Translations under genes and position numbers: made by a program
NCBI GenBank assembly: GCA_902571955.1
Contig: CACGDZ010000007.1
Span: 1 to 64,000 of the forward strand
Source of the DNA: an uncultured Pelagibacteraceae bacterium
GTDB lineage: Bacteria > Pseudomonadota > Alphaproteobacteria > Pelagibacterales > Pelagibacteraceae
Length of the DNA: 64,000 nt
Direction of reading: 5' to 3'
The notes under the pieces: generated by a model
Seen by the model: only the letters and a program-made list of their open reading frames with translations
What the model was told of the DNA's origin: nothing
Databases searched by the model: none
Shown: one piece after another, positions 1 through 64,000 of the stretch
How positions within the stretch are numbered: the stretch's first letter is position 1
How the letters are laid out: each line of letters starts with the position of its first letter

Positions 1-342
1 AAAAACTCGGGCGGCATAATCATGTCCTTTTTTGGTATTCTCTTTAATTCCCCGAAGGTCCTTCTCAATTTTCCATGTAATATTGATAAAAGGTGTTTTA
101 TTTAGGTCAATTTTGATCTCTTTTCCTAAGCCTGAAGCAGCATTATCCGCTACGGCTTTTAAATAATTACCATTTTCATTTGATCCAACAGTATAAGAAG
201 TCTTGTTATCTGCTCCTCTTACTTTACGGATCTCAAGTGCTGATAATTCTTTTTCAGTAAATTCAAAAACTTTTACAGTTTCTGAATGTGCTGAGCTAAA
301 AAAGATTAATGATGTAACAAATATATAAAAAATTTTTAACAT
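1..342 (-). CDS. DUF3047-like secreted protein (partial, C-terminus beyond window)
   Basis: Minus-strand translation from 342: MLKIFYIFVTSLIFFSSAHSETVKVFEF...FINITWKIEKDL...KKGHDYAARVF; signal peptide plus W-x-(I/V)-E and DYAARVF motifs resembling DUF3047. Confidence 0.6.
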   Translation of the reverse strand, partial: MLKIFYIFVTSLIFFSSAHSETVKVFEFTEKELSALEIRKVRGADNKTSYTVGSNENGNYLKAVADNAASGLGKEIKIDLNKTPFINITWKIEKDLRGIKENTKKGHDYAARVF

Positions 343-422
343 GTTCTTCTTATAGTGAGATTATTTATAAATTCAATATTCAGTCACAATTTCAACATTC
401 TAAACTCAAGATTGATTGCTAA

Positions 423-554
423 ATGAATAGTATGAAAATAATCTCTGTCTTTATACTTCTTATATATTGGTCAATAATAATCACAGCACCAGTTATGAGT
501 AAAAATTCTATTAAAAATCAAAATAAAGATAAAAAAATAGTTTCAATTTTTTGA
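423..554 (+). CDS. Small 43-aa putative membrane/secreted peptide
   Basis: ATG 423 to TGA 554: MNSMKIISVFILLIYWSIIITAPVMSKNSIKNQNKDKKIVSIF; hydrophobic N-terminus; fits the gap between two minus-strand genes; not in ORF track. Confidence 0.35.
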   Translation: MNSMKIISVFILLIYWSIIITAPVMSKNSIKNQNKDKKIVSIF

Positions 555-556
555 GA

Positions 557-1303
557 CTAATATGTGGATCTACCACCACTGATATCAAATACCGCAGCTG
601 TAGAAAAAGTATTTTCTTGTGAAGAAAGCCAGCAAACTAGTGAAGTAAACTCATGTATTTCAAGAAATCTTCCTCTTGGCACCTTTGACAGCATTCTTTT
701 TACATGCTCTTTACTCATTTGATCTAATATTCTAGTTTTAGCACCTGCTGGGGTGACAGCGTTTACAGCTATATCTTTGTCAGCTAATTCTTTACCTAAA
801 GCTTTCGTTAACCCAATTGCGCCAGCTTTTCCAGAGCTATACGCGCTTGCATTTGCATTACCATCTTTACCTGCAACAGAAGCTACATTAACAATTCTTC
901 CATAGTTGTTTTTAATCATATTTGGGACTATTGCACGACAACAGTTAAAGGTACCTATTAGGTTTATCTGTACTATTTTATTCCACGTATCGACATCATA
1001 TTCCCATAGAGGACCTGTAGGACCAGTTATTCCAGCATTATTTATTAAAATATCAATATTTGTTTTTGCAATTATGTCTACAACATTTTTCTCTACATCT
1101 TGATAATTTGAAACATCAACAACGCTATAAAATAAATTTGGGTTTTTAACCTCATCAACAGTTGATTTAAGAAGCTTTTCGTCGATATCCCATATAAATA
1201 CTTTGGCACCAGACTCTAAAAATCTTTTTGCAACATCCAAACCAAACCCTTGAGCTCCACCAGTAACTACAGCTGTTCTATTTTTAAAATCAAATGTGTG
1301 CAT
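557..1303 (-). CDS. SDR family oxidoreductase (ORF extends to 1366; start more likely MHTFDFKNRTAVVTGG)
   Basis: TGGAQGFG cofactor motif, NNAG, YxxxK (YSSGK); close paralog of 59707..60456. Confidence 0.85.
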   Translation of the reverse strand: MHTFDFKNRTAVVTGGAQGFGLDVAKRFLESGAKVFIWDIDEKLLKSTVDEVKNPNLFYSVVDVSNYQDVEKNVVDIIAKTNIDILINNAGITGPTGPLWEYDVDTWNKIVQINLIGTFNCCRAIVPNMIKNNYGRIVNVASVAGKDGNANASAYSSGKAGAIGLTKALGKELADKDIAVNAVTPAGAKTRILDQMSKEHVKRMLSKVPRGRFLEIHEFTSLVCWLSSQENTFSTAAVFDISGGRSTY

Positions 1304-1308
1304 TAAAA

Positions 1309-2766
1309 TTATTTTTTTGCTAACAAGTAGTATGTGATCCAGGCAACAAATGCACCTATTATCCAAGCATAAGATTGTAAAAACATTAAATTAGTATTCC
1401 AAATTGTAGAAGCTGAAAAAATAAATCCTAGTATTAAAGAATAAACACCTTTTATATGCCAACCACCTGAATAATAATAAGCACTCTCTTTTTCTATAGA
1501 ATATAGATCTTTATTACTCAATTCTTGATTTTTAATTAAATAATAATCAGCTACCATCACACCAAATAAAGGACCAAAAAAAGCGCCTAATGTATCAACA
1601 AAGGATAAAATTCCTATTTGGCTCAATATAGTCAACCAAAATATTGCAATCAATAAACCAAAAAACAAAATTACATAACTTGCGCTTTTTAAACCTAATT
1701 TTAAAGGAGCAAAATTTATTAATGAGTATTGAGATGGTATGAAATTAGCAACTAAATTTGTCGAAGCTGAAGCAATTATAATAAAAAATAGAACAACAAT
1801 TGTTATTTGTATATTGTCAAGCTTACCAACTATATCCGTTGGATTAGTAAAAATTCTATCTATATCTGAAAATTTTTGATTAAGAAAAACGTCAGAACCT
1901 GTAACGATGAAAACAGACAAAAATGAAAAAATAATTAAATTCAAAATTAAACTAAAATTTCCTTTTCTCAATTCTTGCTCATTTTTTACATACCTAGAAA
2001 AATCACCAAAACTAATTATTAAAATTGAAAAATAAGCAAATATTGTTGCAGCAACTGTAATTAAAGGAATTAAATTATTTATATTAAAAAAATTATTTAG
2101 ATTAAATATATTTGAAAAAGCATCAGTAGTTATTTTTACATCACTTAATAAAACAACAAAGAAAAAAATAAGCATTCCGGTATAGACTGTAATCGCTGAG
2201 AAATTAATTATTTTTTTATTGTATTGCATCCCAACAGTAAAAAACAAAGTCTGTAAAATAATTATTATTACTATCGCAGACCAATCAATAATGTTCAGAC
2301 CAAAATAAAAGACAATAAATAATTCTTGTTCCAATAAGGAATTATCAATTGAGAAAATTGCTATCCTTATCAAATAAACTAATATTTTAGATAAAAAATA
2401 AGTTTGGATACCAAATAAAAAAATCCCCACCAAACTTCTGATTAATCCAAATAATTTAGCACCATTAAATCCTAAAGATGACCTTAACAACACTGCAAAT
2501 GGTAAACCAAATTTTTGAGAAGGCTTCCCAATTGCATTTGAGAACAAATAAACAAAAAAAGATCCTAATATGACTCCAAAAAATACTACAAATGCATTTA
2601 AGCTATATATTAAGTACAGCGAAGATATTAATGAAAAACCAATTACACTTTGCACATTTACGCCCCAGAAACAGAAAAGATCTTTCCAATTCCAAGTTTT
2701 ATAATTTGGATTAACTGTTACTAGGTCCCAATTTGAAAGAGAATATTTTACTTTTGGCTGATTCAC
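1309..2766 (-). CDS. NCS1-family (nucleobase:cation symporter-1 like) permease
   Basis: ~12 TM protein; N-terminal NWDLVTVNPNYKTWNWKDLFCFWGVNVQSV and GVMVADYYLIKNQEL typical of NCS1. Confidence 0.75.
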   Translation of the reverse strand: MNQPKVKYSLSNWDLVTVNPNYKTWNWKDLFCFWGVNVQSVIGFSLISSLYLIYSLNAFVVFFGVILGSFFVYLFSNAIGKPSQKFGLPFAVLLRSSLGFNGAKLFGLIRSLVGIFLFGIQTYFLSKILVYLIRIAIFSIDNSLLEQELFIVFYFGLNIIDWSAIVIIIILQTLFFTVGMQYNKKIINFSAITVYTGMLIFFFVVLLSDVKITTDAFSNIFNLNNFFNINNLIPLITVAATIFAYFSILIISFGDFSRYVKNEQELRKGNFSLILNLIIFSFLSVFIVTGSDVFLNQKFSDIDRIFTNPTDIVGKLDNIQITIVVLFFIIIASASTNLVANFIPSQYSLINFAPLKLGLKSASYVILFFGLLIAIFWLTILSQIGILSFVDTLGAFFGPLFGVMVADYYLIKNQELSNKDLYSIEKESAYYYSGGWHIKGVYSLILGFIFSASTIWNTNLMFLQSYAWIIGAFVAWITYYLLAKK

Positions 2767-2791
2767 TAAGTTTATTCTAAACTAATAAATA

Positions 2792-4126
2792 CTACTGTCC
2801 ATATAAGAGAGTTGGCAACCATAAAGCAATTTTAGGAAATATAATAATTAGCACCAAACCTATAATTTGTAGAACCATAAATTGCATCATTCCATAATAA
2901 ATATCTTTCAAATCCCATTCTGGAACTACCCCTTTTAAAAAATATGCCGAAAGTGCTACAGGTGGAGATAGCCAGGCGGTCTGGAGATTAACAGCTACTA
3001 ATATTGCAAACCAAGTTAAATTAAATCCTAATGCTTCTACCAATGGCAAAATTATTGGAACAATTATCATAACTATTGGCACCCATTCTAATGGCCAACC
3101 TAGCAAAAATATCATAACCATTATCATTCCTAAAATCAGATATTTATTCATTTCTAAACCTAATAAAAATTCTGTTAGTAATGTTGGCGTTCCCAATCTA
3201 GCAAATACAGCCCCAAAAAAATTTGAGGCCGCAACTAAAACCATTATCAAAGCTGTGATTTCAAGAGTTTTAACTAAAGCTTCTTGAAGTTTTGAAAATG
3301 TTAATTTTTTATATGCCAATGACAGTAGCAATGCACCCATTGCACCACAACCAGCAGCCTCTGTAGGTGTAGCAAAACCAAACAAAATACTTCCTAATGC
3401 TGCAAAAACTAATGCCGCAGGTGGGACCAAACCTAAAAAAAACTCAATCCAAACTTCTTTCATGCTTACTGCTCGCATTTCTTCTGGTAGAACAGGCCCG
3501 AGTTTTGGATTAATCATACATCTAATTGTTGTGTAGCCTGCATATAAACTTGCAAGAAGAATTCCTGGAATAATTGCAGCTGCAAATAAATCAATAACTG
3601 GAATTTCCATTATAGGCCCCATAACTACAAGCATGATACTGGGCGGAATTAAAATTCCCAAAGTACCACCAGCTGTAATTGTACCTGCAGCAAGTTTTAC
3701 ATCGTAATTTGATCTGTTCATTGATTTTGCAGCCATAATTCCCAAGATAGTAACTGAGGCACCAACTATTCCGGTTGCAGCTGCAAAAATAACTGAAACA
3801 AATAATACTGCGTAGTATAATGAGCCCTTAACTCTAGCTAACATCATTTGGAAGGCTGAAAATAATCTTTCCATTAAACCTGCTTGTTCCATCATTATTC
3901 CCATAAACACAAAGAGCGGAACGGCGGCGAGAGTTTGTTCGGTCATAACCATCGAAAATTGAAGCGTCATTAAATAAAAAACCAATTTTCCAAATCCTAA
4001 ATAACCAAATACAAAACCTAAAAAAATTAATGTGAAGGAAATTGGGAATCCAACAAATATTGCAAAAAGCATTACTCCTACCAAAATAAAACCTAAAATA
4101 GCTGGATCAATTAATTCTGCTATCAT
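2792..4126 (-). CDS. dctM: TRAP transporter large permease (DctM)
   Basis: DctM-like multi-TM protein, GGTLGILIPPSIMLVVMG, TPTEAAGCGA. Confidence 0.92.
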   Translation of the reverse strand: MIAELIDPAILGFILVGVMLFAIFVGFPISFTLIFLGFVFGYLGFGKLVFYLMTLQFSMVMTEQTLAAVPLFVFMGIMMEQAGLMERLFSAFQMMLARVKGSLYYAVLFVSVIFAAATGIVGASVTILGIMAAKSMNRSNYDVKLAAGTITAGGTLGILIPPSIMLVVMGPIMEIPVIDLFAAAIIPGILLASLYAGYTTIRCMINPKLGPVLPEEMRAVSMKEVWIEFFLGLVPPAALVFAALGSILFGFATPTEAAGCGAMGALLLSLAYKKLTFSKLQEALVKTLEITALIMVLVAASNFFGAVFARLGTPTLLTEFLLGLEMNKYLILGMIMVMIFLLGWPLEWVPIVMIIVPIILPLVEALGFNLTWFAILVAVNLQTAWLSPPVALSAYFLKGVVPEWDLKDIYYGMMQFMVLQIIGLVLIIIFPKIALWLPTLLYGQ

Positions 4127-4737
4127 TTATTTTCTCCTGGCCACTCACCCTTTTTAGCTGCCCAGTAACTTTTAAGTAATTCTGAAAATCCTTGGATAAG
4201 TAAAAATATAATTCCAATTAATAAACACGTTTTAATTGGCCACATATACGGCATCCAGGTCGTATCCATTCCTCTTTCACCTCTTTGGATAGACTCTACA
4301 ACAAATCCAAAAGTCATATAAAAAAAGACAAGTAGACCTGGAAAATAAAATAAAAGATATAGCCAAAAATCAATTAATCCTTGGTTTTTAATTTTAAAAT
4401 TTCTGTATAAAAAATCTGCTCGAATATGAACTCCTTTTGAAAGTGCATAACCTGCACCCAGCATAAATAGAGCTCCATATAAAAATCTGCTTATATCATA
4501 AGCCCAGATTGTTGGTGCTAAAAATAGTTTTCTTGCAAGTACCTCATAGGTCATAGCAAAGATAAGTGGCATTAATATCCAACAGACTACACTACCAACT
4601 CGCTTGCTAAATTTGTCTATATTAGTTATAGACTTTGCCATCCAGGATGGCATATCCCCTGGCATCTTTCCTGAACCACCCCGCCTTTCGGCAATCATTT
4701 CATCTGAAATATCTAGTTTACTTGGGTCTTCTGCCAT
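4123..4737 (-). CDS. dctQ: TRAP transporter small permease (DctQ); ORF reaches 4752, likely start MAEDPSKL
   Basis: 4-TM DctQ pattern, overlaps dctM by 4 nt. Confidence 0.85.
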   Translation of the reverse strand: MAEDPSKLDISDEMIAERRGGSGKMPGDMPSWMAKSITNIDKFSKRVGSVVCWILMPLIFAMTYEVLARKLFLAPTIWAYDISRFLYGALFMLGAGYALSKGVHIRADFLYRNFKIKNQGLIDFWLYLLFYFPGLLVFFYMTFGFVVESIQRGERGMDTTWMPYMWPIKTCLLIGIIFLLIQGFSELLKSYWAAKKGEWPGENK

Positions 4738-4757
4738 AAAAATTTTTATCAAAAAAA

Positions 4758-4787
4758 ATTAGAGCGGACTGATAAGTCCGCTCTAAT
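4758..4787 (-). terminator. Intrinsic terminator/attenuator hairpin between dctP and dctQ
   Basis: Minus strand ATTAGAGCGGACT-TATC-AGTCCGCTCTAAT followed by T-run; perfect 13-bp stem. Confidence 0.85.
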
Positions 4788-4805
4788 GTTCTAATTATTT
4801 AATGA

Positions 4806-5900
4806 TTACTTTAATGTTGCTGCGTGAGCCATTCCTAGCTTCGCATTTGACATTTGAGCACCACTCCAGAAAGGAACTGCTTTATCAGCAAATACTTTCA
4901 TAGAGTCGTAAACTTCTTTGAAAAATGCATTTTTTTCAGCATTTTTGTTCAAAGTTGCTTTAGCAGCTGCCATATACTCAGTGAAGTAGTCAGATGGAGT
5001 ATCTTCTAAAATCACTCCATGTTTTGTTGTAAGTTCTTGTAAAGCTTCACCGTTTGATAAAATTCTATAACTTAAAGATTTTATCAAAGACGCATCCGCC
5101 GCAACTTCAAGAGACTTCTTCTCATGTGCAGTCATAGCATCATATGTTTTTCCAGTAATATAAAAGTCAGCATTTACCACTACTTGGTGTAAACCTTGTA
5201 AGTAATAGTGTTTTAAAACTTTTTGGAAACCAAATGTTAAGTCTGGTTTTGGACAACACCATTCAGCAGCATCAATAGTTCCTGCTTCTAATGCTGGCAG
5301 AATATCTCCACCACCCATAGCAACAGATGCTATACCAATGTCTTTATAAGTTTGTCCTGGAATTCCTGGAGGAGTTCTGAATTTATATTTTCTAAAGTCA
5401 GCCATATCTTTAATTGGTTTTGGAAACCAACCTAAAGCCTCTGGTCCAACAGGTTGAAGCATAAATCCTTTAATGTCTCTGTTCATCTCTTTCCATAATT
5501 GATCATAAAGCGCTTTTCCACCACCATATTGGAACCAAGATAGAAATGCTAAGTTGTCTATACCTATTCCGCCACCAGCTACTGGAGAACCAAATAGCAT
5601 CGCAGCAGGGTGTTCACCTGACCAATAGTGAGTCCATGCAAATCCACAGTCAATCAAACCTTTGTCAACAGCATCCAGAGTTTCCTTAACTCCAACAACT
5701 GCTCCAGCAGGTAAGATTTCAAATTTTAGAGATCCACCAGTCAATTCTGTTACCGTATCAGTAAAGTCCTTTAACATTTTAACTTCATCAGCTTTAGTAT
5801 TAAGAACTGTCTGACATTTTAGTGTTTTTGCAGCATTAGCATTTGAGATAAATCCAAATACCATAGCAACTGCAAATAACATTGAAATGATTTTTTTCAT
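4806..5900 (-). CDS. dctP: TRAP transporter substrate-binding protein (DctP; TakP/YiaO-like)
   Basis: Signal peptide; ...FRTPPGIPGQTYKDIGIASVAMGGGDILPALEAGTIDAAEW; adjacent dctQM. Confidence 0.9.
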   Translation of the reverse strand: MKKIISMLFAVAMVFGFISNANAAKTLKCQTVLNTKADEVKMLKDFTDTVTELTGGSLKFEILPAGAVVGVKETLDAVDKGLIDCGFAWTHYWSGEHPAAMLFGSPVAGGGIGIDNLAFLSWFQYGGGKALYDQLWKEMNRDIKGFMLQPVGPEALGWFPKPIKDMADFRKYKFRTPPGIPGQTYKDIGIASVAMGGGDILPALEAGTIDAAEWCCPKPDLTFGFQKVLKHYYLQGLHQVVVNADFYITGKTYDAMTAHEKKSLEVAADASLIKSLSYRILSNGEALQELTTKHGVILEDTPSDYFTEYMAAAKATLNKNAEKNAFFKEVYDSMKVFADKAVPFWSGAQMSNAKLGMAHAATLK

Positions 5901-6046
5901 ATCGTTTTCCCTCTCTTTATTTATAAAAACAAAAGCTTGTCAAAGAATGAAATCTAAAACAAGTGTTATTATTGGATTATTTTAATTTTTTTTTGTACAG
6001 AAATGTTACAATTAAAAATAATTTTAATTTATAAGAGTTCTAAGTA

Positions 6047-7642
6047 ATGGAAAATTTTGATTATATAATTATTGGTGCTGGATCAGCAGGTTGTGTTCTA
6101 GCTAACCGAATTTCGTCTAATCCAAATAATAAAGTCTTGCTTTTAGAGGCTGGAGGTAAAGATACTAATCCATGGATACATATTCCTGGGGGGTATTTTA
6201 AAACAATGCATAATCCTAAAACCGATTGGTGTTTCAATACAGAGGAAGAACCTTTCTGTAATAATAGAAAGATGACATACCCAAGAGGAAAAACCCTCGG
6301 AGGGAGCTCCTCTATAAATGGAATGCTATATATTAGAGGTCAATCGAATGATTATAATTATTGGAGACAATTAGGAAATGTAGGGTGGTCATGGGATGAT
6401 GTGCTCCCCTATTTTAAAAAATCTGAAGATTTTCAATTTGGAGAAAATGAATTCCATGGGTCAGGTGGACCCATAAAAGTTGAAAAAATAAGATCTACTT
6501 TCAAAGTTTTAGATTTATTTTTAGAGGCAGCAGAAGAATTTGGATATAAAAAAACTGACGACTTCAATAATGGTAATAACGAAGGAATGGGATACTTCCC
6601 TTTAACTGTTAAAAATGGTTTTAGATGTAGCACAGCAGTAGGATATCTAAATCCAGTAAAAAATAGAAGTAATTTAAAAATTATAACTAAGGCTCACATC
6701 AAAAATATTGAATTTGAGAATAAGGTTGCCAAAAAAGTTAACTTTTGGACTGGTGATAAATTAAATACTGTTGAAGCAAACAGTGAGATTATTCTTAGCG
6801 CTGGTACTATTGGATCTCCTCACATTCTTCAAGCTTCAGGCTTGGGGCCAGCAAAATTATTACGGGATAACGGAATTGATGTTTTGATGGAAAATAAAAG
6901 TATTGGTCAAAACCTAACAGATCATTTGATGCTAAGACCAGTTTATAAAATAAAAAATTTAGAAACATTAAATGATATTTATTATAGCTTTACTAAAAAA
7001 ATATTTACTGGATTAAAATTTTTCTTAACACGAACTGGTCCTCTTACAGTTGGTGCTAGTTATTTGTGTGGTTTCGTAAAGAGTGATCCACATTTAGAAA
7101 CTCCTAACTTACAATTTCATGTTTCTCCTGCTAGTACAGATCTCCTAGGAAAATCATCGTTACACAAATTTCCAGCTTTCACACCCACCATTACTAATGT
7201 CAGACCTACTAGCAGAGGATCTATTGAACTTAAATCTTACGATACAAGAACTCCTCCAAAGATTAAAATGAATTATCTATCTACAGATGAGGATAGAGAG
7301 ATAGCAGGTAAGTCTCTTAAAATAGTAAGAAAAATAGTTATGGAGTCTAAAGCCTATAAAGATTATGGACCAGAAGAATTAAGACCAGGTATAAATATTA
7401 CTGACAATGAACAATTAGCCGTTGAGGCAGGAAAATATGCAAATACAATTTTCCATCCAGTAAGTACATGTAGAATGGGTAAAGATGAAAATGCAGTAGT
7501 GTCTGATCAGTTAAAGGTTCATGGAGTCAAAAACTTAAGAGTGATTGATGCATCAATAATGCCTTATATAACATCAGGAAATACTAATGCTCCAACAATA
7601 ATGATTGCGGAAAAAGGTGCAGACATGATACTACACCAGTAA
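6047..7642 (+). CDS. betA: GMC oxidoreductase / choline dehydrogenase-like
   Basis: IIGAGSAGCVLANRIS FAD motif, PRGKTLGGSSSINGMLYIRG, HPVSTCRMG. Confidence 0.85.
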   Translation: MENFDYIIIGAGSAGCVLANRISSNPNNKVLLLEAGGKDTNPWIHIPGGYFKTMHNPKTDWCFNTEEEPFCNNRKMTYPRGKTLGGSSSINGMLYIRGQSNDYNYWRQLGNVGWSWDDVLPYFKKSEDFQFGENEFHGSGGPIKVEKIRSTFKVLDLFLEAAEEFGYKKTDDFNNGNNEGMGYFPLTVKNGFRCSTAVGYLNPVKNRSNLKIITKAHIKNIEFENKVAKKVNFWTGDKLNTVEANSEIILSAGTIGSPHILQASGLGPAKLLRDNGIDVLMENKSIGQNLTDHLMLRPVYKIKNLETLNDIYYSFTKKIFTGLKFFLTRTGPLTVGASYLCGFVKSDPHLETPNLQFHVSPASTDLLGKSSLHKFPAFTPTITNVRPTSRGSIELKSYDTRTPPKIKMNYLSTDEDREIAGKSLKIVRKIVMESKAYKDYGPEELRPGINITDNEQLAVEAGKYANTIFHPVSTCRMGKDENAVVSDQLKVHGVKNLRVIDASIMPYITSGNTNAPTIMIAEKGADMILHQ

Positions 7643-8235
7643 TGATTGCAGAATTTTTTACACCTGAACAAATTGCAATTGTAACTCAAATAATTCTTAT
7701 TGATTTAGTTTTAGCGGGTGACAACGCAATAATAATTGGAATGGTTGCATCTAAATTTCCAGTCGAACAAAGAAAAAAAGTAATTTTTTGGGGAATCGGC
7801 GGTGCTGTAATTTTAAGAATAATACTGACACTACTTACAGCTTATCTGCTACAAATCACAGGTTTAAGATTAATTGGGGGATTGTTATTACTTTATATTG
7901 TTTACAAACTTTATGTGGATGTAATAAAAGGTTCTGAGACTGAAGAAGATATTAAAGTAGATAACTCTAGTTTTTTAAAGGCTATTTGGACTGTTTTATT
8001 AGCTGATTTTACAATGAGTTTAGATAACGTGCTAGGTGTGGCAGGCGCAGCTGGCGATCATTATGGACTTCTTGTTTTTGGATTAGTTTTATCAATTGTT
8101 TTAATGGCAACTGCAGCAACTTTAATTTCTGGATGGATTAAAAAATATAGATGGATAGCTTGGCTTGGATTATTAGCCATTTTAGTTGTAGCTGTTGAGT
8201 TGATTTACACAGATATTAAAATATTATTCTTTTAA
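7642..8235 (+). CDS. TerC/YjbE family membrane protein
   Basis: LIDLVLAGDNAIIIGM ... MSLDNVLGVAGAAGDH motifs. Confidence 0.88.
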   Translation: MIAEFFTPEQIAIVTQIILIDLVLAGDNAIIIGMVASKFPVEQRKKVIFWGIGGAVILRIILTLLTAYLLQITGLRLIGGLLLLYIVYKLYVDVIKGSETEEDIKVDNSSFLKAIWTVLLADFTMSLDNVLGVAGAAGDHYGLLVFGLVLSIVLMATAATLISGWIKKYRWIAWLGLLAILVVAVELIYTDIKILFF

Positions 8236-8993
8236 TGTATCTACAAAAAATAAATCTAAAAAACAAATATGCTTTAGTCACCGGCGCAGGTAAAGGACTA
8301 GGAAGAGCATGTTCAATTGCATTGGCTGAAGCAGGTGCAACAGTTATTGCTTTAAGCAGAACATCTTCGGATCTTAATAGATTAGAAAAGGACATAAAAA
8401 AAGTTAGAGGTAAAATTATTAAAATTTCATGTGATGTAATGAATTATGAAGATTTAAAACAAAAATTAGATAAACTTAAAATTATTGATGTGTTAGTAAA
8501 TAATGCAGGAACTAATATTCCAGAACCCTTTGAAAAAATTAAACAAAAAAGTATGAATTACCTAGTAGATTTAAATCTCAAGGCAGCATTTAACGTGGCA
8601 CAACTTGTTGTAAAAAAAATGCTAAAAAATAATAAAAGACCTGGATCAATTATAAATATGTCTTCTCAACTAGGCCATGTTGGTATGAATGGTAGAAACG
8701 TATATAATATGACTAAATTTGGAATTGAAGGTTTAACTAAAGGGATGGGAGTCGAATTAGCTAAAAAAAATATCAGGGTAAACACAGTAGCACCTACATT
8801 TGTTGAAACACCTATGGTTAAAAACTTTTTTAAAAATAAAAAGTTTAAAAAATTAGCCCTTGGTAATATTCCAATGGGAAAAGCAGCTTCGGAAAGTGAT
8901 GTTGCTACAACAGTATGTTTTTTGGCATCCTCAGCATCTTCAATGATAACTGGAACATCAATAATTATAGATGGTGGATGGACAGCTCAATAA
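8235..8993 (+). CDS. SDR family oxidoreductase
   Basis: VTGAGKGLG, NNAGTN, YNMTK, IDGGWT. Confidence 0.88.
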   Translation: MYLQKINLKNKYALVTGAGKGLGRACSIALAEAGATVIALSRTSSDLNRLEKDIKKVRGKIIKISCDVMNYEDLKQKLDKLKIIDVLVNNAGTNIPEPFEKIKQKSMNYLVDLNLKAAFNVAQLVVKKMLKNNKRPGSIINMSSQLGHVGMNGRNVYNMTKFGIEGLTKGMGVELAKKNIRVNTVAPTFVETPMVKNFFKNKKFKKLALGNIPMGKAASESDVATTVCFLASSASSMITGTSIIIDGGWTAQ

Positions 8994-9778
8994 TTTATAG
9001 ATTTTTTCTTGTTTTTTTAATTTTTATATCTCCAGTAAAAGCTATTGAATTCCAGGGTAAATTTCTACAAGGTTATTTTATATTAGGCAAAACTGATCCT
9101 AAAGCTAAAATTTTGATTGGAAAAAAAGAAGTAAAAGTATCAAAAGATGGTTTTTTTGTCTTTGGTATAGATCGAGACCAAAAATATGACCTAATATTTA
9201 CAAAAATTATTAATGGAAAAAAATCAGTTACTACAAAAAAAGTTTTAAAGAGAAAATATAAAATTCAAAGAATAGATGGTTTGGAAGAAAGTAAAGTCAC
9301 CCCACCTGAGTCTGTTTATAAAAGAATTAAAAAAGAAAATAACGAAATTGGAGAGGCAAGAGCTATAAATTCTGATCTGCAGTTTTTTAAAGAAAAATTT
9401 ATTATGCCAGTTGACGGGATAATAAGTGGTGTTTATGGTAGTCAGAGAATTTTAAATGGTAAACCAAGATGGCCTCACTATGGAATAGACATAGCTGCCA
9501 AACAAGGAACAATGATAAAATCATCAGGTTCAGGTATAGTTACTATGGCTGAAGATGATTTATATTATACTGGTGGAACTGTTATAATGGATCATGGTCA
9601 TGGGATATCCACAATATATTCTCATTTAGAAAATGTTTTAGTCTCAGTTGGTGATCTAATAAATCAAGGAGACGTAATCGGAACTGTAGGATCAACAGGA
9701 AGATCAACTGGACCTCACTTAGACTTTAGAGTTAACTGGTTTCAAACACGACTAGATCCAATGTCAGTAATAAAATAG
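8978..9778 (+). CDS. M23-family metallopeptidase (ORF track start 8915; likely start 8978)
   Basis: HYGIDIAAKQGT, HGHGISTIYSHL, GRSTGPHLDFRV LytM/M23 motifs; signal peptide from M at 8978. Confidence 0.85.
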   Translation: MDSSIIYRFFLVFLIFISPVKAIEFQGKFLQGYFILGKTDPKAKILIGKKEVKVSKDGFFVFGIDRDQKYDLIFTKIINGKKSVTTKKVLKRKYKIQRIDGLEESKVTPPESVYKRIKKENNEIGEARAINSDLQFFKEKFIMPVDGIISGVYGSQRILNGKPRWPHYGIDIAAKQGTMIKSSGSGIVTMAEDDLYYTGGTVIMDHGHGISTIYSHLENVLVSVGDLINQGDVIGTVGSTGRSTGPHLDFRVNWFQTRLDPMSVIK

Positions 9779-9855
9779 CAAAAGATATATTTCATAAAGT
9801 CGTAAATTCAAAATTTCTATTAAGTAAAAAAAACAATTTTTATTATAAATTTAAG

Positions 9856-11502
9856 TTAATTTTTTATAACGAACCAAGTATTGTTTAACTTATCTAATTT
9901 TATATTAAATATATTTTTCTCAAAATTATTTTCAGTTAATAATTTTATTAATCTTTCTTTATCTAGGTATTTCATATGATGCAACTCACCCCATTCTGTA
10001 AAAAAAAATGGATTTAAAGTGTCATATTTCTCGCTCTCTTTGTATATTCTGTTTAAATTAAGTATTATCGTTATAGAAATTAAAATTATTAAATATTTTT
10101 TTATTTTTTTTAAATCAAAAAACTCTTGAAAATTAAAACTTAAAACTAAAAAAGATAAAATGAAAAAAGTCCAATAAGAGTATCCACCAGCTCTAAGCAA
10201 TGGAGTATTAAACATCCACAGAAAATAACTTAATAGTGTTAGAAATAAAAACAAAAAATCTTTTTGACTTAGTTTTCTAAACTTAAATTTTTTATTATTA
10301 AAGAAAAAAATAATGATTAAAAATATAAAAAAATTTATTAGTAAAGTTTTTATCAATGGTAAAATAAATCTTTCACTTTTCAAATGGTAAGATGCCCAAT
10401 TGAAATTTTTTACCCACTCTTCTTCAGTTAATGAATGTTTAGCATTATTTTTATAACCAAAATATGAGGTATTAAAGGATTTTAAACGTAAATTTAGCTG
10501 ATCCACTTTATCAATATAACTCCAAGACACTACATTTTTGCTTACACAAGTTTTTTTTAAAGGCATGAAAAAACAACCACTATTTAAAAAGCTTGTTAAA
10601 GAAGTAGCTAAAAAAGATAGAAATAAAATTAAAATTAGTTTTTTATTAATAACGTTTAAAAATTTATCTCTATTTAAAAATAGGATAAATAAAGTTGGAA
10701 TAATTAAAAGAGAATAAATTCTAAAAAAAAGAGCAAAAGAAGAATAAAAAACTATTTTATTAATAATTATTTTTTTATCTCCATTTTTTAAATAAAATTG
10801 AAAAATTAAAAACTGTGAAAAAAATAATAAAATTATCGCTTGATAATCATTTCCAAACTCTTGTATTCGATAAAATTTTAACAACAAAAAAGATACTATT
10901 AAAATTAAAATAACTTGTAGATTGCTTTGATTAGTTCGTTTTAAGTAATTATAAAAAGTTAAAATAGAAAATATAAAAAAAATAAAACTAGACAAATATA
11001 AATTTTTCTCAGCACCATTTAGAAAATTGAATGCTGAAGAAATATATGCCCAGCCATTAGTAAATGACAAACTTGGATCAAAATGAGCTATACCAAGTAT
11101 AATATTAAAGGTATTAATAAGTTCAATTTTTGGTAAGTGATAGTACAAGTCCTCATTACCTTTAATTACATATTTTAAAGGAATTAAAATAACGAAAATA
11201 ACAGTAAGTTTTAACAACCATAAAAAAAATTTTTTTTTGAGCTGATTTCTTAACTTAAGTAGAACCAAAAGTGAGAAGAAAAATGATAGATAAAAAAAAA
11301 GTGGTGTTATTGGAAAAATAATATTTATAATTTGAACAATTGGTAAAATTAAACAAAATCCAAATAAAGAAATTTCGTTTAAATTATATTTGATTTCATC
11401 TAGTTTAAAAAAAAGAGGGGAAATTAGTAAGCCAATTCCTAGTACATAAATACTAATGATTAACTCCGTAATAGGAGTAAAAAAAATTATTGTTTCTAAC
11501 AT
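9856..11502 (-). CDS. Multi-TM glycosyltransferase-like/hypothetical membrane protein
   Basis: 548 aa, many TM segments, extracytoplasmic loops; no precise family recognised. Confidence 0.55.
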   Translation of the reverse strand: MLETIIFFTPITELIISIYVLGIGLLISPLFFKLDEIKYNLNEISLFGFCLILPIVQIINIIFPITPLFFYLSFFFSLLVLLKLRNQLKKKFFLWLLKLTVIFVILIPLKYVIKGNEDLYYHLPKIELINTFNIILGIAHFDPSLSFTNGWAYISSAFNFLNGAEKNLYLSSFIFFIFSILTFYNYLKRTNQSNLQVILILIVSFLLLKFYRIQEFGNDYQAIILLFFSQFLIFQFYLKNGDKKIIINKIVFYSSFALFFRIYSLLIIPTLFILFLNRDKFLNVINKKLILILFLSFLATSLTSFLNSGCFFMPLKKTCVSKNVVSWSYIDKVDQLNLRLKSFNTSYFGYKNNAKHSLTEEEWVKNFNWASYHLKSERFILPLIKTLLINFFIFLIIIFFFNNKKFKFRKLSQKDFLFLFLTLLSYFLWMFNTPLLRAGGYSYWTFFILSFLVLSFNFQEFFDLKKIKKYLIILISITIILNLNRIYKESEKYDTLNPFFFTEWGELHHMKYLDKERLIKLLTENNFEKNIFNIKLDKLNNTWFVIKN

Positions 11503-11508
11503 TTATGT

Positions 11509-12813
11509 TTATATTTCTGATCTCGCTTTAAATCTTTCATACAATAATCTACCCTTAACCGCTAGATTCAAAATTGGATTTGGAGGTAACCAAGTGGGTA
11601 AATTTCTATTTTCAATAATCTTAATTTCTGAAGAGTTTATTTTACTTGCCTTTATTGCAATTTGTTCACCAAACAATACCCCAACACCTATACCTGATCC
11701 ATTGTAACAACCTGCTACAAAAATATTATCTTTAATTTTTTCAAATATTTGAGAACTATTTCTAGATCTTGACACAACGCCCGACCATGTAGATTGAATT
11801 AGTTCATCTGACAGATGTGGAAATCTTTTTTTAATTCCTTTTTTATGTATTAATGATCTTTTTTTTAATTCTGTTTCTGACATTTTAAAAGGATTATAAA
11901 TCTCAGCCGTATTTCTAATTAAAATTCTTTTGTCTTTTGTCATTCGGATTGTAGCTCCCATTGGTCTGATCGGTAAAACTCCCCATTCTTTTGGTTTTCC
12001 AATCAATTTAAATTCATCATCGCTTAAAGGTCTGGTAATACTAGCTGTTAATGTAATTGGAAAATTATAATTACTTTTTATACCTAGAGATTTTAAAAAA
12101 CCATTTGTAGCAAAAATAATTTTTTTTGTTTTGACAGTTGAAAACTCAAAATCACATACAACTATATCTTTAAAAGATGACCAATTTAACAAACTAGATT
12201 CTTCATAAAGTTTCACATTGTTTGGTAAAGTATCTATCATTGATCTTACTAATTTTCCTGGGTGAAGCAGAATTCCACCCTCTGTATATAATCCAGTCTT
12301 ATAAAATTTAGTCCCTAATCTTGAAGATAGTTCGTCTTCAAATAATAACTTGTGTTTAAAATCTAAATTTGAAAGAGTAGAAGAAAAATTTAATAAAATT
12401 TTTCTATCTTTATATTTTGATGATGCAAAATATTTGCCACATTCATTCCAATCACAATCAACTTGATATTCTTTAATAAATTTTTTAATTGCATTGATAC
12501 CTAAATCATAAATATCAGTTTTTTTTTTATAATTTTTTACTTCTTTATTAGAACTAAAACCGTCGTTAAGTGTAGTGTCAACTAAAAATCCAGAGTTCCG
12601 TCCACTAGCACCCTCCCCAGCCTTTTGAGCATCAACTATTATAATTTTTTCTTTAGGGTGTAATTGACCTAATTTTCGTGCGGCAGATAAACCTGTAAAA
12701 CCAGCGCCTACGACTAACCATTCACAATCGTGATTACCTTTAATTGATTGGATATTCGATCTAGGAATTAAATCATTAATCCAGCCACAACTATTATCGT
12801 TTATAATTTGCAT
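11509..12813 (-). CDS. FAD-dependent amine/amino-acid oxidoreductase (DadA/PuuB-like)
   Basis: WLVVGAGFTGLSAARKLGQ; GRNSGF; GCYNGSGIGVG. Confidence 0.85.
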   Translation of the reverse strand: MQIINDNSCGWINDLIPRSNIQSIKGNHDCEWLVVGAGFTGLSAARKLGQLHPKEKIIIVDAQKAGEGASGRNSGFLVDTTLNDGFSSNKEVKNYKKKTDIYDLGINAIKKFIKEYQVDCDWNECGKYFASSKYKDRKILLNFSSTLSNLDFKHKLLFEDELSSRLGTKFYKTGLYTEGGILLHPGKLVRSMIDTLPNNVKLYEESSLLNWSSFKDIVVCDFEFSTVKTKKIIFATNGFLKSLGIKSNYNFPITLTASITRPLSDDEFKLIGKPKEWGVLPIRPMGATIRMTKDKRILIRNTAEIYNPFKMSETELKKRSLIHKKGIKKRFPHLSDELIQSTWSGVVSRSRNSSQIFEKIKDNIFVAGCYNGSGIGVGVLFGEQIAIKASKINSSEIKIIENRNLPTWLPPNPILNLAVKGRLLYERFKARSEI

Positions 12814-12851
12814 TAAAAATAATACGATAATTGCTTATTCTTTAAAAGTCG

Positions 12852-14636
12852 CTATGAATTCAAAGAAGGTTGTTTTTTCATATCCTCTTTTTTAATACCC
12901 GCTACTCTTACTGGTTTTTTCATTGCATCTCTTCTAAAAGGTTCACCAAGTTCTTGATTTAGAATTACTTCTATAAAAGTTGTAATTCCTTTCTTTTGAT
13001 CCTCACAAGATTGTTTAATAGCATTTGTAGTTTCTTCCATTGTTCTAACTGTTATACCTTTTAAACCACAAGCTTCAGCAACTTTAGCATAACTTAATTC
13101 TGGATCTAACTCTGTGCCAACGAAGTTATTATCAAACCACAATGTTGTATTTCTTTTTTCTGCACCCCATTGATAATTTCTGAAAATAACCATCGTTATC
13201 GCGGGCCACTCTTCTCTTGCGCATGAGCTCATTTCATTCATGCTTATTCCAAAAGCACCATCCCCTGCAAATCCAATAACTGGAGTATCTGGACAACCAA
13301 TTTTAGCTCCCAATATTGATGGGAAACCATAACCGCAAGGACCAAATAAACCCGGTGCTAAATATTTTCTTGGTTTTTCGAATGTTGGGTAAGCATTACC
13401 TATTGCACAGTTGTTACCAATATCGCTTGATATAATTACGTCATCAGGCATTCCTGCTTGAATTGCTCTCCAAGCTTGTCTTGGTGACATTCTATCTGCA
13501 TCTCTTTCTCTAGCTTCTTTGTTCCAAACCGTTCCTTCATCGTCATCTTCATGATCTAAACTTGAAAGTTTTTGTAACCATGCTGATTTTGTTTGGTGAA
13601 TTAAATCTCTTCTTTTTTGCCTATCTGTATCGCCAGCATTCGATGCTAATTTTTCTAAGATTTGTTCAGCTACTAATTTTGAATCACCACTTATTCCAAC
13701 AGTAACTTTTTTAGTCAAACCTATTCTATCAGGATTAATATCTACTTGAATAATATTCGCATTCTTTGGCCAATAATCAATTCCATAACCAGGTAAAGTA
13801 GAGAATGGATTTAATCGTGTTCCTAAAGCTAACACTACGTCAGCTTTTGAAATTAATTCCATTGCAGCTTTTGATCCATTGTATCCTAAGGGACCAACAG
13901 CTAAAGGATGGCTTCCTGGGAAGCTATCATTGTGTTGGTAACCTGAACAAACAGGTGAGTCTAATTTTTCTGCAAGTTTTTTTGTAGCTTCAATAGCTCC
14001 TCCAATAACAACACCTGCTCCAGATAATATAACTGGAAATTTTGCTTTAGATAACAAGTCAGCTGCTTTAGCTACAGCATCATTTCCCCCTCCTTGTCTC
14101 TCAAGTCTTACAATCGGAGGAAGATCGATATCAATTACTTGGCACCAATAATCTCTGGGAACATTTATTTGTGCTGGTGCAGACCCCCTTATAGCTTTTT
14201 CTATAACTCTATTAAGAACTTCGGCCATCCTTGATGGATCTCTTACTTCTTCTTGATAGCAAACCATGTCTTTAAATAAGTTCATTTGTTCTACCTCTTG
14301 AAATCCACCTTGTCCCATAGTTTTGTTCGCCGCTTGGGGTGTAACTAATAAAAGAGGAGTGTGATTCCAATAAGCAGTTTTAATTGGTGTAACTAAACCT
14401 GTAATACCAGGTCCGTTCTGAGCAATAACCATTGACATTTTACCAGTAGCTCTTGTGTAACCATCAGCAATTAAACCACCATTTGTTTCGTGAGCCACAT
14501 CCCAGAAAGTAATGCCTGCATCTGGAAAAATATCTGATATTGGCATAAAAGCTGATCCGATTATTCCAAAAGCATGTTCTATACCGTGCATTTGTAAAAC
14601 TTTTACAAAAGCTTCCTCTGTTGTCATTTTTGTCAT
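12852..14636 (-). CDS. xsc: Sulfoacetaldehyde acetyltransferase
   Basis: ThDP-enzyme with GIIGSAFMPISDIFPDAGITFWDVAHETNGGLIADGYTRATGKMSMVIAQNGPGITG and C-terminal RNYQWGAEKRNTTLWFDNNFVGTEL characteristic of Xsc. Confidence 0.92.
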   Translation of the reverse strand: MTKMTTEEAFVKVLQMHGIEHAFGIIGSAFMPISDIFPDAGITFWDVAHETNGGLIADGYTRATGKMSMVIAQNGPGITGLVTPIKTAYWNHTPLLLVTPQAANKTMGQGGFQEVEQMNLFKDMVCYQEEVRDPSRMAEVLNRVIEKAIRGSAPAQINVPRDYWCQVIDIDLPPIVRLERQGGGNDAVAKAADLLSKAKFPVILSGAGVVIGGAIEATKKLAEKLDSPVCSGYQHNDSFPGSHPLAVGPLGYNGSKAAMELISKADVVLALGTRLNPFSTLPGYGIDYWPKNANIIQVDINPDRIGLTKKVTVGISGDSKLVAEQILEKLASNAGDTDRQKRRDLIHQTKSAWLQKLSSLDHEDDDEGTVWNKEARERDADRMSPRQAWRAIQAGMPDDVIISSDIGNNCAIGNAYPTFEKPRKYLAPGLFGPCGYGFPSILGAKIGCPDTPVIGFAGDGAFGISMNEMSSCAREEWPAITMVIFRNYQWGAEKRNTTLWFDNNFVGTELDPELSYAKVAEACGLKGITVRTMEETTNAIKQSCEDQKKGITTFIEVILNQELGEPFRRDAMKKPVRVAGIKKEDMKKQPSLNS

Positions 14637-14670
14637 AAACCTAGAACCTCTCTAAATTGTATTTTAATCT

Positions 14671-14724
14671 ATTTGTAAAATTCGTTTGTTAATTTGTGCG
14701 ATTAATATATAAGATTTTACAAAT
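14671..14724. promoter_or_regulatory. Candidate operator dyad in xsc/suyA divergent promoter
   Basis: ATTTGTAAAAT (14671-14681) ... ATTTTACAAAT (14714-14724), exact 11-bp inverted repeat. Confidence 0.45.
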
Positions 14725-14748
14725 TTCAAACAAACAATTCGACACGAT

Positions 14749-15033
14749 ATGGGAACAGATATAATTATACATGATAAAAAGGACAACGTTGGCGTAGTTG
14801 TTATTGAAAAAATCGCTCCCAAACAGGAGTGTGCTTGCTGGATAATGGAAGATGACAGTTCAATAAATATTCAATCCGTAGATGAAATACCTTTGGGTCA
14901 TAAAATTGCTATGATCGACCTAAATGAAGGTGATACTATTTTAAAGTATGGACACGATATTGGTAAAGTTGTTAAATCAATCAAAAAAGGTGAACACGTA
15001 CATGTTCACAATGTAAAAACAAAGAAATGGTAA
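14749..15033 (+). CDS. suyA: (3)-sulfolactate sulfo-lyase small subunit (SAF domain)
   Basis: [13 protein letters not shown]...WIMEDDSS...IPLGHKIA...[10 protein letters not shown]...[14 protein letters not shown]; SuyA-like. Confidence 0.85.
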
Positions 15034-15037
15034 CAAT

Positions 15038-16204
15038 ATGGAAATTCCAAAGAGCTTTTTAGGTTATAAAAGAGAAAACGGTAGAGCCGGAACAAGAAAT
15101 CATGTAATTATTTTGCCAGTTGATGACATTTCAAACGCATGTGCAGAGGCAGTTGCAAATAATATTAAAGGCACAATCGCTCTACCTCATTCTTACGGAA
15201 GACTTCAGTTTGGTGCAGATTTAGAGCTTCATTTTAGAACTATGATTGGAACCGGATGTAATCCGAACGTTGCAGCAGTAATTGTCATAGGTATTGAACC
15301 GAAATGGACAAAAAAAATTGTAGATGGAATTGCAAAAACTGGAAAACCAGTTGAAGGATTTCATATTGAGCGTACAGGAGATATTGGCACAACTATGAAA
15401 GCATCCAAAAAAGCACAAGAATTTGTGATGTGGGCCTCAGAAAAACAAAGAGAAGAATGTCCTTTAAGTGATTTGTGGATTTCAGTTAAATGTGGAGAGT
15501 CTGATACAACTTCAGGACTAGCTGCAAACCCAACTGTTGGAAACTTAATGGATAAACTTGAACCATTAGGAGTTCACTTGTGTTTTGGTGAAACATCTGA
15601 ATTAACTGGTGCAGAACAAGTTTGTGCAACTAGAGGAGCTACAAAAGAAGCTTCTGAAAAATTTATGAAAACCTGGAGCTCTTATAATGATTTTATTTTA
15701 AAAGAAGCCACAGATGATCTTTCTGAAAGTCAACCAACAGCTGGAAATATAGCTGGAGGGCTTACAACAATTGAAGAAAAAGCTTTTGGTAATTTTCAAA
15801 AAATTGGAAATTGTAAATTTATTGATGTTCTTGAACCAGCTGAAGAACCAACTAAAGGAAAAGGTTTATATTTTATGGACACATCATCTGCTGCTGCAGA
15901 ATGTGTAACACTTCAAGCTGCTGCAGGTTTTAATATTCATCTATTTCCAACTGGACAGGGTAATATCGTGGGAAATCCAATTGAACCTGTTGTTAAATTA
16001 ACCGCTAATCCATTAACTGTAAAAGGTATGGGAGAACATATTGATTGTGATGTTTCAAAAATTCTTTCAAGAGAAATGAATTTATCTGAGGCTGGTGATG
16101 AATTGATTAAAACCACATTAAGAGTAGCTAATGGTAGATTAACTTGTGCTGAAGCTTTAGGTCATAAGGAATTTGTTATGACCAAACTATACAGAAGCGC
16201 TTAA
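15038..16204 (+). CDS. suyB: (3)-sulfolactate sulfo-lyase large subunit (UxaA/altronate dehydratase fold)
   Basis: [27 protein letters not shown]...[66 protein letters not shown]; 4 bp after suyA. Confidence 0.87.
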
Positions 16205-16220
16205 TAAACTTCAAACTTGC

Positions 16221-17288
16221 ATGAAATTTAAAAGATACCTGGTAGTTTTACCAGGTATTATATTGGCTTTCATTCTTTACACAATATCTCAAGGTTTTAA
16301 TAATATTCTTGGAATTGAATTGTTGGGTTATGAAAAAAGTCCAATATCTTCAGCAATGATTGCTATTTTATTGGGAATGTTTTTTGGAAACGTTTTTCAG
16401 ATTAGAGAAATTTTTTTAAAAGGATTAAATTTTACACAAAAATATATTTTAAAAATTGGTATTATTTGTTTGGGCATTCAAATGAAACCATTTGAATTTT
16501 TAGAATTCGGGAAAATAGCAATTCCATTAATTATAATCTGCATAGTTAGTGTATTAATTGTAATCAAACTTCTCATAAATAAATTCAAAATTCCGACAAG
16601 GATGGCTTACTTAATTTCAATAGGCAGTACCGTCTGCGGGACTACTGCAATAATGGCTACTGCTCCGGTTATTGGTGCGAAGAAAAATGAAGTGTCATAT
16701 GCAATTGCAAATATTACGTTATTTGGGATGCTCTCAATGTTAATATACCCTTATTTTGCTAACTTTTATTTTGACGGTGAATCTTTATTAATTGGATTAT
16801 TTTTGGGGACCTCTATTCATGAAACATCTCAAGTTGCAGCTGCAGGATTGATTTATGACCAGCAATATAATAGTCCTGAAACTTTAAATATAGCAACAGT
16901 CACGAAATTAATTAGGAATACATTTCTGGTTATCATGATTCCTTTATTTGCATTTCTTTACAATCGAGGAAAAACCTCAGAAAAGAAATACTCATTAATA
17001 GATATTTTTCCTTACTTTGTATTAGGATTTGTAACAATGATAATAATTAGAAATTTGGGTGATTTAATGTACTCAAATAATTACAAATGGCTGGTTACAA
17101 TTGAAGGCATTAAATTGTCTTCAAAAATATTTTTAACTATGGCTATGGCAGCGATTGGTCTTTCAACCAATTTAAAAGAAATTAAAAATATGGGTTACAA
17201 ACCTTTTGTTGTTGGTTTTATAGGTATGGCAACTGTTGGTATAGTTTGTATTTTAACGATAGAATTATATTTAATTTATTTTAGTTAA
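16221..17288 (+). CDS. YeiH/UPF0324-family putative sulfate/sulfite exporter
   Basis: IAILLGMFFGN...STVCGTTAIMATAPVIGAKKNEVSYAIANITLFG...GTSIHETSQVAAAG. Confidence 0.88.
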   Translation: MKFKRYLVVLPGIILAFILYTISQGFNNILGIELLGYEKSPISSAMIAILLGMFFGNVFQIREIFLKGLNFTQKYILKIGIICLGIQMKPFEFLEFGKIAIPLIIICIVSVLIVIKLLINKFKIPTRMAYLISIGSTVCGTTAIMATAPVIGAKKNEVSYAIANITLFGMLSMLIYPYFANFYFDGESLLIGLFLGTSIHETSQVAAAGLIYDQQYNSPETLNIATVTKLIRNTFLVIMIPLFAFLYNRGKTSEKKYSLIDIFPYFVLGFVTMIIIRNLGDLMYSNNYKWLVTIEGIKLSSKIFLTMAMAAIGLSTNLKEIKNMGYKPFVVGFIGMATVGIVCILTIELYLIYFS

Positions 17289-18364
17289 GATTTAACTTCT
17301 AATTTTTTTCTAAAATTTGAAATAAATCTTCTTATTAATGCTGCTCCAACTCCTAAAATTATTGCAAACATAATAGTAAATAGTCCATAAAAGAAAGGCA
17401 TCTCATCTGAAAAATCAATTATAAATTGAGAAAAGAAGTTTAAATCTGAACTAGTTACTTTAGCTGCACCATTTATAATTTGATTTACAAAAAATGTATC
17501 ATACGCAATTGCTATGCCTACAATTAACAATAATATTGCTAATAATGCTCTTAAGCCTGAACTATCAATTCTTTCTCCTAATTTTTGTCCAACTTGAACT
17601 CCAATAATTGAACCAACAACCAACATAAGTACTAGAAATAAATCTATAGATCCGTAATTAAATGAGTGAAGAAAAGTAACAATCACACTTACAAAAATAG
17701 TTACAAATAAAGATGTTCCTGGAACTAGTTTAGTAGGCATTTTAATAATATAAATCATTGCAGGAACTAAAATAAATGCTCCTCCAATTCCCATAATGGC
17801 TGCAATAAATCCAACTATTAATCCGATTATTATTGGGGTAAAAATACTTTCGTATAATTTGGATTTCGGAAATCTCATTCTTAAAGGAAGACCATGTATC
17901 CAATAATGAACATGTAATTTTTTTTTAACTACAACGTTTCTTTTTGCTTTATCTATTTCACCTAAACTTTCAACAAGCATTAACGTTCCAATTATTGCTA
18001 ATATGTACATGTAAGCCAGAGAGATAACTGTATCAATTTTTCCAATACCTTTAAAATAAGTAAAAGTATAAATTCCTAAAGAAGTTCCAACTACACCTCC
18101 AATCACGATCATTGAACCCATTTTATAATCTAAAGTATTTTTTAAATAATGGGTGGTAGATCCAGAAACTGAGGTAGCTAAAATATTATTTGCTTCGTTA
18201 GCAACTGCGTATGCAGGAGGTATTCCTAAAAAAATTAGAAAAGGTGTCATCAAAAACCCGCCACCAACACCAAATAAACCTGAAAGTACTCCAACAATTG
18301 CACTTAATAAAAGTATCTCGATAGGGTTAACAAAAACTTGAGCTATCGGTAAAAATACTTCCAT
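17285..18364 (-). CDS. TauE/SafE family sulfite exporter
   Basis: GVLSGLFGVGGGFLMTPFLIFLGIPPAYAVA... repeated GGAFILVPAMIYIIKMPTKLVPGTSLF. Confidence 0.9.
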   Translation of the reverse strand: MEVFLPIAQVFVNPIEILLLSAIVGVLSGLFGVGGGFLMTPFLIFLGIPPAYAVANEANNILATSVSGSTTHYLKNTLDYKMGSMIVIGGVVGTSLGIYTFTYFKGIGKIDTVISLAYMYILAIIGTLMLVESLGEIDKAKRNVVVKKKLHVHYWIHGLPLRMRFPKSKLYESIFTPIIIGLIVGFIAAIMGIGGAFILVPAMIYIIKMPTKLVPGTSLFVTIFVSVIVTFLHSFNYGSIDLFLVLMLVVGSIIGVQVGQKLGERIDSSGLRALLAILLLIVGIAIAYDTFFVNQIINGAAKVTSSDLNFFSQFIIDFSDEMPFFYGLFTIMFAIILGVGAALIRRFISNFRKKLEVKS

Positions 18365-18392
18365 AAAAATTTAAAAGTTATTAAAAAACAAC

Positions 18393-18614
18393 TTAGTTAA
18401 ATGTAATAAAAGTTCCAACTAAAATCACTCCCCAGTAAGCTGTTAAGCTTGCTATAATTCCTGCTTTAATAAACGTGGTTTTAAAATTTGAGAGTTTGTT
18501 TATAATTTTTACGTTAGAAAGTAACATTAAATCCGTCAATACACCCCCAACGAAATTTGTCAAACAATTATTTAAAAACTTGATAATCTTTTTTCTAATA
18601 GATCGTGGCTCCAA
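18393..18614 (-). CDS. Small membrane protein of unknown function (start may be internal)
   Basis: 73-aa ORF with C-terminal TM (AGIIASLTAYWGVILVGTFITFN) between aprA-side ORF and tauE. Confidence 0.5.
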   Translation of the reverse strand: MEPRSIRKKIIKFLNNCLTNFVGGVLTDLMLLSNVKIINKLSNFKTTFIKAGIIASLTAYWGVILVGTFITFN

Positions 18615-18945
18615 AAACCTTAACCGTATCGTCTTCTACACCTAGAACTAACCTCCCAAGAAACTCTCCCGGGATCTCTTTATTTGTTTGTTTAATAAGA
18701 ACGGTTATGTGATCTCCCCTTCTAAGGCAACCAAAAGGTTCAAAAGTCTCTTTAAGATTAGTGATCAACTTATTATTAGCCCATTGTTTACCAAGCTCTA
18801 CCTCGTTAGCACCAAAGAGCATTTGGGTAGAGAAATCTCTAGTAAACCCACCATAATCTTTGAGATTAGATGATTTAACCAAATTATCCCAAATAGGCTT
18901 AGCTAATTCATATATTTCATCATCTGATTTAGATAAAATATCCAT
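18595..18945 (-). CDS. Uncharacterised 116-aa soluble protein immediately downstream of aprA
   Basis: Intact ORF, no recognised family: MDILSKSDDEIYELAKPIWDNLVKSSNLKDYGGFTRDFSTQMLFGANEVELGKQW... Confidence 0.75.
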   Translation of the reverse strand: MDILSKSDDEIYELAKPIWDNLVKSSNLKDYGGFTRDFSTQMLFGANEVELGKQWANNKLITNLKETFEPFGCLRRGDHITVLIKQTNKEIPGEFLGRLVLGVEDDTVKVFGATIY

Positions 18946-18966
18946 TTGTTTTAATTAAATTATTTT

Positions 18967-20826
18967 CTACGAAGCTTTTTTCTTCTCGTTCTCATCCACT
19001 ATATGGTAGACAGGAACTTTCTCCATACTAAACTTACCAGTTTTAGGGTCTCTTCTTGAAACTGTTAAACAATGCCAATTTTCATCATCAAGCTTCATAT
19101 GATCACCTCTATAATAATAACCTGGCCATCTAGTTTCTTCTCTAAACAAGGTATGTTCCGTTACACACTGAGAAGTCAAAGCTCTATGTTTTAGTTCCCA
19201 AGCTCTCATAAGCTGATGATAATCCTCTGCTCCAACATGTTCTAAGTCTTCCTGCAGCCACTCCAATAGCTCTAGCCCTCTTTTGAGCATATTTCCGTTA
19301 GTCATATAATTAGAGGTAATTCCTCCCACATATTCGTCCATGATCTTTTGTAATCTTTGAAGACCTTGAATTGGAGATATATAGCTAGGTGATACTGTTC
19401 CACCTGTTATTTCATTTCTAGCAACTGTATAGTTTTCCAATGGTTTGTAAACTGCTGTCTTGAAATCCTCACACTGTTTATCTGAAACTTTAACTCCTTC
19501 AGCTTTTTTATCCTCAATATATTTAACAGCAGCTTTCGCAGCCAATCGACCCTCAGTGAAAGATCCAGATGAAAACTTGTGGGCACTTCCTCCGACTGTA
19601 TCTCCTGCACCAAATAAACCATCAATAGTTAGCATTCTGTTATAACCCCAGAAATACTCTGGTGGTGACAAATCCTCAGGACCACTAACCCATGCACCAG
19701 AACAAGTAGCATGAGAACCCATTACATAAGGTTCTGATGTAGTTAATTCCGGATTTGTATATTTTGGATCAATATTTTGAGATGCCCAAACAACAGCTTG
19801 ACCAACTGTCATACCTAAGAAATTTTCCCAACCTACAGTTTCTAAATGTGGGTCTTGGAAAGCCTCAGTAGTTACCATGTGAATTGGTCCACCACCTGCA
19901 GCGACTTCTTGAATAAATGCATGATTTCTTAGACAAGTTGGCGTTGGATGATGATCAATATATTCTCCAACTAATTCTTTAGTTTGATCGTACCATTTTT
20001 TTTCATAATTTTCGCCATTGGCATTTTGAGTATAGGTTTTTAAATGAAGGAAATACGCTCCAACTGGACCATAACCATCTTTAAATCTACATAATACAAT
20101 TCTGTTTTCCATTTGAGTCATCTTTGCACCTGCTGCAATAGGTAATGCATATGCAGATCCATTACTCCATGGAGCATACCAAGTTCTACCCATTCCTTCT
20201 CCAACTGCTCTTGGTTTAAAGATATGCGAAGCTCCCCCTGCAGCAACAATTACAGCTTTAGCTCTAAACACATGAAAATCACCAGTTCTCATATTAAAGC
20301 CAACTGCTCCACCGATTCTATTTTGTTGAGACTCATCCATTAAAAGGTGAGTAATCATTATTCTGTTGTATATTTTATCTGCAGACTTTTTTGCAGCTTC
20401 TGCAACAATCGGTTTATAACTTTCACCGTGGATCATTATCTGCCACTTACCTTCTCTCAGGTATCTTCCAGTTTCCTCATTCTTCATCATAGGCAAACCC
20501 CATTCATCAAACATGTGAACAGTAGAATCTACGTGACGTGCCATGTCATAACCTAAATCTTCTCTTACCATTCCCATTAAATCATTTCTTGCATATCTAA
20601 CGTGGTCTTCTGGTTGGTTTTCACCCCATTGCATTCCCATGTAGCAGTTGATAGCATAAAGACCTTGAGCAACAGCACCACTCCTATCTATATTTGCTTT
20701 TTCTACACAAACAATTTTCATGTCCCTGCCCCAGTGCCTTGCTTCAAAGGTTGCTCCAGTTCCAGCCATACCTCCACCAACAACTAATATATCACAATCT
20801 TCGTAGTGTGTTTTATGTTTAGCCAC
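18967..20826 (-). CDS. aprA: Adenylylsulfate reductase alpha subunit
   Basis: CDILVVGGGMAGTGATFEARHWG...; EDLSPPEYFWGYNRMLTIDGLFGAGDTVGGSAHKFSSGSFTEGR. Confidence 0.95.
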   Translation of the reverse strand: MAKHKTHYEDCDILVVGGGMAGTGATFEARHWGRDMKIVCVEKANIDRSGAVAQGLYAINCYMGMQWGENQPEDHVRYARNDLMGMVREDLGYDMARHVDSTVHMFDEWGLPMMKNEETGRYLREGKWQIMIHGESYKPIVAEAAKKSADKIYNRIMITHLLMDESQQNRIGGAVGFNMRTGDFHVFRAKAVIVAAGGASHIFKPRAVGEGMGRTWYAPWSNGSAYALPIAAGAKMTQMENRIVLCRFKDGYGPVGAYFLHLKTYTQNANGENYEKKWYDQTKELVGEYIDHHPTPTCLRNHAFIQEVAAGGGPIHMVTTEAFQDPHLETVGWENFLGMTVGQAVVWASQNIDPKYTNPELTTSEPYVMGSHATCSGAWVSGPEDLSPPEYFWGYNRMLTIDGLFGAGDTVGGSAHKFSSGSFTEGRLAAKAAVKYIEDKKAEGVKVSDKQCEDFKTAVYKPLENYTVARNEITGGTVSPSYISPIQGLQRLQKIMDEYVGGITSNYMTNGNMLKRGLELLEWLQEDLEHVGAEDYHQLMRAWELKHRALTSQCVTEHTLFREETRWPGYYYRGDHMKLDDENWHCLTVSRRDPKTGKFSMEKVPVYHIVDENEKKKAS

Positions 20827-21296
20827 TAATAATAAACTCCTTTTTTAAAAGAGTCTTTAGGAACAGATGGAAGTTCTCCATCAATGTTTAAACCTTCAGG
20901 CTCCGTATATAATCTTTGAGAATTTAACTCACCTTGTTTTATTTTTTCACCATCTGCAAGTTTTGGAATAAATTTTCCCCACGGTTTAGTTGTTATTGGA
21001 GATACAAAATTTTTCTCAGTTCCATTTCTAAACTTAATTTTCCAAGAAATAGTTCCTTTTTCTTCTTCTCTTCTAACTCTCACACTATGACCCATTGGAG
21101 CAAAATCAGCATAACCTCTTACATCAATTGCGTGATTAGGACACGCTTTAACACATGAATAACATTCCCAGCAAAAGTTTGGTTCAATATTTTTTGCTCG
21201 TCTAATATTTTCATCAATGTGCATTATATCTGATGGACAAATATCTACACAATGACCGCATCCATCACATCTAGTCATATAAACGAAAGTTGACAT
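20826..21296 (-). CDS. aprB: Adenylylsulfate reductase beta subunit (2x4Fe-4S)
   Basis: CDGCGHCVDICPSDIMHID ... CWECYSCVKACPNHAIDVRGYADFAPMGHSV. Confidence 0.95.
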   Translation of the reverse strand: MSTFVYMTRCDGCGHCVDICPSDIMHIDENIRRAKNIEPNFCWECYSCVKACPNHAIDVRGYADFAPMGHSVRVRREEEKGTISWKIKFRNGTEKNFVSPITTKPWGKFIPKLADGEKIKQGELNSQRLYTEPEGLNIDGELPSVPKDSFKKGVYY

Positions 21297-21340
21297 AATT
21301 ATTTTTTCTCCTCTATAATTTCTATCATAATTAATTTTAA

Positions 21341-22141
21341 TTAATAGTGTTTAGGTTTCTCTCTTTTAATACCTAAACCAAATTGTTCAGGCGCATCTGC
21401 AGGAGGAGGCAAATTGTCTCTTGAACCATCTGCTTCTGCTAAATTCTTTTGTATTGCCGCTCCAGGCTTATAAAACATGTGAGCAAACTTTGACCAGTAT
21501 ACTCCTCCAAATAAAACAAAGTTTGAAATTACAAATAATATTAAAAAAAAATTAGCATCCCATCTACCCTCTAGATTTAAACTTTGAAGATATGACCAGA
21601 TAAATCCTGTTAATGAGGTTGCAATCAATGCTAATACAAATAAATCAGCTTTAATAATTCTATACCAAGGTTGAGCCTCTGAATAAACATCAACTCTTAA
21701 AAAGAACCAAAACCATGATCCACCCAAGACAGTCATTAAAGCTCCAATATGCCAGATCATTGGCCATATAGTTGGAGTTTCTATATTTGTTGATGAATAA
21801 GCAAATATCATAACTACAGATCCAACCCAAAATAGAATAGTTCCATACATACCAAGAACATGTGCTATTCTTCTTTTTCCTGCACCTAGTTCTGATGTAG
21901 TTCCAATATCGTATGCAATTGTTTTTGAAACAACTGCAATCCTTTCGCCTGTTGATAATTCTTTAGTTGCATTTTTTTTTGCTTTTTTTGCATTTTCAAA
22001 AAAATACTTAACATTTTTTTTATGAATTATGTCTAATAGAGTTCCTGTTACAATCAATAAAATCATTAACACCACAAATCCTTGCATAACTATAGACGGA
22101 ATTGTTTCTGCTAAAATTGAAAAAGGATTTGTCGTAAACAT
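21341..22141 (-). CDS. aprM: AprM-like membrane subunit associated with APS reductase
   Basis: Multi-TM protein directly upstream of aprB; heme/quinone-type membrane anchor arrangement. Confidence 0.75.
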   Translation of the reverse strand: MFTTNPFSILAETIPSIVMQGFVVLMILLIVTGTLLDIIHKKNVKYFFENAKKAKKNATKELSTGERIAVVSKTIAYDIGTTSELGAGKRRIAHVLGMYGTILFWVGSVVMIFAYSSTNIETPTIWPMIWHIGALMTVLGGSWFWFFLRVDVYSEAQPWYRIIKADLFVLALIATSLTGFIWSYLQSLNLEGRWDANFFLILFVISNFVLFGGVYWSKFAHMFYKPGAAIQKNLAEADGSRDNLPPPADAPEQFGLGIKREKPKHY

Positions 22142-22243
22142 TTTATTACCCTTAAAATAATTTTGAATTAGTTTAAAGTTTTCTAATCTAGTTATTTAAA
22201 GACTTCAACCAAAAGTATTGGTCAATTTGTCTTTAATAACAAC

Positions 22244-22642
22244 TCATAGTTTACGTTTGTAGTGTTGTTTGCTAGGTATTACTGACCTAACACCTCCTTG
22301 AGGGTTTTCTACATCACCTTCTCTTCTAGGTATTAAATGAATGTGACAATGCATAATTGATTGGCCCGCAACTTTTCCTGCATTAGCACCTATATTGAAA
22401 CCTTTAACACTGGAGTCTAGTTTTAAAATTTTTTCTTTAGTTTTTAAAATTAAATCATTACATGCCTGAATTTCTTCTTCTGTAAGATCAAAGTATGTCT
22501 CTACATGTCTTTTAGGAACGATAAGACTATGAAATTCTGAGATAGGGTAACTATCTGTAGATGAATAGGCTAATTGGTTTTCAAACTGAAGCTCTTCTTT
22601 TCTTATTTTACAAAATATACAAGGGTTGTTTGGATCTTTCAT
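22244..22642 (-). CDS. HIT family nucleotide hydrolase/transferase
   Basis: CIFCKI...SLIVPKRHVETYFDL...GQSIMHCHIHLIPRREGDVENPQGGVRSVIP. Confidence 0.92.
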   Translation of the reverse strand: MKDPNNPCIFCKIRKEELQFENQLAYSSTDSYPISEFHSLIVPKRHVETYFDLTEEEIQACNDLILKTKEKILKLDSSVKGFNIGANAGKVAGQSIMHCHIHLIPRREGDVENPQGGVRSVIPSKQHYKRKL

Positions 22643-22644
22643 AT

Positions 22645-23388
22645 TTAAACAAGAAAGTTATATATTTTATTTAACTTCGTAGAGCTCTTAGTACTTCTTC
22701 TCTTCCATTTAAGGTCGTTAATATTGGAAACTGACGTTACTCCTTTACCAGATCCAATTAGAATTATTTCCTCGTAATCATGAATTGATTTAATTGAAAT
22801 ATCTTTAAAATTAATTTTTATTTTTTTACTAATAAATTTAAGCGTATTTCCAAAATAACAATTCTTTTTAGGTGAAAAGATCTTTCCATTTTTCACAAAA
22901 ACTAAATTAGAGGTACCAGTTTCTAAAATCTTGTCATTTGCGACTAAAGCAATATCAAATTTAGCTGAGTCAACTTTGCTTAATTTTGCTAATATTTTTT
23001 TATAATATAAATTTTTATAATTTGGCTCTACTCGTTTATATCTTAATAATAATAGATTAAAATTAGTATTTGGTTTTGGTCTTTTTCTGATTGAGATAGA
23101 TATTAATTTTTTATTTAAAGCTATACGAAATAAATTATCAGAACCTTTATAAAAAGTGTTTTTCTTAATTAAATCTATAATAATATTTTTTAAATTTTTT
23201 TTTATTATTCCATATTTTTTTGTGGATTTTAATAAGTTTTCTATGTGTGGTTTTAAAAGTATTAACTTAGGAGGTTTTCCAACCATACGCATTGTGGTGA
23301 ATACGCCTCTGGATCCCCAGAGGTCTTTGAAAGTAACTTCTTTAAGATTGCTAAGCTGATAAGATTTTTTTAATAATAGTGTTGCCAT
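22645..23388 (-). CDS. pabC: Aminotransferase class IV (aminodeoxychorismate lyase-like)
   Basis: ILETGTSNLVFVKNGKIFSP; adjacent pabA/pabB. Confidence 0.8.
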   Translation of the reverse strand: MATLLLKKSYQLSNLKEVTFKDLWGSRGVFTTMRMVGKPPKLILLKPHIENLLKSTKKYGIIKKNLKNIIIDLIKKNTFYKGSDNLFRIALNKKLISISIRKRPKPNTNFNLLLLRYKRVEPNYKNLYYKKILAKLSKVDSAKFDIALVANDKILETGTSNLVFVKNGKIFSPKKNCYFGNTLKFISKKIKINFKDISIKSIHDYEEIILIGSGKGVTSVSNINDLKWKRRSTKSSTKLNKIYNFLV

Positions 23389-23908
23389 TTTCAGTTAAAA
23401 AAGATTCTGGATGAAATTGAAATCCATATATTTTGTTTTTATTATCTTCAAGTCCCATTGGTATTTTTGTTTTGCTACATCTCATAGTTATTTTAATTGA
23501 ATTCGATTTAAATGGCTCCATTAATTTTAATGAATGATATCTTCCAACTTTAAACAGTTGATTGTTTTTAAAGATTTTACTTTGATTATTTGTTTTTACC
23601 TTGGATTGAAAACCATGGTAAATTTTTCTTTGTTGTATGATTTTGCCACCTTCATTATATAAAATCATTTGATAACCAAGACAAATGCCAATAATTTTTT
23701 TCTTTCCTTTGTATTTTTTGTAAATTTTTAAAGTAGTAGGATAATCCTTTGGTGATCCAGGTCCTGGTGATAAAACGATCACATCACTTTTATTAAGTAA
23801 TTTGTTATTTAATTCGTAATAATTTGAGCAAAAAACTTTATCAAATTTTGAAAATTGATGGACAACATTCCAAGTAAAAGAATCTTGATGATCTATAATG
23901 TAAATCAT
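23351..23908 (-). CDS. pabA: Glutamine amidotransferase (aminodeoxychorismate/anthranilate synthase component II)
   Basis: IIDHQDSFTWNVVH; LSPGPGSPKDYP; GICLGYQ; GFQFHPES. Confidence 0.9.
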   Translation of the reverse strand: MIYIIDHQDSFTWNVVHQFSKFDKVFCSNYYELNNKLLNKSDVIVLSPGPGSPKDYPTTLKIYKKYKGKKKIIGICLGYQMILYNEGGKIIQQRKIYHGFQSKVKTNNQSKIFKNNQLFKVGRYHSLKLMEPFKSNSIKITMRCSKTKIPMGLEDNKNKIYGFQFHPESFLTENGNTIIKKILSA

Positions 23909-25119
23909 TTAAATAACTCCAGTAAAGATTTTGCTTTAATATAATTTTCATTAAATTCTTTTTTAGGTGAACTATCTAATACTACTCCAGATGCTGCGGA
24001 GATCTCTGATTGATTTTTATAATTTAATATAGACCTAATTATAATATTAAACCTCATATCCTGATTAAATTTAATTAATCCAAAACTACCAGTAAAAATA
24101 TTTCTACTTTCTTTTTCTTGTTTGTTTAAAAGTTCCAAAGTTCTAATTTTAGGACAACCAATTACAGATCCTCCAGGCATCATTGCCTTTATGATATCAA
24201 TCAATTTTATATTTTTATTTAAAATTCCTCCAATTGAAGTCACATAATGAAAAAGATGCTTATATTCCTCAACATATTTTTTTTTGAGTATTTTAACACT
24301 TCCTGGTTTACATATTTTGGATAGATCACTTCTTTCCATATCAACTATCATGTTATGTTCTTTGGTTTCTTTCTCATTATTTTTAAAATATTTAAGAGCT
24401 ATATTTTTATTGGATAGTAATTTTTTCTTAAAAGTGCCAGCTATTGGTTTAGTAATTATTTTGTTTTTTTTCTTATCAATTAATGTTTCAGGAGAGCAGC
24501 TTACTATAGAATAATCCTTATCTTTTATCATAAATGACTCTGGAGATGCATTAACACGCATTAATTTCCAAAAAAAATTAATAGGATTAATTAGTGATTT
24601 ATTCTTATATTTTGTGCAAATTTTAATTTGATAAGTCTCACCTTGTCTTATTTTTTTTGAGAATAATTCAAATATTTTTTTATATTTTACATAGGAAATA
24701 TTAATCTTAAAAGGACTTAGTGTTTGAGTTTTGTTGAACTGATAATTGAATGTGTGTTTTTTTATATTAGATATAACTTTAATATTTTTTCTAATTTTAA
24801 TTATAGTCTCAGGTTTATAAAATATTCCTTTATAAAAATTTATTCTTTTTTTATTTTTTAAATTAATACCAATTAAATTACATAAAATTTCATAACCAAA
24901 AAATCCAAGATATAAATCTGTTTCTTTCTTATATTTTTTTTTCTCCAACGAATTAAGAAAATTATGTATATTTTTTTTTGTTAAAACAATTTTTTTGGAA
25001 AAATCAGTATAAATGTTATACCCATCATCTACTTTATAAATGATTAAAGGTTTATCTGATTGATACAGATCCTCTAAATAAGGATTAAATTTAAATTTAT
25101 GCTGGCTGAGTTCTCTCAA
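23905..25119 (-). CDS. pabB: Aminodeoxychorismate synthase component I
   Basis: SPETLI, ITKPIAGT, EHNMIVDMERSDLSKICKPGSVK, MMPGGSVIGCPKIRTLELL. Confidence 0.9.
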   Translation of the reverse strand: MRELSQHKFKFNPYLEDLYQSDKPLIIYKVDDGYNIYTDFSKKIVLTKKNIHNFLNSLEKKKYKKETDLYLGFFGYEILCNLIGINLKNKKRINFYKGIFYKPETIIKIRKNIKVISNIKKHTFNYQFNKTQTLSPFKINISYVKYKKIFELFSKKIRQGETYQIKICTKYKNKSLINPINFFWKLMRVNASPESFMIKDKDYSIVSCSPETLIDKKKNKIITKPIAGTFKKKLLSNKNIALKYFKNNEKETKEHNMIVDMERSDLSKICKPGSVKILKKKYVEEYKHLFHYVTSIGGILNKNIKLIDIIKAMMPGGSVIGCPKIRTLELLNKQEKESRNIFTGSFGLIKFNQDMRFNIIIRSILNYKNQSEISAASGVVLDSSPKKEFNENYIKAKSLLELFK

Positions 25120-26317
25120 TTGCTTTCTCTATTATAGGTAAATGTATCAGACCTGCAAAAATTGATAATGCGATAGATCCGTACCATGCATAATCAAAAT
25201 TTCCGTTTAATTCATAAAATACACCACCTAGATACGCTCCTAGGAAAGAACCAATTTGATGGCTTACAAAAACAATTCCATATAAAAGTCCAACATATTT
25301 TGTACCAAATATATGTGCAACAATCCCATTCGTTGGAGGAACTGTGGATAACCATAAAAAACCAAAAGTAACTCCAAAAACTACCGAGTTAAATATACTT
25401 GGCGGTAAGAAAATAAAATAAATTATAGAAACTCCTCTTAATAGATAAATAGCGCTTAAAATTTTTTTTTTACTATACCTTGTTGCTAAATAACCACTGG
25501 TAATCGTACCAGCCATATTAAATACACCAATCAAAGCTAAAACCATTGCAGGCGTCCAGTCAGGCAAACCTTTGTCTGCCATATAAGTAGGAATGTGTGT
25601 TGCTACTAAAGCAATATGCCAACCACAAACAAAAAAACCTAAAGTTAGATAAATAAAACTTTTGTTGGCAAATGCCTCTCTTAGAGCCTCTATTGCTGTT
25701 TGATTATTATCTTGATTAGCTCCTACAGGTATTTTTGGAGTACTAACAAACAAAGCTACCAACAATCCTAACCCTAAAAGAAGAGAAAAATATAAAAGTG
25801 TATTCTCCCAGCCTGTTTCAACTAAGGAATATCTTACAAGTAAAGGTGATACAAAATATCCAAATGAACCTGCACACGTAACAATTCCTGTTGCAATAGT
25901 TCTATTAGATGCTGGAAAATGTTTAGCTACTACCGATACTGGGATACCTATTGCAGTGGAACCTAAGCCAATTCCAATCATCACACCTATAGTTAACGTA
26001 AAATAACCTCCTGTATTATAGCCAGAATAAAAAAGCAAAACCCCAACTAAATAAAAAGCAAAGCCAATAAATATTGCAACCGCTCCTCCGTATTTATCAG
26101 TTAGTACACCAAACAACGGACTAAATACTCCCCAAAGTAATAGCTGCAATCCCATAACAAAACCAAAATGAGAAATGGAAATATCTAAATCTGTATTAAA
26201 GTCAAAATAAAATAATCCAAACGTCTGTCTTATTCCTAATGAAATTATTACAACTATAGAGGCAGCAATTAAAGTGATTAATGCTTTTTTGCCTATAGTA
26301 AAACTTTCTGTACTCAT
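25097..26317 (-). CDS. MFS transporter
   Basis: 12-TM; GVLTDKYGG; overlaps pabB and metC ORFs. Confidence 0.88.
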   Translation of the reverse strand: MSTESFTIGKKALITLIAASIVVIISLGIRQTFGLFYFDFNTDLDISISHFGFVMGLQLLLWGVFSPLFGVLTDKYGGAVAIFIGFAFYLVGVLLFYSGYNTGGYFTLTIGVMIGIGLGSTAIGIPVSVVAKHFPASNRTIATGIVTCAGSFGYFVSPLLVRYSLVETGWENTLLYFSLLLGLGLLVALFVSTPKIPVGANQDNNQTAIEALREAFANKSFIYLTLGFFVCGWHIALVATHIPTYMADKGLPDWTPAMVLALIGVFNMAGTITSGYLATRYSKKKILSAIYLLRGVSIIYFIFLPPSIFNSVVFGVTFGFLWLSTVPPTNGIVAHIFGTKYVGLLYGIVFVSHQIGSFLGAYLGGVFYELNGNFDYAWYGSIALSIFAGLIHLPIIEKAIERTQPA

Positions 26318-27492
26318 TTAATAAATTTTAATGCTTGTTTAATATCATTTATTATTTCTTTTGGATCTTCAAGCCCAATATGCATCCTTATTATATGTTC
26401 ATCTTTATTTATATGTGTAAATTGTCTCTTACCCAGTGCTTGGTGTGTTTGATAAAGTGCTAAACTTTCGAAACCTCCCCAACTAAATCCATACCCAAAA
26501 AGTTTTAAAGAATTAACAAATTTTAACACTGAGTTTTTATTTTTTGATTTTATTTTAAATCCTAATAAACCCGATGCTCCAGAATAATATTTTTTCCACA
26601 ATTTATAATTTTGATTTCCTTTTTTATATGGGTAGAAAACTTTAATAATTTTTTTTTGTTTTGACAAAAACTTTGAAACTTTTAGGGCATTTTCTTGATG
26701 TTTGTCTAATCTTACATCTAAAGTTCTAATTCCTCTAAGAATTAAATATGCATCATCTGGACCTAGTCTCAAACCAGATACCTTGCTCGTTTGTTCAACC
26801 AACTTAAAAACTCTTTTACTTATTGCTAAACTACCTCCCATTACATCTGAATGCCCAGAATAATATTTTGTTGCAGAAACAATTGACATATCAAAACCTA
26901 ATTTAATTGGTTTTAAAAAATAAGGTGTTCCCCAGGTGTTATCTATTGCTGTATAAATTTTATTTTTTTTTGCCAGTGCAACTATTTTAGATAAATCTTG
27001 AAATTCAAAAGTGTTACTTCCAGGATTTTCAACAAAAATAAGTTTTGTTTTTTTTGTAATTTTACTTTTAAGGTCGTTCAAATCATTTGGATTATAAAAT
27101 ATAGCCCTAATATTAAATTTTTTTAGATATGTTTCTGTTAATAGTCTTGAAGGAGAATAGACAGAGTCTGTAACAAGTATTTCATCATCTGGTTTAACAA
27201 CGCTTAATACTCCGAGGAATATTGCACCAAAACCAGTAGGTGTAAGATAAACTTTATAACATTCCTCAATTTTTTTTAAAATTTGTTGCAATGCATAAGT
27301 GGTAGATGTTCCCTGTCTACCATAATCAAAATTTCCACTAACTGGATCTTTTAAGTATTTATTCTGAGTTCTTTTAATATCCTGAATTGATTTAAAGATA
27401 ATAGTTGAGGCTCTAACTACAGGAGGATTAACTGACTGATTATGAAAATCTTTAGCAGTGTGTTTAAGGAAAGTCTTTAAAGAATTGCCCAT
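26314..27492 (-). CDS. metC: Cystathionine beta-lyase-like PLP enzyme
   Basis: SATKYYSGHSDVMGG PLP lysine motif; Cys/Met metabolism family. Confidence 0.88.
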   Translation of the reverse strand: MGNSLKTFLKHTAKDFHNQSVNPPVVRASTIIFKSIQDIKRTQNKYLKDPVSGNFDYGRQGTSTTYALQQILKKIEECYKVYLTPTGFGAIFLGVLSVVKPDDEILVTDSVYSPSRLLTETYLKKFNIRAIFYNPNDLNDLKSKITKKTKLIFVENPGSNTFEFQDLSKIVALAKKNKIYTAIDNTWGTPYFLKPIKLGFDMSIVSATKYYSGHSDVMGGSLAISKRVFKLVEQTSKVSGLRLGPDDAYLILRGIRTLDVRLDKHQENALKVSKFLSKQKKIIKVFYPYKKGNQNYKLWKKYYSGASGLLGFKIKSKNKNSVLKFVNSLKLFGYGFSWGGFESLALYQTHQALGKRQFTHINKDEHIIRMHIGLEDPKEIINDIKQALKFIK

Positions 27493-27563
27493 AATAAATT
27501 TGATATGTTATTAAGACAATGCTATATCCCACTAAAATGTCAATAAAATTAACATAGGACTAA

Positions 27564-27647
27564 ATGAGTTACCCAAAAAAACATAGAGGCCGAAGAAAAC
27601 AAGGGTCTAAAAAAAGAAGAGCTAAAAGAAAAAATAAGAAAAAATAA
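27564..27647 (+). CDS. 27-aa ultrabasic peptide
   Basis: ATG 27564..TAA 27647: MSYPKKHRGRRKQGSKKRRAKRKNKKK; AGGA upstream; sits between metC and mnmA; below ORF track cutoff. Confidence 0.55.
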   Translation: MSYPKKHRGRRKQGSKKRRAKRKNKKK

Positions 27648-27651
27648 TTCT

Positions 27652-28773
27652 TCAACTATTCTTTATCCATCCACCACCAAGCACTCTGTGACCAAACTGG
27701 TCTTTACGATAAAAAACACATGCCTGACCAGGTGAAATGCCGTCTTCAGGAATTGCTAAATTAACTTTAGCATTATTGTTATCTATAAGATCAACTTTTG
27801 CTTCTAGAAGACTTCCAGTAGATCTAACTTTAACAAATAAATTTTGATCTAAATCCTCTTTATTAGTTAATAAATTTATTTCCTTTAAAGAAATTGTTTT
27901 TTTTCCAAGTTTTTCTTTAGGTCCAACTATTATTTCATTTTTATCCGAATTTATCTTTAACACGTAAAGGGCTTCTTTATCTGAAACTTTAATTCCTTTT
28001 CTTTGACCAATTGTAAAATTAATAATTCCATCATGAACACCAATCACATCACCATCCAAATTTTTTATATTTCCTTTCTGAAAAGAGTCTGGTCTAAACT
28101 TTTCTATTACTGAAGCGTAATCTCCATTTGGAACAAAACATATATCTTGACTATCAGGTTTATCAGCAACGTTTAAATCTAAATTTTTTGCAATTTCTCT
28201 AGTTTTATCTTTTAACATTCCTCCTAATGGAAATCTTAAATAATCTAATTGTTCTCTAGTTGTATTAAATAAAAAATAACTTTGGTCTCTATTTTCATCT
28301 ATAGCTCTATACATGTTTGTAGTTTTGTTTTCTGTAATACTTTTTACATAATGACCAGTAACTAATGCATCAGCTTTGAGCTCTTTTGAGACTTCAAATA
28401 AATCTTTGAATTTAACAGTTTGATTGCACTGAACACATGGAATTGGAGTTTCTCCTTTTAAATAACTCTCAACAAAATTGTCTATAACACCTTGCTTAAA
28501 CTTATCTTGATAATATAAAATTTTATGTTCTATACCTAATTTATGTGCAACACGCTTAGCGTCCATTATATCTTGACCCGAACAACACTGTTTGGACGCT
28601 GCAACTTCTTTACCATCATCATAAAGTTTTAAAGTTATTCCAATTACATTATAACCTTCTTTTTTCATAATTCCTGCAACAGTGGAAGAGTCTACTCCAC
28701 CCGACATTGCAACAACTACGGTTGTATCTGAAGGTTTTTTATCTAAACCAATAGAATTTAAATCTTTATTCAT
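27652..28773 (-). CDS. mnmA: tRNA-specific 2-thiouridylase
   Basis: [43 protein letters not shown]. Confidence 0.95.
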
Positions 28774-28814
28774 AAGGTGGTATTTATACTTATTTACAAT
28801 ATAAGTTAAATTAA

Positions 28815-28985
28815 ATGATTTTAGATTATGAACCAGGTGACAAAGTCACTAATCCTCAAAAAAAAGAATGGGGAATTGGACAAGTGCAATCTATAATTAA
28901 CGATAAAGTGACAGTTAATTTTGAAAATGCTGGAAAAAAAGTGATTAACGCAAAAAACGTTGAATTAAAAAAATTAGGAAAATGA
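28815..28985 (+). CDS. DUF3553-like small protein
   Basis: ATG 28815..TGA 28985: [56 protein letters not shown]; start codon of next gene overlaps its stop (ATGA); not in ORF track. Confidence 0.85.
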
Positions 28986-29752
28986 AGGTTAACTTAAAAG
29001 AGATTGTTGAAAATCTAATTGATAATTTTTTAGAGGCTGGAGATATAGCTATAAAATTAAGAAGTAAGGGTTTGATAAAAAAAATAAAATCAGATAATAC
29101 GCCGGTAAGTAATGGTGATTTAGAAGTAAATAAATTTATATCAAAAAAAATTTCTGAGGTTACTCCAAATTTACCTATCATTTCAGAGGAGGCCTGTGAA
29201 AATAAAGATAATCTAAATTTAAAAGATTTCTGGCTGGTTGATCCTATTGATGGAACATATGATTATATTAATAATTTAGAAGAATTTACCATTAATGCTG
29301 GTTTGATTATTAATAATAGACCTGTTGCTGGATTAATAAATGCTCCAGCAAAAAAAAGAATGTTTTATTCATATGAAAAAGGTAATGCTTTTGAGCTGAG
29401 CAAAAGTAAGAAAACAAACTTAAGTAATTTACCTGCTAAAAAAACAAAAAATTTAAAATTTATTTCATACTCAACTAAAATTAAGCCTGAAATTCAAAAA
29501 ATTTATGATGATTTGGGAGTGAAAGAAAATATAAGAATGAAAAGTTCTTTAAAATTCTGTGTCGTTGCTGCTGGTGAATACGATGGTTATGTTGCTGAAC
29601 CTAGAGCATATGAGTGGGATATAGCAGCTGGTCATGCAATTTTAGAACATTCAGGTGGAACTGTAACTGATTTTGAGGGAAATGAAATTTTGTACGGTAA
29701 AAAAGATTTAAAAAATCCAAGTATAATTTTGAAAAATAAAAATATTTTATAA
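28982..29752 (+). CDS. Inositol monophosphatase family / CysQ-like 3'(2'),5'-bisphosphate nucleotidase
   Basis: ISEEACENK; WLVDPIDGTYDYINN; EWDIAAGHAILEHSGG. Confidence 0.9.
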   Translation: MKVNLKEIVENLIDNFLEAGDIAIKLRSKGLIKKIKSDNTPVSNGDLEVNKFISKKISEVTPNLPIISEEACENKDNLNLKDFWLVDPIDGTYDYINNLEEFTINAGLIINNRPVAGLINAPAKKRMFYSYEKGNAFELSKSKKTNLSNLPAKKTKNLKFISYSTKIKPEIQKIYDDLGVKENIRMKSSLKFCVVAAGEYDGYVAEPRAYEWDIAAGHAILEHSGGTVTDFEGNEILYGKKDLKNPSIILKNKNIL

Positions 29753-29895
29753 TGGATGAACAATTAAGAATAATATTGATAATTATTGTTTCAGTATCAA
29801 TTTTTGGATTGTTAGTATTTGTTTTTGTAAAAAATTACATAAGAAATAGAATAAATCAGCTTGTTAAAGAAGAAAAAGATAAAAATTCAAAGTAG
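29752..29895 (+). CDS. Small 47-aa single-TM protein
   Basis: MDEQLRIILIIIVSVSIFGLLVFVFVKNYIRNRINQLVKEEKDKNSK; start overlaps previous stop by one nucleotide; not in ORF track. Confidence 0.65.
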   Translation: MDEQLRIILIIIVSVSIFGLLVFVFVKNYIRNRINQLVKEEKDKNSK

Positions 29896-30450
29896 ATTTA
29901 TTATTTTTAGATATTCATCTTTTTCTATATCCATTACCTTTTTTGATGTTTCAAAATCAAATCCATTTCTTGCAAGTAGAGATATATCTTTTTTATAAAA
30001 TAAAGTTCTATTATCCTCAGCTCTTGCTGGGCCTATTCTTTTTTTTTTACATAATTTTATTGCTGAAAAAAAATCTTGATCAGAATTATCTTCCTTTATT
30101 TTATCCACCGTATCCTTAATAAATGTTTCGTTAATTCCTTTTCCAATTAAATAATTTCTAATCTTATTAATCGAGTTTCCTCTTTGAATCATGCTTTTAG
30201 CTTTACTTTCAGAATAAAATTGATCATTTATAAATTTATTTTTTTCAAGATCAGACAAAACAATATCAATCAAATTATTTATATCTTTTTTTCTTACATC
30301 AGACACTGATAGTTTCGTGTATTTTTTTAATAAATAAGTTTTGAGTTGTTGTTTTGAAGGGGCGTACTTTTCAACATAAGCAAAGGCAAAATTACGCATC
30401 TCATCGACAGTTACTTGAAGAGTTTTTTTTTTATTTCTTATAGGAATCAT
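29887..30450 (-). CDS. recX: Regulatory protein RecX
   Basis: YAPSKQQLKTYLLKK; MIQRGNSINKIRNYLIGKGI. Confidence 0.8.
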   Translation of the reverse strand: MIPIRNKKKTLQVTVDEMRNFAFAYVEKYAPSKQQLKTYLLKKYTKLSVSDVRKKDINNLIDIVLSDLEKNKFINDQFYSESKAKSMIQRGNSINKIRNYLIGKGINETFIKDTVDKIKEDNSDQDFFSAIKLCKKKRIGPARAEDNRTLFYKKDISLLARNGFDFETSKKVMDIEKDEYLKIINLL

Positions 30451-30476
30451 TGTTAGATTTAATATAATATATCTAA

Positions 30477-30950
30477 ATGATTGAACAAATTTATACTTAT
30501 TTCACAATTGAGACACTTTACATGTGGATCAACCTTGGAGTTCTACCATTTTGGTTTATCTTGATTGTTTTTCCGCAATCACATTTAAGTAGAATTTTTG
30601 TTACGTCAATTTTTCCTTTTTTAATATTAAGTGTTGCGTATATCTTCATTTTATATCAATCTTATTTATTTGGTTACGATTTTGATGGAAATTTCTCTCT
30701 TTACTTAGGTTTAAGTGAGTTGTCTAGATTATTTGAAGACCATTTTTACATAATGATTTTTTGGACTCATTTCATAGCAATAAACTTATTTATTGGTGGC
30801 TGGATTGTTAAAGATTCTCAAAAGTTTTCTATAAACAAAGTTTTGATGGCTGTACCATTAATTGTGACTTATTTAGTTGGTCCTATAGGTTTAATTTTAT
30901 ATTGGATAATTAGAATCTTTTACGCGAAAAGAATTAGTTTATATGAGTAA
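30477..30950 (+). CDS. ABA4-like (DUF4281) membrane protein
   Basis: FEDHFYIMIFWTHFIAINLFIGGWIVKDSQ...PLIVTYLVGPIGLILYWIIR. Confidence 0.8.
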   Translation: MIEQIYTYFTIETLYMWINLGVLPFWFILIVFPQSHLSRIFVTSIFPFLILSVAYIFILYQSYLFGYDFDGNFSLYLGLSELSRLFEDHFYIMIFWTHFIAINLFIGGWIVKDSQKFSINKVLMAVPLIVTYLVGPIGLILYWIIRIFYAKRISLYE

Positions 30951-31521
30951 TCATATAGATTTTTATTTCGATATAATTAGTCCATATGCATACATCGCGC
31001 ACAAAAAAATTATTAAACATAAAAATTTCGCATTTAATTACAAACCAATTTATTTAGGAGGCCTTCATAAGTTAGCTGGAATTAATTCTCCTGCATTTAA
31101 CAAATATAAATTAAGAAATAATATAAATGATTGCAATTTGGTATCTGAGAAAAACAATATTGAATTCAATTGGAATTCAAATTTTCCAATAAATTCTTTA
31201 AATATAATGAGGGGATATATTAGTGTTAGTAAGGATAAGCAAAATGATTACTTGAATTGTTTTTTTGATGCTTATTGGAAAGATAATTATGACTTATCAA
31301 ATGTTGAGAATATAACTAAATTAATAAGAGATTTAAATATTGATAGTGAAGAATTTTTTAAATCTATAAAAGAACAATCAGTAAAAGATAAATTGATTAA
31401 GTTGACTAATGATGCTTTTCAAAAAGAAGTTTTTGGAACTCCAACATTTATAGTTAAGAATAAAGTTTTTTGGGGACAAGATAGACTTGAGTATGCTTTA
31501 GAGGAGTTAAATAACAATTAA
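30943..31521 (+). CDS. 2-hydroxychromene-2-carboxylate isomerase/DsbA-family thioredoxin-like protein
   Basis: FYFDIISPYAYIAHKK; VFGTPTFIVKNKVFWGQDRLEYALE. Confidence 0.87.
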   Translation: MSNHIDFYFDIISPYAYIAHKKIIKHKNFAFNYKPIYLGGLHKLAGINSPAFNKYKLRNNINDCNLVSEKNNIEFNWNSNFPINSLNIMRGYISVSKDKQNDYLNCFFDAYWKDNYDLSNVENITKLIRDLNIDSEEFFKSIKEQSVKDKLIKLTNDAFQKEVFGTPTFIVKNKVFWGQDRLEYALEELNNN

Positions 31522-31901
31522 ATTATTTTAAAACCGCTACTGCTCATTGCTGCAAATCCACCATCAATATGTGAAATTTTTTCATAGCCCATATCTTTTA
31601 ATGATTTTACCGCCAAAGCAGATCTCACACCTCCTGCACAAAATAAAATAAACTCTTTATTTTTATCAATCTGTCCATTTTGTATGATTGGACTACTTGG
31701 ATCTAAATAAACTTCTAACATACCTCTTGGAATATGGTGTGCGCCTTCAACTCTACCAGTATTATCTAATTCATTTATTTCTCTAATATCAATTAAATTA
31801 CAGTTATTGCCTTCAAGCAATTCATAAGCTTCATTTGCAGCAATAGTTTTTATTTCCTGCATTGCTGAATTTACTAAACTTTGAATTGATTTAATTGACA
31901 T
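31518..31901 (-). CDS. Rhodanese-domain protein
   Basis: LIDIREINELDNTGRVEGAHHIPRGML; LFCAGGVRSALAV. Confidence 0.9.
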   Translation of the reverse strand: MSIKSIQSLVNSAMQEIKTIAANEAYELLEGNNCNLIDIREINELDNTGRVEGAHHIPRGMLEVYLDPSSPIIQNGQIDKNKEFILFCAGGVRSALAVKSLKDMGYEKISHIDGGFAAMSSSGFKII

Positions 31902-31920
31902 AATTAATTATTTCTAACTT

Positions 31921-32949
31921 ATGAAAGTTCAAAATAAAACAAGAAAATCTAATTTTTTTAAAAAAATATTTATAAAATTTTGTAGATTTTTTGATTACGA
32001 AATTGTTGACCAAGGTGATCTGAGTTTTCCTTCGATTAATAAAAAAGGTGCAAAAAACTTATCAAATTTGGGGATGCAATCTCTTGTTCTACCAATGGGT
32101 AGAATTAAAATTAAAAGACCAGTGAGATCACTAGATATAATTTTAAGAACATGCGCATCTGTAAATATGCTAACTCAATCAAAGAAAAGAATATTTAAAT
32201 CACAGAAAAAAGAGTATTCTTTAAAAACATTAAAGTCCCTTATTAATTCAATCAATAATAATAAAAAAATATTTAAAAATATAAAAGTTAAAGTAACCAT
32301 AATTGATCACAACTCTAACAAAAAAGTTATTGAAAAATTTAAAAAACTTTTAAAAAAACAGTTTTTTAAAAGTGAAATTCTTAAACTAAATATAAATTTT
32401 TATAAAAAAAAAATAAAAAAAATTAATCAACAAGGAAAAAAAGTTACGGATAATCAAATTTCAAATATGTCTAATATAAATCAATCACTTAATATTGGAA
32501 AAAACTGTAGTGATTTGGTTTATTTTGTAGAGGATGACTACTTGCATAAGAGAGATGCTATAGAAGAAATGATTCTTTCTTATGAAAGAATTTCTTCACA
32601 AATAGGTAAAGAATTAATTATGTGTCCTGCTGACTATCCATATCTTTACAATAAATTAGAGGATACTAAAATAATTTTAGGTAATAACTATCACTGGAGA
32701 TCTATAGAGGAGTCTTTATGTACTTTTTTAACCAGCAAAAAACTAATTAACAAACATTTTAAAAAATTTGTTAGTGCCTGTGAGTTTGAACATTATCCTT
32801 TTGAAAAACCATTTCATGATATATATAAAAAAGAATTGTGTATAAGTCCAATGCCTGCTTTAGCAGTTCATTTTACTAACATTAATTCAACATATGGTTT
32901 ATCACCTTTAATAGATTATGATAAATTATGGAAAGAAAATAAAATATGA
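31921..32949 (+). CDS. Putative glycosyltransferase-like protein
   Basis: Lys-rich 342 aa, VYFVEDDYLHK resembling a GT-A DxD region; family not certain. Confidence 0.45.
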   Translation: MKVQNKTRKSNFFKKIFIKFCRFFDYEIVDQGDLSFPSINKKGAKNLSNLGMQSLVLPMGRIKIKRPVRSLDIILRTCASVNMLTQSKKRIFKSQKKEYSLKTLKSLINSINNNKKIFKNIKVKVTIIDHNSNKKVIEKFKKLLKKQFFKSEILKLNINFYKKKIKKINQQGKKVTDNQISNMSNINQSLNIGKNCSDLVYFVEDDYLHKRDAIEEMILSYERISSQIGKELIMCPADYPYLYNKLEDTKIILGNNYHWRSIEESLCTFLTSKKLINKHFKKFVSACEFEHYPFEKPFHDIYKKELCISPMPALAVHFTNINSTYGLSPLIDYDKLWKENKI

Positions 32950-33419
32950 CTTTAAAAATAAACTCTAAAGCACCAATTTTTGAAATCCCTGCAACATCAG
33001 TTGGTAAATATTCATTGAAAAACTCTATTGGAAAATATCTGGTTTTATATTTTTATCCAAAGGACGATACACCAGGATGTACTATAGAAACAAATGACTT
33101 TAACAAACTACTATCTAAATTTAAAAAATTAGATTGTGAAATATATGGATTATCAAAGGATAGTTTAAAAAGTCATGAAAAGTTTAAAAATAAATACAAA
33201 ATTAAGTTTGATTTACTTGCTGACGAAGAAATTAAGGTTCTTAAAAAGTATAAAGTTTGGGGAAAGAAAAAATTTATGGGTCGTGAATTCATGGGAATAA
33301 TAAGAACGACTTATTTAATAGATAAAAAAGGTAAAATACTTAAAGTTTGGGATAATGTAAAAGTTAAAGACCACGCAAAAGAAGTATTAGAGACTCTAAA
33401 AAACATCGTAAATAAATAA
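32946..33419 (+). CDS. bcp: Peroxiredoxin (BCP/PrxQ)
   Basis: YFYPKDDTPGCTIETNDF. Confidence 0.95.
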   Translation: MTLKINSKAPIFEIPATSVGKYSLKNSIGKYLVLYFYPKDDTPGCTIETNDFNKLLSKFKKLDCEIYGLSKDSLKSHEKFKNKYKIKFDLLADEEIKVLKKYKVWGKKKFMGREFMGIIRTTYLIDKKGKILKVWDNVKVKDHAKEVLETLKNIVNK

Positions 33420-33441
33420 AAGGCCCCTTTTCAGGGGCCTT
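33420..33441. terminator. Hairpin terminator between convergent bcp and amtB
   Basis: AAGGCCCCT-TTTC-AGGGGCCTT, 9-bp stem. Confidence 0.75.
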
Positions 33442-33484
33442 AAGTTAACTAACTAGAAGAGAGATTATAGTTAATTTATTTTTT

Positions 33485-33531
33485 TAGAGGCTCTTCAATG
33501 AGATAACGACATGGAGATCGAAGAGCCTCTA
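33485..33531. repeat. 12-bp perfect inverted repeat with 23-nt loop
   Basis: TAGAGGCTCTTC (33485-33496) / GAAGAGCCTCTA (33520-33531). Confidence 0.8.
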
Positions 33532-33542
33532 TATTGTACAAT

Positions 33543-34844
33543 TTAGTCACGTATTGCGTATGCTATTACTCCTGTTTCGGTTACGTCAGTACCTTTGGCT
33601 TCAGCCTCCTTACTTAATCTAATTCCAAAAGTAGCTTTCATAAATGAGAACACGATGTACGACACCACAAATACAAAAATATTAATTGATAGCACACCAA
33701 TTAATTGTGCACTAAACGATGCATCAGTGTTTGTTAAAGGTACAGCTAAAGTTCCCCATATTCCAGCAAACATGTGAGCTGGAATTGCACCTACTACATC
33801 ATCTAGTTTGAAACTAAAAAGTAATTTTGTTCCAAACACAACGATTAAACCACCTACAGCTCCTATGAAAATAGCCGCTAAAGGCGAAGGTGCTAATGGT
33901 TCTGCTGTTACAGCCACAAGACCACCAATTGCTCCATTCAACATTTGAATAACGTCAGTTTTACCGAACATTAATCTTGTAATTATTGCAGCGGCCATTA
34001 CACCACCAGCAGCAGCAAGATTAGTGTTAATAAAAATACTTGATACAGCAACAGCATCATCAAATGTTCCAATAGCAAGCTGAGATCCACCATTAAATCC
34101 AAACCAACCTAACCATAAGATGAATACACCAATTGTTACTAGTGGAATTGAAGAAGCAGCAAAAGGTCTAATAGCTTTCGCTTCACCTTTACTACCAAAT
34201 CTTCCATACCTAGCACCTAACAACATAATACCTGCTAAAGCTGCAGCACCACCTGTTGAGTGTACTAGTGTCGAACCAGCAAAATCAGAGAAGCCAAGTT
34301 CTGCTAACCAGCCTCCACCCCATTGCCAACCCATAACGATTGGATAAATAATTCCAGACAAAATAGCTGCAAAAAGAAAGAAAGGCCAAAGTTTAACTCT
34401 TTCAGCCATTGCACCTGAACAAATTGAAACAGTTGTTGCACAAAAAACCATTTGAAAATACCAGTCAGACCCATCAGCATATCCAGTATCAACTGAACTT
34501 GCATCAGACCAAGGTGTAAATGTTCCGATATATCCACCTTCAGGTATACCATATGCTAAGTTATATCCAAATAACCAAAACATAATTCCAGCAATTGAGT
34601 AAAGACCGATGTTCTTCGCACAAATTACAGAAACACTTTTGGAAGTTACCATACCAGATTCTAGCATTGCAAATCCCGCTGCCATGAACATGACCATGAA
34701 CCCACACATTAAGAATAGTAATGAATTGAATATAGCCTGAACCTCAGCAGAAACTGTTGTCTCTGCCATACCCGCGCTACTCATGTTTAATAAAAATATC
34801 AAACTGAGAATTGGTGCGGACATTTTTTTTATAAATTTAGTCAT
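33543..34844 (-). CDS. amtB: Ammonium transporter
   Basis: Signal peptide, FWLFGYNLAYG, STGGAAALAG, FNGGSQLA. Confidence 0.95.
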   Translation of the reverse strand: MTKFIKKMSAPILSLIFLLNMSSAGMAETTVSAEVQAIFNSLLFLMCGFMVMFMAAGFAMLESGMVTSKSVSVICAKNIGLYSIAGIMFWLFGYNLAYGIPEGGYIGTFTPWSDASSVDTGYADGSDWYFQMVFCATTVSICSGAMAERVKLWPFFLFAAILSGIIYPIVMGWQWGGGWLAELGFSDFAGSTLVHSTGGAAALAGIMLLGARYGRFGSKGEAKAIRPFAASSIPLVTIGVFILWLGWFGFNGGSQLAIGTFDDAVAVSSIFINTNLAAAGGVMAAAIITRLMFGKTDVIQMLNGAIGGLVAVTAEPLAPSPLAAIFIGAVGGLIVVFGTKLLFSFKLDDVVGAIPAHMFAGIWGTLAVPLTNTDASFSAQLIGVLSINIFVFVVSYIVFSFMKATFGIRLSKEAEAKGTDVTETGVIAYAIRD

Positions 34845-34941
34845 AAGACCTCCACTTGTTAAGTAATGTCTTATAGTTTCAATAAAATTTAAAAGTAACG
34901 CTGATTAGGAAAAGTGGCTATGCATTTTTTGCATATAGTAA

Positions 34942-34976
34942 CAGCCCTGAACGTATTTTTTAAAACGTTAGGGCTG
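34942..34976 (-). terminator. Hairpin downstream of HU gene
   Basis: CAGCCCT(G)AACGT...ACGTTAGGGCTG stem with one bulge. Confidence 0.65.
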
Positions 34977-34988
34977 CTAAAAAAAATA

Positions 34989-35264
34989 TTATCTGTTGAA
35001 TACTTCTTTTAAAGCTTTAGCTGGTAAGAATTTTACCTTTTGTGAAGCAGCAATTTGAATCTGCTCACCCGTTCTTGGGTTTCTTCCAACTCTTGCTTTT
35101 CTTTTAGCTACTTTGTACGTACCAAACCCTGCAATTTTTACTGAGTCATCACCTTTTAGAGCATCTAAAATAGTGTTGGTAATTGTATCAAAAGTTCGCT
35201 CAGCATCTGCTTTACTCAAATTTAATGAGCCAGAAAGCTTAGCAATTAGTTGTTTTTTGTTCAT
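34989..35264 (-). CDS. hup: HU-family DNA-binding protein
   Basis: GFGTYKVAKRKARVGRNPRTGEQIQI. Confidence 0.95.
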   Translation of the reverse strand: MNKKQLIAKLSGSLNLSKADAERTFDTITNTILDALKGDDSVKIAGFGTYKVAKRKARVGRNPRTGEQIQIAASQKVKFLPAKALKEVFNR

Positions 35265-35421
35265 TTTAGCTCCGGTTTTGTTGGTTAATATTCATACTTG
35301 TCATAAACGTTGATAAATCAAGCTTTTTTTTAGTGTTTATTTTATTAAAACACACAATATCTTGTAAAAACATAAATAAACGTTGGTATTATTGACTTTT
35401 TTAGGCTAATAAAATTGTAAA

Positions 35422-36537
35422 TTATCTAAACAATCCTAGGTCTTTTAGATCATTAAATGTTGTGAAAAACATCAATGATAGCAATAAAAATAAACCGATT
35501 CGAAAAAAACTCTCTTGAGTTTTTTGTGATAATGGTCGACCTAGAAATTTCTCAAATGCATAAAACATTAAATGTCCACCATCTAACATCGGTATGGGAA
35601 ATAAGTTAATTAACCCTAAACTTATTGAGATATAAGCCATCATACTAATAAAAGCTAGTAATCCAAATGTTGCAACTTGTCCTGAAATTTTAGCAATTCT
35701 AATTGGACCTCCTAATTGAGAAGTATCTGTTTTACCTAAAATCATTCCCCCAATGTATTTTAAAGAGGAAACACTTACAAAATAAACTTCGTTTGCTGAA
35801 TAATATAAAGCCTTAGCAGGACCTAATTTAACATGATTAATCTTATCGTTATAAGCTGATAATTTTATTCCAACCATTCTTTTGTTGATTTTATTTCCTA
35901 ATCCATCGTCACCTTCAACAACATTTGGTTTCACTTTAAATATCAATTCATCATAGGAACGTTTAACTTTAAAATCTATAAACTCACCTGTAGAAAGAGT
36001 AATATATTTAGAAACTTCCATGATGCTTTTAACTTCATTTCCATCAATTTCTAAAATTATATCTTTTTCTTTAAGTCCACCCATCATTGCAGGACTATTT
36101 TTTTGAACCTCATTGATTACAGCAGGAGTAAAATCCTTGCCAACAAATGTATAAAGACAAAAAAATATTACCAGAGCTAATAAAAAATTAGCTAAAGGAC
36201 CACCAAATACAATTAGCGCTCTTTGATATAATGGTTTTAGTGTAAATAATTTTTCTCTTTCATCCTTATTATATTTCTCTAATATTTGTTGATGATCTGC
36301 TTGTGAATAAACATTCCTATCTCCAAAAAACTTAACATATCCACCTAAAGGAATAACACATATTTTCCATCTAGTTCCATGTTTATCATTCCAACCAAAT
36401 AATTCTTTACCAAAACCTATTGAAAAATCAGTAACACCTACACCATATCTTCTGGCAAAATAATAATGTCCATACTCATGAATAAATACTACAATCAAAA
36501 TTAAAATAAGAAATGGAAAAATATAATTTAAAAACAT
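35422..36537 (-). CDS. rseP: RIP metalloprotease RseP
   Basis: VVFIHEYGHYYFARRYGV; PDZ; NLFPIPMLDGGHL. Confidence 0.95.
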   Translation of the reverse strand: MFLNYIFPFLILILIVVFIHEYGHYYFARRYGVGVTDFSIGFGKELFGWNDKHGTRWKICVIPLGGYVKFFGDRNVYSQADHQQILEKYNKDEREKLFTLKPLYQRALIVFGGPLANFLLALVIFFCLYTFVGKDFTPAVINEVQKNSPAMMGGLKEKDIILEIDGNEVKSIMEVSKYITLSTGEFIDFKVKRSYDELIFKVKPNVVEGDDGLGNKINKRMVGIKLSAYNDKINHVKLGPAKALYYSANEVYFVSVSSLKYIGGMILGKTDTSQLGGPIRIAKISGQVATFGLLAFISMMAYISISLGLINLFPIPMLDGGHLMFYAFEKFLGRPLSQKTQESFFRIGLFLLLSLMFFTTFNDLKDLGLFR

Positions 36538-36556
36538 TTAGTTTCTTTTTACAATA

Positions 36557-37516
36557 TTATTTAGATAAAGTATAATTTTCATTAATATTAATCTTTATAT
36601 TTCCAAATATACCCTTAGCATTATTTTTATCAGCTTCTGGTGTATTTTCCATTGCTTTTTTACCTAAGATAAAAGCGATAGCACCATTTAATCTACCAGA
36701 ATATAAATAATATTTTTTTTTATTTATAAAGAAATAAACAGTAGTTTTAAATAACCATCGAATAATTTTAGAAAATATTATTAATGATAAATTTTTAAAA
36801 TTATATTTTTTCTTGAAATAAAAATCTGACCATACCCAATGCCAATTTTTCCACCAAGTTAAATTAGGTATTTTTGAAGAATAACTTCCTAGATGTATTG
36901 CTTCAATTGATGGAAAAATTATGTTCATACTTTTATTTTTTTTTAATCTAAAACAAAGATCGTCCTCCTCTAAATATAAAAAACAATTACTATCAAATCC
37001 TTTTACTGACTTAAACATCTCTACATTAAAAAAAATAATAGCACCTCCGTATACACAATTTATTGTACTTAATGTATCACCCTCAGGTATATCATTTACA
37101 TTTTTAAAAGCCTCTTTGTTCAATTTTGAAAAAAAAGTAATTCTTCCATTCTCCTTATTTAAGTCTTTATCCAAAGTTATACATGTGGCCATACCTATAT
37201 TGTTATAATTTTTAATTTTTTCCTCAAATTTTATTATTGGATCGTTAGTTAAAAATTTAACATCAGGATTTAATAATAATGCAAATTTAGTTTTAACATT
37301 TTGAATCCCTAAATTAGCAGCATTACCCCATCCTAAATTTTTTCCAGCATGTATTATAGAAATATTAAGGTTTAAGCTTAAGATTCGATTTAAAGTTTTA
37401 TCCTTACTACCATTATCAACAATAATGATGGGTACTTCTTTAGAATTTAAAGATTTTAAACAATCTTCTATAACTTCCTCAGAATTTATACATGGTATTA
37501 CTACTGTTGTTTCCAT
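36557..37516 (-). CDS. Glycosyltransferase family 2
   Basis: TVVIPCINSEEVIEDCLKSL, VDNGSKDKT, NLGWGNAANLGI. Confidence 0.9.
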   Translation of the reverse strand: METTVVIPCINSEEVIEDCLKSLNSKEVPIIIVDNGSKDKTLNRILSLNLNISIIHAGKNLGWGNAANLGIQNVKTKFALLLNPDVKFLTNDPIIKFEEKIKNYNNIGMATCITLDKDLNKENGRITFFSKLNKEAFKNVNDIPEGDTLSTINCVYGGAIIFFNVEMFKSVKGFDSNCFLYLEEDDLCFRLKKNKSMNIIFPSIEAIHLGSYSSKIPNLTWWKNWHWVWSDFYFKKKYNFKNLSLIIFSKIIRWLFKTTVYFFINKKKYYLYSGRLNGAIAFILGKKAMENTPEADKNNAKGIFGNIKININENYTLSK

Positions 37517-37573
37517 TTAATATATAATTTAATACAATTGAAATTTAATTAAATAGATATAAGAAATTTAAAT

Positions 37574-38590
37574 ATGCATATTTTTATTACTGGTGTTGCA
37601 GGTTTTTTGGGTTCTCATTTGGCTGATTACTATCTAAGTAAAAAACTTACAGTCAGCGGTAATGATAACTTAATTGGAGGATATAGAGATAATGTAGATA
37701 GTAAAGTTAAATTTTATAATTTTGATTGTGAAGATTTTAATAGAATGGACAAAGTTCTAAAAGATGTAGATATTGTAATTCATGCTGCCGCATATGCGCA
37801 CGAAGGGTTATCAGTTTTTTCTCCTCATCTTATCTGTAAAAATATTATATCTGGCTCTACATCTGTTTTTAGTGCCGCTGCAAATAATAAAGTTAAAAGA
37901 ATAGTTTTTTGTTCCTCAATGGCACGCTACGGAGAACTAAAACCACCATTTAAGGAAGCCGATCATCCTAATCCAGTTGATCCTTATGGTATTTCAAAAT
38001 TAGCTGCTGAAAAAATTTTAAAAAATATATGTGAAGTACATAATATTGAATATAATATTGCGGTTCCACATAATATAATTGGTAATAAACAAAGATACGA
38101 TGATCCTTTTAGAAATGTAGCATCGATTATGGTGAACTTGATGCTACAAAACAAACAGCCAATAATTTATGGTGATGGTGAACAAAAAAGATCTTTTTCT
38201 GATATAGAGGACTGCATCTACTGTATTGATAAACTTGCAACAGATCCAAAAATCAAATCAGAGCTAATTAATATAGGACCAGATGATAATTATATTTCTG
38301 TAAATGAATTATACAGAATAATTGCCAATAAACTTAAGTTTAACAAAGACCCTTTATATTTTCCTGATAGGACTAATGAAGTAAAATATGCTAACTGTAG
38401 TGCTGAAAAGTCTAAAAAAATTTTAGGATACAAAAAAATAAAAAATATTGATGAAAGCTTAGATGATATAATTAATTATATCAAAAAAAGAGGAGTAAGA
38501 GATTTTAGCTATGATTATGAATTAGAAATTCTAAATGAAAAAACACCCGACACTTGGAAAAAAAAAACTTTTTTAAATTTAATTAATTAA
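37574..38590 (+). CDS. NAD-dependent epimerase/dehydratase
   Basis: ITGVAGFLGSHLADYY; YGISKLAAEK. Confidence 0.9.
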   Translation: MHIFITGVAGFLGSHLADYYLSKKLTVSGNDNLIGGYRDNVDSKVKFYNFDCEDFNRMDKVLKDVDIVIHAAAYAHEGLSVFSPHLICKNIISGSTSVFSAAANNKVKRIVFCSSMARYGELKPPFKEADHPNPVDPYGISKLAAEKILKNICEVHNIEYNIAVPHNIIGNKQRYDDPFRNVASIMVNLMLQNKQPIIYGDGEQKRSFSDIEDCIYCIDKLATDPKIKSELINIGPDDNYISVNELYRIIANKLKFNKDPLYFPDRTNEVKYANCSAEKSKKILGYKKIKNIDESLDDIINYIKKRGVRDFSYDYELEILNEKTPDTWKKKTFLNLIN

Positions 38591-38592
38591 AA

Positions 38593-39213
38593 CTAAATTT
38601 TCTGAACTAAAGAAGCAGAATTATTTGTTGTTTTGTTTACATCTTTTGAAACTTCATGAAAAATAAGATCAGGTATTTTACGTTTCTTTAGAAAAGCTGG
38701 TCCGTTGAGTTCTAAATTTAAATAAAGATTAATATCAGTTTGGTTAAGAATAACAGGCTGACGATGATGAATTTCTTTAATATTATTTTTTGCATCTTCA
38801 GTAATTAGACAAAATTGATCTTCATTAAAAATACCTGCTAAATAAATAGTGTTAGTATCTTTACGAGTGAAATAATGTGGGGTTTTTTCTTTTTCCTCTC
38901 TTTTCCATTCATAAAAACCATCAGCGACTGCAACACATCTATTATTTTTAATTAATTTTTTAAATGTAACTTTTTCATCTATAGTCTCAAGTCTTGCATT
39001 AATTAAAGCTTTAAAATCTTTATCTTTGGCCCAACCCGGTACTAAACCCCATTGAAGATTTTCTAAAGTATTACCGTTTTTATATTTTTTTATTACAGGA
39101 AGTTTTTGATATGGGTGAGCATTATAGTTTTCTGTATCTTCAACCTGAATTGCAGATTTAACTAATTTACTAGTTTTAGTTACAGGGTGTTTTAATACAT
39201 ATCTGCCACACAT
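38593..39213 (-). CDS. SRAP (SOS response-associated peptidase, YedK/HMCES) protein
   Basis: MCGRYVL, catalytic Cys2; INARLET; DGFYEWK. Confidence 0.92.
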   Translation of the reverse strand: MCGRYVLKHPVTKTSKLVKSAIQVEDTENYNAHPYQKLPVIKKYKNGNTLENLQWGLVPGWAKDKDFKALINARLETIDEKVTFKKLIKNNRCVAVADGFYEWKREEKEKTPHYFTRKDTNTIYLAGIFNEDQFCLITEDAKNNIKEIHHRQPVILNQTDINLYLNLELNGPAFLKKRKIPDLIFHEVSKDVNKTTNNSASLVQKI

Positions 39214-39761
39214 TATATTGTTTGCTTTTTCATTAATTGTTCTATTTGCTTAATCATTATTTTTGGTGATCTCATAGCAGGATAAATTTCTTGTGCTCGT
39301 TTATAACTTCTAATCGCTTTTTCATAATTTTTAAGTTGAATATTTACTAAACCTTGCCCTGCTAAAGCTCCAAAGTGTCTTTGTTCTAAGGCTAATACTT
39401 GATCTATGTCATCTTGAGATTTTTGAAATTCTCCTAGCATATAAAGCACAGTTGCTCTTTTATTCCAAGCTTCAGCCCAATTTTGATCAAGATTAATAAC
39501 TTCAGTAAAAATATCTTTTGCTTTTATATAGTTTTGATTTCTAACAAATTGAGAACCCTCCTCTAATCTTGCAGTAAGTTTTTCATCTGTTGGATGTGTG
39601 CTCCATAGAGCCCAAATTTCTTGTTCTATTATAAAAGCTACTTTTGATTTATTTACTTTTAACTCATTAAATAATTGGTTCAGTCTAGTATCTCTTTCGT
39701 TTGCTGAAGAACTAACTTGTGAAAATAAATAAAATAAAATTACTAAGAATAACTTCTTCAT
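39213..39761 (-). CDS. TPR-repeat periplasmic protein
   Basis: Signal peptide; EAWNKRATVLYMLGEFQKSQDDIDQVLAL. Confidence 0.8.
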   Translation of the reverse strand: MKKLFLVILFYLFSQVSSSANERDTRLNQLFNELKVNKSKVAFIIEQEIWALWSTHPTDEKLTARLEEGSQFVRNQNYIKAKDIFTEVINLDQNWAEAWNKRATVLYMLGEFQKSQDDIDQVLALEQRHFGALAGQGLVNIQLKNYEKAIRSYKRAQEIYPAMRSPKIMIKQIEQLMKKQTI

Positions 39762-39801
39762 ATTGAGATATTATCAAATATTAGAATTAGAGTCTTTGGT
39801 C

Positions 39802-40257
39802 TTAAGTGTCTTTGTTGTTATTTTTACAACTATAAAAAGAAATATCTTTTTCTTTTTCCTCTTGTTTTATATTGGTTGTGATTTCATGAATAAGTTCGCC
39901 TGTTTTTCTAGTATAGACTGCAGACTCAGAATAATTCCTCTCTTTATCGAATGCTTGAATTAAGAATATATCCTTATTCGAAATTTTAACCTCTAAATCA
40001 ATTTTATTAAAAAATTCTGATAAATTTTTAACATTTAGAATGTCTGGTGTTTTAGACTCGATTATTAACTTATTAATATCTTTTCTTTTAATTTGATCTT
40101 TTGTGAAAGATTCAAAGTTATGGTCTGGATTTTTTAAAATTACTTTTTCAAATTTACAATTTAAGTTCAAATCAGAATTTAGTGTAATATTTGTATTTTG
40201 AGCTTGAGCAAAACTAAAGCAACATAATAAGGTAAATATTGATAGAAAGATTTTCAT
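39802..40257 (-). CDS. Secreted hypothetical protein
   Basis: Signal peptide MKIFLSIFTLLCCFSFAQAQ; no family recognised. Confidence 0.6.
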   Translation of the reverse strand: MKIFLSIFTLLCCFSFAQAQNTNITLNSDLNLNCKFEKVILKNPDHNFESFTKDQIKRKDINKLIIESKTPDILNVKNLSEFFNKIDLEVKISNKDIFLIQAFDKERNYSESAVYTRKTGELIHEITTNIKQEEKEKDISFYSCKNNNKDT

Positions 40258-40869
40258 TTAATTTATTATATTAATAATACTTTTTTTTATTGTTTCACTT
40301 ACTTTTATTGTTCCATCTTTGTTGGGGTGTATACCGTCCTGCTGATTCAAACTTGGATTAAGTGCCACACCTTCAAGAAGAAATGGGATTAATGCTAAAT
40401 TATATTTTTTTGATAACTTTGGATAAATAGCATCAAACTCTTTTTTATATTTTTTCCCATGAGTATCTGGTGCCATCATTCCAGCTAAAATAATTTTAAT
40501 TTTTTTATTCTGAGCAACTTTTATTATTTGTTCTAAATTTTTTTCTGTTTCCTCTGGTTGGATTCCTCTAAGCATATCATTAGCGCCTAATCCTAAAATA
40601 ATTAAATCAATACCTGGCTCTGATAAACTCCAATCAGCTCTATTTAATCCACCTGATGACGTGCTACCAGAGACACTTCCATTAATGACTTTAATATTTA
40701 ACCCAGCTTGCTTAAGATTGTTTTCTAAAACTATTGATAAATGATGTTCTTTAGGTAAACCATATCCAGCCATCAAACTATCACCAAATAAAACTACCTT
40801 TTCTATTGCACTTGCGTTTATGTGCACTAGAAAGATTATAAAAATTTTTGTAAATAAGCTTTTGTTCAT
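40258..40869 (-). CDS. tesA: TesA-like GDSL esterase/lysophospholipase (ORF extends to 40920; likely start 40869)
   Basis: VVLFGDSLMAGYGL; GANDMLRG; DGIHPNKDG; signal peptide MNKSLFTKIFIIFLVHINASA. Confidence 0.9.
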   Translation of the reverse strand: MNKSLFTKIFIIFLVHINASAIEKVVLFGDSLMAGYGLPKEHHLSIVLENNLKQAGLNIKVINGSVSGSTSSGGLNRADWSLSEPGIDLIILGLGANDMLRGIQPEETEKNLEQIIKVAQNKKIKIILAGMMAPDTHGKKYKKEFDAIYPKLSKKYNLALIPFLLEGVALNPSLNQQDGIHPNKDGTIKVSETIKKSIINIIN

Positions 40870-41533
40870 GAGTACTATTCTTAAATTAAAAAAAATAAAT
40901 CTCAAATACCAAACTGGCAAAGATAGTATAAGTGTTTTAAAGAATATTGATTTAAATATTCAGAAAAAAGAAACTGCTTCAGTAGTTGGAGAAAGCGGCT
41001 CAGGGAAAACAAGTTTAATAATGTTAATTGGAGGCTTAGAAAAACCAACTTCTGGTAAAATAATTTTTAATGATCGAGACATAACAGACCTTAGTGAAGA
41101 CGAAGTATCGGAGATAAGAAAGAAAAATATTGGAATAATATTTCAGTCTTTTTATTTAATTCCTAATTACACAGCAGTTGAAAATGTTGCTTTAACTCTT
41201 GAACTTAATAATTTTAAAAATCCAGAAAAAGAAGCAAAAATTTTATTAGATCGTTTTGGTTTGAAACATCGTTTTAATAATTTACCAAGTCAATTATCAG
41301 GTGGTGAACAACAAAGGGTTGCTATCGCTAGAGCAATTGCGATGAAACCAGAACTAATCTTAGCAGATGAACCAACAGGAAACTTAGATACTGAAAATTC
41401 TATCATGATTGCAAATATTTTATTTAAATATGTAAAAGAAGAAGGTTCGTCTTTAATCATGGTAACCCATGACCCCAAACTTGCTGAGAAAGCTAAAAGA
41501 AAAATAAAAATTAAAGATGGAAAAATTAAATAA
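40868..41533 (+). CDS. ABC transporter ATPase (LolD/YbbA-like; likely start 40868)
   Basis: GESGSGKTSL, LSGGEQQRVAIARA, LADEPTGNLD. Confidence 0.92.
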   Translation: MSTILKLKKINLKYQTGKDSISVLKNIDLNIQKKETASVVGESGSGKTSLIMLIGGLEKPTSGKIIFNDRDITDLSEDEVSEIRKKNIGIIFQSFYLIPNYTAVENVALTLELNNFKNPEKEAKILLDRFGLKHRFNNLPSQLSGGEQQRVAIARAIAMKPELILADEPTGNLDTENSIMIANILFKYVKEEGSSLIMVTHDPKLAEKAKRKIKIKDGKIK

Positions 41534-44051
41534 TCCTTCAGAATTTAGTTTGATATTTAAATACGCTTTAAAGGACTTAAGCAGAAATTATCATAAAATT
41601 TCTAGTATTATTGTTACACTCTTTATAAGTTTATTTATCTTAAGTGCTATTTTCACAATTGAAGATAGTCTTAAAAAAGAACTAAATGATAATGCAAAAG
41701 CTCTTTTGGGTGGAGATTTAGAGATTGATTACAATCGTAATGAAGGAAATTTAGACCTAGTTAACAAAGTAAAAGAATTTGCAACTGTTTCTCAAATGAT
41801 TGAGTTCAGCACCATGCTTTCAACTACCGGCAGAGAAAAAAATAAATCATTATTTACTAGAATTAAAACTGTAGATGAAAAATATCCTTTATATGGAAAT
41901 GTTGTGTATGAGCCAATTGGTGCTTACGAAAGAATGCAAAAAGAACCTAACACTATCCTGATCAATGAAAGTTTATCAAAAACCCTAAATATTAAAATTA
42001 ATGAACTAGTAAAAGTTCAAGATCAAAATTTTACAGTAATTGGAATTATTAAATCAGTGCCAGATGTAAGTGGATTTGTTGCATTTGGTGATTGGGCTTT
42101 AGCAGGAAAACAAACTTTAGAAATTTTAAAACTAAACGGAATTGGAAGCTTTTTAAATTATGAATATAAAATTAAGTTTAATGATAATGATAAACCAGAA
42201 GAAATTGAACAACAAATTGAAGAAATCTTTAAAGACGACCAAAAAGTCAAACTTAGATATCCCGAAAATTCTGCAAGTGGAATAAAAAGAATTATTAATA
42301 ATTTTTCTCAATTTTTATCTTTAGTATCTATCAGTGCAATGTTGATAGCTGGAATTGGAATAGCAAATACATTGCTTTCTTTTATTAATCAAAACAACAT
42401 GTCTATAGCTGTACGAAAAGCAGTTGGCTTTTATTCAAGGAATATTAAAACATTATATTACCTGCAGTTATTTATACTTTTATTTATTATCACTGTTGTT
42501 GCTTATGGATCGAGTTTCTTAATTGTGCCGATAGTGGATAAATATTTGTCTGATGGATTGGGATTAAATATTTATCCAGTATTTTCAATTCTTAATTTTT
42601 TTAAAATATTTTTAGTAGGATTATTGGTACTTGTAATTTTTTGTATCCCAACAATCAGTTCTATTGACCAAGTAAAAGCGTCCAATTTATTTAGAAACGT
42701 ATTCCAAAACCTTCAGTTTTACTATTCTAAAAGATCAGTAGTACTAAGCTTTATTTTATTATCTATTTTAATTTTATTATTCACAGTTGGATCTGAACAG
42801 CCTTCTTATAGTTTGGGTTACTTTGCTGCTTTTTTAATGTGTTTAATTGTATTTTTCTTACTTTCAAAATTAATAATTTATTTTTTAAAAAAATTCAAAT
42901 CTAGTCCAATAATCTCTTTAAAAGTTTCAATTAAAAATATTACCCAAACAAAAAGTATAACTCCTATTACAGTTATGTCACTTGGCTTGGGGGTTACTTT
43001 GTTACTTACCCTGGCCTTAGTAGGAACAAATTTTCAAAGAGAAATTGCTAAATCTATTCCTGATATTGCACCTGATTATTTCTTCGTTGGTATTCAAAAA
43101 GGAGAAAGAGAGAAATTTGAAAAAGGTGTATTAAATATGGATCCAAACGCATCTATTGAAATCGTGCCAATGGTATCGTCTGGTATTGTAAAAATTAACG
43201 GTGTCGATCCTAACACATACATTAAACCAGATAATGATAGTTACTGGGTAATTGGAAGTGAACGAAGATCTTCCTGGGTAGAAAATGTACCTGAAGATAA
43301 CGCAATTTTAGAGGGTAAATGGTGGGATTTATCAAACCCAGATCAACTTCAAATATCTCTAGATGCAAAAGTTGCTAATGATTTTAATATCCAGTTAGGA
43401 GATATTTTTACATTAAATGTTTATGGACGAGAAATTGAAGGTGAAGTAATTAATTTTAGAGAAGTAGACTATCGAGATCTAAGTATCAACTTTGCAATGT
43501 TGTTTAATCCTCATTATGCAAAAAAAATGCCTCACGAATATTTGGCTACTGCAAAATTTAATTCAGATAAATTTGATGAAACAAAAATGGTTGAAATTAT
43601 GCCAAGTTTATCAATGATTAAAATTGCAGATTACTTATCTAAAGTTACAGCTGTTTTGAATAAGGTATTTTTTGCGGTTACTTTAATTTCAGCTGTAACT
43701 ATTGTTATTGGTTTAATCGTGATTTCAAGTGCAATTATGGTTCAGGGAAAAGTAAAAGAATATCAAAATTTAGTCTTTAAAATCTTAGGTTTTTCAAAAA
43801 AACAGATCGTTTTTTCATCGTTAATTGAATTCGTTATTATTTTTAATTCTGTAATTTTGATTGCAGTATTATTTGCAGTGATTGGTTCAAAATTTATTAT
43901 GGAAAATATTTTTGAGCTAGTTTGGATGTTTGATTTCAAAGTTTTAATTTATTTAGGATTTTCAATTGGTTTCGTTACTTTAATTTTAATATTGTTAACA
44001 AACTTAAAATACCTAAATCCTAAAGTTTATCCTCTGATAAGAAATCAATAA
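41517..44051 (+). CDS. FtsX-like permease (YbbP-like)
   Basis: 844 aa, two FtsX-like permease blocks, follows YbbA-like ATPase. Confidence 0.9.
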   Translation: MEKLNNPSEFSLIFKYALKDLSRNYHKISSIIVTLFISLFILSAIFTIEDSLKKELNDNAKALLGGDLEIDYNRNEGNLDLVNKVKEFATVSQMIEFSTMLSTTGREKNKSLFTRIKTVDEKYPLYGNVVYEPIGAYERMQKEPNTILINESLSKTLNIKINELVKVQDQNFTVIGIIKSVPDVSGFVAFGDWALAGKQTLEILKLNGIGSFLNYEYKIKFNDNDKPEEIEQQIEEIFKDDQKVKLRYPENSASGIKRIINNFSQFLSLVSISAMLIAGIGIANTLLSFINQNNMSIAVRKAVGFYSRNIKTLYYLQLFILLFIITVVAYGSSFLIVPIVDKYLSDGLGLNIYPVFSILNFFKIFLVGLLVLVIFCIPTISSIDQVKASNLFRNVFQNLQFYYSKRSVVLSFILLSILILLFTVGSEQPSYSLGYFAAFLMCLIVFFLLSKLIIYFLKKFKSSPIISLKVSIKNITQTKSITPITVMSLGLGVTLLLTLALVGTNFQREIAKSIPDIAPDYFFVGIQKGEREKFEKGVLNMDPNASIEIVPMVSSGIVKINGVDPNTYIKPDNDSYWVIGSERRSSWVENVPEDNAILEGKWWDLSNPDQLQISLDAKVANDFNIQLGDIFTLNVYGREIEGEVINFREVDYRDLSINFAMLFNPHYAKKMPHEYLATAKFNSDKFDETKMVEIMPSLSMIKIADYLSKVTAVLNKVFFAVTLISAVTIVIGLIVISSAIMVQGKVKEYQNLVFKILGFSKKQIVFSSLIEFVIIFNSVILIAVLFAVIGSKFIMENIFELVWMFDFKVLIYLGFSIGFVTLILILLTNLKYLNPKVYPLIRNQ

Positions 44052-44468
44052 TTAGAATTTAGTAATTTTACTATCTAAAGAAATAAGATTTAATTCTACT
44101 TTTAATTTTGGAAATCTTTTTTTTATTTTTTTTTTAATTTTAGAAAACGAATCTTTATGTATTTTTTTTTCATTAGCTAAGTTGAATTCTTTTTTTCCAT
44201 TAGCTATTTTTGCTGCACCACAATCTTTATGATTAATAACAATTAATTTTTCTATTTTATGTAATTGAATAGAGGTTCCTAAATTATCATAAAAGGTTTT
44301 ATGCCATTGCTTAAATTTTTTATGTGTAACTCCAACAGCTGCACCTGCAATTGTAAATGCACTGTATTTTCCAATTAATTTTTTTTTCTGTAAATGATTG
44401 TGGACTATATGTTGAAATCTAGGATCTATACAAGATAATACCATTGCTTTAAATTTTGATTTTTTCAA
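44052..44468 (-). CDS. Carbonic anhydrase-like protein
   Basis: SCIDPRF and NHKDCGA resemble beta-CA metal-site motifs; short (138 aa). Confidence 0.55.
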   Translation of the reverse strand: MKKSKFKAMVLSCIDPRFQHIVHNHLQKKKLIGKYSAFTIAGAAVGVTHKKFKQWHKTFYDNLGTSIQLHKIEKLIVINHKDCGAAKIANGKKEFNLANEKKIHKDSFSKIKKKIKKRFPKLKVELNLISLDSKITKF

Positions 44469-45034
44469 TTTAATTCCACTTTAAACATAGCCTCATTTCT
44501 TCTATTCATTGGTAGAGTAAATGGACTGTCATATGTTGCTCTAATAGGTGGGCTTATAATTGATATACTATTTTTTTGTAATTCTTTTTCTAAAATTTCT
44601 TTATGTTTAAGAAAATTTCCGTCTGATGCTCGACCAGAATACCTCAGCACGGCATAGTATCCTCCTTCAATATTGACTATTTTAACATCTTTCCTGCTTG
44701 GATTTGGTACATTTTCAGTGTTAAATTTAGAGGGTAAATAGAATTGCATACTCATATTTCCATTTTTCTCTACTTGAGTAACTGGAGTTGTCATTTTAAT
44801 TTTCTCCTGAGTATCATTTCTGCCTGAAATATAATTAAATAATTTTCTAAAATTACTATCTATTCCAAATGTCATTGTTTCTACCGCTAGACGATCGGAA
44901 TATTTCCTAATCTCATATACCTCATTTTTTGAGACAACTTCATAATTTGCTTCTTCGTAAGCCATAACCGTAGAATATGGTAAAATAAATAAAGTACAAA
45001 ATACTATTAAATAAAGTTTAATTATTCTCATCAT
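44465..45034 (-). CDS. SOUL heme-binding family protein
   Basis: YEVRKYSDRLAVET-like EIRKYSDRLAVETMTFG; KIKMTTPVTQVE. Confidence 0.88.
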   Translation of the reverse strand: MMRIIKLYLIVFCTLFILPYSTVMAYEEANYEVVSKNEVYEIRKYSDRLAVETMTFGIDSNFRKLFNYISGRNDTQEKIKMTTPVTQVEKNGNMSMQFYLPSKFNTENVPNPSRKDVKIVNIEGGYYAVLRYSGRASDGNFLKHKEILEKELQKNSISIISPPIRATYDSPFTLPMNRRNEAMFKVELN

Positions 45035-45588
45035 TACATAACTTTGTATTCAAAATTTTGTGTAGTTTCATTAATTTGAATTAATTTTGCACCATTTCTT
45101 TCATGAAACTTAGTTGCCATTTCTGTTAGTGGTGAAAGGGTTACTAATCTATTTAAGTGATTGGATTTTTTTATATTTTTAAACACTTCTTTTACAATTA
45201 ATTTTCCCCCTCCTTTTTTTTTGGACCAGACAGTATAAGCAACAGCTATTTGACCACCTGATTGATCTCTCATAGCAGTTTGTAGAAATGCGTCAGTACT
45301 TAATTTTTCTAACTCTTCAACACTTTTTGGAATTTCATTTGTATAAGCAAAACACATTACAGCATGAATTTCTCCTTGATATTCAACACCAAAAATTTTT
45401 CTTCCATATCCTGTTCTGAACTTATTATTCAATTCTGGTCTAACTGGATCCTCTTCGGGATTACATTCTTTAAGCTCAACAAGTTTTGCGCCTTTAACCC
45501 ACCCAAAAAAATTATCAATATTTTTAGTTAAAACTTGTCTATTTTTTCTTAATCTTGCTTTAATTCTCGGATTAAATTTTTTTTTCAT
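45034..45588 (-). CDS. Hypothetical protein, GNAT-like C-terminus
   Basis: VTLSPLTEMATKFHERNGAKLIQ; not a confident family match. Confidence 0.45.
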   Translation of the reverse strand: MKKKFNPRIKARLRKNRQVLTKNIDNFFGWVKGAKLVELKECNPEEDPVRPELNNKFRTGYGRKIFGVEYQGEIHAVMCFAYTNEIPKSVEELEKLSTDAFLQTAMRDQSGGQIAVAYTVWSKKKGGGKLIVKEVFKNIKKSNHLNRLVTLSPLTEMATKFHERNGAKLIQINETTQNFEYKVM

Positions 45589-45639
45589 TTTAATAATAAT
45601 TATTTAACATTTATCTTCAAGTTTTGATCTGTTATTAAA

Positions 45640-46386
45640 TCATACCAGATAATCATACAAAAGCTTCGCACTAGTAACAAAAATTAAAGCATATAAAATA
45701 TTATAAAATAATTTTTCTTCAATAATTTTAAGTAATTGATATCCAATTAATATTCCCAATAATGCAACTGGAAACAGTGTTGCTGACTGTTTAAAAGACT
45801 CAAAGTTTGTCATAGATAAACTAATATACAATGGAAGTTTAATTAAATTTACGAAAGTAAAAAAAAATATTCTTGTACCTACATAAATTTCTTTTTTCAT
45901 TCTCAGCGGAAGTAAATAAAGGCTAGTTGGAGTTCCTCCTGCATGTACACAGAAACTTGTAAATCCTGCCACGACGGAACAAGTACCACCTTTAAAAAAG
46001 TTTTTTTCTGATTTTATTTCCTTATTTTTTTTAAAAAAAAAGTAGTGACCTGCAAACAAAAAGCCCATAACTCCAATAATGAATTTTAATAATTCCTCTG
46101 AAAAATATGAAAAAGTAAATGATCCAATAAGTATACCAATAGCTGCAAATGGAACCATTAATTTTAAAGTTCCTAAGTCAAATTCTTTTCTATATTTATA
46201 AACAGCGATAAAATCTGAAAATATTAATATTGGTAAAATAATTCCTAAAGCTTGGTTTAATGGCATCACTATGGTCATTAGTGGCACAGAAATTAAAGTC
46301 ATTGAGCCACCAAGACCTGATTTTGCAATTCCGTATAAAATAATAGCAGGAACAACAGTTAAGAAAAATAAGAAGTTTATTTCCAT
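45640..46386 (-). CDS. TauE/SafE family permease
   Basis: KSGLGGSMTLISVPLMTIVMPLNQALGIILP; second family member in window. Confidence 0.85.
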   Translation of the reverse strand: MEINFLFFLTVVPAIILYGIAKSGLGGSMTLISVPLMTIVMPLNQALGIILPILIFSDFIAVYKYRKEFDLGTLKLMVPFAAIGILIGSFTFSYFSEELLKFIIGVMGFLFAGHYFFFKKNKEIKSEKNFFKGGTCSVVAGFTSFCVHAGGTPTSLYLLPLRMKKEIYVGTRIFFFTFVNLIKLPLYISLSMTNFESFKQSATLFPVALLGILIGYQLLKIIEEKLFYNILYALIFVTSAKLLYDYLV

Positions 46387-46646
46387 CTTTTTAACGATTT
46401 TAATAATTTTGATCCTAAAGGACTAATTGGTTCTTGAAGTATTATTTCTTTTCTAGTTTTTTCTTTTACTAAAGATAATAATTTCGTTGCTAAACCTTGT
46501 TTTCTAAAAATTGGATTAACAAAAATGTACTCTACCTCTCCTTTCTCATTAAATCTAACAAATCCTAATGTTGTATTTTCATTTTTAAAGGTAAAAACTC
46601 CATCCGTTTCCTTTATTTCAAAATTTGAAACATCAAGAATGTTCAT
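46377..46646 (-). CDS. GNAT-like acetyltransferase
   Basis: VEYIFVNPIFRKQGLATKLLSLV. Confidence 0.8.
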   Translation of the reverse strand: MNILDVSNFEIKETDGVFTFKNENTTLGFVRFNEKGEVEYIFVNPIFRKQGLATKLLSLVKEKTRKEIILQEPISPLGSKLLKSLKRWK

Positions 46647-46651
46647 AAATC

Positions 46652-46816
46652 CTAGTAATTAAGGAGTAAAAGAATTACCGCTATTGCGGCAATTACCGAG
46701 ATAACAACAATATAATTAAGCTTAACATTGAATTTATTTTCTACAAATTCGGTAATTTTCTCCCAGAACAAAACAATTAAAAAAATAATAATAGCTGGAA
46801 TAATATATTTAATCAT
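46652..46816 (-). CDS. Small 54-aa two-TM protein
   Basis: MIKYIIPAIIIFLIVLFWEKITEFVENKFNVKLNYIVVISVIAAIAVILLLLNY; 5 bp and 3 bp gaps to flanking genes; not in ORF track. Confidence 0.6.
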   Translation of the reverse strand: MIKYIIPAIIIFLIVLFWEKITEFVENKFNVKLNYIVVISVIAAIAVILLLLNY

Positions 46817-46819
46817 TAT

Positions 46820-47587
46820 TTATGCTTTTATATTATAACCTTTTTTAAGAAGACTTGTTACTACCACTATACAAATAATCAAAAAACTTAACATTAAACC
46901 AACACTTATCCATATATTAAAATCCGATACTCCATAAAATGAAAATCTTAATCCATTAATCAGATATACTACTGGATTAAAATATGTAACTATTTGCCAA
47001 AATTCAGGAAGCATATCCAAAGAATATAAGCTTCCACCTAAAAAAACCATTGGTGTTATAACAAGAGTAGGTATAATTGACATTTGTTCGAAATTAGAAC
47101 TCATCAATCCAATTAAAAAACCGAATAATGCAAAAGTAAATGAAACTAAAACTAAAAGAAAAATCATTAAAATTGGAAATTTTACTTCAACTTCAACAAA
47201 AAAAGTTGAAGTAATAAATATCATACAACCTACAATTAAAGTTTTAGTTGCTCCTGCACCAACAAATGCAAGGACTATTTCTAGAGTTGAAATTGGTGCA
47301 GCTAAAATTTCATAAATTGTTCCATTAAATTTAGGGAAAAAAATACCAAAAGATGTGTTACTTATTGATTGGGTTAATAATGTAAGCATCAACAAACCAG
47401 GTACGATGTATGATCCATAACTAATGCCATCAATATTTTCAACATATCCTCCAATTACTGAGCCAAAAACTATAAAATATAAAGAGGTAGATAAAACTGG
47501 CGATAATAAAGATTGCATCAATGTTCTTCTAAATCTATCCATCTCATGAAGATAAATTGCTTTGAAAGCGTAATAATTAAATTTCAT
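46820..47587 (-). CDS. ABC-2 type permease
   Basis: 6-TM ABC2 membrane protein, adjacent ATPase. Confidence 0.9.
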
Positions 47588-48512
47588 TATTTTCCTTTAC
47601 TAAACTCACAAAAATCTTTTCTAGTGTACTCTGTTCTGTTTTTAGATCCTTCAATTTAAATCCTGAATCTTTTAAATCTTGAAGCAAATTTGTAATACCT
47701 GTTTGTTTTGCTTGAACGTTATAAGTATAATCAATTGACATTTTATCTTTTCCAATCTCAAGATTATATTTTACTAAACTACTTGGTATTTCTTTGACCT
47801 CTTCCTGTAAGTCTACTGTAAGTTTCTTATGACCCATTTTCTTTAATAATTCTTTTGTTTCATCAACAACTATTATTTCTCCTTGATTAATTACTCCAAC
47901 TCTATCCGCAATTGCCTCAGCCTCTTCTATGTAGTGTGTGGTTAAAATTATTGTAACACCAGTTTTTCTTAAACTCTCAACAACTTTCCACATGTCTTGT
48001 CTTAACTCAACATCTACACCAGCAGTTGGTTCATCTAAAAACAAAATAGTTGGTTCATGAGATAATGCTTTTGCAATCAAAACCCTTCTTTTCATTCCTC
48101 CAGACAATTGTCTAAGTCTTAAATCTTTTTTATCCCATAAACTTAAATCTTTTAAAACTTTCTCAATATGTTTTGCGTCAGGTTTCTTTCCGTACAAACC
48201 TCTAGAATAGGAAACGTTATTAAATACGGTCTCAAATTGTTCCAGAGTAAGCTCTTGTGGAACTAAACCAATTTTTGACCTTGTTTCTCTATAATCATCA
48301 ATTATATCAAATTCGTCTACTGTAACCTTTCCAGAAGATGGACTTACTATCCCACAGATAATGCTTATTAGAGTTGTTTTTCCTGCGCCATTTGGTCCAA
48401 GCATTGCAAAAATTTCGCCCTTTTTAATATTAAGATTTATGTTTTTTAATGCTTCAAAACCATTGTCGTATACTTTTGAAAGGTTATTTATGGTAATTTG
48501 ATCGCTAGACAT
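47577..48512 (-). CDS. ABC transporter ATPase (YadG/CcmA-like)
   Basis: [34 protein letters not shown]. Confidence 0.93.
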
Positions 48513-48570
48513 TTGATTACCATATATAGAGACAATTTATTATATTACAATAAATTAAAATTTACGCTAA

Positions 48571-48951
48571 ATGAATTTATCTATGAAAAAAATTTTAATA
48601 TTTATTTATTTTGTATTGTCATTGACTTCCAACGCAACTGGTAAAGAGACTACTTATGATAAACAATTATTTGATAAAGCTCTATCAGAAGGAAAAGTTG
48701 TTGTGATAAGTTCTTGGATTAAATATTGCTCATCATGTGCAGGTCAAATGGAAGTCTTAAAAAAAGCAAAAAAAGATTTTAAAAATTTGGAATATTTTGC
48801 TTTTGATGTAACTAATAAAGATATTGCTCAATTTTTTAACGTCCAATATCAAACAACACTTTTAATTTTTAAAGACAATAAAGAAGTTTACAGAAGTATT
48901 GGTGAGACCACAAAAGAACTTATTTATGAAGCTTTAAACTCTTCTATCTAA
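48571..48951 (+). CDS. Thioredoxin-like secreted protein
   Basis: Signal peptide; SSWIKYCSSCAGQMEVL. Confidence 0.75.
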   Translation: MNLSMKKILIFIYFVLSLTSNATGKETTYDKQLFDKALSEGKVVVISSWIKYCSSCAGQMEVLKKAKKDFKNLEYFAFDVTNKDIAQFFNVQYQTTLLIFKDNKEVYRSIGETTKELIYEALNSSI

Positions 48952-50383
48952 ATTTAATTTTTAAAATTATTGCAGGCAAGAAAGTTGCAACCAAAAAAGA
49001 TAAAAATAATAAAGATTGAGATATAAAAGGTGAAAATAAATCTTTAGAAAAAATTACTCCCACTAATAAACTTTTGGAAAAATTAGGAAATGGAAACATT
49101 AAAAATCCAGTAAATAGACCAACTATAATTGAAATATAAGCGGTATTTTCATTTACTTTATTATAGAAACTGTAAAAAACAGTCACTACAAATGCGCAAC
49201 AAAATAAATCTGCAAGTAAGAATAAATATAAAATATCAAATCCTTTTGAAGCAACACCAAAAGCAATTACAGACAAGATTAAAATGAAATATTTAGATAT
49301 TTTTAAATAATTAGTTTTTTTATCTAATTTAAAAGTTGCTTTGCCATCAACCACAAATAAACTGGAAATAGCATTAACCAAAGTATCAACAGTTGAAATT
49401 GTTAGTGCAAGACCAAGGATAACGATCAATAAGGACAAAATTTCTGTTTGATCTTTTAATAATAAACTAAAAAATCCTAAATCAGGTCTAATAGATGGAT
49501 CAATAGAAAATGAGACCATCCCAATAAAGCCCATTAAGAAAACTATTGGAACAATTATAAAGAAAGAAATTATCAAACCACTTTTTAATGTTTGAAGATC
49601 TCTTGCTGCATACACTCTTTGCCAATTTCCTTGATGGAATAAATTTGTTGCTGCAACTGCTATAAAAAATGTTAATCCAGCAGTGTAACCTGGTATATAT
49701 TTTGAACTTAGTAATTGAGGATTTTTCTCATGAATTAAAGAAAAAGAAAAATTATTTCCTGAAGATGAACTAATAATTGATATCAAAATAAACAATAAAA
49801 TACCAATTACAATCATTTGAATATTATCAGTAAATATAGATGCTCTCAATCCCCCATAAAGAGTATAGCTTAAGGTAGATACTAAAATTATAGATGCTGT
49901 AATCCACAATTCAGTTCCAGATATATAATTAATCAATACAGCAACTGCTGTTACTTCTGCGCAAAGAAAAATAAACATATAAAAGATTGTCATTAACAAA
50001 ATTAACTTAAATAGGCTTTTGCTAAATTTCTTTCTCATAAACTCAACTAAAGAGGATCCTTTTGGAAACTCATTTCTAATTTTTTTTCCAAAATAAATTA
50101 ATAAAATCATTGGAAAAGCTGTTCCTAATGAATAACCAATGACAGCACCTACTCCACCCCACGTTGCAGCCGCGACGGGACCAAATAAAATCCATGCTCC
50201 TAAAGCTGACGCTACAAGACTTGTGGTAAGTGAAAATAGACCAATGTTTCTATTTGCAGTTAAGTAGTTTTTTATTCCTTTAAATTTTTTAGAATGAAAA
50301 ATTCCCAAAAAAGTAAATATTAAACTAATTGTTATAACTAATACTAATGACATTGATTGAGTTAAAAAATATGTTTTATCCAT
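48944..50383 (-). CDS. thiV: SSS-family sodium:solute symporter, ThiV-like (thiamin pyrimidine precursor uptake)
   Basis: SSS permease; immediately preceded by TPP riboswitch. Confidence 0.82.
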   Translation of the reverse strand: MDKTYFLTQSMSLVLVITISLIFTFLGIFHSKKFKGIKNYLTANRNIGLFSLTTSLVASALGAWILFGPVAAATWGGVGAVIGYSLGTAFPMILLIYFGKKIRNEFPKGSSLVEFMRKKFSKSLFKLILLMTIFYMFIFLCAEVTAVAVLINYISGTELWITASIILVSTLSYTLYGGLRASIFTDNIQMIVIGILLFILISIISSSSGNNFSFSLIHEKNPQLLSSKYIPGYTAGLTFFIAVAATNLFHQGNWQRVYAARDLQTLKSGLIISFFIIVPIVFLMGFIGMVSFSIDPSIRPDLGFFSLLLKDQTEILSLLIVILGLALTISTVDTLVNAISSLFVVDGKATFKLDKKTNYLKISKYFILILSVIAFGVASKGFDILYLFLLADLFCCAFVVTVFYSFYNKVNENTAYISIIVGLFTGFLMFPFPNFSKSLLVGVIFSKDLFSPFISQSLLFLSFLVATFLPAIILKIKFR

Positions 50384-50387
50384 TTTA

Positions 50388-50453
50388 TCCCTTTCTGAAT
50401 TACCGGACAGGTTCTTAGGGTATGATCTCAGTCTGTTAAGACACCCCTTCGTT
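50388..50453 (-). promoter_or_regulatory. TPP riboswitch (THI element)
   Basis: Minus strand AACGAAGGGGTGTCTTAACAGACTGAGATCATACCCTAAGAACCTGTCCGGTAATTCAGAAAGGGA; conserved GGGGTG, CTGAGA, ACCC, GAACCTG. Confidence 0.92.
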
Positions 50454-50503
50454 AATATACTTAATATATTTTTTTTATTATGGAAAGTCTTTTTAAAATT
50501 TAA

Positions 50504-50797
50504 TTATTTGTGATTTTTATGGTTCATTATTTCGATCATACATTGTGTAGCGTATTCTCTCCATTCAGATGAAGTTTTATTTTTTAAGCTATTAAGATGG
50601 TTTCTGTTACTTTGAATATCATCTTTATGTTCAATGTAATCAGCTCCATTTAAGTTTTTCTCCATTTCAGACAAATTTGTTTCCATTGCTTTTATCCATT
50701 CTTTCCCAAGCTCAACACATTTTTGATCATCTTTTTCATCACAAATTTGTTTAAAAAAATTAAAAATAACATCATCAGTATTTACTGAGGTATTCAT
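50504..50797 (-). CDS. Hypothetical protein
   Basis: 97-aa intact ORF, Cys/His/Trp-containing; no family recognised. Confidence 0.5.
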   Translation of the reverse strand: MNTSVNTDDVIFNFFKQICDEKDDQKCVELGKEWIKAMETNLSEMEKNLNGADYIEHKDDIQSNRNHLNSLKNKTSSEWREYATQCMIEIMNHKNHK

Positions 50798-50800
50798 TAA

Positions 50801-51325
50801 CTATTGTTTACAAGTACCAATCGACTCTGGACCACACGTTTGACCATTGGTCCAAGTAGCTCCAGTTAAATTAGCTCCATCAAAATTAGCATTGGTAATG
50901 TTAGATGATGTAAAGTTAGCTTCCATCAAATTAGAGTTTTGAAAATTAGCTTCGATTAATGTTGCGCCCATAAAATCAACTCTAGTTAAGTTTGCTCCAC
51001 TAAAGTTAGTTTTTTCAAAATTCGCACCAATTGAAACAGATTCATAAAGATTAGCTCTTACAAAAGTAGATTCTGGAAACGTACCAAATGATAGATTTGA
51101 TGTCATCATAATGCTTTTATCAAAATTCACTTGAATAAAACTTGCAAAAGAAAGATTTGAATTTGGAAGATAACTTCCTTGTAAATCTTGAGAATCTGAA
51201 AATCTACAATTAGAATAATCTACACCTTCTGTTAAAGGATCGTCACATGCAGCATTTGAATTTGTAAGAAATAAAAAACTCAATAAAGCAAGTAAGATAA
51301 TTTTTTTCATATAAAAAGTTAACAA
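50801..51325 (-). CDS. Pentapeptide-repeat secreted protein
   Basis: Signal peptide; ANFEKTNFSGANLTRVDFMGATLIEANFQNSNLMEANF. Confidence 0.9.
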   Translation of the reverse strand: MLTFYMKKIILLALLSFLFLTNSNAACDDPLTEGVDYSNCRFSDSQDLQGSYLPNSNLSFASFIQVNFDKSIMMTSNLSFGTFPESTFVRANLYESVSIGANFEKTNFSGANLTRVDFMGATLIEANFQNSNLMEANFTSSNITNANFDGANLTGATWTNGQTCGPESIGTCKQ

Positions 51326-51371
51326 ATAAAATATGTCAAAACAATGAATGATTTAAATTTAAATAAAAAGT

Positions 51372-52409
51372 TTATATTCTTACTTTTTTACCAGTTTTTG
51401 CACTTTTAGTTATTGCTGCAAAAATTTTGAGAGAAATTAAACCATCATTACCATTCACTTTTGGTTTAGCTTTTTGAGTAACTACATCAGCAAAATGGTC
51501 AATTTGATTTACTAAGGTATTGTCATCTTTTTTGTTTTTATCTTCATTAACAAAAATCTTATTCCACCAGCTTCGTTCTTTTTTATAAAACCAATATTTA
51601 AGATTAGGAAACTGTAAAGAACCTTTTGTGCCTCCAATCATATATGCAGATTGGTTTGTAATTGGGTATGCAGGATTTTCTCCAGCGGTTAATTCGTAAC
51701 TCCAAGGTGCAACAATTGTATCTGATAAATTTAGTGTACAAAGTGCTCCTGAATTAAAGATCAAACTTATTGTAGCTGTATCTTCTACATGAAATTTTCT
51801 AGTTATATTTGTTGTAAATGCTTGAACGTATTTAATAGATCCAAGTAAGTAACAAATCATATCGATATCATGGACTAAATTAATCCCTAGAGGACCTCCT
51901 CCTTTACTAATTCTCCATTTTTCTTTGTAATAAGCTTTGTGTTTATAAAGCCAACACAATACATTTGCTGAAACGATGTTTCCTAATTTTCCTTTATCGA
52001 TTAACTCTTTTACCTTTGATACTATTGAGTTGTGTCTTCTGTGATACCCTATCAATAACGGTGTGTTATTTTTATTAGCGCTACTAATAATTTTTTTAGC
52101 CGAATTAATATTGTCTGAAATAGGTTTTTCTAACAATACTGGAATTTTTTTTCTTAAAAAACTTACTGTATGCTTTTCATGGAGTTGATTTGGAGTTGCA
52201 ACAATCACTGCATCTAAATTTTTTGAATTTAACAGTTCATCTGTATTTGAATACAATGGGATCTTATATTTTTTGGATAAATTTTTAGCGTTATGACCAA
52301 TCTCTACTATCGAATGAAGGTTTGCCTTCTTTGATTTTTGAATAGCTTTTATATGTTGCAAACCCATTAGTCCTGTTCCAACAATGGATATATTTATTTT
52401 TTTATTCAT
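51372..52409 (-). CDS. Gfo/Idh/MocA family oxidoreductase
   Basis: VGTGLMGLQHIKAIQKS; EKPISDNINSAKKI; GGPLGINLVHDIDM. Confidence 0.9.
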   Translation of the reverse strand: MNKKINISIVGTGLMGLQHIKAIQKSKKANLHSIVEIGHNAKNLSKKYKIPLYSNTDELLNSKNLDAVIVATPNQLHEKHTVSFLRKKIPVLLEKPISDNINSAKKIISSANKNNTPLLIGYHRRHNSIVSKVKELIDKGKLGNIVSANVLCWLYKHKAYYKEKWRISKGGGPLGINLVHDIDMICYLLGSIKYVQAFTTNITRKFHVEDTATISLIFNSGALCTLNLSDTIVAPWSYELTAGENPAYPITNQSAYMIGGTKGSLQFPNLKYWFYKKERSWWNKIFVNEDKNKKDDNTLVNQIDHFADVVTQKAKPKVNGNDGLISLKIFAAITKSAKTGKKVRI

Positions 52410-52410
52410 T

Positions 52411-53412
52411 TTATGAAATATTTATTTTTGTAAAGTACTTATAAAGTTTTTTAGGTTTAATTAAAGTACTTGGAAATTTTTTATTATTGGGCGCATCTGG
52501 ATAGTGTTGAGTTTCTAAACAAACACCCTGGTAAGGAGCAAGTTTATTTTTATACCTCAAACCTTGACTAGTATAGAGCTGTACACCAGGAAGATTTGAA
52601 TAAAAGTCTAATTGAATATTAGTTTTTTTATTTTTTAGAGAAGCTACATAATTTTTATAATTTTTTTTAATACAATATGTTAAATCAAATCCCAATTGAT
52701 TAATTATATTAGATGCTCTCTTTATTTTTTTGTTTTTAATAATGTCTATTTTTTTTCCAATATTTTGGAATATGTTGAAATCATTAATGGTATTTTTAAC
52801 TTTTTTAATTTTACCAGTTGGGATTAATTTATTAGTTACTTCAAGATATTTTTCTGAATTAATTTTTAAATCATGATTGAAAATTGCATCTTTTTTATTT
52901 TTATTTAAATTCCAGTAACTATGATTGGTTAAACTCACATGAGTTAATTCGCTTGATTTATATTGATATTTTATAAATAAGCTTTTATTTCTGATTTCAA
53001 AAATGCACTCTGAATTTAGATCTCCTGGAAAACCTTGGTCTAAATTTTTAGATAACAATTGATAGATAATTTTATTTTTTGAATGATGTTTTATTTTCCA
53101 TTCTAATCTATCAAATCCTATTTTTCCTCCATGGAGTGCATTTCTCCCCTCGTTGCCATCGAGTTTATAAATCTTATTTTTAATCCTAAATCTTGAATTT
53201 GAAATTCTGCCTGCGTACCTTCCACACGTAGCACCTACATAAAAATTTTTATTTCTATAATTTTTTATAGAACCAAGATTTAAGATTAAATTAATCTTTT
53301 TTTGCTTATCATAAACTGCATACAAACAAGCACCGATATTAATTGATATAACTCTTAGATATTTATTTTCTATAATCGAGCTTTGAACTTTCACAAAGCT
53401 TATTATAACCAA
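52411..53412 (-). CDS. Aldose 1-epimerase (galactose mutarotase)
   Basis: GRYAGRISNSRF; NALHGG; LTNHSYWNLN; GVCLETQHYPDAPN. Confidence 0.9.
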   Translation of the reverse strand: MVIISFVKVQSSIIENKYLRVISINIGACLYAVYDKQKKINLILNLGSIKNYRNKNFYVGATCGRYAGRISNSRFRIKNKIYKLDGNEGRNALHGGKIGFDRLEWKIKHHSKNKIIYQLLSKNLDQGFPGDLNSECIFEIRNKSLFIKYQYKSSELTHVSLTNHSYWNLNKNKKDAIFNHDLKINSEKYLEVTNKLIPTGKIKKVKNTINDFNIFQNIGKKIDIIKNKKIKRASNIINQLGFDLTYCIKKNYKNYVASLKNKKTNIQLDFYSNLPGVQLYTSQGLRYKNKLAPYQGVCLETQHYPDAPNNKKFPSTLIKPKKLYKYFTKINIS

Positions 53413-54164
53413 CCTTTATCAACAATATAAGATTGATTTGTGCATCCACCTGATTGTTCTGACGAAAAAAACAACACTGCTTGAGCAAGCTCATGTGGCA
53501 ACAATCGTTCTTTTAGGCATTGGTTTTTCATCAAATCTTTTTCAGATTCCTCATTTAACCAAAGATCAATTTGTCTTTGTGTTAAAACCCATCCTGGTAC
53601 TACTGAGTTAACCCTAATGTTAAATTCACCTAAATCTCTTGCAAATGATCTTGTTAAACCAACTACTCCTGATTTTGCAGCTGTATAAGCTGCCATACCA
53701 CCTTGTCCAACCATCCACGATGAAGATCCTATATTGACAATTACACCACCCTTATTTTCAATCATTGATTTTTTAACTGACTGAACTGTGAAAAAATAAT
53801 GTCTTAAGTTTACATTCATTCTTTCGTTCCAATATTCCTCTGTAACATCATCAATTTTGTGTCTTGTGTCATTAGCAGCATTGTTTATTAAGATATCAAT
53901 TGGGCCTTTTTGATCTATTATGTCTGCTATTGTCTTTTGAAGTTGTTTTATATTTAACAAGTCACATTCAATAAAAGTTGGTATTGAATATTTTTTATTT
54001 TTTATATCCTCAATTAATTTTTCAGCTTCTGACACTTTAATATCTATGAAGTAAACCTCAGAACCTTGTTCACAAAAATGTTCAACAATTGAAGCTCCAA
54101 TTCCTGATCCTCCACCTGTAATAAATACTCTTTTATTTTCTAGATCATAATATTTTACTTTCAT
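53403..54164 (-). CDS. SDR family oxidoreductase
   Basis: ITGGGSGIGASI; NNAAND; YTAAK. Confidence 0.9.
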   Translation of the reverse strand: MKVKYYDLENKRVFITGGGSGIGASIVEHFCEQGSEVYFIDIKVSEAEKLIEDIKNKKYSIPTFIECDLLNIKQLQKTIADIIDQKGPIDILINNAANDTRHKIDDVTEEYWNERMNVNLRHYFFTVQSVKKSMIENKGGVIVNIGSSSWMVGQGGMAAYTAAKSGVVGLTRSFARDLGEFNIRVNSVVPGWVLTQRQIDLWLNEESEKDLMKNQCLKERLLPHELAQAVLFFSSEQSGGCTNQSYIVDKGWL

Positions 54165-54167
54165 TTT

Positions 54168-54222
54168 CCTATTCCTCCGCCTGTTATAAATACTCTTTTG
54201 TTTTTAAAATCATAATGTTTGC
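54168..54222 (-). pseudogene. SDR gene fragment (N-terminal Rossmann segment remnant)
   Basis: Reads HYDFKNKRVFITGGGIGK* vs YYDLENKRVFITGGGSGIG of adjacent SDR; about 38/45 nt identical over the core; no start codon in frame. Confidence 0.7.
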
Positions 54223-54296
54223 AAATTCTATTAATTTAATATTTTTAATTCTGTTTTTTTTATATTTATAGAGAATTTAAATTAAAAATATAGATT

Positions 54297-55145
54297 TTAT
54301 TTAGCTTTATAACCTAAACCAATATTATTTGTTTTTTTACTTGCATCCATAATTTTTGGATATTCATAATTTAATCCTAAAAGCTGTCGTACTTTTGGAT
54401 TTGAATTTTTTTTAAAGTCTTCAGATAAATAAGTGACTAAATCTTCAACTGGTTTTATATATTTAGGAAGAAACTCTATCAGTAATGCTGCTCTTTGATG
54501 ATTTGATTTATTTGATGATGCTCCATGCCAACAGTTGCCATTAAAAAAAACTAAATCTCCAGGATTAGCAACCATTTGTTGTTTATTTGAAAAATCATCA
54601 TTTTCATTTGGATAGTGTAATTTCTTCTGTGATCCAGGTATATATGCAGTTGCTCCTGATTGTTCTGAACAAATATCTAGAGGTATAGTAGCCTGACAGT
54701 TTTGTGCAAATGAACTATTAAGACCCATAGGAAAAGTCTCGCTTTTATAAAAATCCCAATACGGATAATCGATATGAAGTTCTTGACCTATAGATCCTGG
54801 TAGCAATCTACTTGCGCAGTAAGATCCACAAAAAAATTCTGAACCTAAAAGTTTAGACATTAAGCTAAAAATAATATCGTTTGTTATTAATTTACTAAAA
54901 ACCTCACCTTTACCAAACAAATTCCATATCCTTTGCTGAAGTTTAATTTTGTCAGATGATTCAGCCTCAGCATTAAAGTGGGTTTCTTTTTGCTCTTGTG
55001 TATCTGCAAAATAATTAACAATCTCTCTTGCTTCTTTGATATCTTTTAAATTGTATGCATTTTCAATAACTATAACTCCACTTTCATGCATTAATTCATT
55101 TATTGCTTCGGTAATATTAAAACCTTCTCTTGAAAATTTGCGCAT
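54297..55145 (-). CDS. Phytanoyl-CoA dioxygenase (PhyH) family protein
   Basis: QELHIDYPYWD (HxD), GDLVFFNGNCWHGASSNKS. Confidence 0.85.
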   Translation of the reverse strand: MRKFSREGFNITEAINELMHESGVIVIENAYNLKDIKEAREIVNYFADTQEQKETHFNAEAESSDKIKLQQRIWNLFGKGEVFSKLITNDIIFSLMSKLLGSEFFCGSYCASRLLPGSIGQELHIDYPYWDFYKSETFPMGLNSSFAQNCQATIPLDICSEQSGATAYIPGSQKKLHYPNENDDFSNKQQMVANPGDLVFFNGNCWHGASSNKSNHQRAALLIEFLPKYIKPVEDLVTYLSEDFKKNSNPKVRQLLGLNYEYPKIMDASKKTNNIGLGYKAK

Positions 55146-55189
55146 AGATAAATCTTAAGTGAAAAAAAATTAAAAAAAAATAAAAAAAA

Positions 55190-55969
55190 TTATAACTCTA
55201 ATTCTTGAGCAAGATCGCCAATTTTTGCACCACCTGACATCAATCTTTTTACATCTTCACCGCCAAGTTCTGAAGACAATCCTGAACCAATCACTTCTCC
55301 TAAACTTAAAAAAGTATATCTATCTGCAATAAGACGTGCATGAATTTCATTGTGTGTAATAAGTATAATTGCAATATTTCCAAGTCTTTGAACTTTTTTT
55401 ATTGTTTTTAAAACTTCCATTTGCTGCTTTTGACCTAATGCTGATGTAGGTTCATCTAATATTAATATCTTTGCACCAAAGTAAATTGCTCTTGCAATAG
55501 CCAAAGTTTGTCTTTGTCCACCTGACATTGTTCCAACTGGTTGATTAGGGTTTGAAATGTTAATTCCAATTTTAGACATTTCTTCTATTGTTATTCTGTC
55601 CATCTCATCCATTTGCATTAAGCCAAATGCTCCAAGACCTTTTTTTATTTCACGTCCAAGAAAAAAATTTCTTGTTACTGAAGTTAAAGCATTGAGTGCT
55701 AAATCTTGATAAACTGTACCAATACCGGCATCAGATGCTTGTCGCGGTGAAGAAAAATTAACAGTTTCTCCATCAACTTTTATTTCTCCACTTGTCATAA
55801 GATGAACTCCGGATAACACTTTTATCAAAGTTGACTTTCCAGCTCCATTATCGCCTAAAAGAGCGTGAACTTCTCCTGGATAGACATCTAATGAAACACC
55901 GTTTAAAGCGGTAAATGATCCAAATTTTTTTACTACATTTTTTAGTTCTATTAATGGTTTTTTATCCAT
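55190..55969 (-). CDS. Sugar ABC transporter ATPase (single-domain, FrcA-like)
   Basis: GDNGAGKSTLIKVLSG, MSGGQRQTLAIARA, LDEPTSALG. Confidence 0.92.
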   Translation of the reverse strand: MDKKPLIELKNVVKKFGSFTALNGVSLDVYPGEVHALLGDNGAGKSTLIKVLSGVHLMTSGEIKVDGETVNFSSPRQASDAGIGTVYQDLALNALTSVTRNFFLGREIKKGLGAFGLMQMDEMDRITIEEMSKIGINISNPNQPVGTMSGGQRQTLAIARAIYFGAKILILDEPTSALGQKQQMEVLKTIKKVQRLGNIAIILITHNEIHARLIADRYTFLSLGEVIGSGLSSELGGEDVKRLMSGGAKIGDLAQELEL

Positions 55970-57564
55970 TATATATTTCCCATAATTCGTTTCCTAATAT
56001 TCTCATTTGTAAGAGCAGCAGTAACAAGAACAGCTCCAAGGAAGACTCTATAGAATGATCCATCAATTCCTGGAATATAAAAGAAAGCTTCTTTTGCTAT
56101 TCCAAAAATAATTGTACCTAGAATAATTCCACCTATTGTTCCAAAACCTCCTGTTAGCACGACACCACCAATAACAGCTGCAGCAATTGCTTCTAATTCT
56201 TTTAAATTACCTTTAGCTGTATCCGCAGTATTAACCTCAAATACTTGACATGCTGCAAACATAGTTGCGCAGAATGCAGTATTCACAAATAATGAAATCT
56301 TAACTTTGTTTGTTGGTACACCATTAGCCTTTGCAGCACTAAGATTTCCTCCAGTTGAATAAATCCAGTTACCTGCTTGAGTTTTGCTCAAAATTAAATA
56401 AAAAATTAGAGCGATAAGTGCCCAAATCATTAAACAGGAATACATTCCTTTAGCAAATATGTTCCCATAGTTATTTACGTTCCAGTCTGCTGTAAAATAC
56501 AACCAGTTAAAAATTGGTTCCATAATATCGCCTCCAAAGAAGTTAGCGACTGGTCGTGCGGTATAAATTGTGTCAATATAAGCCTTTGCTATATCAATAT
56601 CAGTAACTGCTTTTGCTGCAACTTCAGGAACATTAACTCCAGCTTCTATTTTCTTTGTCAAAATTTCCACCATAGAATCATTGCCAGATTTTTTTGCTCC
56701 AGCTAAAGATTTTTCTAAAGTTGCAATCATTTTTTCTGAATTTGAGGCAGTTTTGAAAGTAGCAACTTTTTCGTTAATATATGTTAATCGTTCAGTTAAT
56801 TTTGCTACAGTGCTTGCCGGCACAGTGCTAAGAATTTCTAATAGTTGGTCATTTGGTAAATTTTTAGCCGCATCCCTTTCCATTTCTCCATGACCTGGTA
56901 CATTTATGATATTTTTAATATCTGGTAAATCTGTAACGGTTGTTGATCCAGCAGTTTGATCAGGGGCTCTATTAAATGCTCTATAGGATACTTCTGTTAA
57001 ACCTCTTAAAAAGAAAAGTCCACCTAGTGTAACAATGAAAGAAGCTATACCACTTTTTACTATTATCCATCCCTGTATCCATCCAAAAGATAGGGTCATG
57101 CATAAAGTAATTAATATTGCTAGTAGTGGAGAAACATCTCTTATTTCAAATAACCTTAATCCCTCAAAATGAAAACCTCCTTCAAAAGATATATAAGGAA
57201 TAACAACAGCAAAACCCCATTTTAGTATCATTGCCATACAACCACCAGCAAAACCGATCATTGAACCAACGGAAAGATCAAATTCACCTGCTATAATTAA
57301 CATTCCAGCAGCAAGCGCAACGATTCCTAATTGAGCAATTACTCTAAAATTATTTCTAATTCCTAATGCATTAAATCCTTCACCAGAAAAAGGGTTAAAG
57401 GAAAATTGTCCTTCTGGAATAGAAAAATATCCCAACATACAAAAAAGTAAAACCATCACTCCAAAAGGTCCAACCTCTGGACGGGACGTTAATGCAGAAT
57501 ACCATTTTTTTTCACCCTGTCGGTCTGACTCTTGTCTGGGTTTTTTTGTCGTTGATGTGTTCAT
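55969..57564 (-). CDS. Sugar ABC transporter permease with large hydrophilic insertion
   Basis: AGEFDLSVGSMIGFAGG; AAVIGGVVLTGGFGTIGGIILG; RbsC/FrcC-like. Confidence 0.92.
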   Translation of the reverse strand: MNTSTTKKPRQESDRQGEKKWYSALTSRPEVGPFGVMVLLFCMLGYFSIPEGQFSFNPFSGEGFNALGIRNNFRVIAQLGIVALAAGMLIIAGEFDLSVGSMIGFAGGCMAMILKWGFAVVIPYISFEGGFHFEGLRLFEIRDVSPLLAILITLCMTLSFGWIQGWIIVKSGIASFIVTLGGLFFLRGLTEVSYRAFNRAPDQTAGSTTVTDLPDIKNIINVPGHGEMERDAAKNLPNDQLLEILSTVPASTVAKLTERLTYINEKVATFKTASNSEKMIATLEKSLAGAKKSGNDSMVEILTKKIEAGVNVPEVAAKAVTDIDIAKAYIDTIYTARPVANFFGGDIMEPIFNWLYFTADWNVNNYGNIFAKGMYSCLMIWALIALIFYLILSKTQAGNWIYSTGGNLSAAKANGVPTNKVKISLFVNTAFCATMFAACQVFEVNTADTAKGNLKELEAIAAAVIGGVVLTGGFGTIGGIILGTIIFGIAKEAFFYIPGIDGSFYRVFLGAVLVTAALTNENIRKRIMGNI

Positions 57565-57595
57565 TTATTAAAAGACTTATTAATTTATAAAAAAA

Positions 57596-57621
57596 AAGGG
57601 CCGACTGAATAATCGACCCTT
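57596..57621 (-). terminator. Attenuator/terminator hairpin between substrate-binding protein and permease
   Basis: Minus AAGGGTCGA-...-TCGGCCCTT followed by T-run; 9-bp stem with one G-U. Confidence 0.85.
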
Positions 57622-57635
57622 TAAATGTTTACTGA

Positions 57636-58541
57636 CTATCTATCAATTCCCGCTAAAGCAGCAACTGAAGAAGCGTTAGACTTGTCAACGAAGCCAGGTC
57701 CTGATGGGATGTTAGCTCCTGGAAGAAGTCCAGCACTGTTGTTGTACAAGTGTAATACGATAACTGGCATATAACCTTGTAATCTTTGTTGTTGATCGAT
57801 AGTGAAAGAAACTCTTCCAGATCCGATTAGGTCCATCACTGCAGGACTCAAGTCGAAGCAAGAGTGGTGTACTGTCATACCAAGATCAACTAAAGCTTTA
57901 TCAACAGCTTCACATACGTGTGGTCCTACTGAAAGGATTGCATTGATATCACTGTTAGCTTGTAAAGCAGCAGTAGCTCTAGTTTGAATAGTTGCAGGGT
58001 CAGATGTAGTATCAGTCATTTGCATAGGAACTGCAGAACCGTAACCTTCACATCTGTCTACAAGAGCTGTGTTGTATGCTTCTTGAATCATACACAATGC
58101 TTTAGTAGCACCTTCAGCTTTTGCTCTTTCACCAGCTTTTTGTCCAGCAAGTAATTCAGGCTGACCAACGTGCATTAAAGCACCTAGGCTAGCAGAAGAC
58201 TCTAAACCAGAGTTCATTGTAATTACTGGAACACCAGCAGCAACAGCAGCTTTAATAGCTGGGCCTAATGCATCTGGGTCTGGTAAAGAAATTACCATTC
58301 CATCTGGTTGAGTAGCTGCAGCAGCTTGAATTGAGCTTGCCATGTCAGCCATATCAGCAGAAGGGTTGTAGATGTATTCAAAGTCAGCACCGATTGCTCT
58401 AGCTGCATCTTCACCACCTTTTTGAACTACTGGCCAAAAAGGATCTTTACCTTCACCATGAGTAATCATGACGTATCTTTCAGCGAACGCAGAAGTTGCA
58501 AATAATGCAAGAGCTGCAATCGAAAGTATAAGTTTTTTCAT
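57636..58541 (-). CDS. Sugar ABC transporter substrate-binding protein (ORF to 58553; likely start MKKLILSIAALALFATSAFA)
   Basis: Periplasmic-binding-protein type 1 pattern; signal peptide. Confidence 0.92.
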   Translation of the reverse strand: MKKLILSIAALALFATSAFAERYVMITHGEGKDPFWPVVQKGGEDAARAIGADFEYIYNPSADMADMASSIQAAAATQPDGMVISLPDPDALGPAIKAAVAAGVPVITMNSGLESSASLGALMHVGQPELLAGQKAGERAKAEGATKALCMIQEAYNTALVDRCEGYGSAVPMQMTDTTSDPATIQTRATAALQANSDINAILSVGPHVCEAVDKALVDLGMTVHHSCFDLSPAVMDLIGSGRVSFTIDQQQRLQGYMPVIVLHLYNNSAGLLPGANIPSGPGFVDKSNASSVAALAGIDR

Positions 58542-58801
58542 TATTTCCCTCATTTTAGTTAGTTAATTTAATATATATATATTAATTATTAAGTCAGGAT
58601 TAAATCACATTCAAACATAAGTAGTAAAGTAAAAAATAAAATTATTAACAATTTATATATAATAACTATATCTAATTTTATTTTGGTAAAATTAAAATAA
58701 ATTCAACTGTTGGTTGATATTTGTTTTTTATGATTTTTTTTTATTTTTTCATACTTTTAGAAAAATTTAATTTTTTTTTATTAAATTATGAATAGAATTT
58801 T

Positions 58802-59704
58802 TTAATACGTTGCACTTCTTCCTAATCTTGCGGCACCTCTAACGCCACTAGCGTCTCCGTATCTAGGTTTTAAAAAAACACCCTCATATTCTCTTCCAAT
58901 AACAAATTTTCTAACTAACGAGTCTATTTCATGTAAAAAATCAATTTCATTTGAAACTCCTCCTCCAAATATAAAAGCATCAGGATCTAAAATATTTATG
59001 ATGCTTGAAAGTGACATTGCTAAATTCACTTTAAAATCATCTATAAATCTTTCTGCATCTAAATCATGTTTTCTGTTCAATTCAAAAATTTCATTTGTTT
59101 TTAAATTTTTTCCATAAAGTTTCTTAAATCTTTTTGCTAAACTTAAACCAGATAAAAAACTTTCAATCTCTGCTTCCCTAGCATTGCTTGAGTCAAAATT
59201 TTCTTTCTTAGCTGCAAAATATGGAATTTGGTTATGTCCCCATTCTCCTGCTACTCCATTTGAGCCAGTAATAATTTTTTTGTCTATTACTAAACCACCT
59301 CCAACTCCTGAACCTAATATAATTCCATAAACAATTTTGTAATGTTTGCCTGAACCATCTATAGCTTCTGATAAAGAAAAACAATTTGCATCATTTTCAC
59401 AAAATACTTCTTTTCCAAGTGCTTTACGTAGATCACTTTGAAATGGTTTTTTTTCTAACCAGGATATATTTGGAGCATTTTTTACTAATCCAGTTTGAGG
59501 AGAATGAACTCCTGGATGACAAACTCCAATTGGAAGTTCTTGTTTAAATTCTTGTTCTAATTTTTTATGAATATCTCTTATCGCTGTTATTATTTGAGTA
59601 TAATCTTTTGGGCATGGTATCCTAGATCTATGTTTTTCTTGCCCATCATTTTCAAGTACAACGCTCTCTATTTTGGTTGCACCAACATCAATACCTATTT
59701 GCAT
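58802..59704 (-). CDS. ROK family sugar kinase
   Basis: IGIDVGATKIESVVL; GSGVGGGLVID; GEWGHNQIPYF. Confidence 0.9.
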   Translation of the reverse strand: MQIGIDVGATKIESVVLENDGQEKHRSRIPCPKDYTQIITAIRDIHKKLEQEFKQELPIGVCHPGVHSPQTGLVKNAPNISWLEKKPFQSDLRKALGKEVFCENDANCFSLSEAIDGSGKHYKIVYGIILGSGVGGGLVIDKKIITGSNGVAGEWGHNQIPYFAAKKENFDSSNAREAEIESFLSGLSLAKRFKKLYGKNLKTNEIFELNRKHDLDAERFIDDFKVNLAMSLSSIINILDPDAFIFGGGVSNEIDFLHEIDSLVRKFVIGREYEGVFLKPRYGDASGVRGAARLGRSATY

Positions 59705-59706
59705 AA

Positions 59707-60456
59707 CTAATATGTAGCTCTTCCGCCGCTTAAATCAAAAACTGCTGCAGTTGAAAATGAATTCTCCTCACTAGCTAACCAAGTTACTAATGAGGCTAAT
59801 TCCTCAACTTTTGCAAATTTGTTTCTAGGAATTTTTGATAACATATAATTTATATGTTCTTCTGTCATTTGATCAAATATCCTGGTCTTAGCTGCTGCTG
59901 GTGTTACACAATTTACAGCTATATTTTTTTGCGCTAGCTCTTTACCTAGAGATTTTGTTAAACCTATAACACCCGCCTTAGATGTGCTGTAAGCGCTAGC
60001 ATTTGGGTTTCCTTCTTTACCTGCAATAGATGCAATATTAACAATTCTTCCATAGTCATTCTTAGCCATAAATGGAACAACTGCTTTGCAACAGTAAAAA
60101 ACTGCATTTAAGTTTAAGTTAATTACCTTATTCCACTCTTCTATTGGATATTCTGCAACTGTAGTGTTCATTCCAGCTACACCCGCATTATTAATAAAGA
60201 TATCAATCTTACCATGTGATTTTTCAACTTCAGATAATTTTGAATTTATTGTATCATAATTGCTCACATCAACTATTTGATAAGTTAAGTTTTCTGAATT
60301 TACTTTTTCTAAAGCTTTTTTGGCTTCAACTTCGTCTATATCCCAAATTACTACTTTAGCTCCAGATTCAATAAATCTTTCAGTGATAGCTAAACCAAAT
60401 CCTTGGGCTCCACCTGTTACAATTGCTACTCTGTTATTTAAATCAAATTTAATCAT
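59707..60456 (-). CDS. SDR family oxidoreductase
   Basis: TGGAQGFGLAIT; NNAGVAG; YSTSK; paralog of 557..1303. Confidence 0.9.
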   Translation of the reverse strand: MIKFDLNNRVAIVTGGAQGFGLAITERFIESGAKVVIWDIDEVEAKKALEKVNSENLTYQIVDVSNYDTINSKLSEVEKSHGKIDIFINNAGVAGMNTTVAEYPIEEWNKVINLNLNAVFYCCKAVVPFMAKNDYGRIVNIASIAGKEGNPNASAYSTSKAGVIGLTKSLGKELAQKNIAVNCVTPAAAKTRIFDQMTEEHINYMLSKIPRNKFAKVEELASLVTWLASEENSFSTAAVFDLSGGRATY

Positions 60457-60458
60457 CT

Positions 60459-61931
60459 TTATTTTTTAATTTTTTTTGCTCTTATTAAAGGAAAAGCTAA
60501 AGCAATTAAAGATAAAATAAAGAACGTTAAAGCTATTGGTCTTGTGAAAAACATTAACCAATTTCCATCAAATATAACTAGAGATTGTCTTAAGGTACCT
60601 TCAACTAACTCACCTAAAATTAATCCAATTATAACAGGTACAACTGAGAAACCGTATCTTCTCATAAAGAAACCAAGCATACCAAAAAATAACATTATCC
60701 AAACATCAATGATAGATTGATTTAATGAATAGGTTCCACAAACTGAAACTGCAAAGATCATTGGCCATAATATTTTATTAGGTACCAACGTTATTCTAGC
60801 AAAGATTTTTGCACCAAAAAAACCAAATATAAAAAATAAAACATTAGCAATGAGCATTGCTCCAAAAATTCCATATAGAAAATCAGGTTGTTCTCTAAAT
60901 AAATCAGGCCCAGGTCTAACCCCATGTATAATTAATCCAGTTAAAATAACAGCTGTTGTTGCACTTCCAGGAATTCCAAGTGCAAGAGTTGGAACCATTG
61001 CTCCACCTGTTGCTGCATTATTTGCAGCTTCTGCACCAGCAATACCTTCGATGGATCCTTTTCCAAATTCCTCTGGTTTTTTTGAAAATCTTTTTGCTTC
61101 TGAATATCCAATTAAAGAGGCAACCGTTCCTCCTTCTGCAGGCAACACTCCAATAAATGAACCAATACCACTAGATCTTATAATTGTTTTCCAGGTTTTT
61201 TTATAATCTTCTTTACTTGGAAGCTTTATTGCCTTTAAAGCTATTCTATTAAATACTTGGTTGATTAAAGTTGATTGAGTTAACATTTCACTCATTGCAA
61301 ATAAACCAACTACTACTGGTATGAAACCAATCCCTTCTGTTAATTCATTAATTCCAAAAGTAAATCGATCAATTGAAGTCATAAAATCTTTACCAACTGT
61401 TGAAATTAAAATTCCAAATGCACCTGCAATTAAATTTTTAATTGGACTTCCCTCTCCTATTGATGCTAGCATCGTTAAACCAAAAATAGCTAATGCAAAA
61501 TACTCTGGTTGACCAAATTCATAAGCAAGTTGAGCCAGAATAGGTGCGAAGAAGACAAGAATAATAACGCTAAAAATACCCCCAACAGTACTAGAAACAG
61601 TTGCCATTCCTAAAGCTCTTCCAGCCTCTCCCTTTTGTGCTAAAGGATACCCGTCTAAACAAGTTGCTGCAGCAGCTGGAGTTCCAGGTGTATTAATTAG
61701 AACTGCAGTAATTGCACCTCCATAAGTACCTGCACAGTAAATTGAGGTTAACAATACTATTGCTGATAATGGATCAAGCGTCATTGTAAAAGGTAAAATT
61801 AATGCTCCACCGGTTGTTGGTCCCAAACCAGGCAGAACGCCTAATATTAAACCAAACAAAGTTCCAAAAAATAAAACTAACAACAGCTTTGAGCTAAACA
61901 AAGGAGCCATCATTAGTAATAAATTGTCCAT
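60459..61931 (-). CDS. tctA: Tripartite tricarboxylate transporter TctA
   Basis: GLILGVLPGLGPTTGGALILPFT; NTPGTPAAAATCLDGYP; GIPGSATTAVIL. Confidence 0.93.
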   Translation of the reverse strand: MDNLLLMMAPLFSSKLLLVLFFGTLFGLILGVLPGLGPTTGGALILPFTMTLDPLSAIVLLTSIYCAGTYGGAITAVLINTPGTPAAAATCLDGYPLAQKGEAGRALGMATVSSTVGGIFSVIILVFFAPILAQLAYEFGQPEYFALAIFGLTMLASIGEGSPIKNLIAGAFGILISTVGKDFMTSIDRFTFGINELTEGIGFIPVVVGLFAMSEMLTQSTLINQVFNRIALKAIKLPSKEDYKKTWKTIIRSSGIGSFIGVLPAEGGTVASLIGYSEAKRFSKKPEEFGKGSIEGIAGAEAANNAATGGAMVPTLALGIPGSATTAVILTGLIIHGVRPGPDLFREQPDFLYGIFGAMLIANVLFFIFGFFGAKIFARITLVPNKILWPMIFAVSVCGTYSLNQSIIDVWIMLFFGMLGFFMRRYGFSVVPVIIGLILGELVEGTLRQSLVIFDGNWLMFFTRPIALTFFILSLIALAFPLIRAKKIKK

Positions 61932-62438
61932 CTAGCTATAATAAATATTGGTTATAATTCCAGGTGGAAATCTTAAACCTAAAATTGTTTCAAAAAAAAT
62001 AAAGACAATCACAGGAAAAATTATCCCAACAAGTATTAAATAAAATATTCTTTTCTCTCCCCAACAATAGGAAACAAAAATAGATAATGCTGAAATAGCT
62101 AGAAAGAAATCTAAAGTCTTTGAAATTACCAAGAAAATCAAAAAGCTTAAAAGTGTTAAATAGAATGATTTTGGAAGTTTTTTTTCAATTTTCCAAGGAT
62201 TTTTAGTTGCTAAATAATAGATAATCAATGTCATTACTATAATTAAAATTAAGAGTGCTTTTGGAAAAGTTGCTGGTTGTATTCCTCTATTTAAAATGGG
62301 AGGAACAATGTCAAAAGTAAAAGTTGTTATTAATAATGCTGTAGATATTAAAATAATTACAAGAGAAACTTTAAACTCATCTCTAACAAAAAAGGGCAAA
62401 CTTTTGTTTGCCCTTTTTTGTTTTTGTACATTTTTCAT
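61932..62438 (-). CDS. tctB: Tripartite tricarboxylate transporter TctB
   Basis: 4-TM small subunit adjacent to tctA. Confidence 0.82.
   Translation of the reverse strand: MKNVQKQKRANKSLPFFVRDEFKVSLVIILISTALLITTFTFDIVPPILNRGIQPATFPKALLILIIVMTLIIYYLATKNPWKIEKKLPKSFYLTLLSFLIFLVISKTLDFFLAISALSIFVSYCWGEKRIFYLILVGIIFPVIVFIFFETILGLRFPPGIITNIYYS
62388..62419. terminator. Perfect 14-bp stem / 4-nt loop intrinsic terminator inside the 5' end of the tctB ORF
   Basis: AAAAAAGGGCAAAC-TTTT-GTTTGCCCTTTTTT; T-runs on both strands. Confidence 0.88.
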
Positions 62439-62461
62439 ATGGAAATGTACTTTTGATTAGA

Positions 62462-63436
62462 TTAGTTAATGTAACCTAAAGCCTTAAGCTGAGCAGTCAT
62501 TTCAGTAAGCATTTCTTCCATTTGCTTACCCCACTCGTCAGCGCCAACTACACTAGTGTCATCAAGACCAATTTCAGTTAAGAAATTTTTGTAATAGTTG
62601 TGGCTCATAGCTTTCATCATTCCAGCTTCTAATTGTTTTACTCTGTCTGCTGGAGCACCTTTTTTAGTTACGAAACCTCTAACAGTAGATAAAGAAACAG
62701 GTATACCTAATTCTTTTGCTGTTGGAGAATCTCCAATTTTTGACATTCTATTATTTGCTAATACAACTGAAACACAAAGTTTACCCTCATTAATTTCAGT
62801 TAATGCTTCACCTAAGTTTAAAACACCTACATCAATATCTCCTTTGATAAGGTTAGTTTTAATTGGCGCAACACCTTTGTAAGCAACGATAGTTGGATCT
62901 TTTAATCCACCTTTTTTTGTAAATGCAATTGCACTAACATCGTCAATACCACCAGTATGAGTAGTTCCATATTTTAGTGATTTTGATTTTTGCGTACTGA
63001 TAAATTTTTTAGCATCTTTGATGTCGTTTTTACAATTTACAACAAATAACTGAGGGTCGTCTGTTCCTCTAGCAAGTGGTTGCATATCACTTAACTTAAC
63101 TTTAGTTTTTCCTAAAGCCATAGAAACAGCATGACCTGTTGTCCAAGTTAAAGTGTGATTTCCATCCGCTGGTAAAGACATCATATAATCCATAGATGCA
63201 GCCCCACCACCACCTTTTTTGTTTACTAATTGCATGTCTTGCTTAAGGACTCTTCTTGCTCTCAATAACATCATTCTAGTAGTAACGTCAGTTCCACCAC
63301 CAAAACCAGCGTGAGTAATTGCCTGTATTGGATGACCATCAGCTTTAGCTGATGTGATCATTAATGGAAGAGCTACAACAAAAAATTCAGTTACTAGAAA
63401 AGCAGCTGCTAAAAATAGTTTAAAGCTTTTTTTCAT
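62462..63436 (-). CDS. tctC: Tripartite tricarboxylate transporter substrate-binding protein TctC
   Basis: Signal peptide; GFGGGTDVTTRMMLLRARRVL; KKGGGGAASMDYM. Confidence 0.9.
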   Translation of the reverse strand: MKKSFKLFLAAAFLVTEFFVVALPLMITSAKADGHPIQAITHAGFGGGTDVTTRMMLLRARRVLKQDMQLVNKKGGGGAASMDYMMSLPADGNHTLTWTTGHAVSMALGKTKVKLSDMQPLARGTDDPQLFVVNCKNDIKDAKKFISTQKSKSLKYGTTHTGGIDDVSAIAFTKKGGLKDPTIVAYKGVAPIKTNLIKGDIDVGVLNLGEALTEINEGKLCVSVVLANNRMSKIGDSPTAKELGIPVSLSTVRGFVTKKGAPADRVKQLEAGMMKAMSHNYYKNFLTEIGLDDTSVVGADEWGKQMEEMLTEMTAQLKALGYIN

Positions 63437-63505
63437 TATTTCCCTCTTTAGTTAATTTATATTTAATAATTTAAACATAATCTGCTACAAGAGGTAAAGA
63501 AAAAA

Positions 63506-64000
63506 ATGACTGAAGATAAATCTAACATAGCTCTTCTACTTGGTGATCCAGCTGGAATTGGACCAGAATTAATTTCAAAACTTTTAAATGATGAAATAAC
63601 AAAAAAAGCAAATATTATCATAATCGGTGAAAAACAAGTTTTTGAAAGCGGAAATAGTATTGCAGGAATTTCGCATAATATAGATGTTGTAGAAAATTAT
63701 GCTGATGTAAATTTTGATAAAGCAAATAGATATTTGTTAGATATTTCTAAAGGGAAGAATCATAAATATAAATTAGCAGAACCATCAAAAGAATCTGGTG
63801 AAAGTGTATTAGAAGCTTTAGATTTAGCCTTAACTCTAGCTAAAGAAAAAAAAATAGATGCAATTAATTTTGCACCAATGAATAAAACAAGTTTAAAACT
63901 TGGGGGAAATAAACATTCAGACGAATTACAGTTAATGGCTGAAAAACTTGAAGTAAATAGTTTTTGTTGCGAATTTAATGTCATTGATAATTTTTGGACA
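63506..64000 (+). CDS. pdxA: PdxA/PdxA2-like dehydrogenase (partial, runs off window)
   Basis: Translation MTEDKSNIALLLGDPAGIGPELISKLL...INFAPMNKTSLKLGGNKHSDE; GDPAGIGPE is the PdxA signature. Confidence 0.85.
   Translation, partial: MTEDKSNIALLLGDPAGIGPELISKLLNDEITKKANIIIIGEKQVFESGNSIAGISHNIDVVENYADVNFDKANRYLLDISKGKNHKYKLAEPSKESGESVLEALDLALTLAKEKKIDAINFAPMNKTSLKLGGNKHSDELQLMAEKLEVNSFCCEFNVIDNFWT

Follow-up and report, generated by a model that had tools for sequence, protein, structure and literature searches.

A strictly conserved 27-residue gene of SAR11 bacteria and its phage homologues, a candidate for a small ribosome-associated protein

Basic proteins of 28–33 aa that had been overlooked were previously found on bacterial ribosomes, e.g., bS22 of Borrelia, which had been missed by annotation (PMC10618245). 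The family to which it belongs, bS22/mS38 (AURKAIP1/COX24; PF08213, NF047430), has about 60% Lys+Arg and binds in the 16S h2/h27/h44/h45 pocket, while bTHX (TIGR04560) is a very basic protein of 27 aa that is not universal among bacteria. Phages and bacteria have in common the small, basic and widespread protein bS21 (PF01165, TIGR00030), of about 70 aa. Viral bS21 and bL12 become part of ribosomes (PMC6375957), and phage bS21 genes are typically close to the prohead protease and capsid genes and show late expression (PMC9723584). Phage internal, prohead core or protamine-like peptides are also small and basic. In this study, we report a family of small proteins which has traits in common with each of these systems.

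The gene lies in a stretch of 64,000 nucleotides from an uncultured Pelagibacteraceae bacterium (hereafter, the window). As proposed in the initial annotation, the window sequence contains an ORF of 27 aa between metC and mnmA, with an AGGA on its 5' side. This AGGA is four bases from the ATG. The features of the locus are the following:

26314-27492, minus strand: metC, divergent from the 27-aa gene
27500-27505, plus strand: TTGATA, promoter-like −35 hexamer, kept in the upstream alignment
27523-27528, plus strand: TATATC with TG before it, promoter-like extended −10, 17 bases 3' of TTGATA
27538-27555, plus strand: conserved stretch (TCAATAAAATTA...) of the upstream alignment in the presumed 5' UTR, between the promoter-like element and the start codon
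27556-27559, plus strand: AGGA, Shine-Dalgarno-like site; of the 20 relatives aligned, most have a purine-rich site here
27564-27647 (stop included), plus strand: small protein gene MSYPKKHRGRRKQGSKKRRAKRKNKKK, 27 aa, ATG start and TAA stop
27652-28773, minus strand: mnmA, convergent with the 27-aa gene

Four bases separate the stop of the 27-aa gene from the end of mnmA. The encoded protein has a pI of about 12 and contains Lys or Arg at 16 of 27 positions (59%, or 63% with His); the basic composition first described was thus confirmed, at a proportion slightly lower than the two thirds then claimed for Lys/Arg. In the upstream alignment, the GACAATGCTATATCC block around the promoter-like extended −10 was nearly invariant. 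Given that a generic promoter scanner did not call the TTGATA-N17-TATATC element, its promoter role is putative. No Rfam family matched near the gene, including the conserved stretch at 27538-27555. In about half of 30 SAR11 loci, the 27-aa gene was directly followed by a gene for a Frag1-like membrane protein (e.g., L033:1336-2046), which other SAR11 genomes, that of the window included, lacked. Since this second gene comes and goes among SAR11, a tie between both genes was rejected.

A protein search in 101 related genomes revealed the 27-aa ORF once each in 49 of the 61 genomes of the same genus, always open, of the same length and 85–100% identical to the window protein; the 12 misses broadly fit incomplete assemblies. 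Disruption of the frame in close relatives, which would have spoken against the gene, was looked for and the frame was intact. In SAR11-type loci, 115 distinct DNA versions encoded just 10 proteins, and the stop followed codon 27 in all of them. The codon-level comparison suggested at the outset showed an excess of synonymous changes: these made up 84–89% of the single-base codon differences vs. about 15–17% expected, with a dN/dS-like ratio of about 0.02–0.04 that is approximate, because differences were counted pairwise and the expectation comes from a simple model of AT-rich mutation. The 34 loci obtained by protein or profile search gave 89 vs. 17% and a ratio of 0.024, and codons 13–27 alone, outside the patterns of the later DNA searches, gave 0.036. 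The 27-aa ORF is a genuine gene under strong purifying selection, and its conservation excludes a chance ORF, although an A-rich genome easily yields basic ORFs of this kind. Annotation appears to miss this strictly conserved, near-universal SAR11 gene because it is only 27 codons long.

With respect to its distribution, a profile search matched 85 of 147 genomes of the order, all of them in Pelagibacteraceae, the family of the window. The gene was single copy in nearly all sampled members of this family; nine of the members listed lacked it, some with nearly complete genomes. In Fonsibacter and other SAR11 lineages it still adjoins mnmA. No real match was found among the listed genomes of another family of the same order (f2): its weak matches, in G088 and G093, overlap a conserved coding gene and were judged to be due to chance. 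A second alphaproteobacterial order carried the gene in 71 of 80 genomes, including all 20 near-complete ones, and a third in six of six. The chromosomal sites in these orders were unrelated (a gap between MFS-type and msrB-like genes, near a LysR-type gene, and beside an rpoH-like gene, all named by eye). Within its lineage it is a single-copy core gene on which strong purifying selection acts, and the pattern in Pelagibacteraceae and in the second and third orders is that of a core gene retained while its neighbours change. Outside Alphaproteobacteria, members of 30–33 aa with good ribosome-binding sites were found in three Gemmatimonadota genomes out of the 198 belonging to the class of a Gemmatimonadales MAG (taxonomy of these MAGs as in their records). 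Wider sampling of Alphaproteobacteria and of their phylum turned up no other convincing carrier, and most other sampled Alphaproteobacteria were without the gene. Weak matches in G281, G561, G893, and G913 (E 0.003–0.007) were attributed to chance; a Streptomyces match (L125) sits inside another ORF and those in Clostridia (L048) were weak only. A mobile module for exact binding of nucleic acids is suggested by the fact that Gemmatimonadota and, as described below, unrelated phages have the same core.

The alignment of 41 distinct free-standing proteins showed that Y3, P4, K5, K6, H7, G9, R10, R11, K12, G14, S15, and R18 are invariant; part of positions 3–11 was fixed by the DNA search patterns, and the protein and profile searches, which lack that constraint, agree. 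The family consensus is MGYPKKHRGRRKxGSKxRR followed by a short, predicted basic helix. Removal of the initial Met is expected, since only G, S, A, or P occurs at position 2. An AlphaFold2 model of one phage member of 33 aa (mean pLDDT 80.6, pTM 0.38) predicted an extended arm, with a helix beginning at residue 15. The rigid identity of Lys and Arg, the invariance of Y, P, H, and G, and the free exchange of K and R at positions 21–23 point to a defined binding site and not to general charge neutralisation.

Neither the single sequence nor 17 members matched any entry in Pfam, NCBIfam, PHROGs, or PDB, in agreement with the initial view that no family could be claimed, and a literature search with the peptide string retrieved no paper. 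Judged from these comparisons, the protein represents a new, undescribed small protein family. The likeness to bTHX or mS38 proposed at first did not survive as a family relationship, the models being unmatched and the alignments no better than composition-matched shuffles. The bTHX models TIGR04560 and NF011339 gave no match up to E = 10, both being matched by Thermus bTHX as a control, and the scores were below those of shuffles (pairwise z −0.3 to −1.9; profile z −1.8). Likewise, the family did not match the bS22/mS38 models PF08213 and NF047430, and in 30 genomes of the order PF08213 gave nothing above the cut-off. It must be noted that this lack of a model match is not decisive for bS22, since NCBIfam missed a Bacteroidota-type bS22; the control with mycobacterial bS22 worked. 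The comparison with bS22 of known structure was also negative (pairwise p ≥ 0.07; profile z −0.5, p 0.62), as was that with eL41 (profile z 0.4, p 0.27). Weak pairwise scores with bL35 and bS21 were not accepted, the best p being 0.012 when six queries were compared with 12 comparators. Shuffled sequences and shuffled columns served as controls; the bS22 comparators were confirmed by PDB chains and, among the others, those of bTHX and bS21 by their family models. As the similarity does not go beyond shuffles, the family is assigned, on present evidence, to none of bTHX, bS22/mS38, or eL41. In addition to size, composition and omission from annotation, it resembles bS22/mS38 in its predicted arm and helix and, by eye, in a K-[IVM]-[AGS]-[ST]-[HK]-K arrangement, whereas the invariant GYPKKHRGRRK core is missing in bS22. 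By analogy, the 27-aa protein may work like bS22, although it cannot be filed there.

At least 37 predicted-viral contigs carry a family member. By means of back-translated DNA patterns, at least 26 viral contigs with the exact PKKHRGRRK and at least 11 more with HKGRR were obtained, and four kinds of context were distinguished. In the first, a small presumed structural gene is followed by the family gene and then by GroES, in contigs which also encode the major head protein and portal. The profile search of the whole records of the cultured pelagiphages HTVC027P and HTVC023P and of two related phages, chosen via GroES, found no copy. A tblastn search of phages with the peptide gave no match either, which may reflect masking of the query by the low-complexity filter. 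In the second, the family gene comes after a T7-endonuclease-I-like gene and, in the contigs that were read, before an HNH gene; no translation gene was seen within the DNA examined. In the third, it lies inside the tRNA/tmRNA arrays of L155 and L168 or between two tRNA genes in L163. The arrays (L155:4388-9660 and L168:638-10433) comprise 10–13 tRNA genes plus tmRNA with the tags AEPLKLAA and ADALPMAA. In the fourth, a GYPKKHKGRRK domain forms the C-terminus of head-cluster proteins of the T4-like phages L221 (L221:8206-9345), L227 (the equivalent protein), and L224 (at the start of the contig); the fusion proteins of L221 and L227 adjoin the prohead protease and that of L224 was placed in the cluster by its neighbours. 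In all three, the interval also contains bS21, which scored higher than the curated NCBIfam cut-off. A head-core protein of L221 is shared by two database phages, Microcystis phage Mel-JY01 and LR756508, which likewise encode bS21 in that cluster; in the latter, a 484-kb uncultured phage, this is an unannotated gene beside the scaffold gene (L250:7214-7453, LR756508.1). Apart from the second context, phage copies thus accompany translation genes or belong to late structural clusters, a pattern like that of bS21. The family differs from bS21 in its unrelated sequence and in that viral bS21 has been shown in ribosomes (PMC6375957) whereas the family is a candidate for such a role. Separately, a basic ORF of 43 aa (KHRGRRKLGRKKRRKRSAKWRNKKTGR) was observed in six other viral contigs (L211:3787-3870 and L212-L216) and is possibly convergent; this viral ORF (KHRGRRKLGRKKRR) was not counted, since it has KHRGRRK in common with the family whereas GYP and GS of the core are missing.

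The invariant core, the single copy across orders and the phage homologues in the company of bS21 and tRNA/tmRNA genes favour, without proving it, the RNA- or ribosome-related role that had been suggested from composition. We consider it slightly more probable than its opposite that the 27-aa protein is a new small RNA-binding and probably (accessory) ribosome-associated protein. According to this proposal, it would dock into a specific rRNA pocket, with the invariant arm (residues 1–14) contacting folded RNA and the basic helix from Ser15 lying along RNA as in small proteins such as bS22, and the phage copies would supplement or re-tune host ribosomes for the same reason as phage bS21. A more specific version, which we advance tentatively as falling somewhat short of an even chance, is that SAR11 has a lineage-specific 27-residue ribosomal protein and that several unrelated phage groups encode copies of it, some together with bS21, re-tuning host ribosomes. 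With much lower probability, T4-like phages might even bring the head-fused copy along inside the virion, so that it would work immediately upon infection. In this regard, the absence from f2 and from most other Alphaproteobacteria indicates that it is not a general ribosomal protein. Several findings count against a ribosomal role: there is no homology to known ribosomal proteins beyond composition, a few nearly complete SAR11 genomes lack the gene, two of the phage context types show no translation gene in the vicinity, within the DNA examined, and the fusion to head-cluster proteins in three phages suits a role in the capsid.

The main rival explanation is a DNA-binding or DNA-condensing peptide, that is, a nucleoid protein in bacteria and a protamine-like or internal head protein neutralising packaged DNA in phages, which we regard as unlikely but deserving serious attention. 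It would account for the high Lys+Arg content, for the copies that, in one phage group, stand among head genes after a gene presumed to be structural, and for the C-terminal copy beside the prohead protease in T4-like phages, where the residue before GYPKKH is Glu and thus compatible with cleavage after Glu. Nevertheless, P3 of this presumed site is Lys or Val, vs. Leu or Ile in the cleavage site of T4 gp21. Moreover, the fixed Lys/Arg identity of the core and its invariant Y, P, H, G, G, and S are unlike charge-neutralising proteins, other phage copies sit in tRNA arrays, and no PHROGs match linked the family to phage internal or packaging proteins, from which it also differs in being a rigid, core single-copy gene of free-living bacteria. 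Phage bS21 genes occupy the head cluster too (PMC9723584), so such a site is expected of phage ribosomal proteins and is no proof of a capsid role by itself.

Binding to a different but likewise specific nucleic-acid machine, be it RNA polymerase, a small RNA, tmRNA, or tRNA, with regulation of transcription or RNA stability, seems to us rather improbable: the rigid, RNA-binding-like core and the tRNA and tmRNA genes near the copies of L155 and L168 would suit it, but no regulatory neighbour is common to all contexts and the co-location with bS21 points to the ribosome itself. Finally, the idea that there is no gene at all, the frame being either accidental in A-rich DNA or a conserved regulatory or RNA element mistaken for protein, for which the absence of database models could also be cited, can be dismissed almost completely, since variation is synonymous at third positions in this very frame, the same protein is encoded by genomes that differ widely in G+C content and by phages whose DNA differs, and there is no Rfam match.

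Few bacterial groups are as abundant or as well studied as SAR11, the dominant bacteria of the ocean, and yet a near-universal gene appears to have been overlooked in them. If its product is on the ribosome, SAR11 ribosomes would hold a component that is missing from current models and that is exploited by phages.
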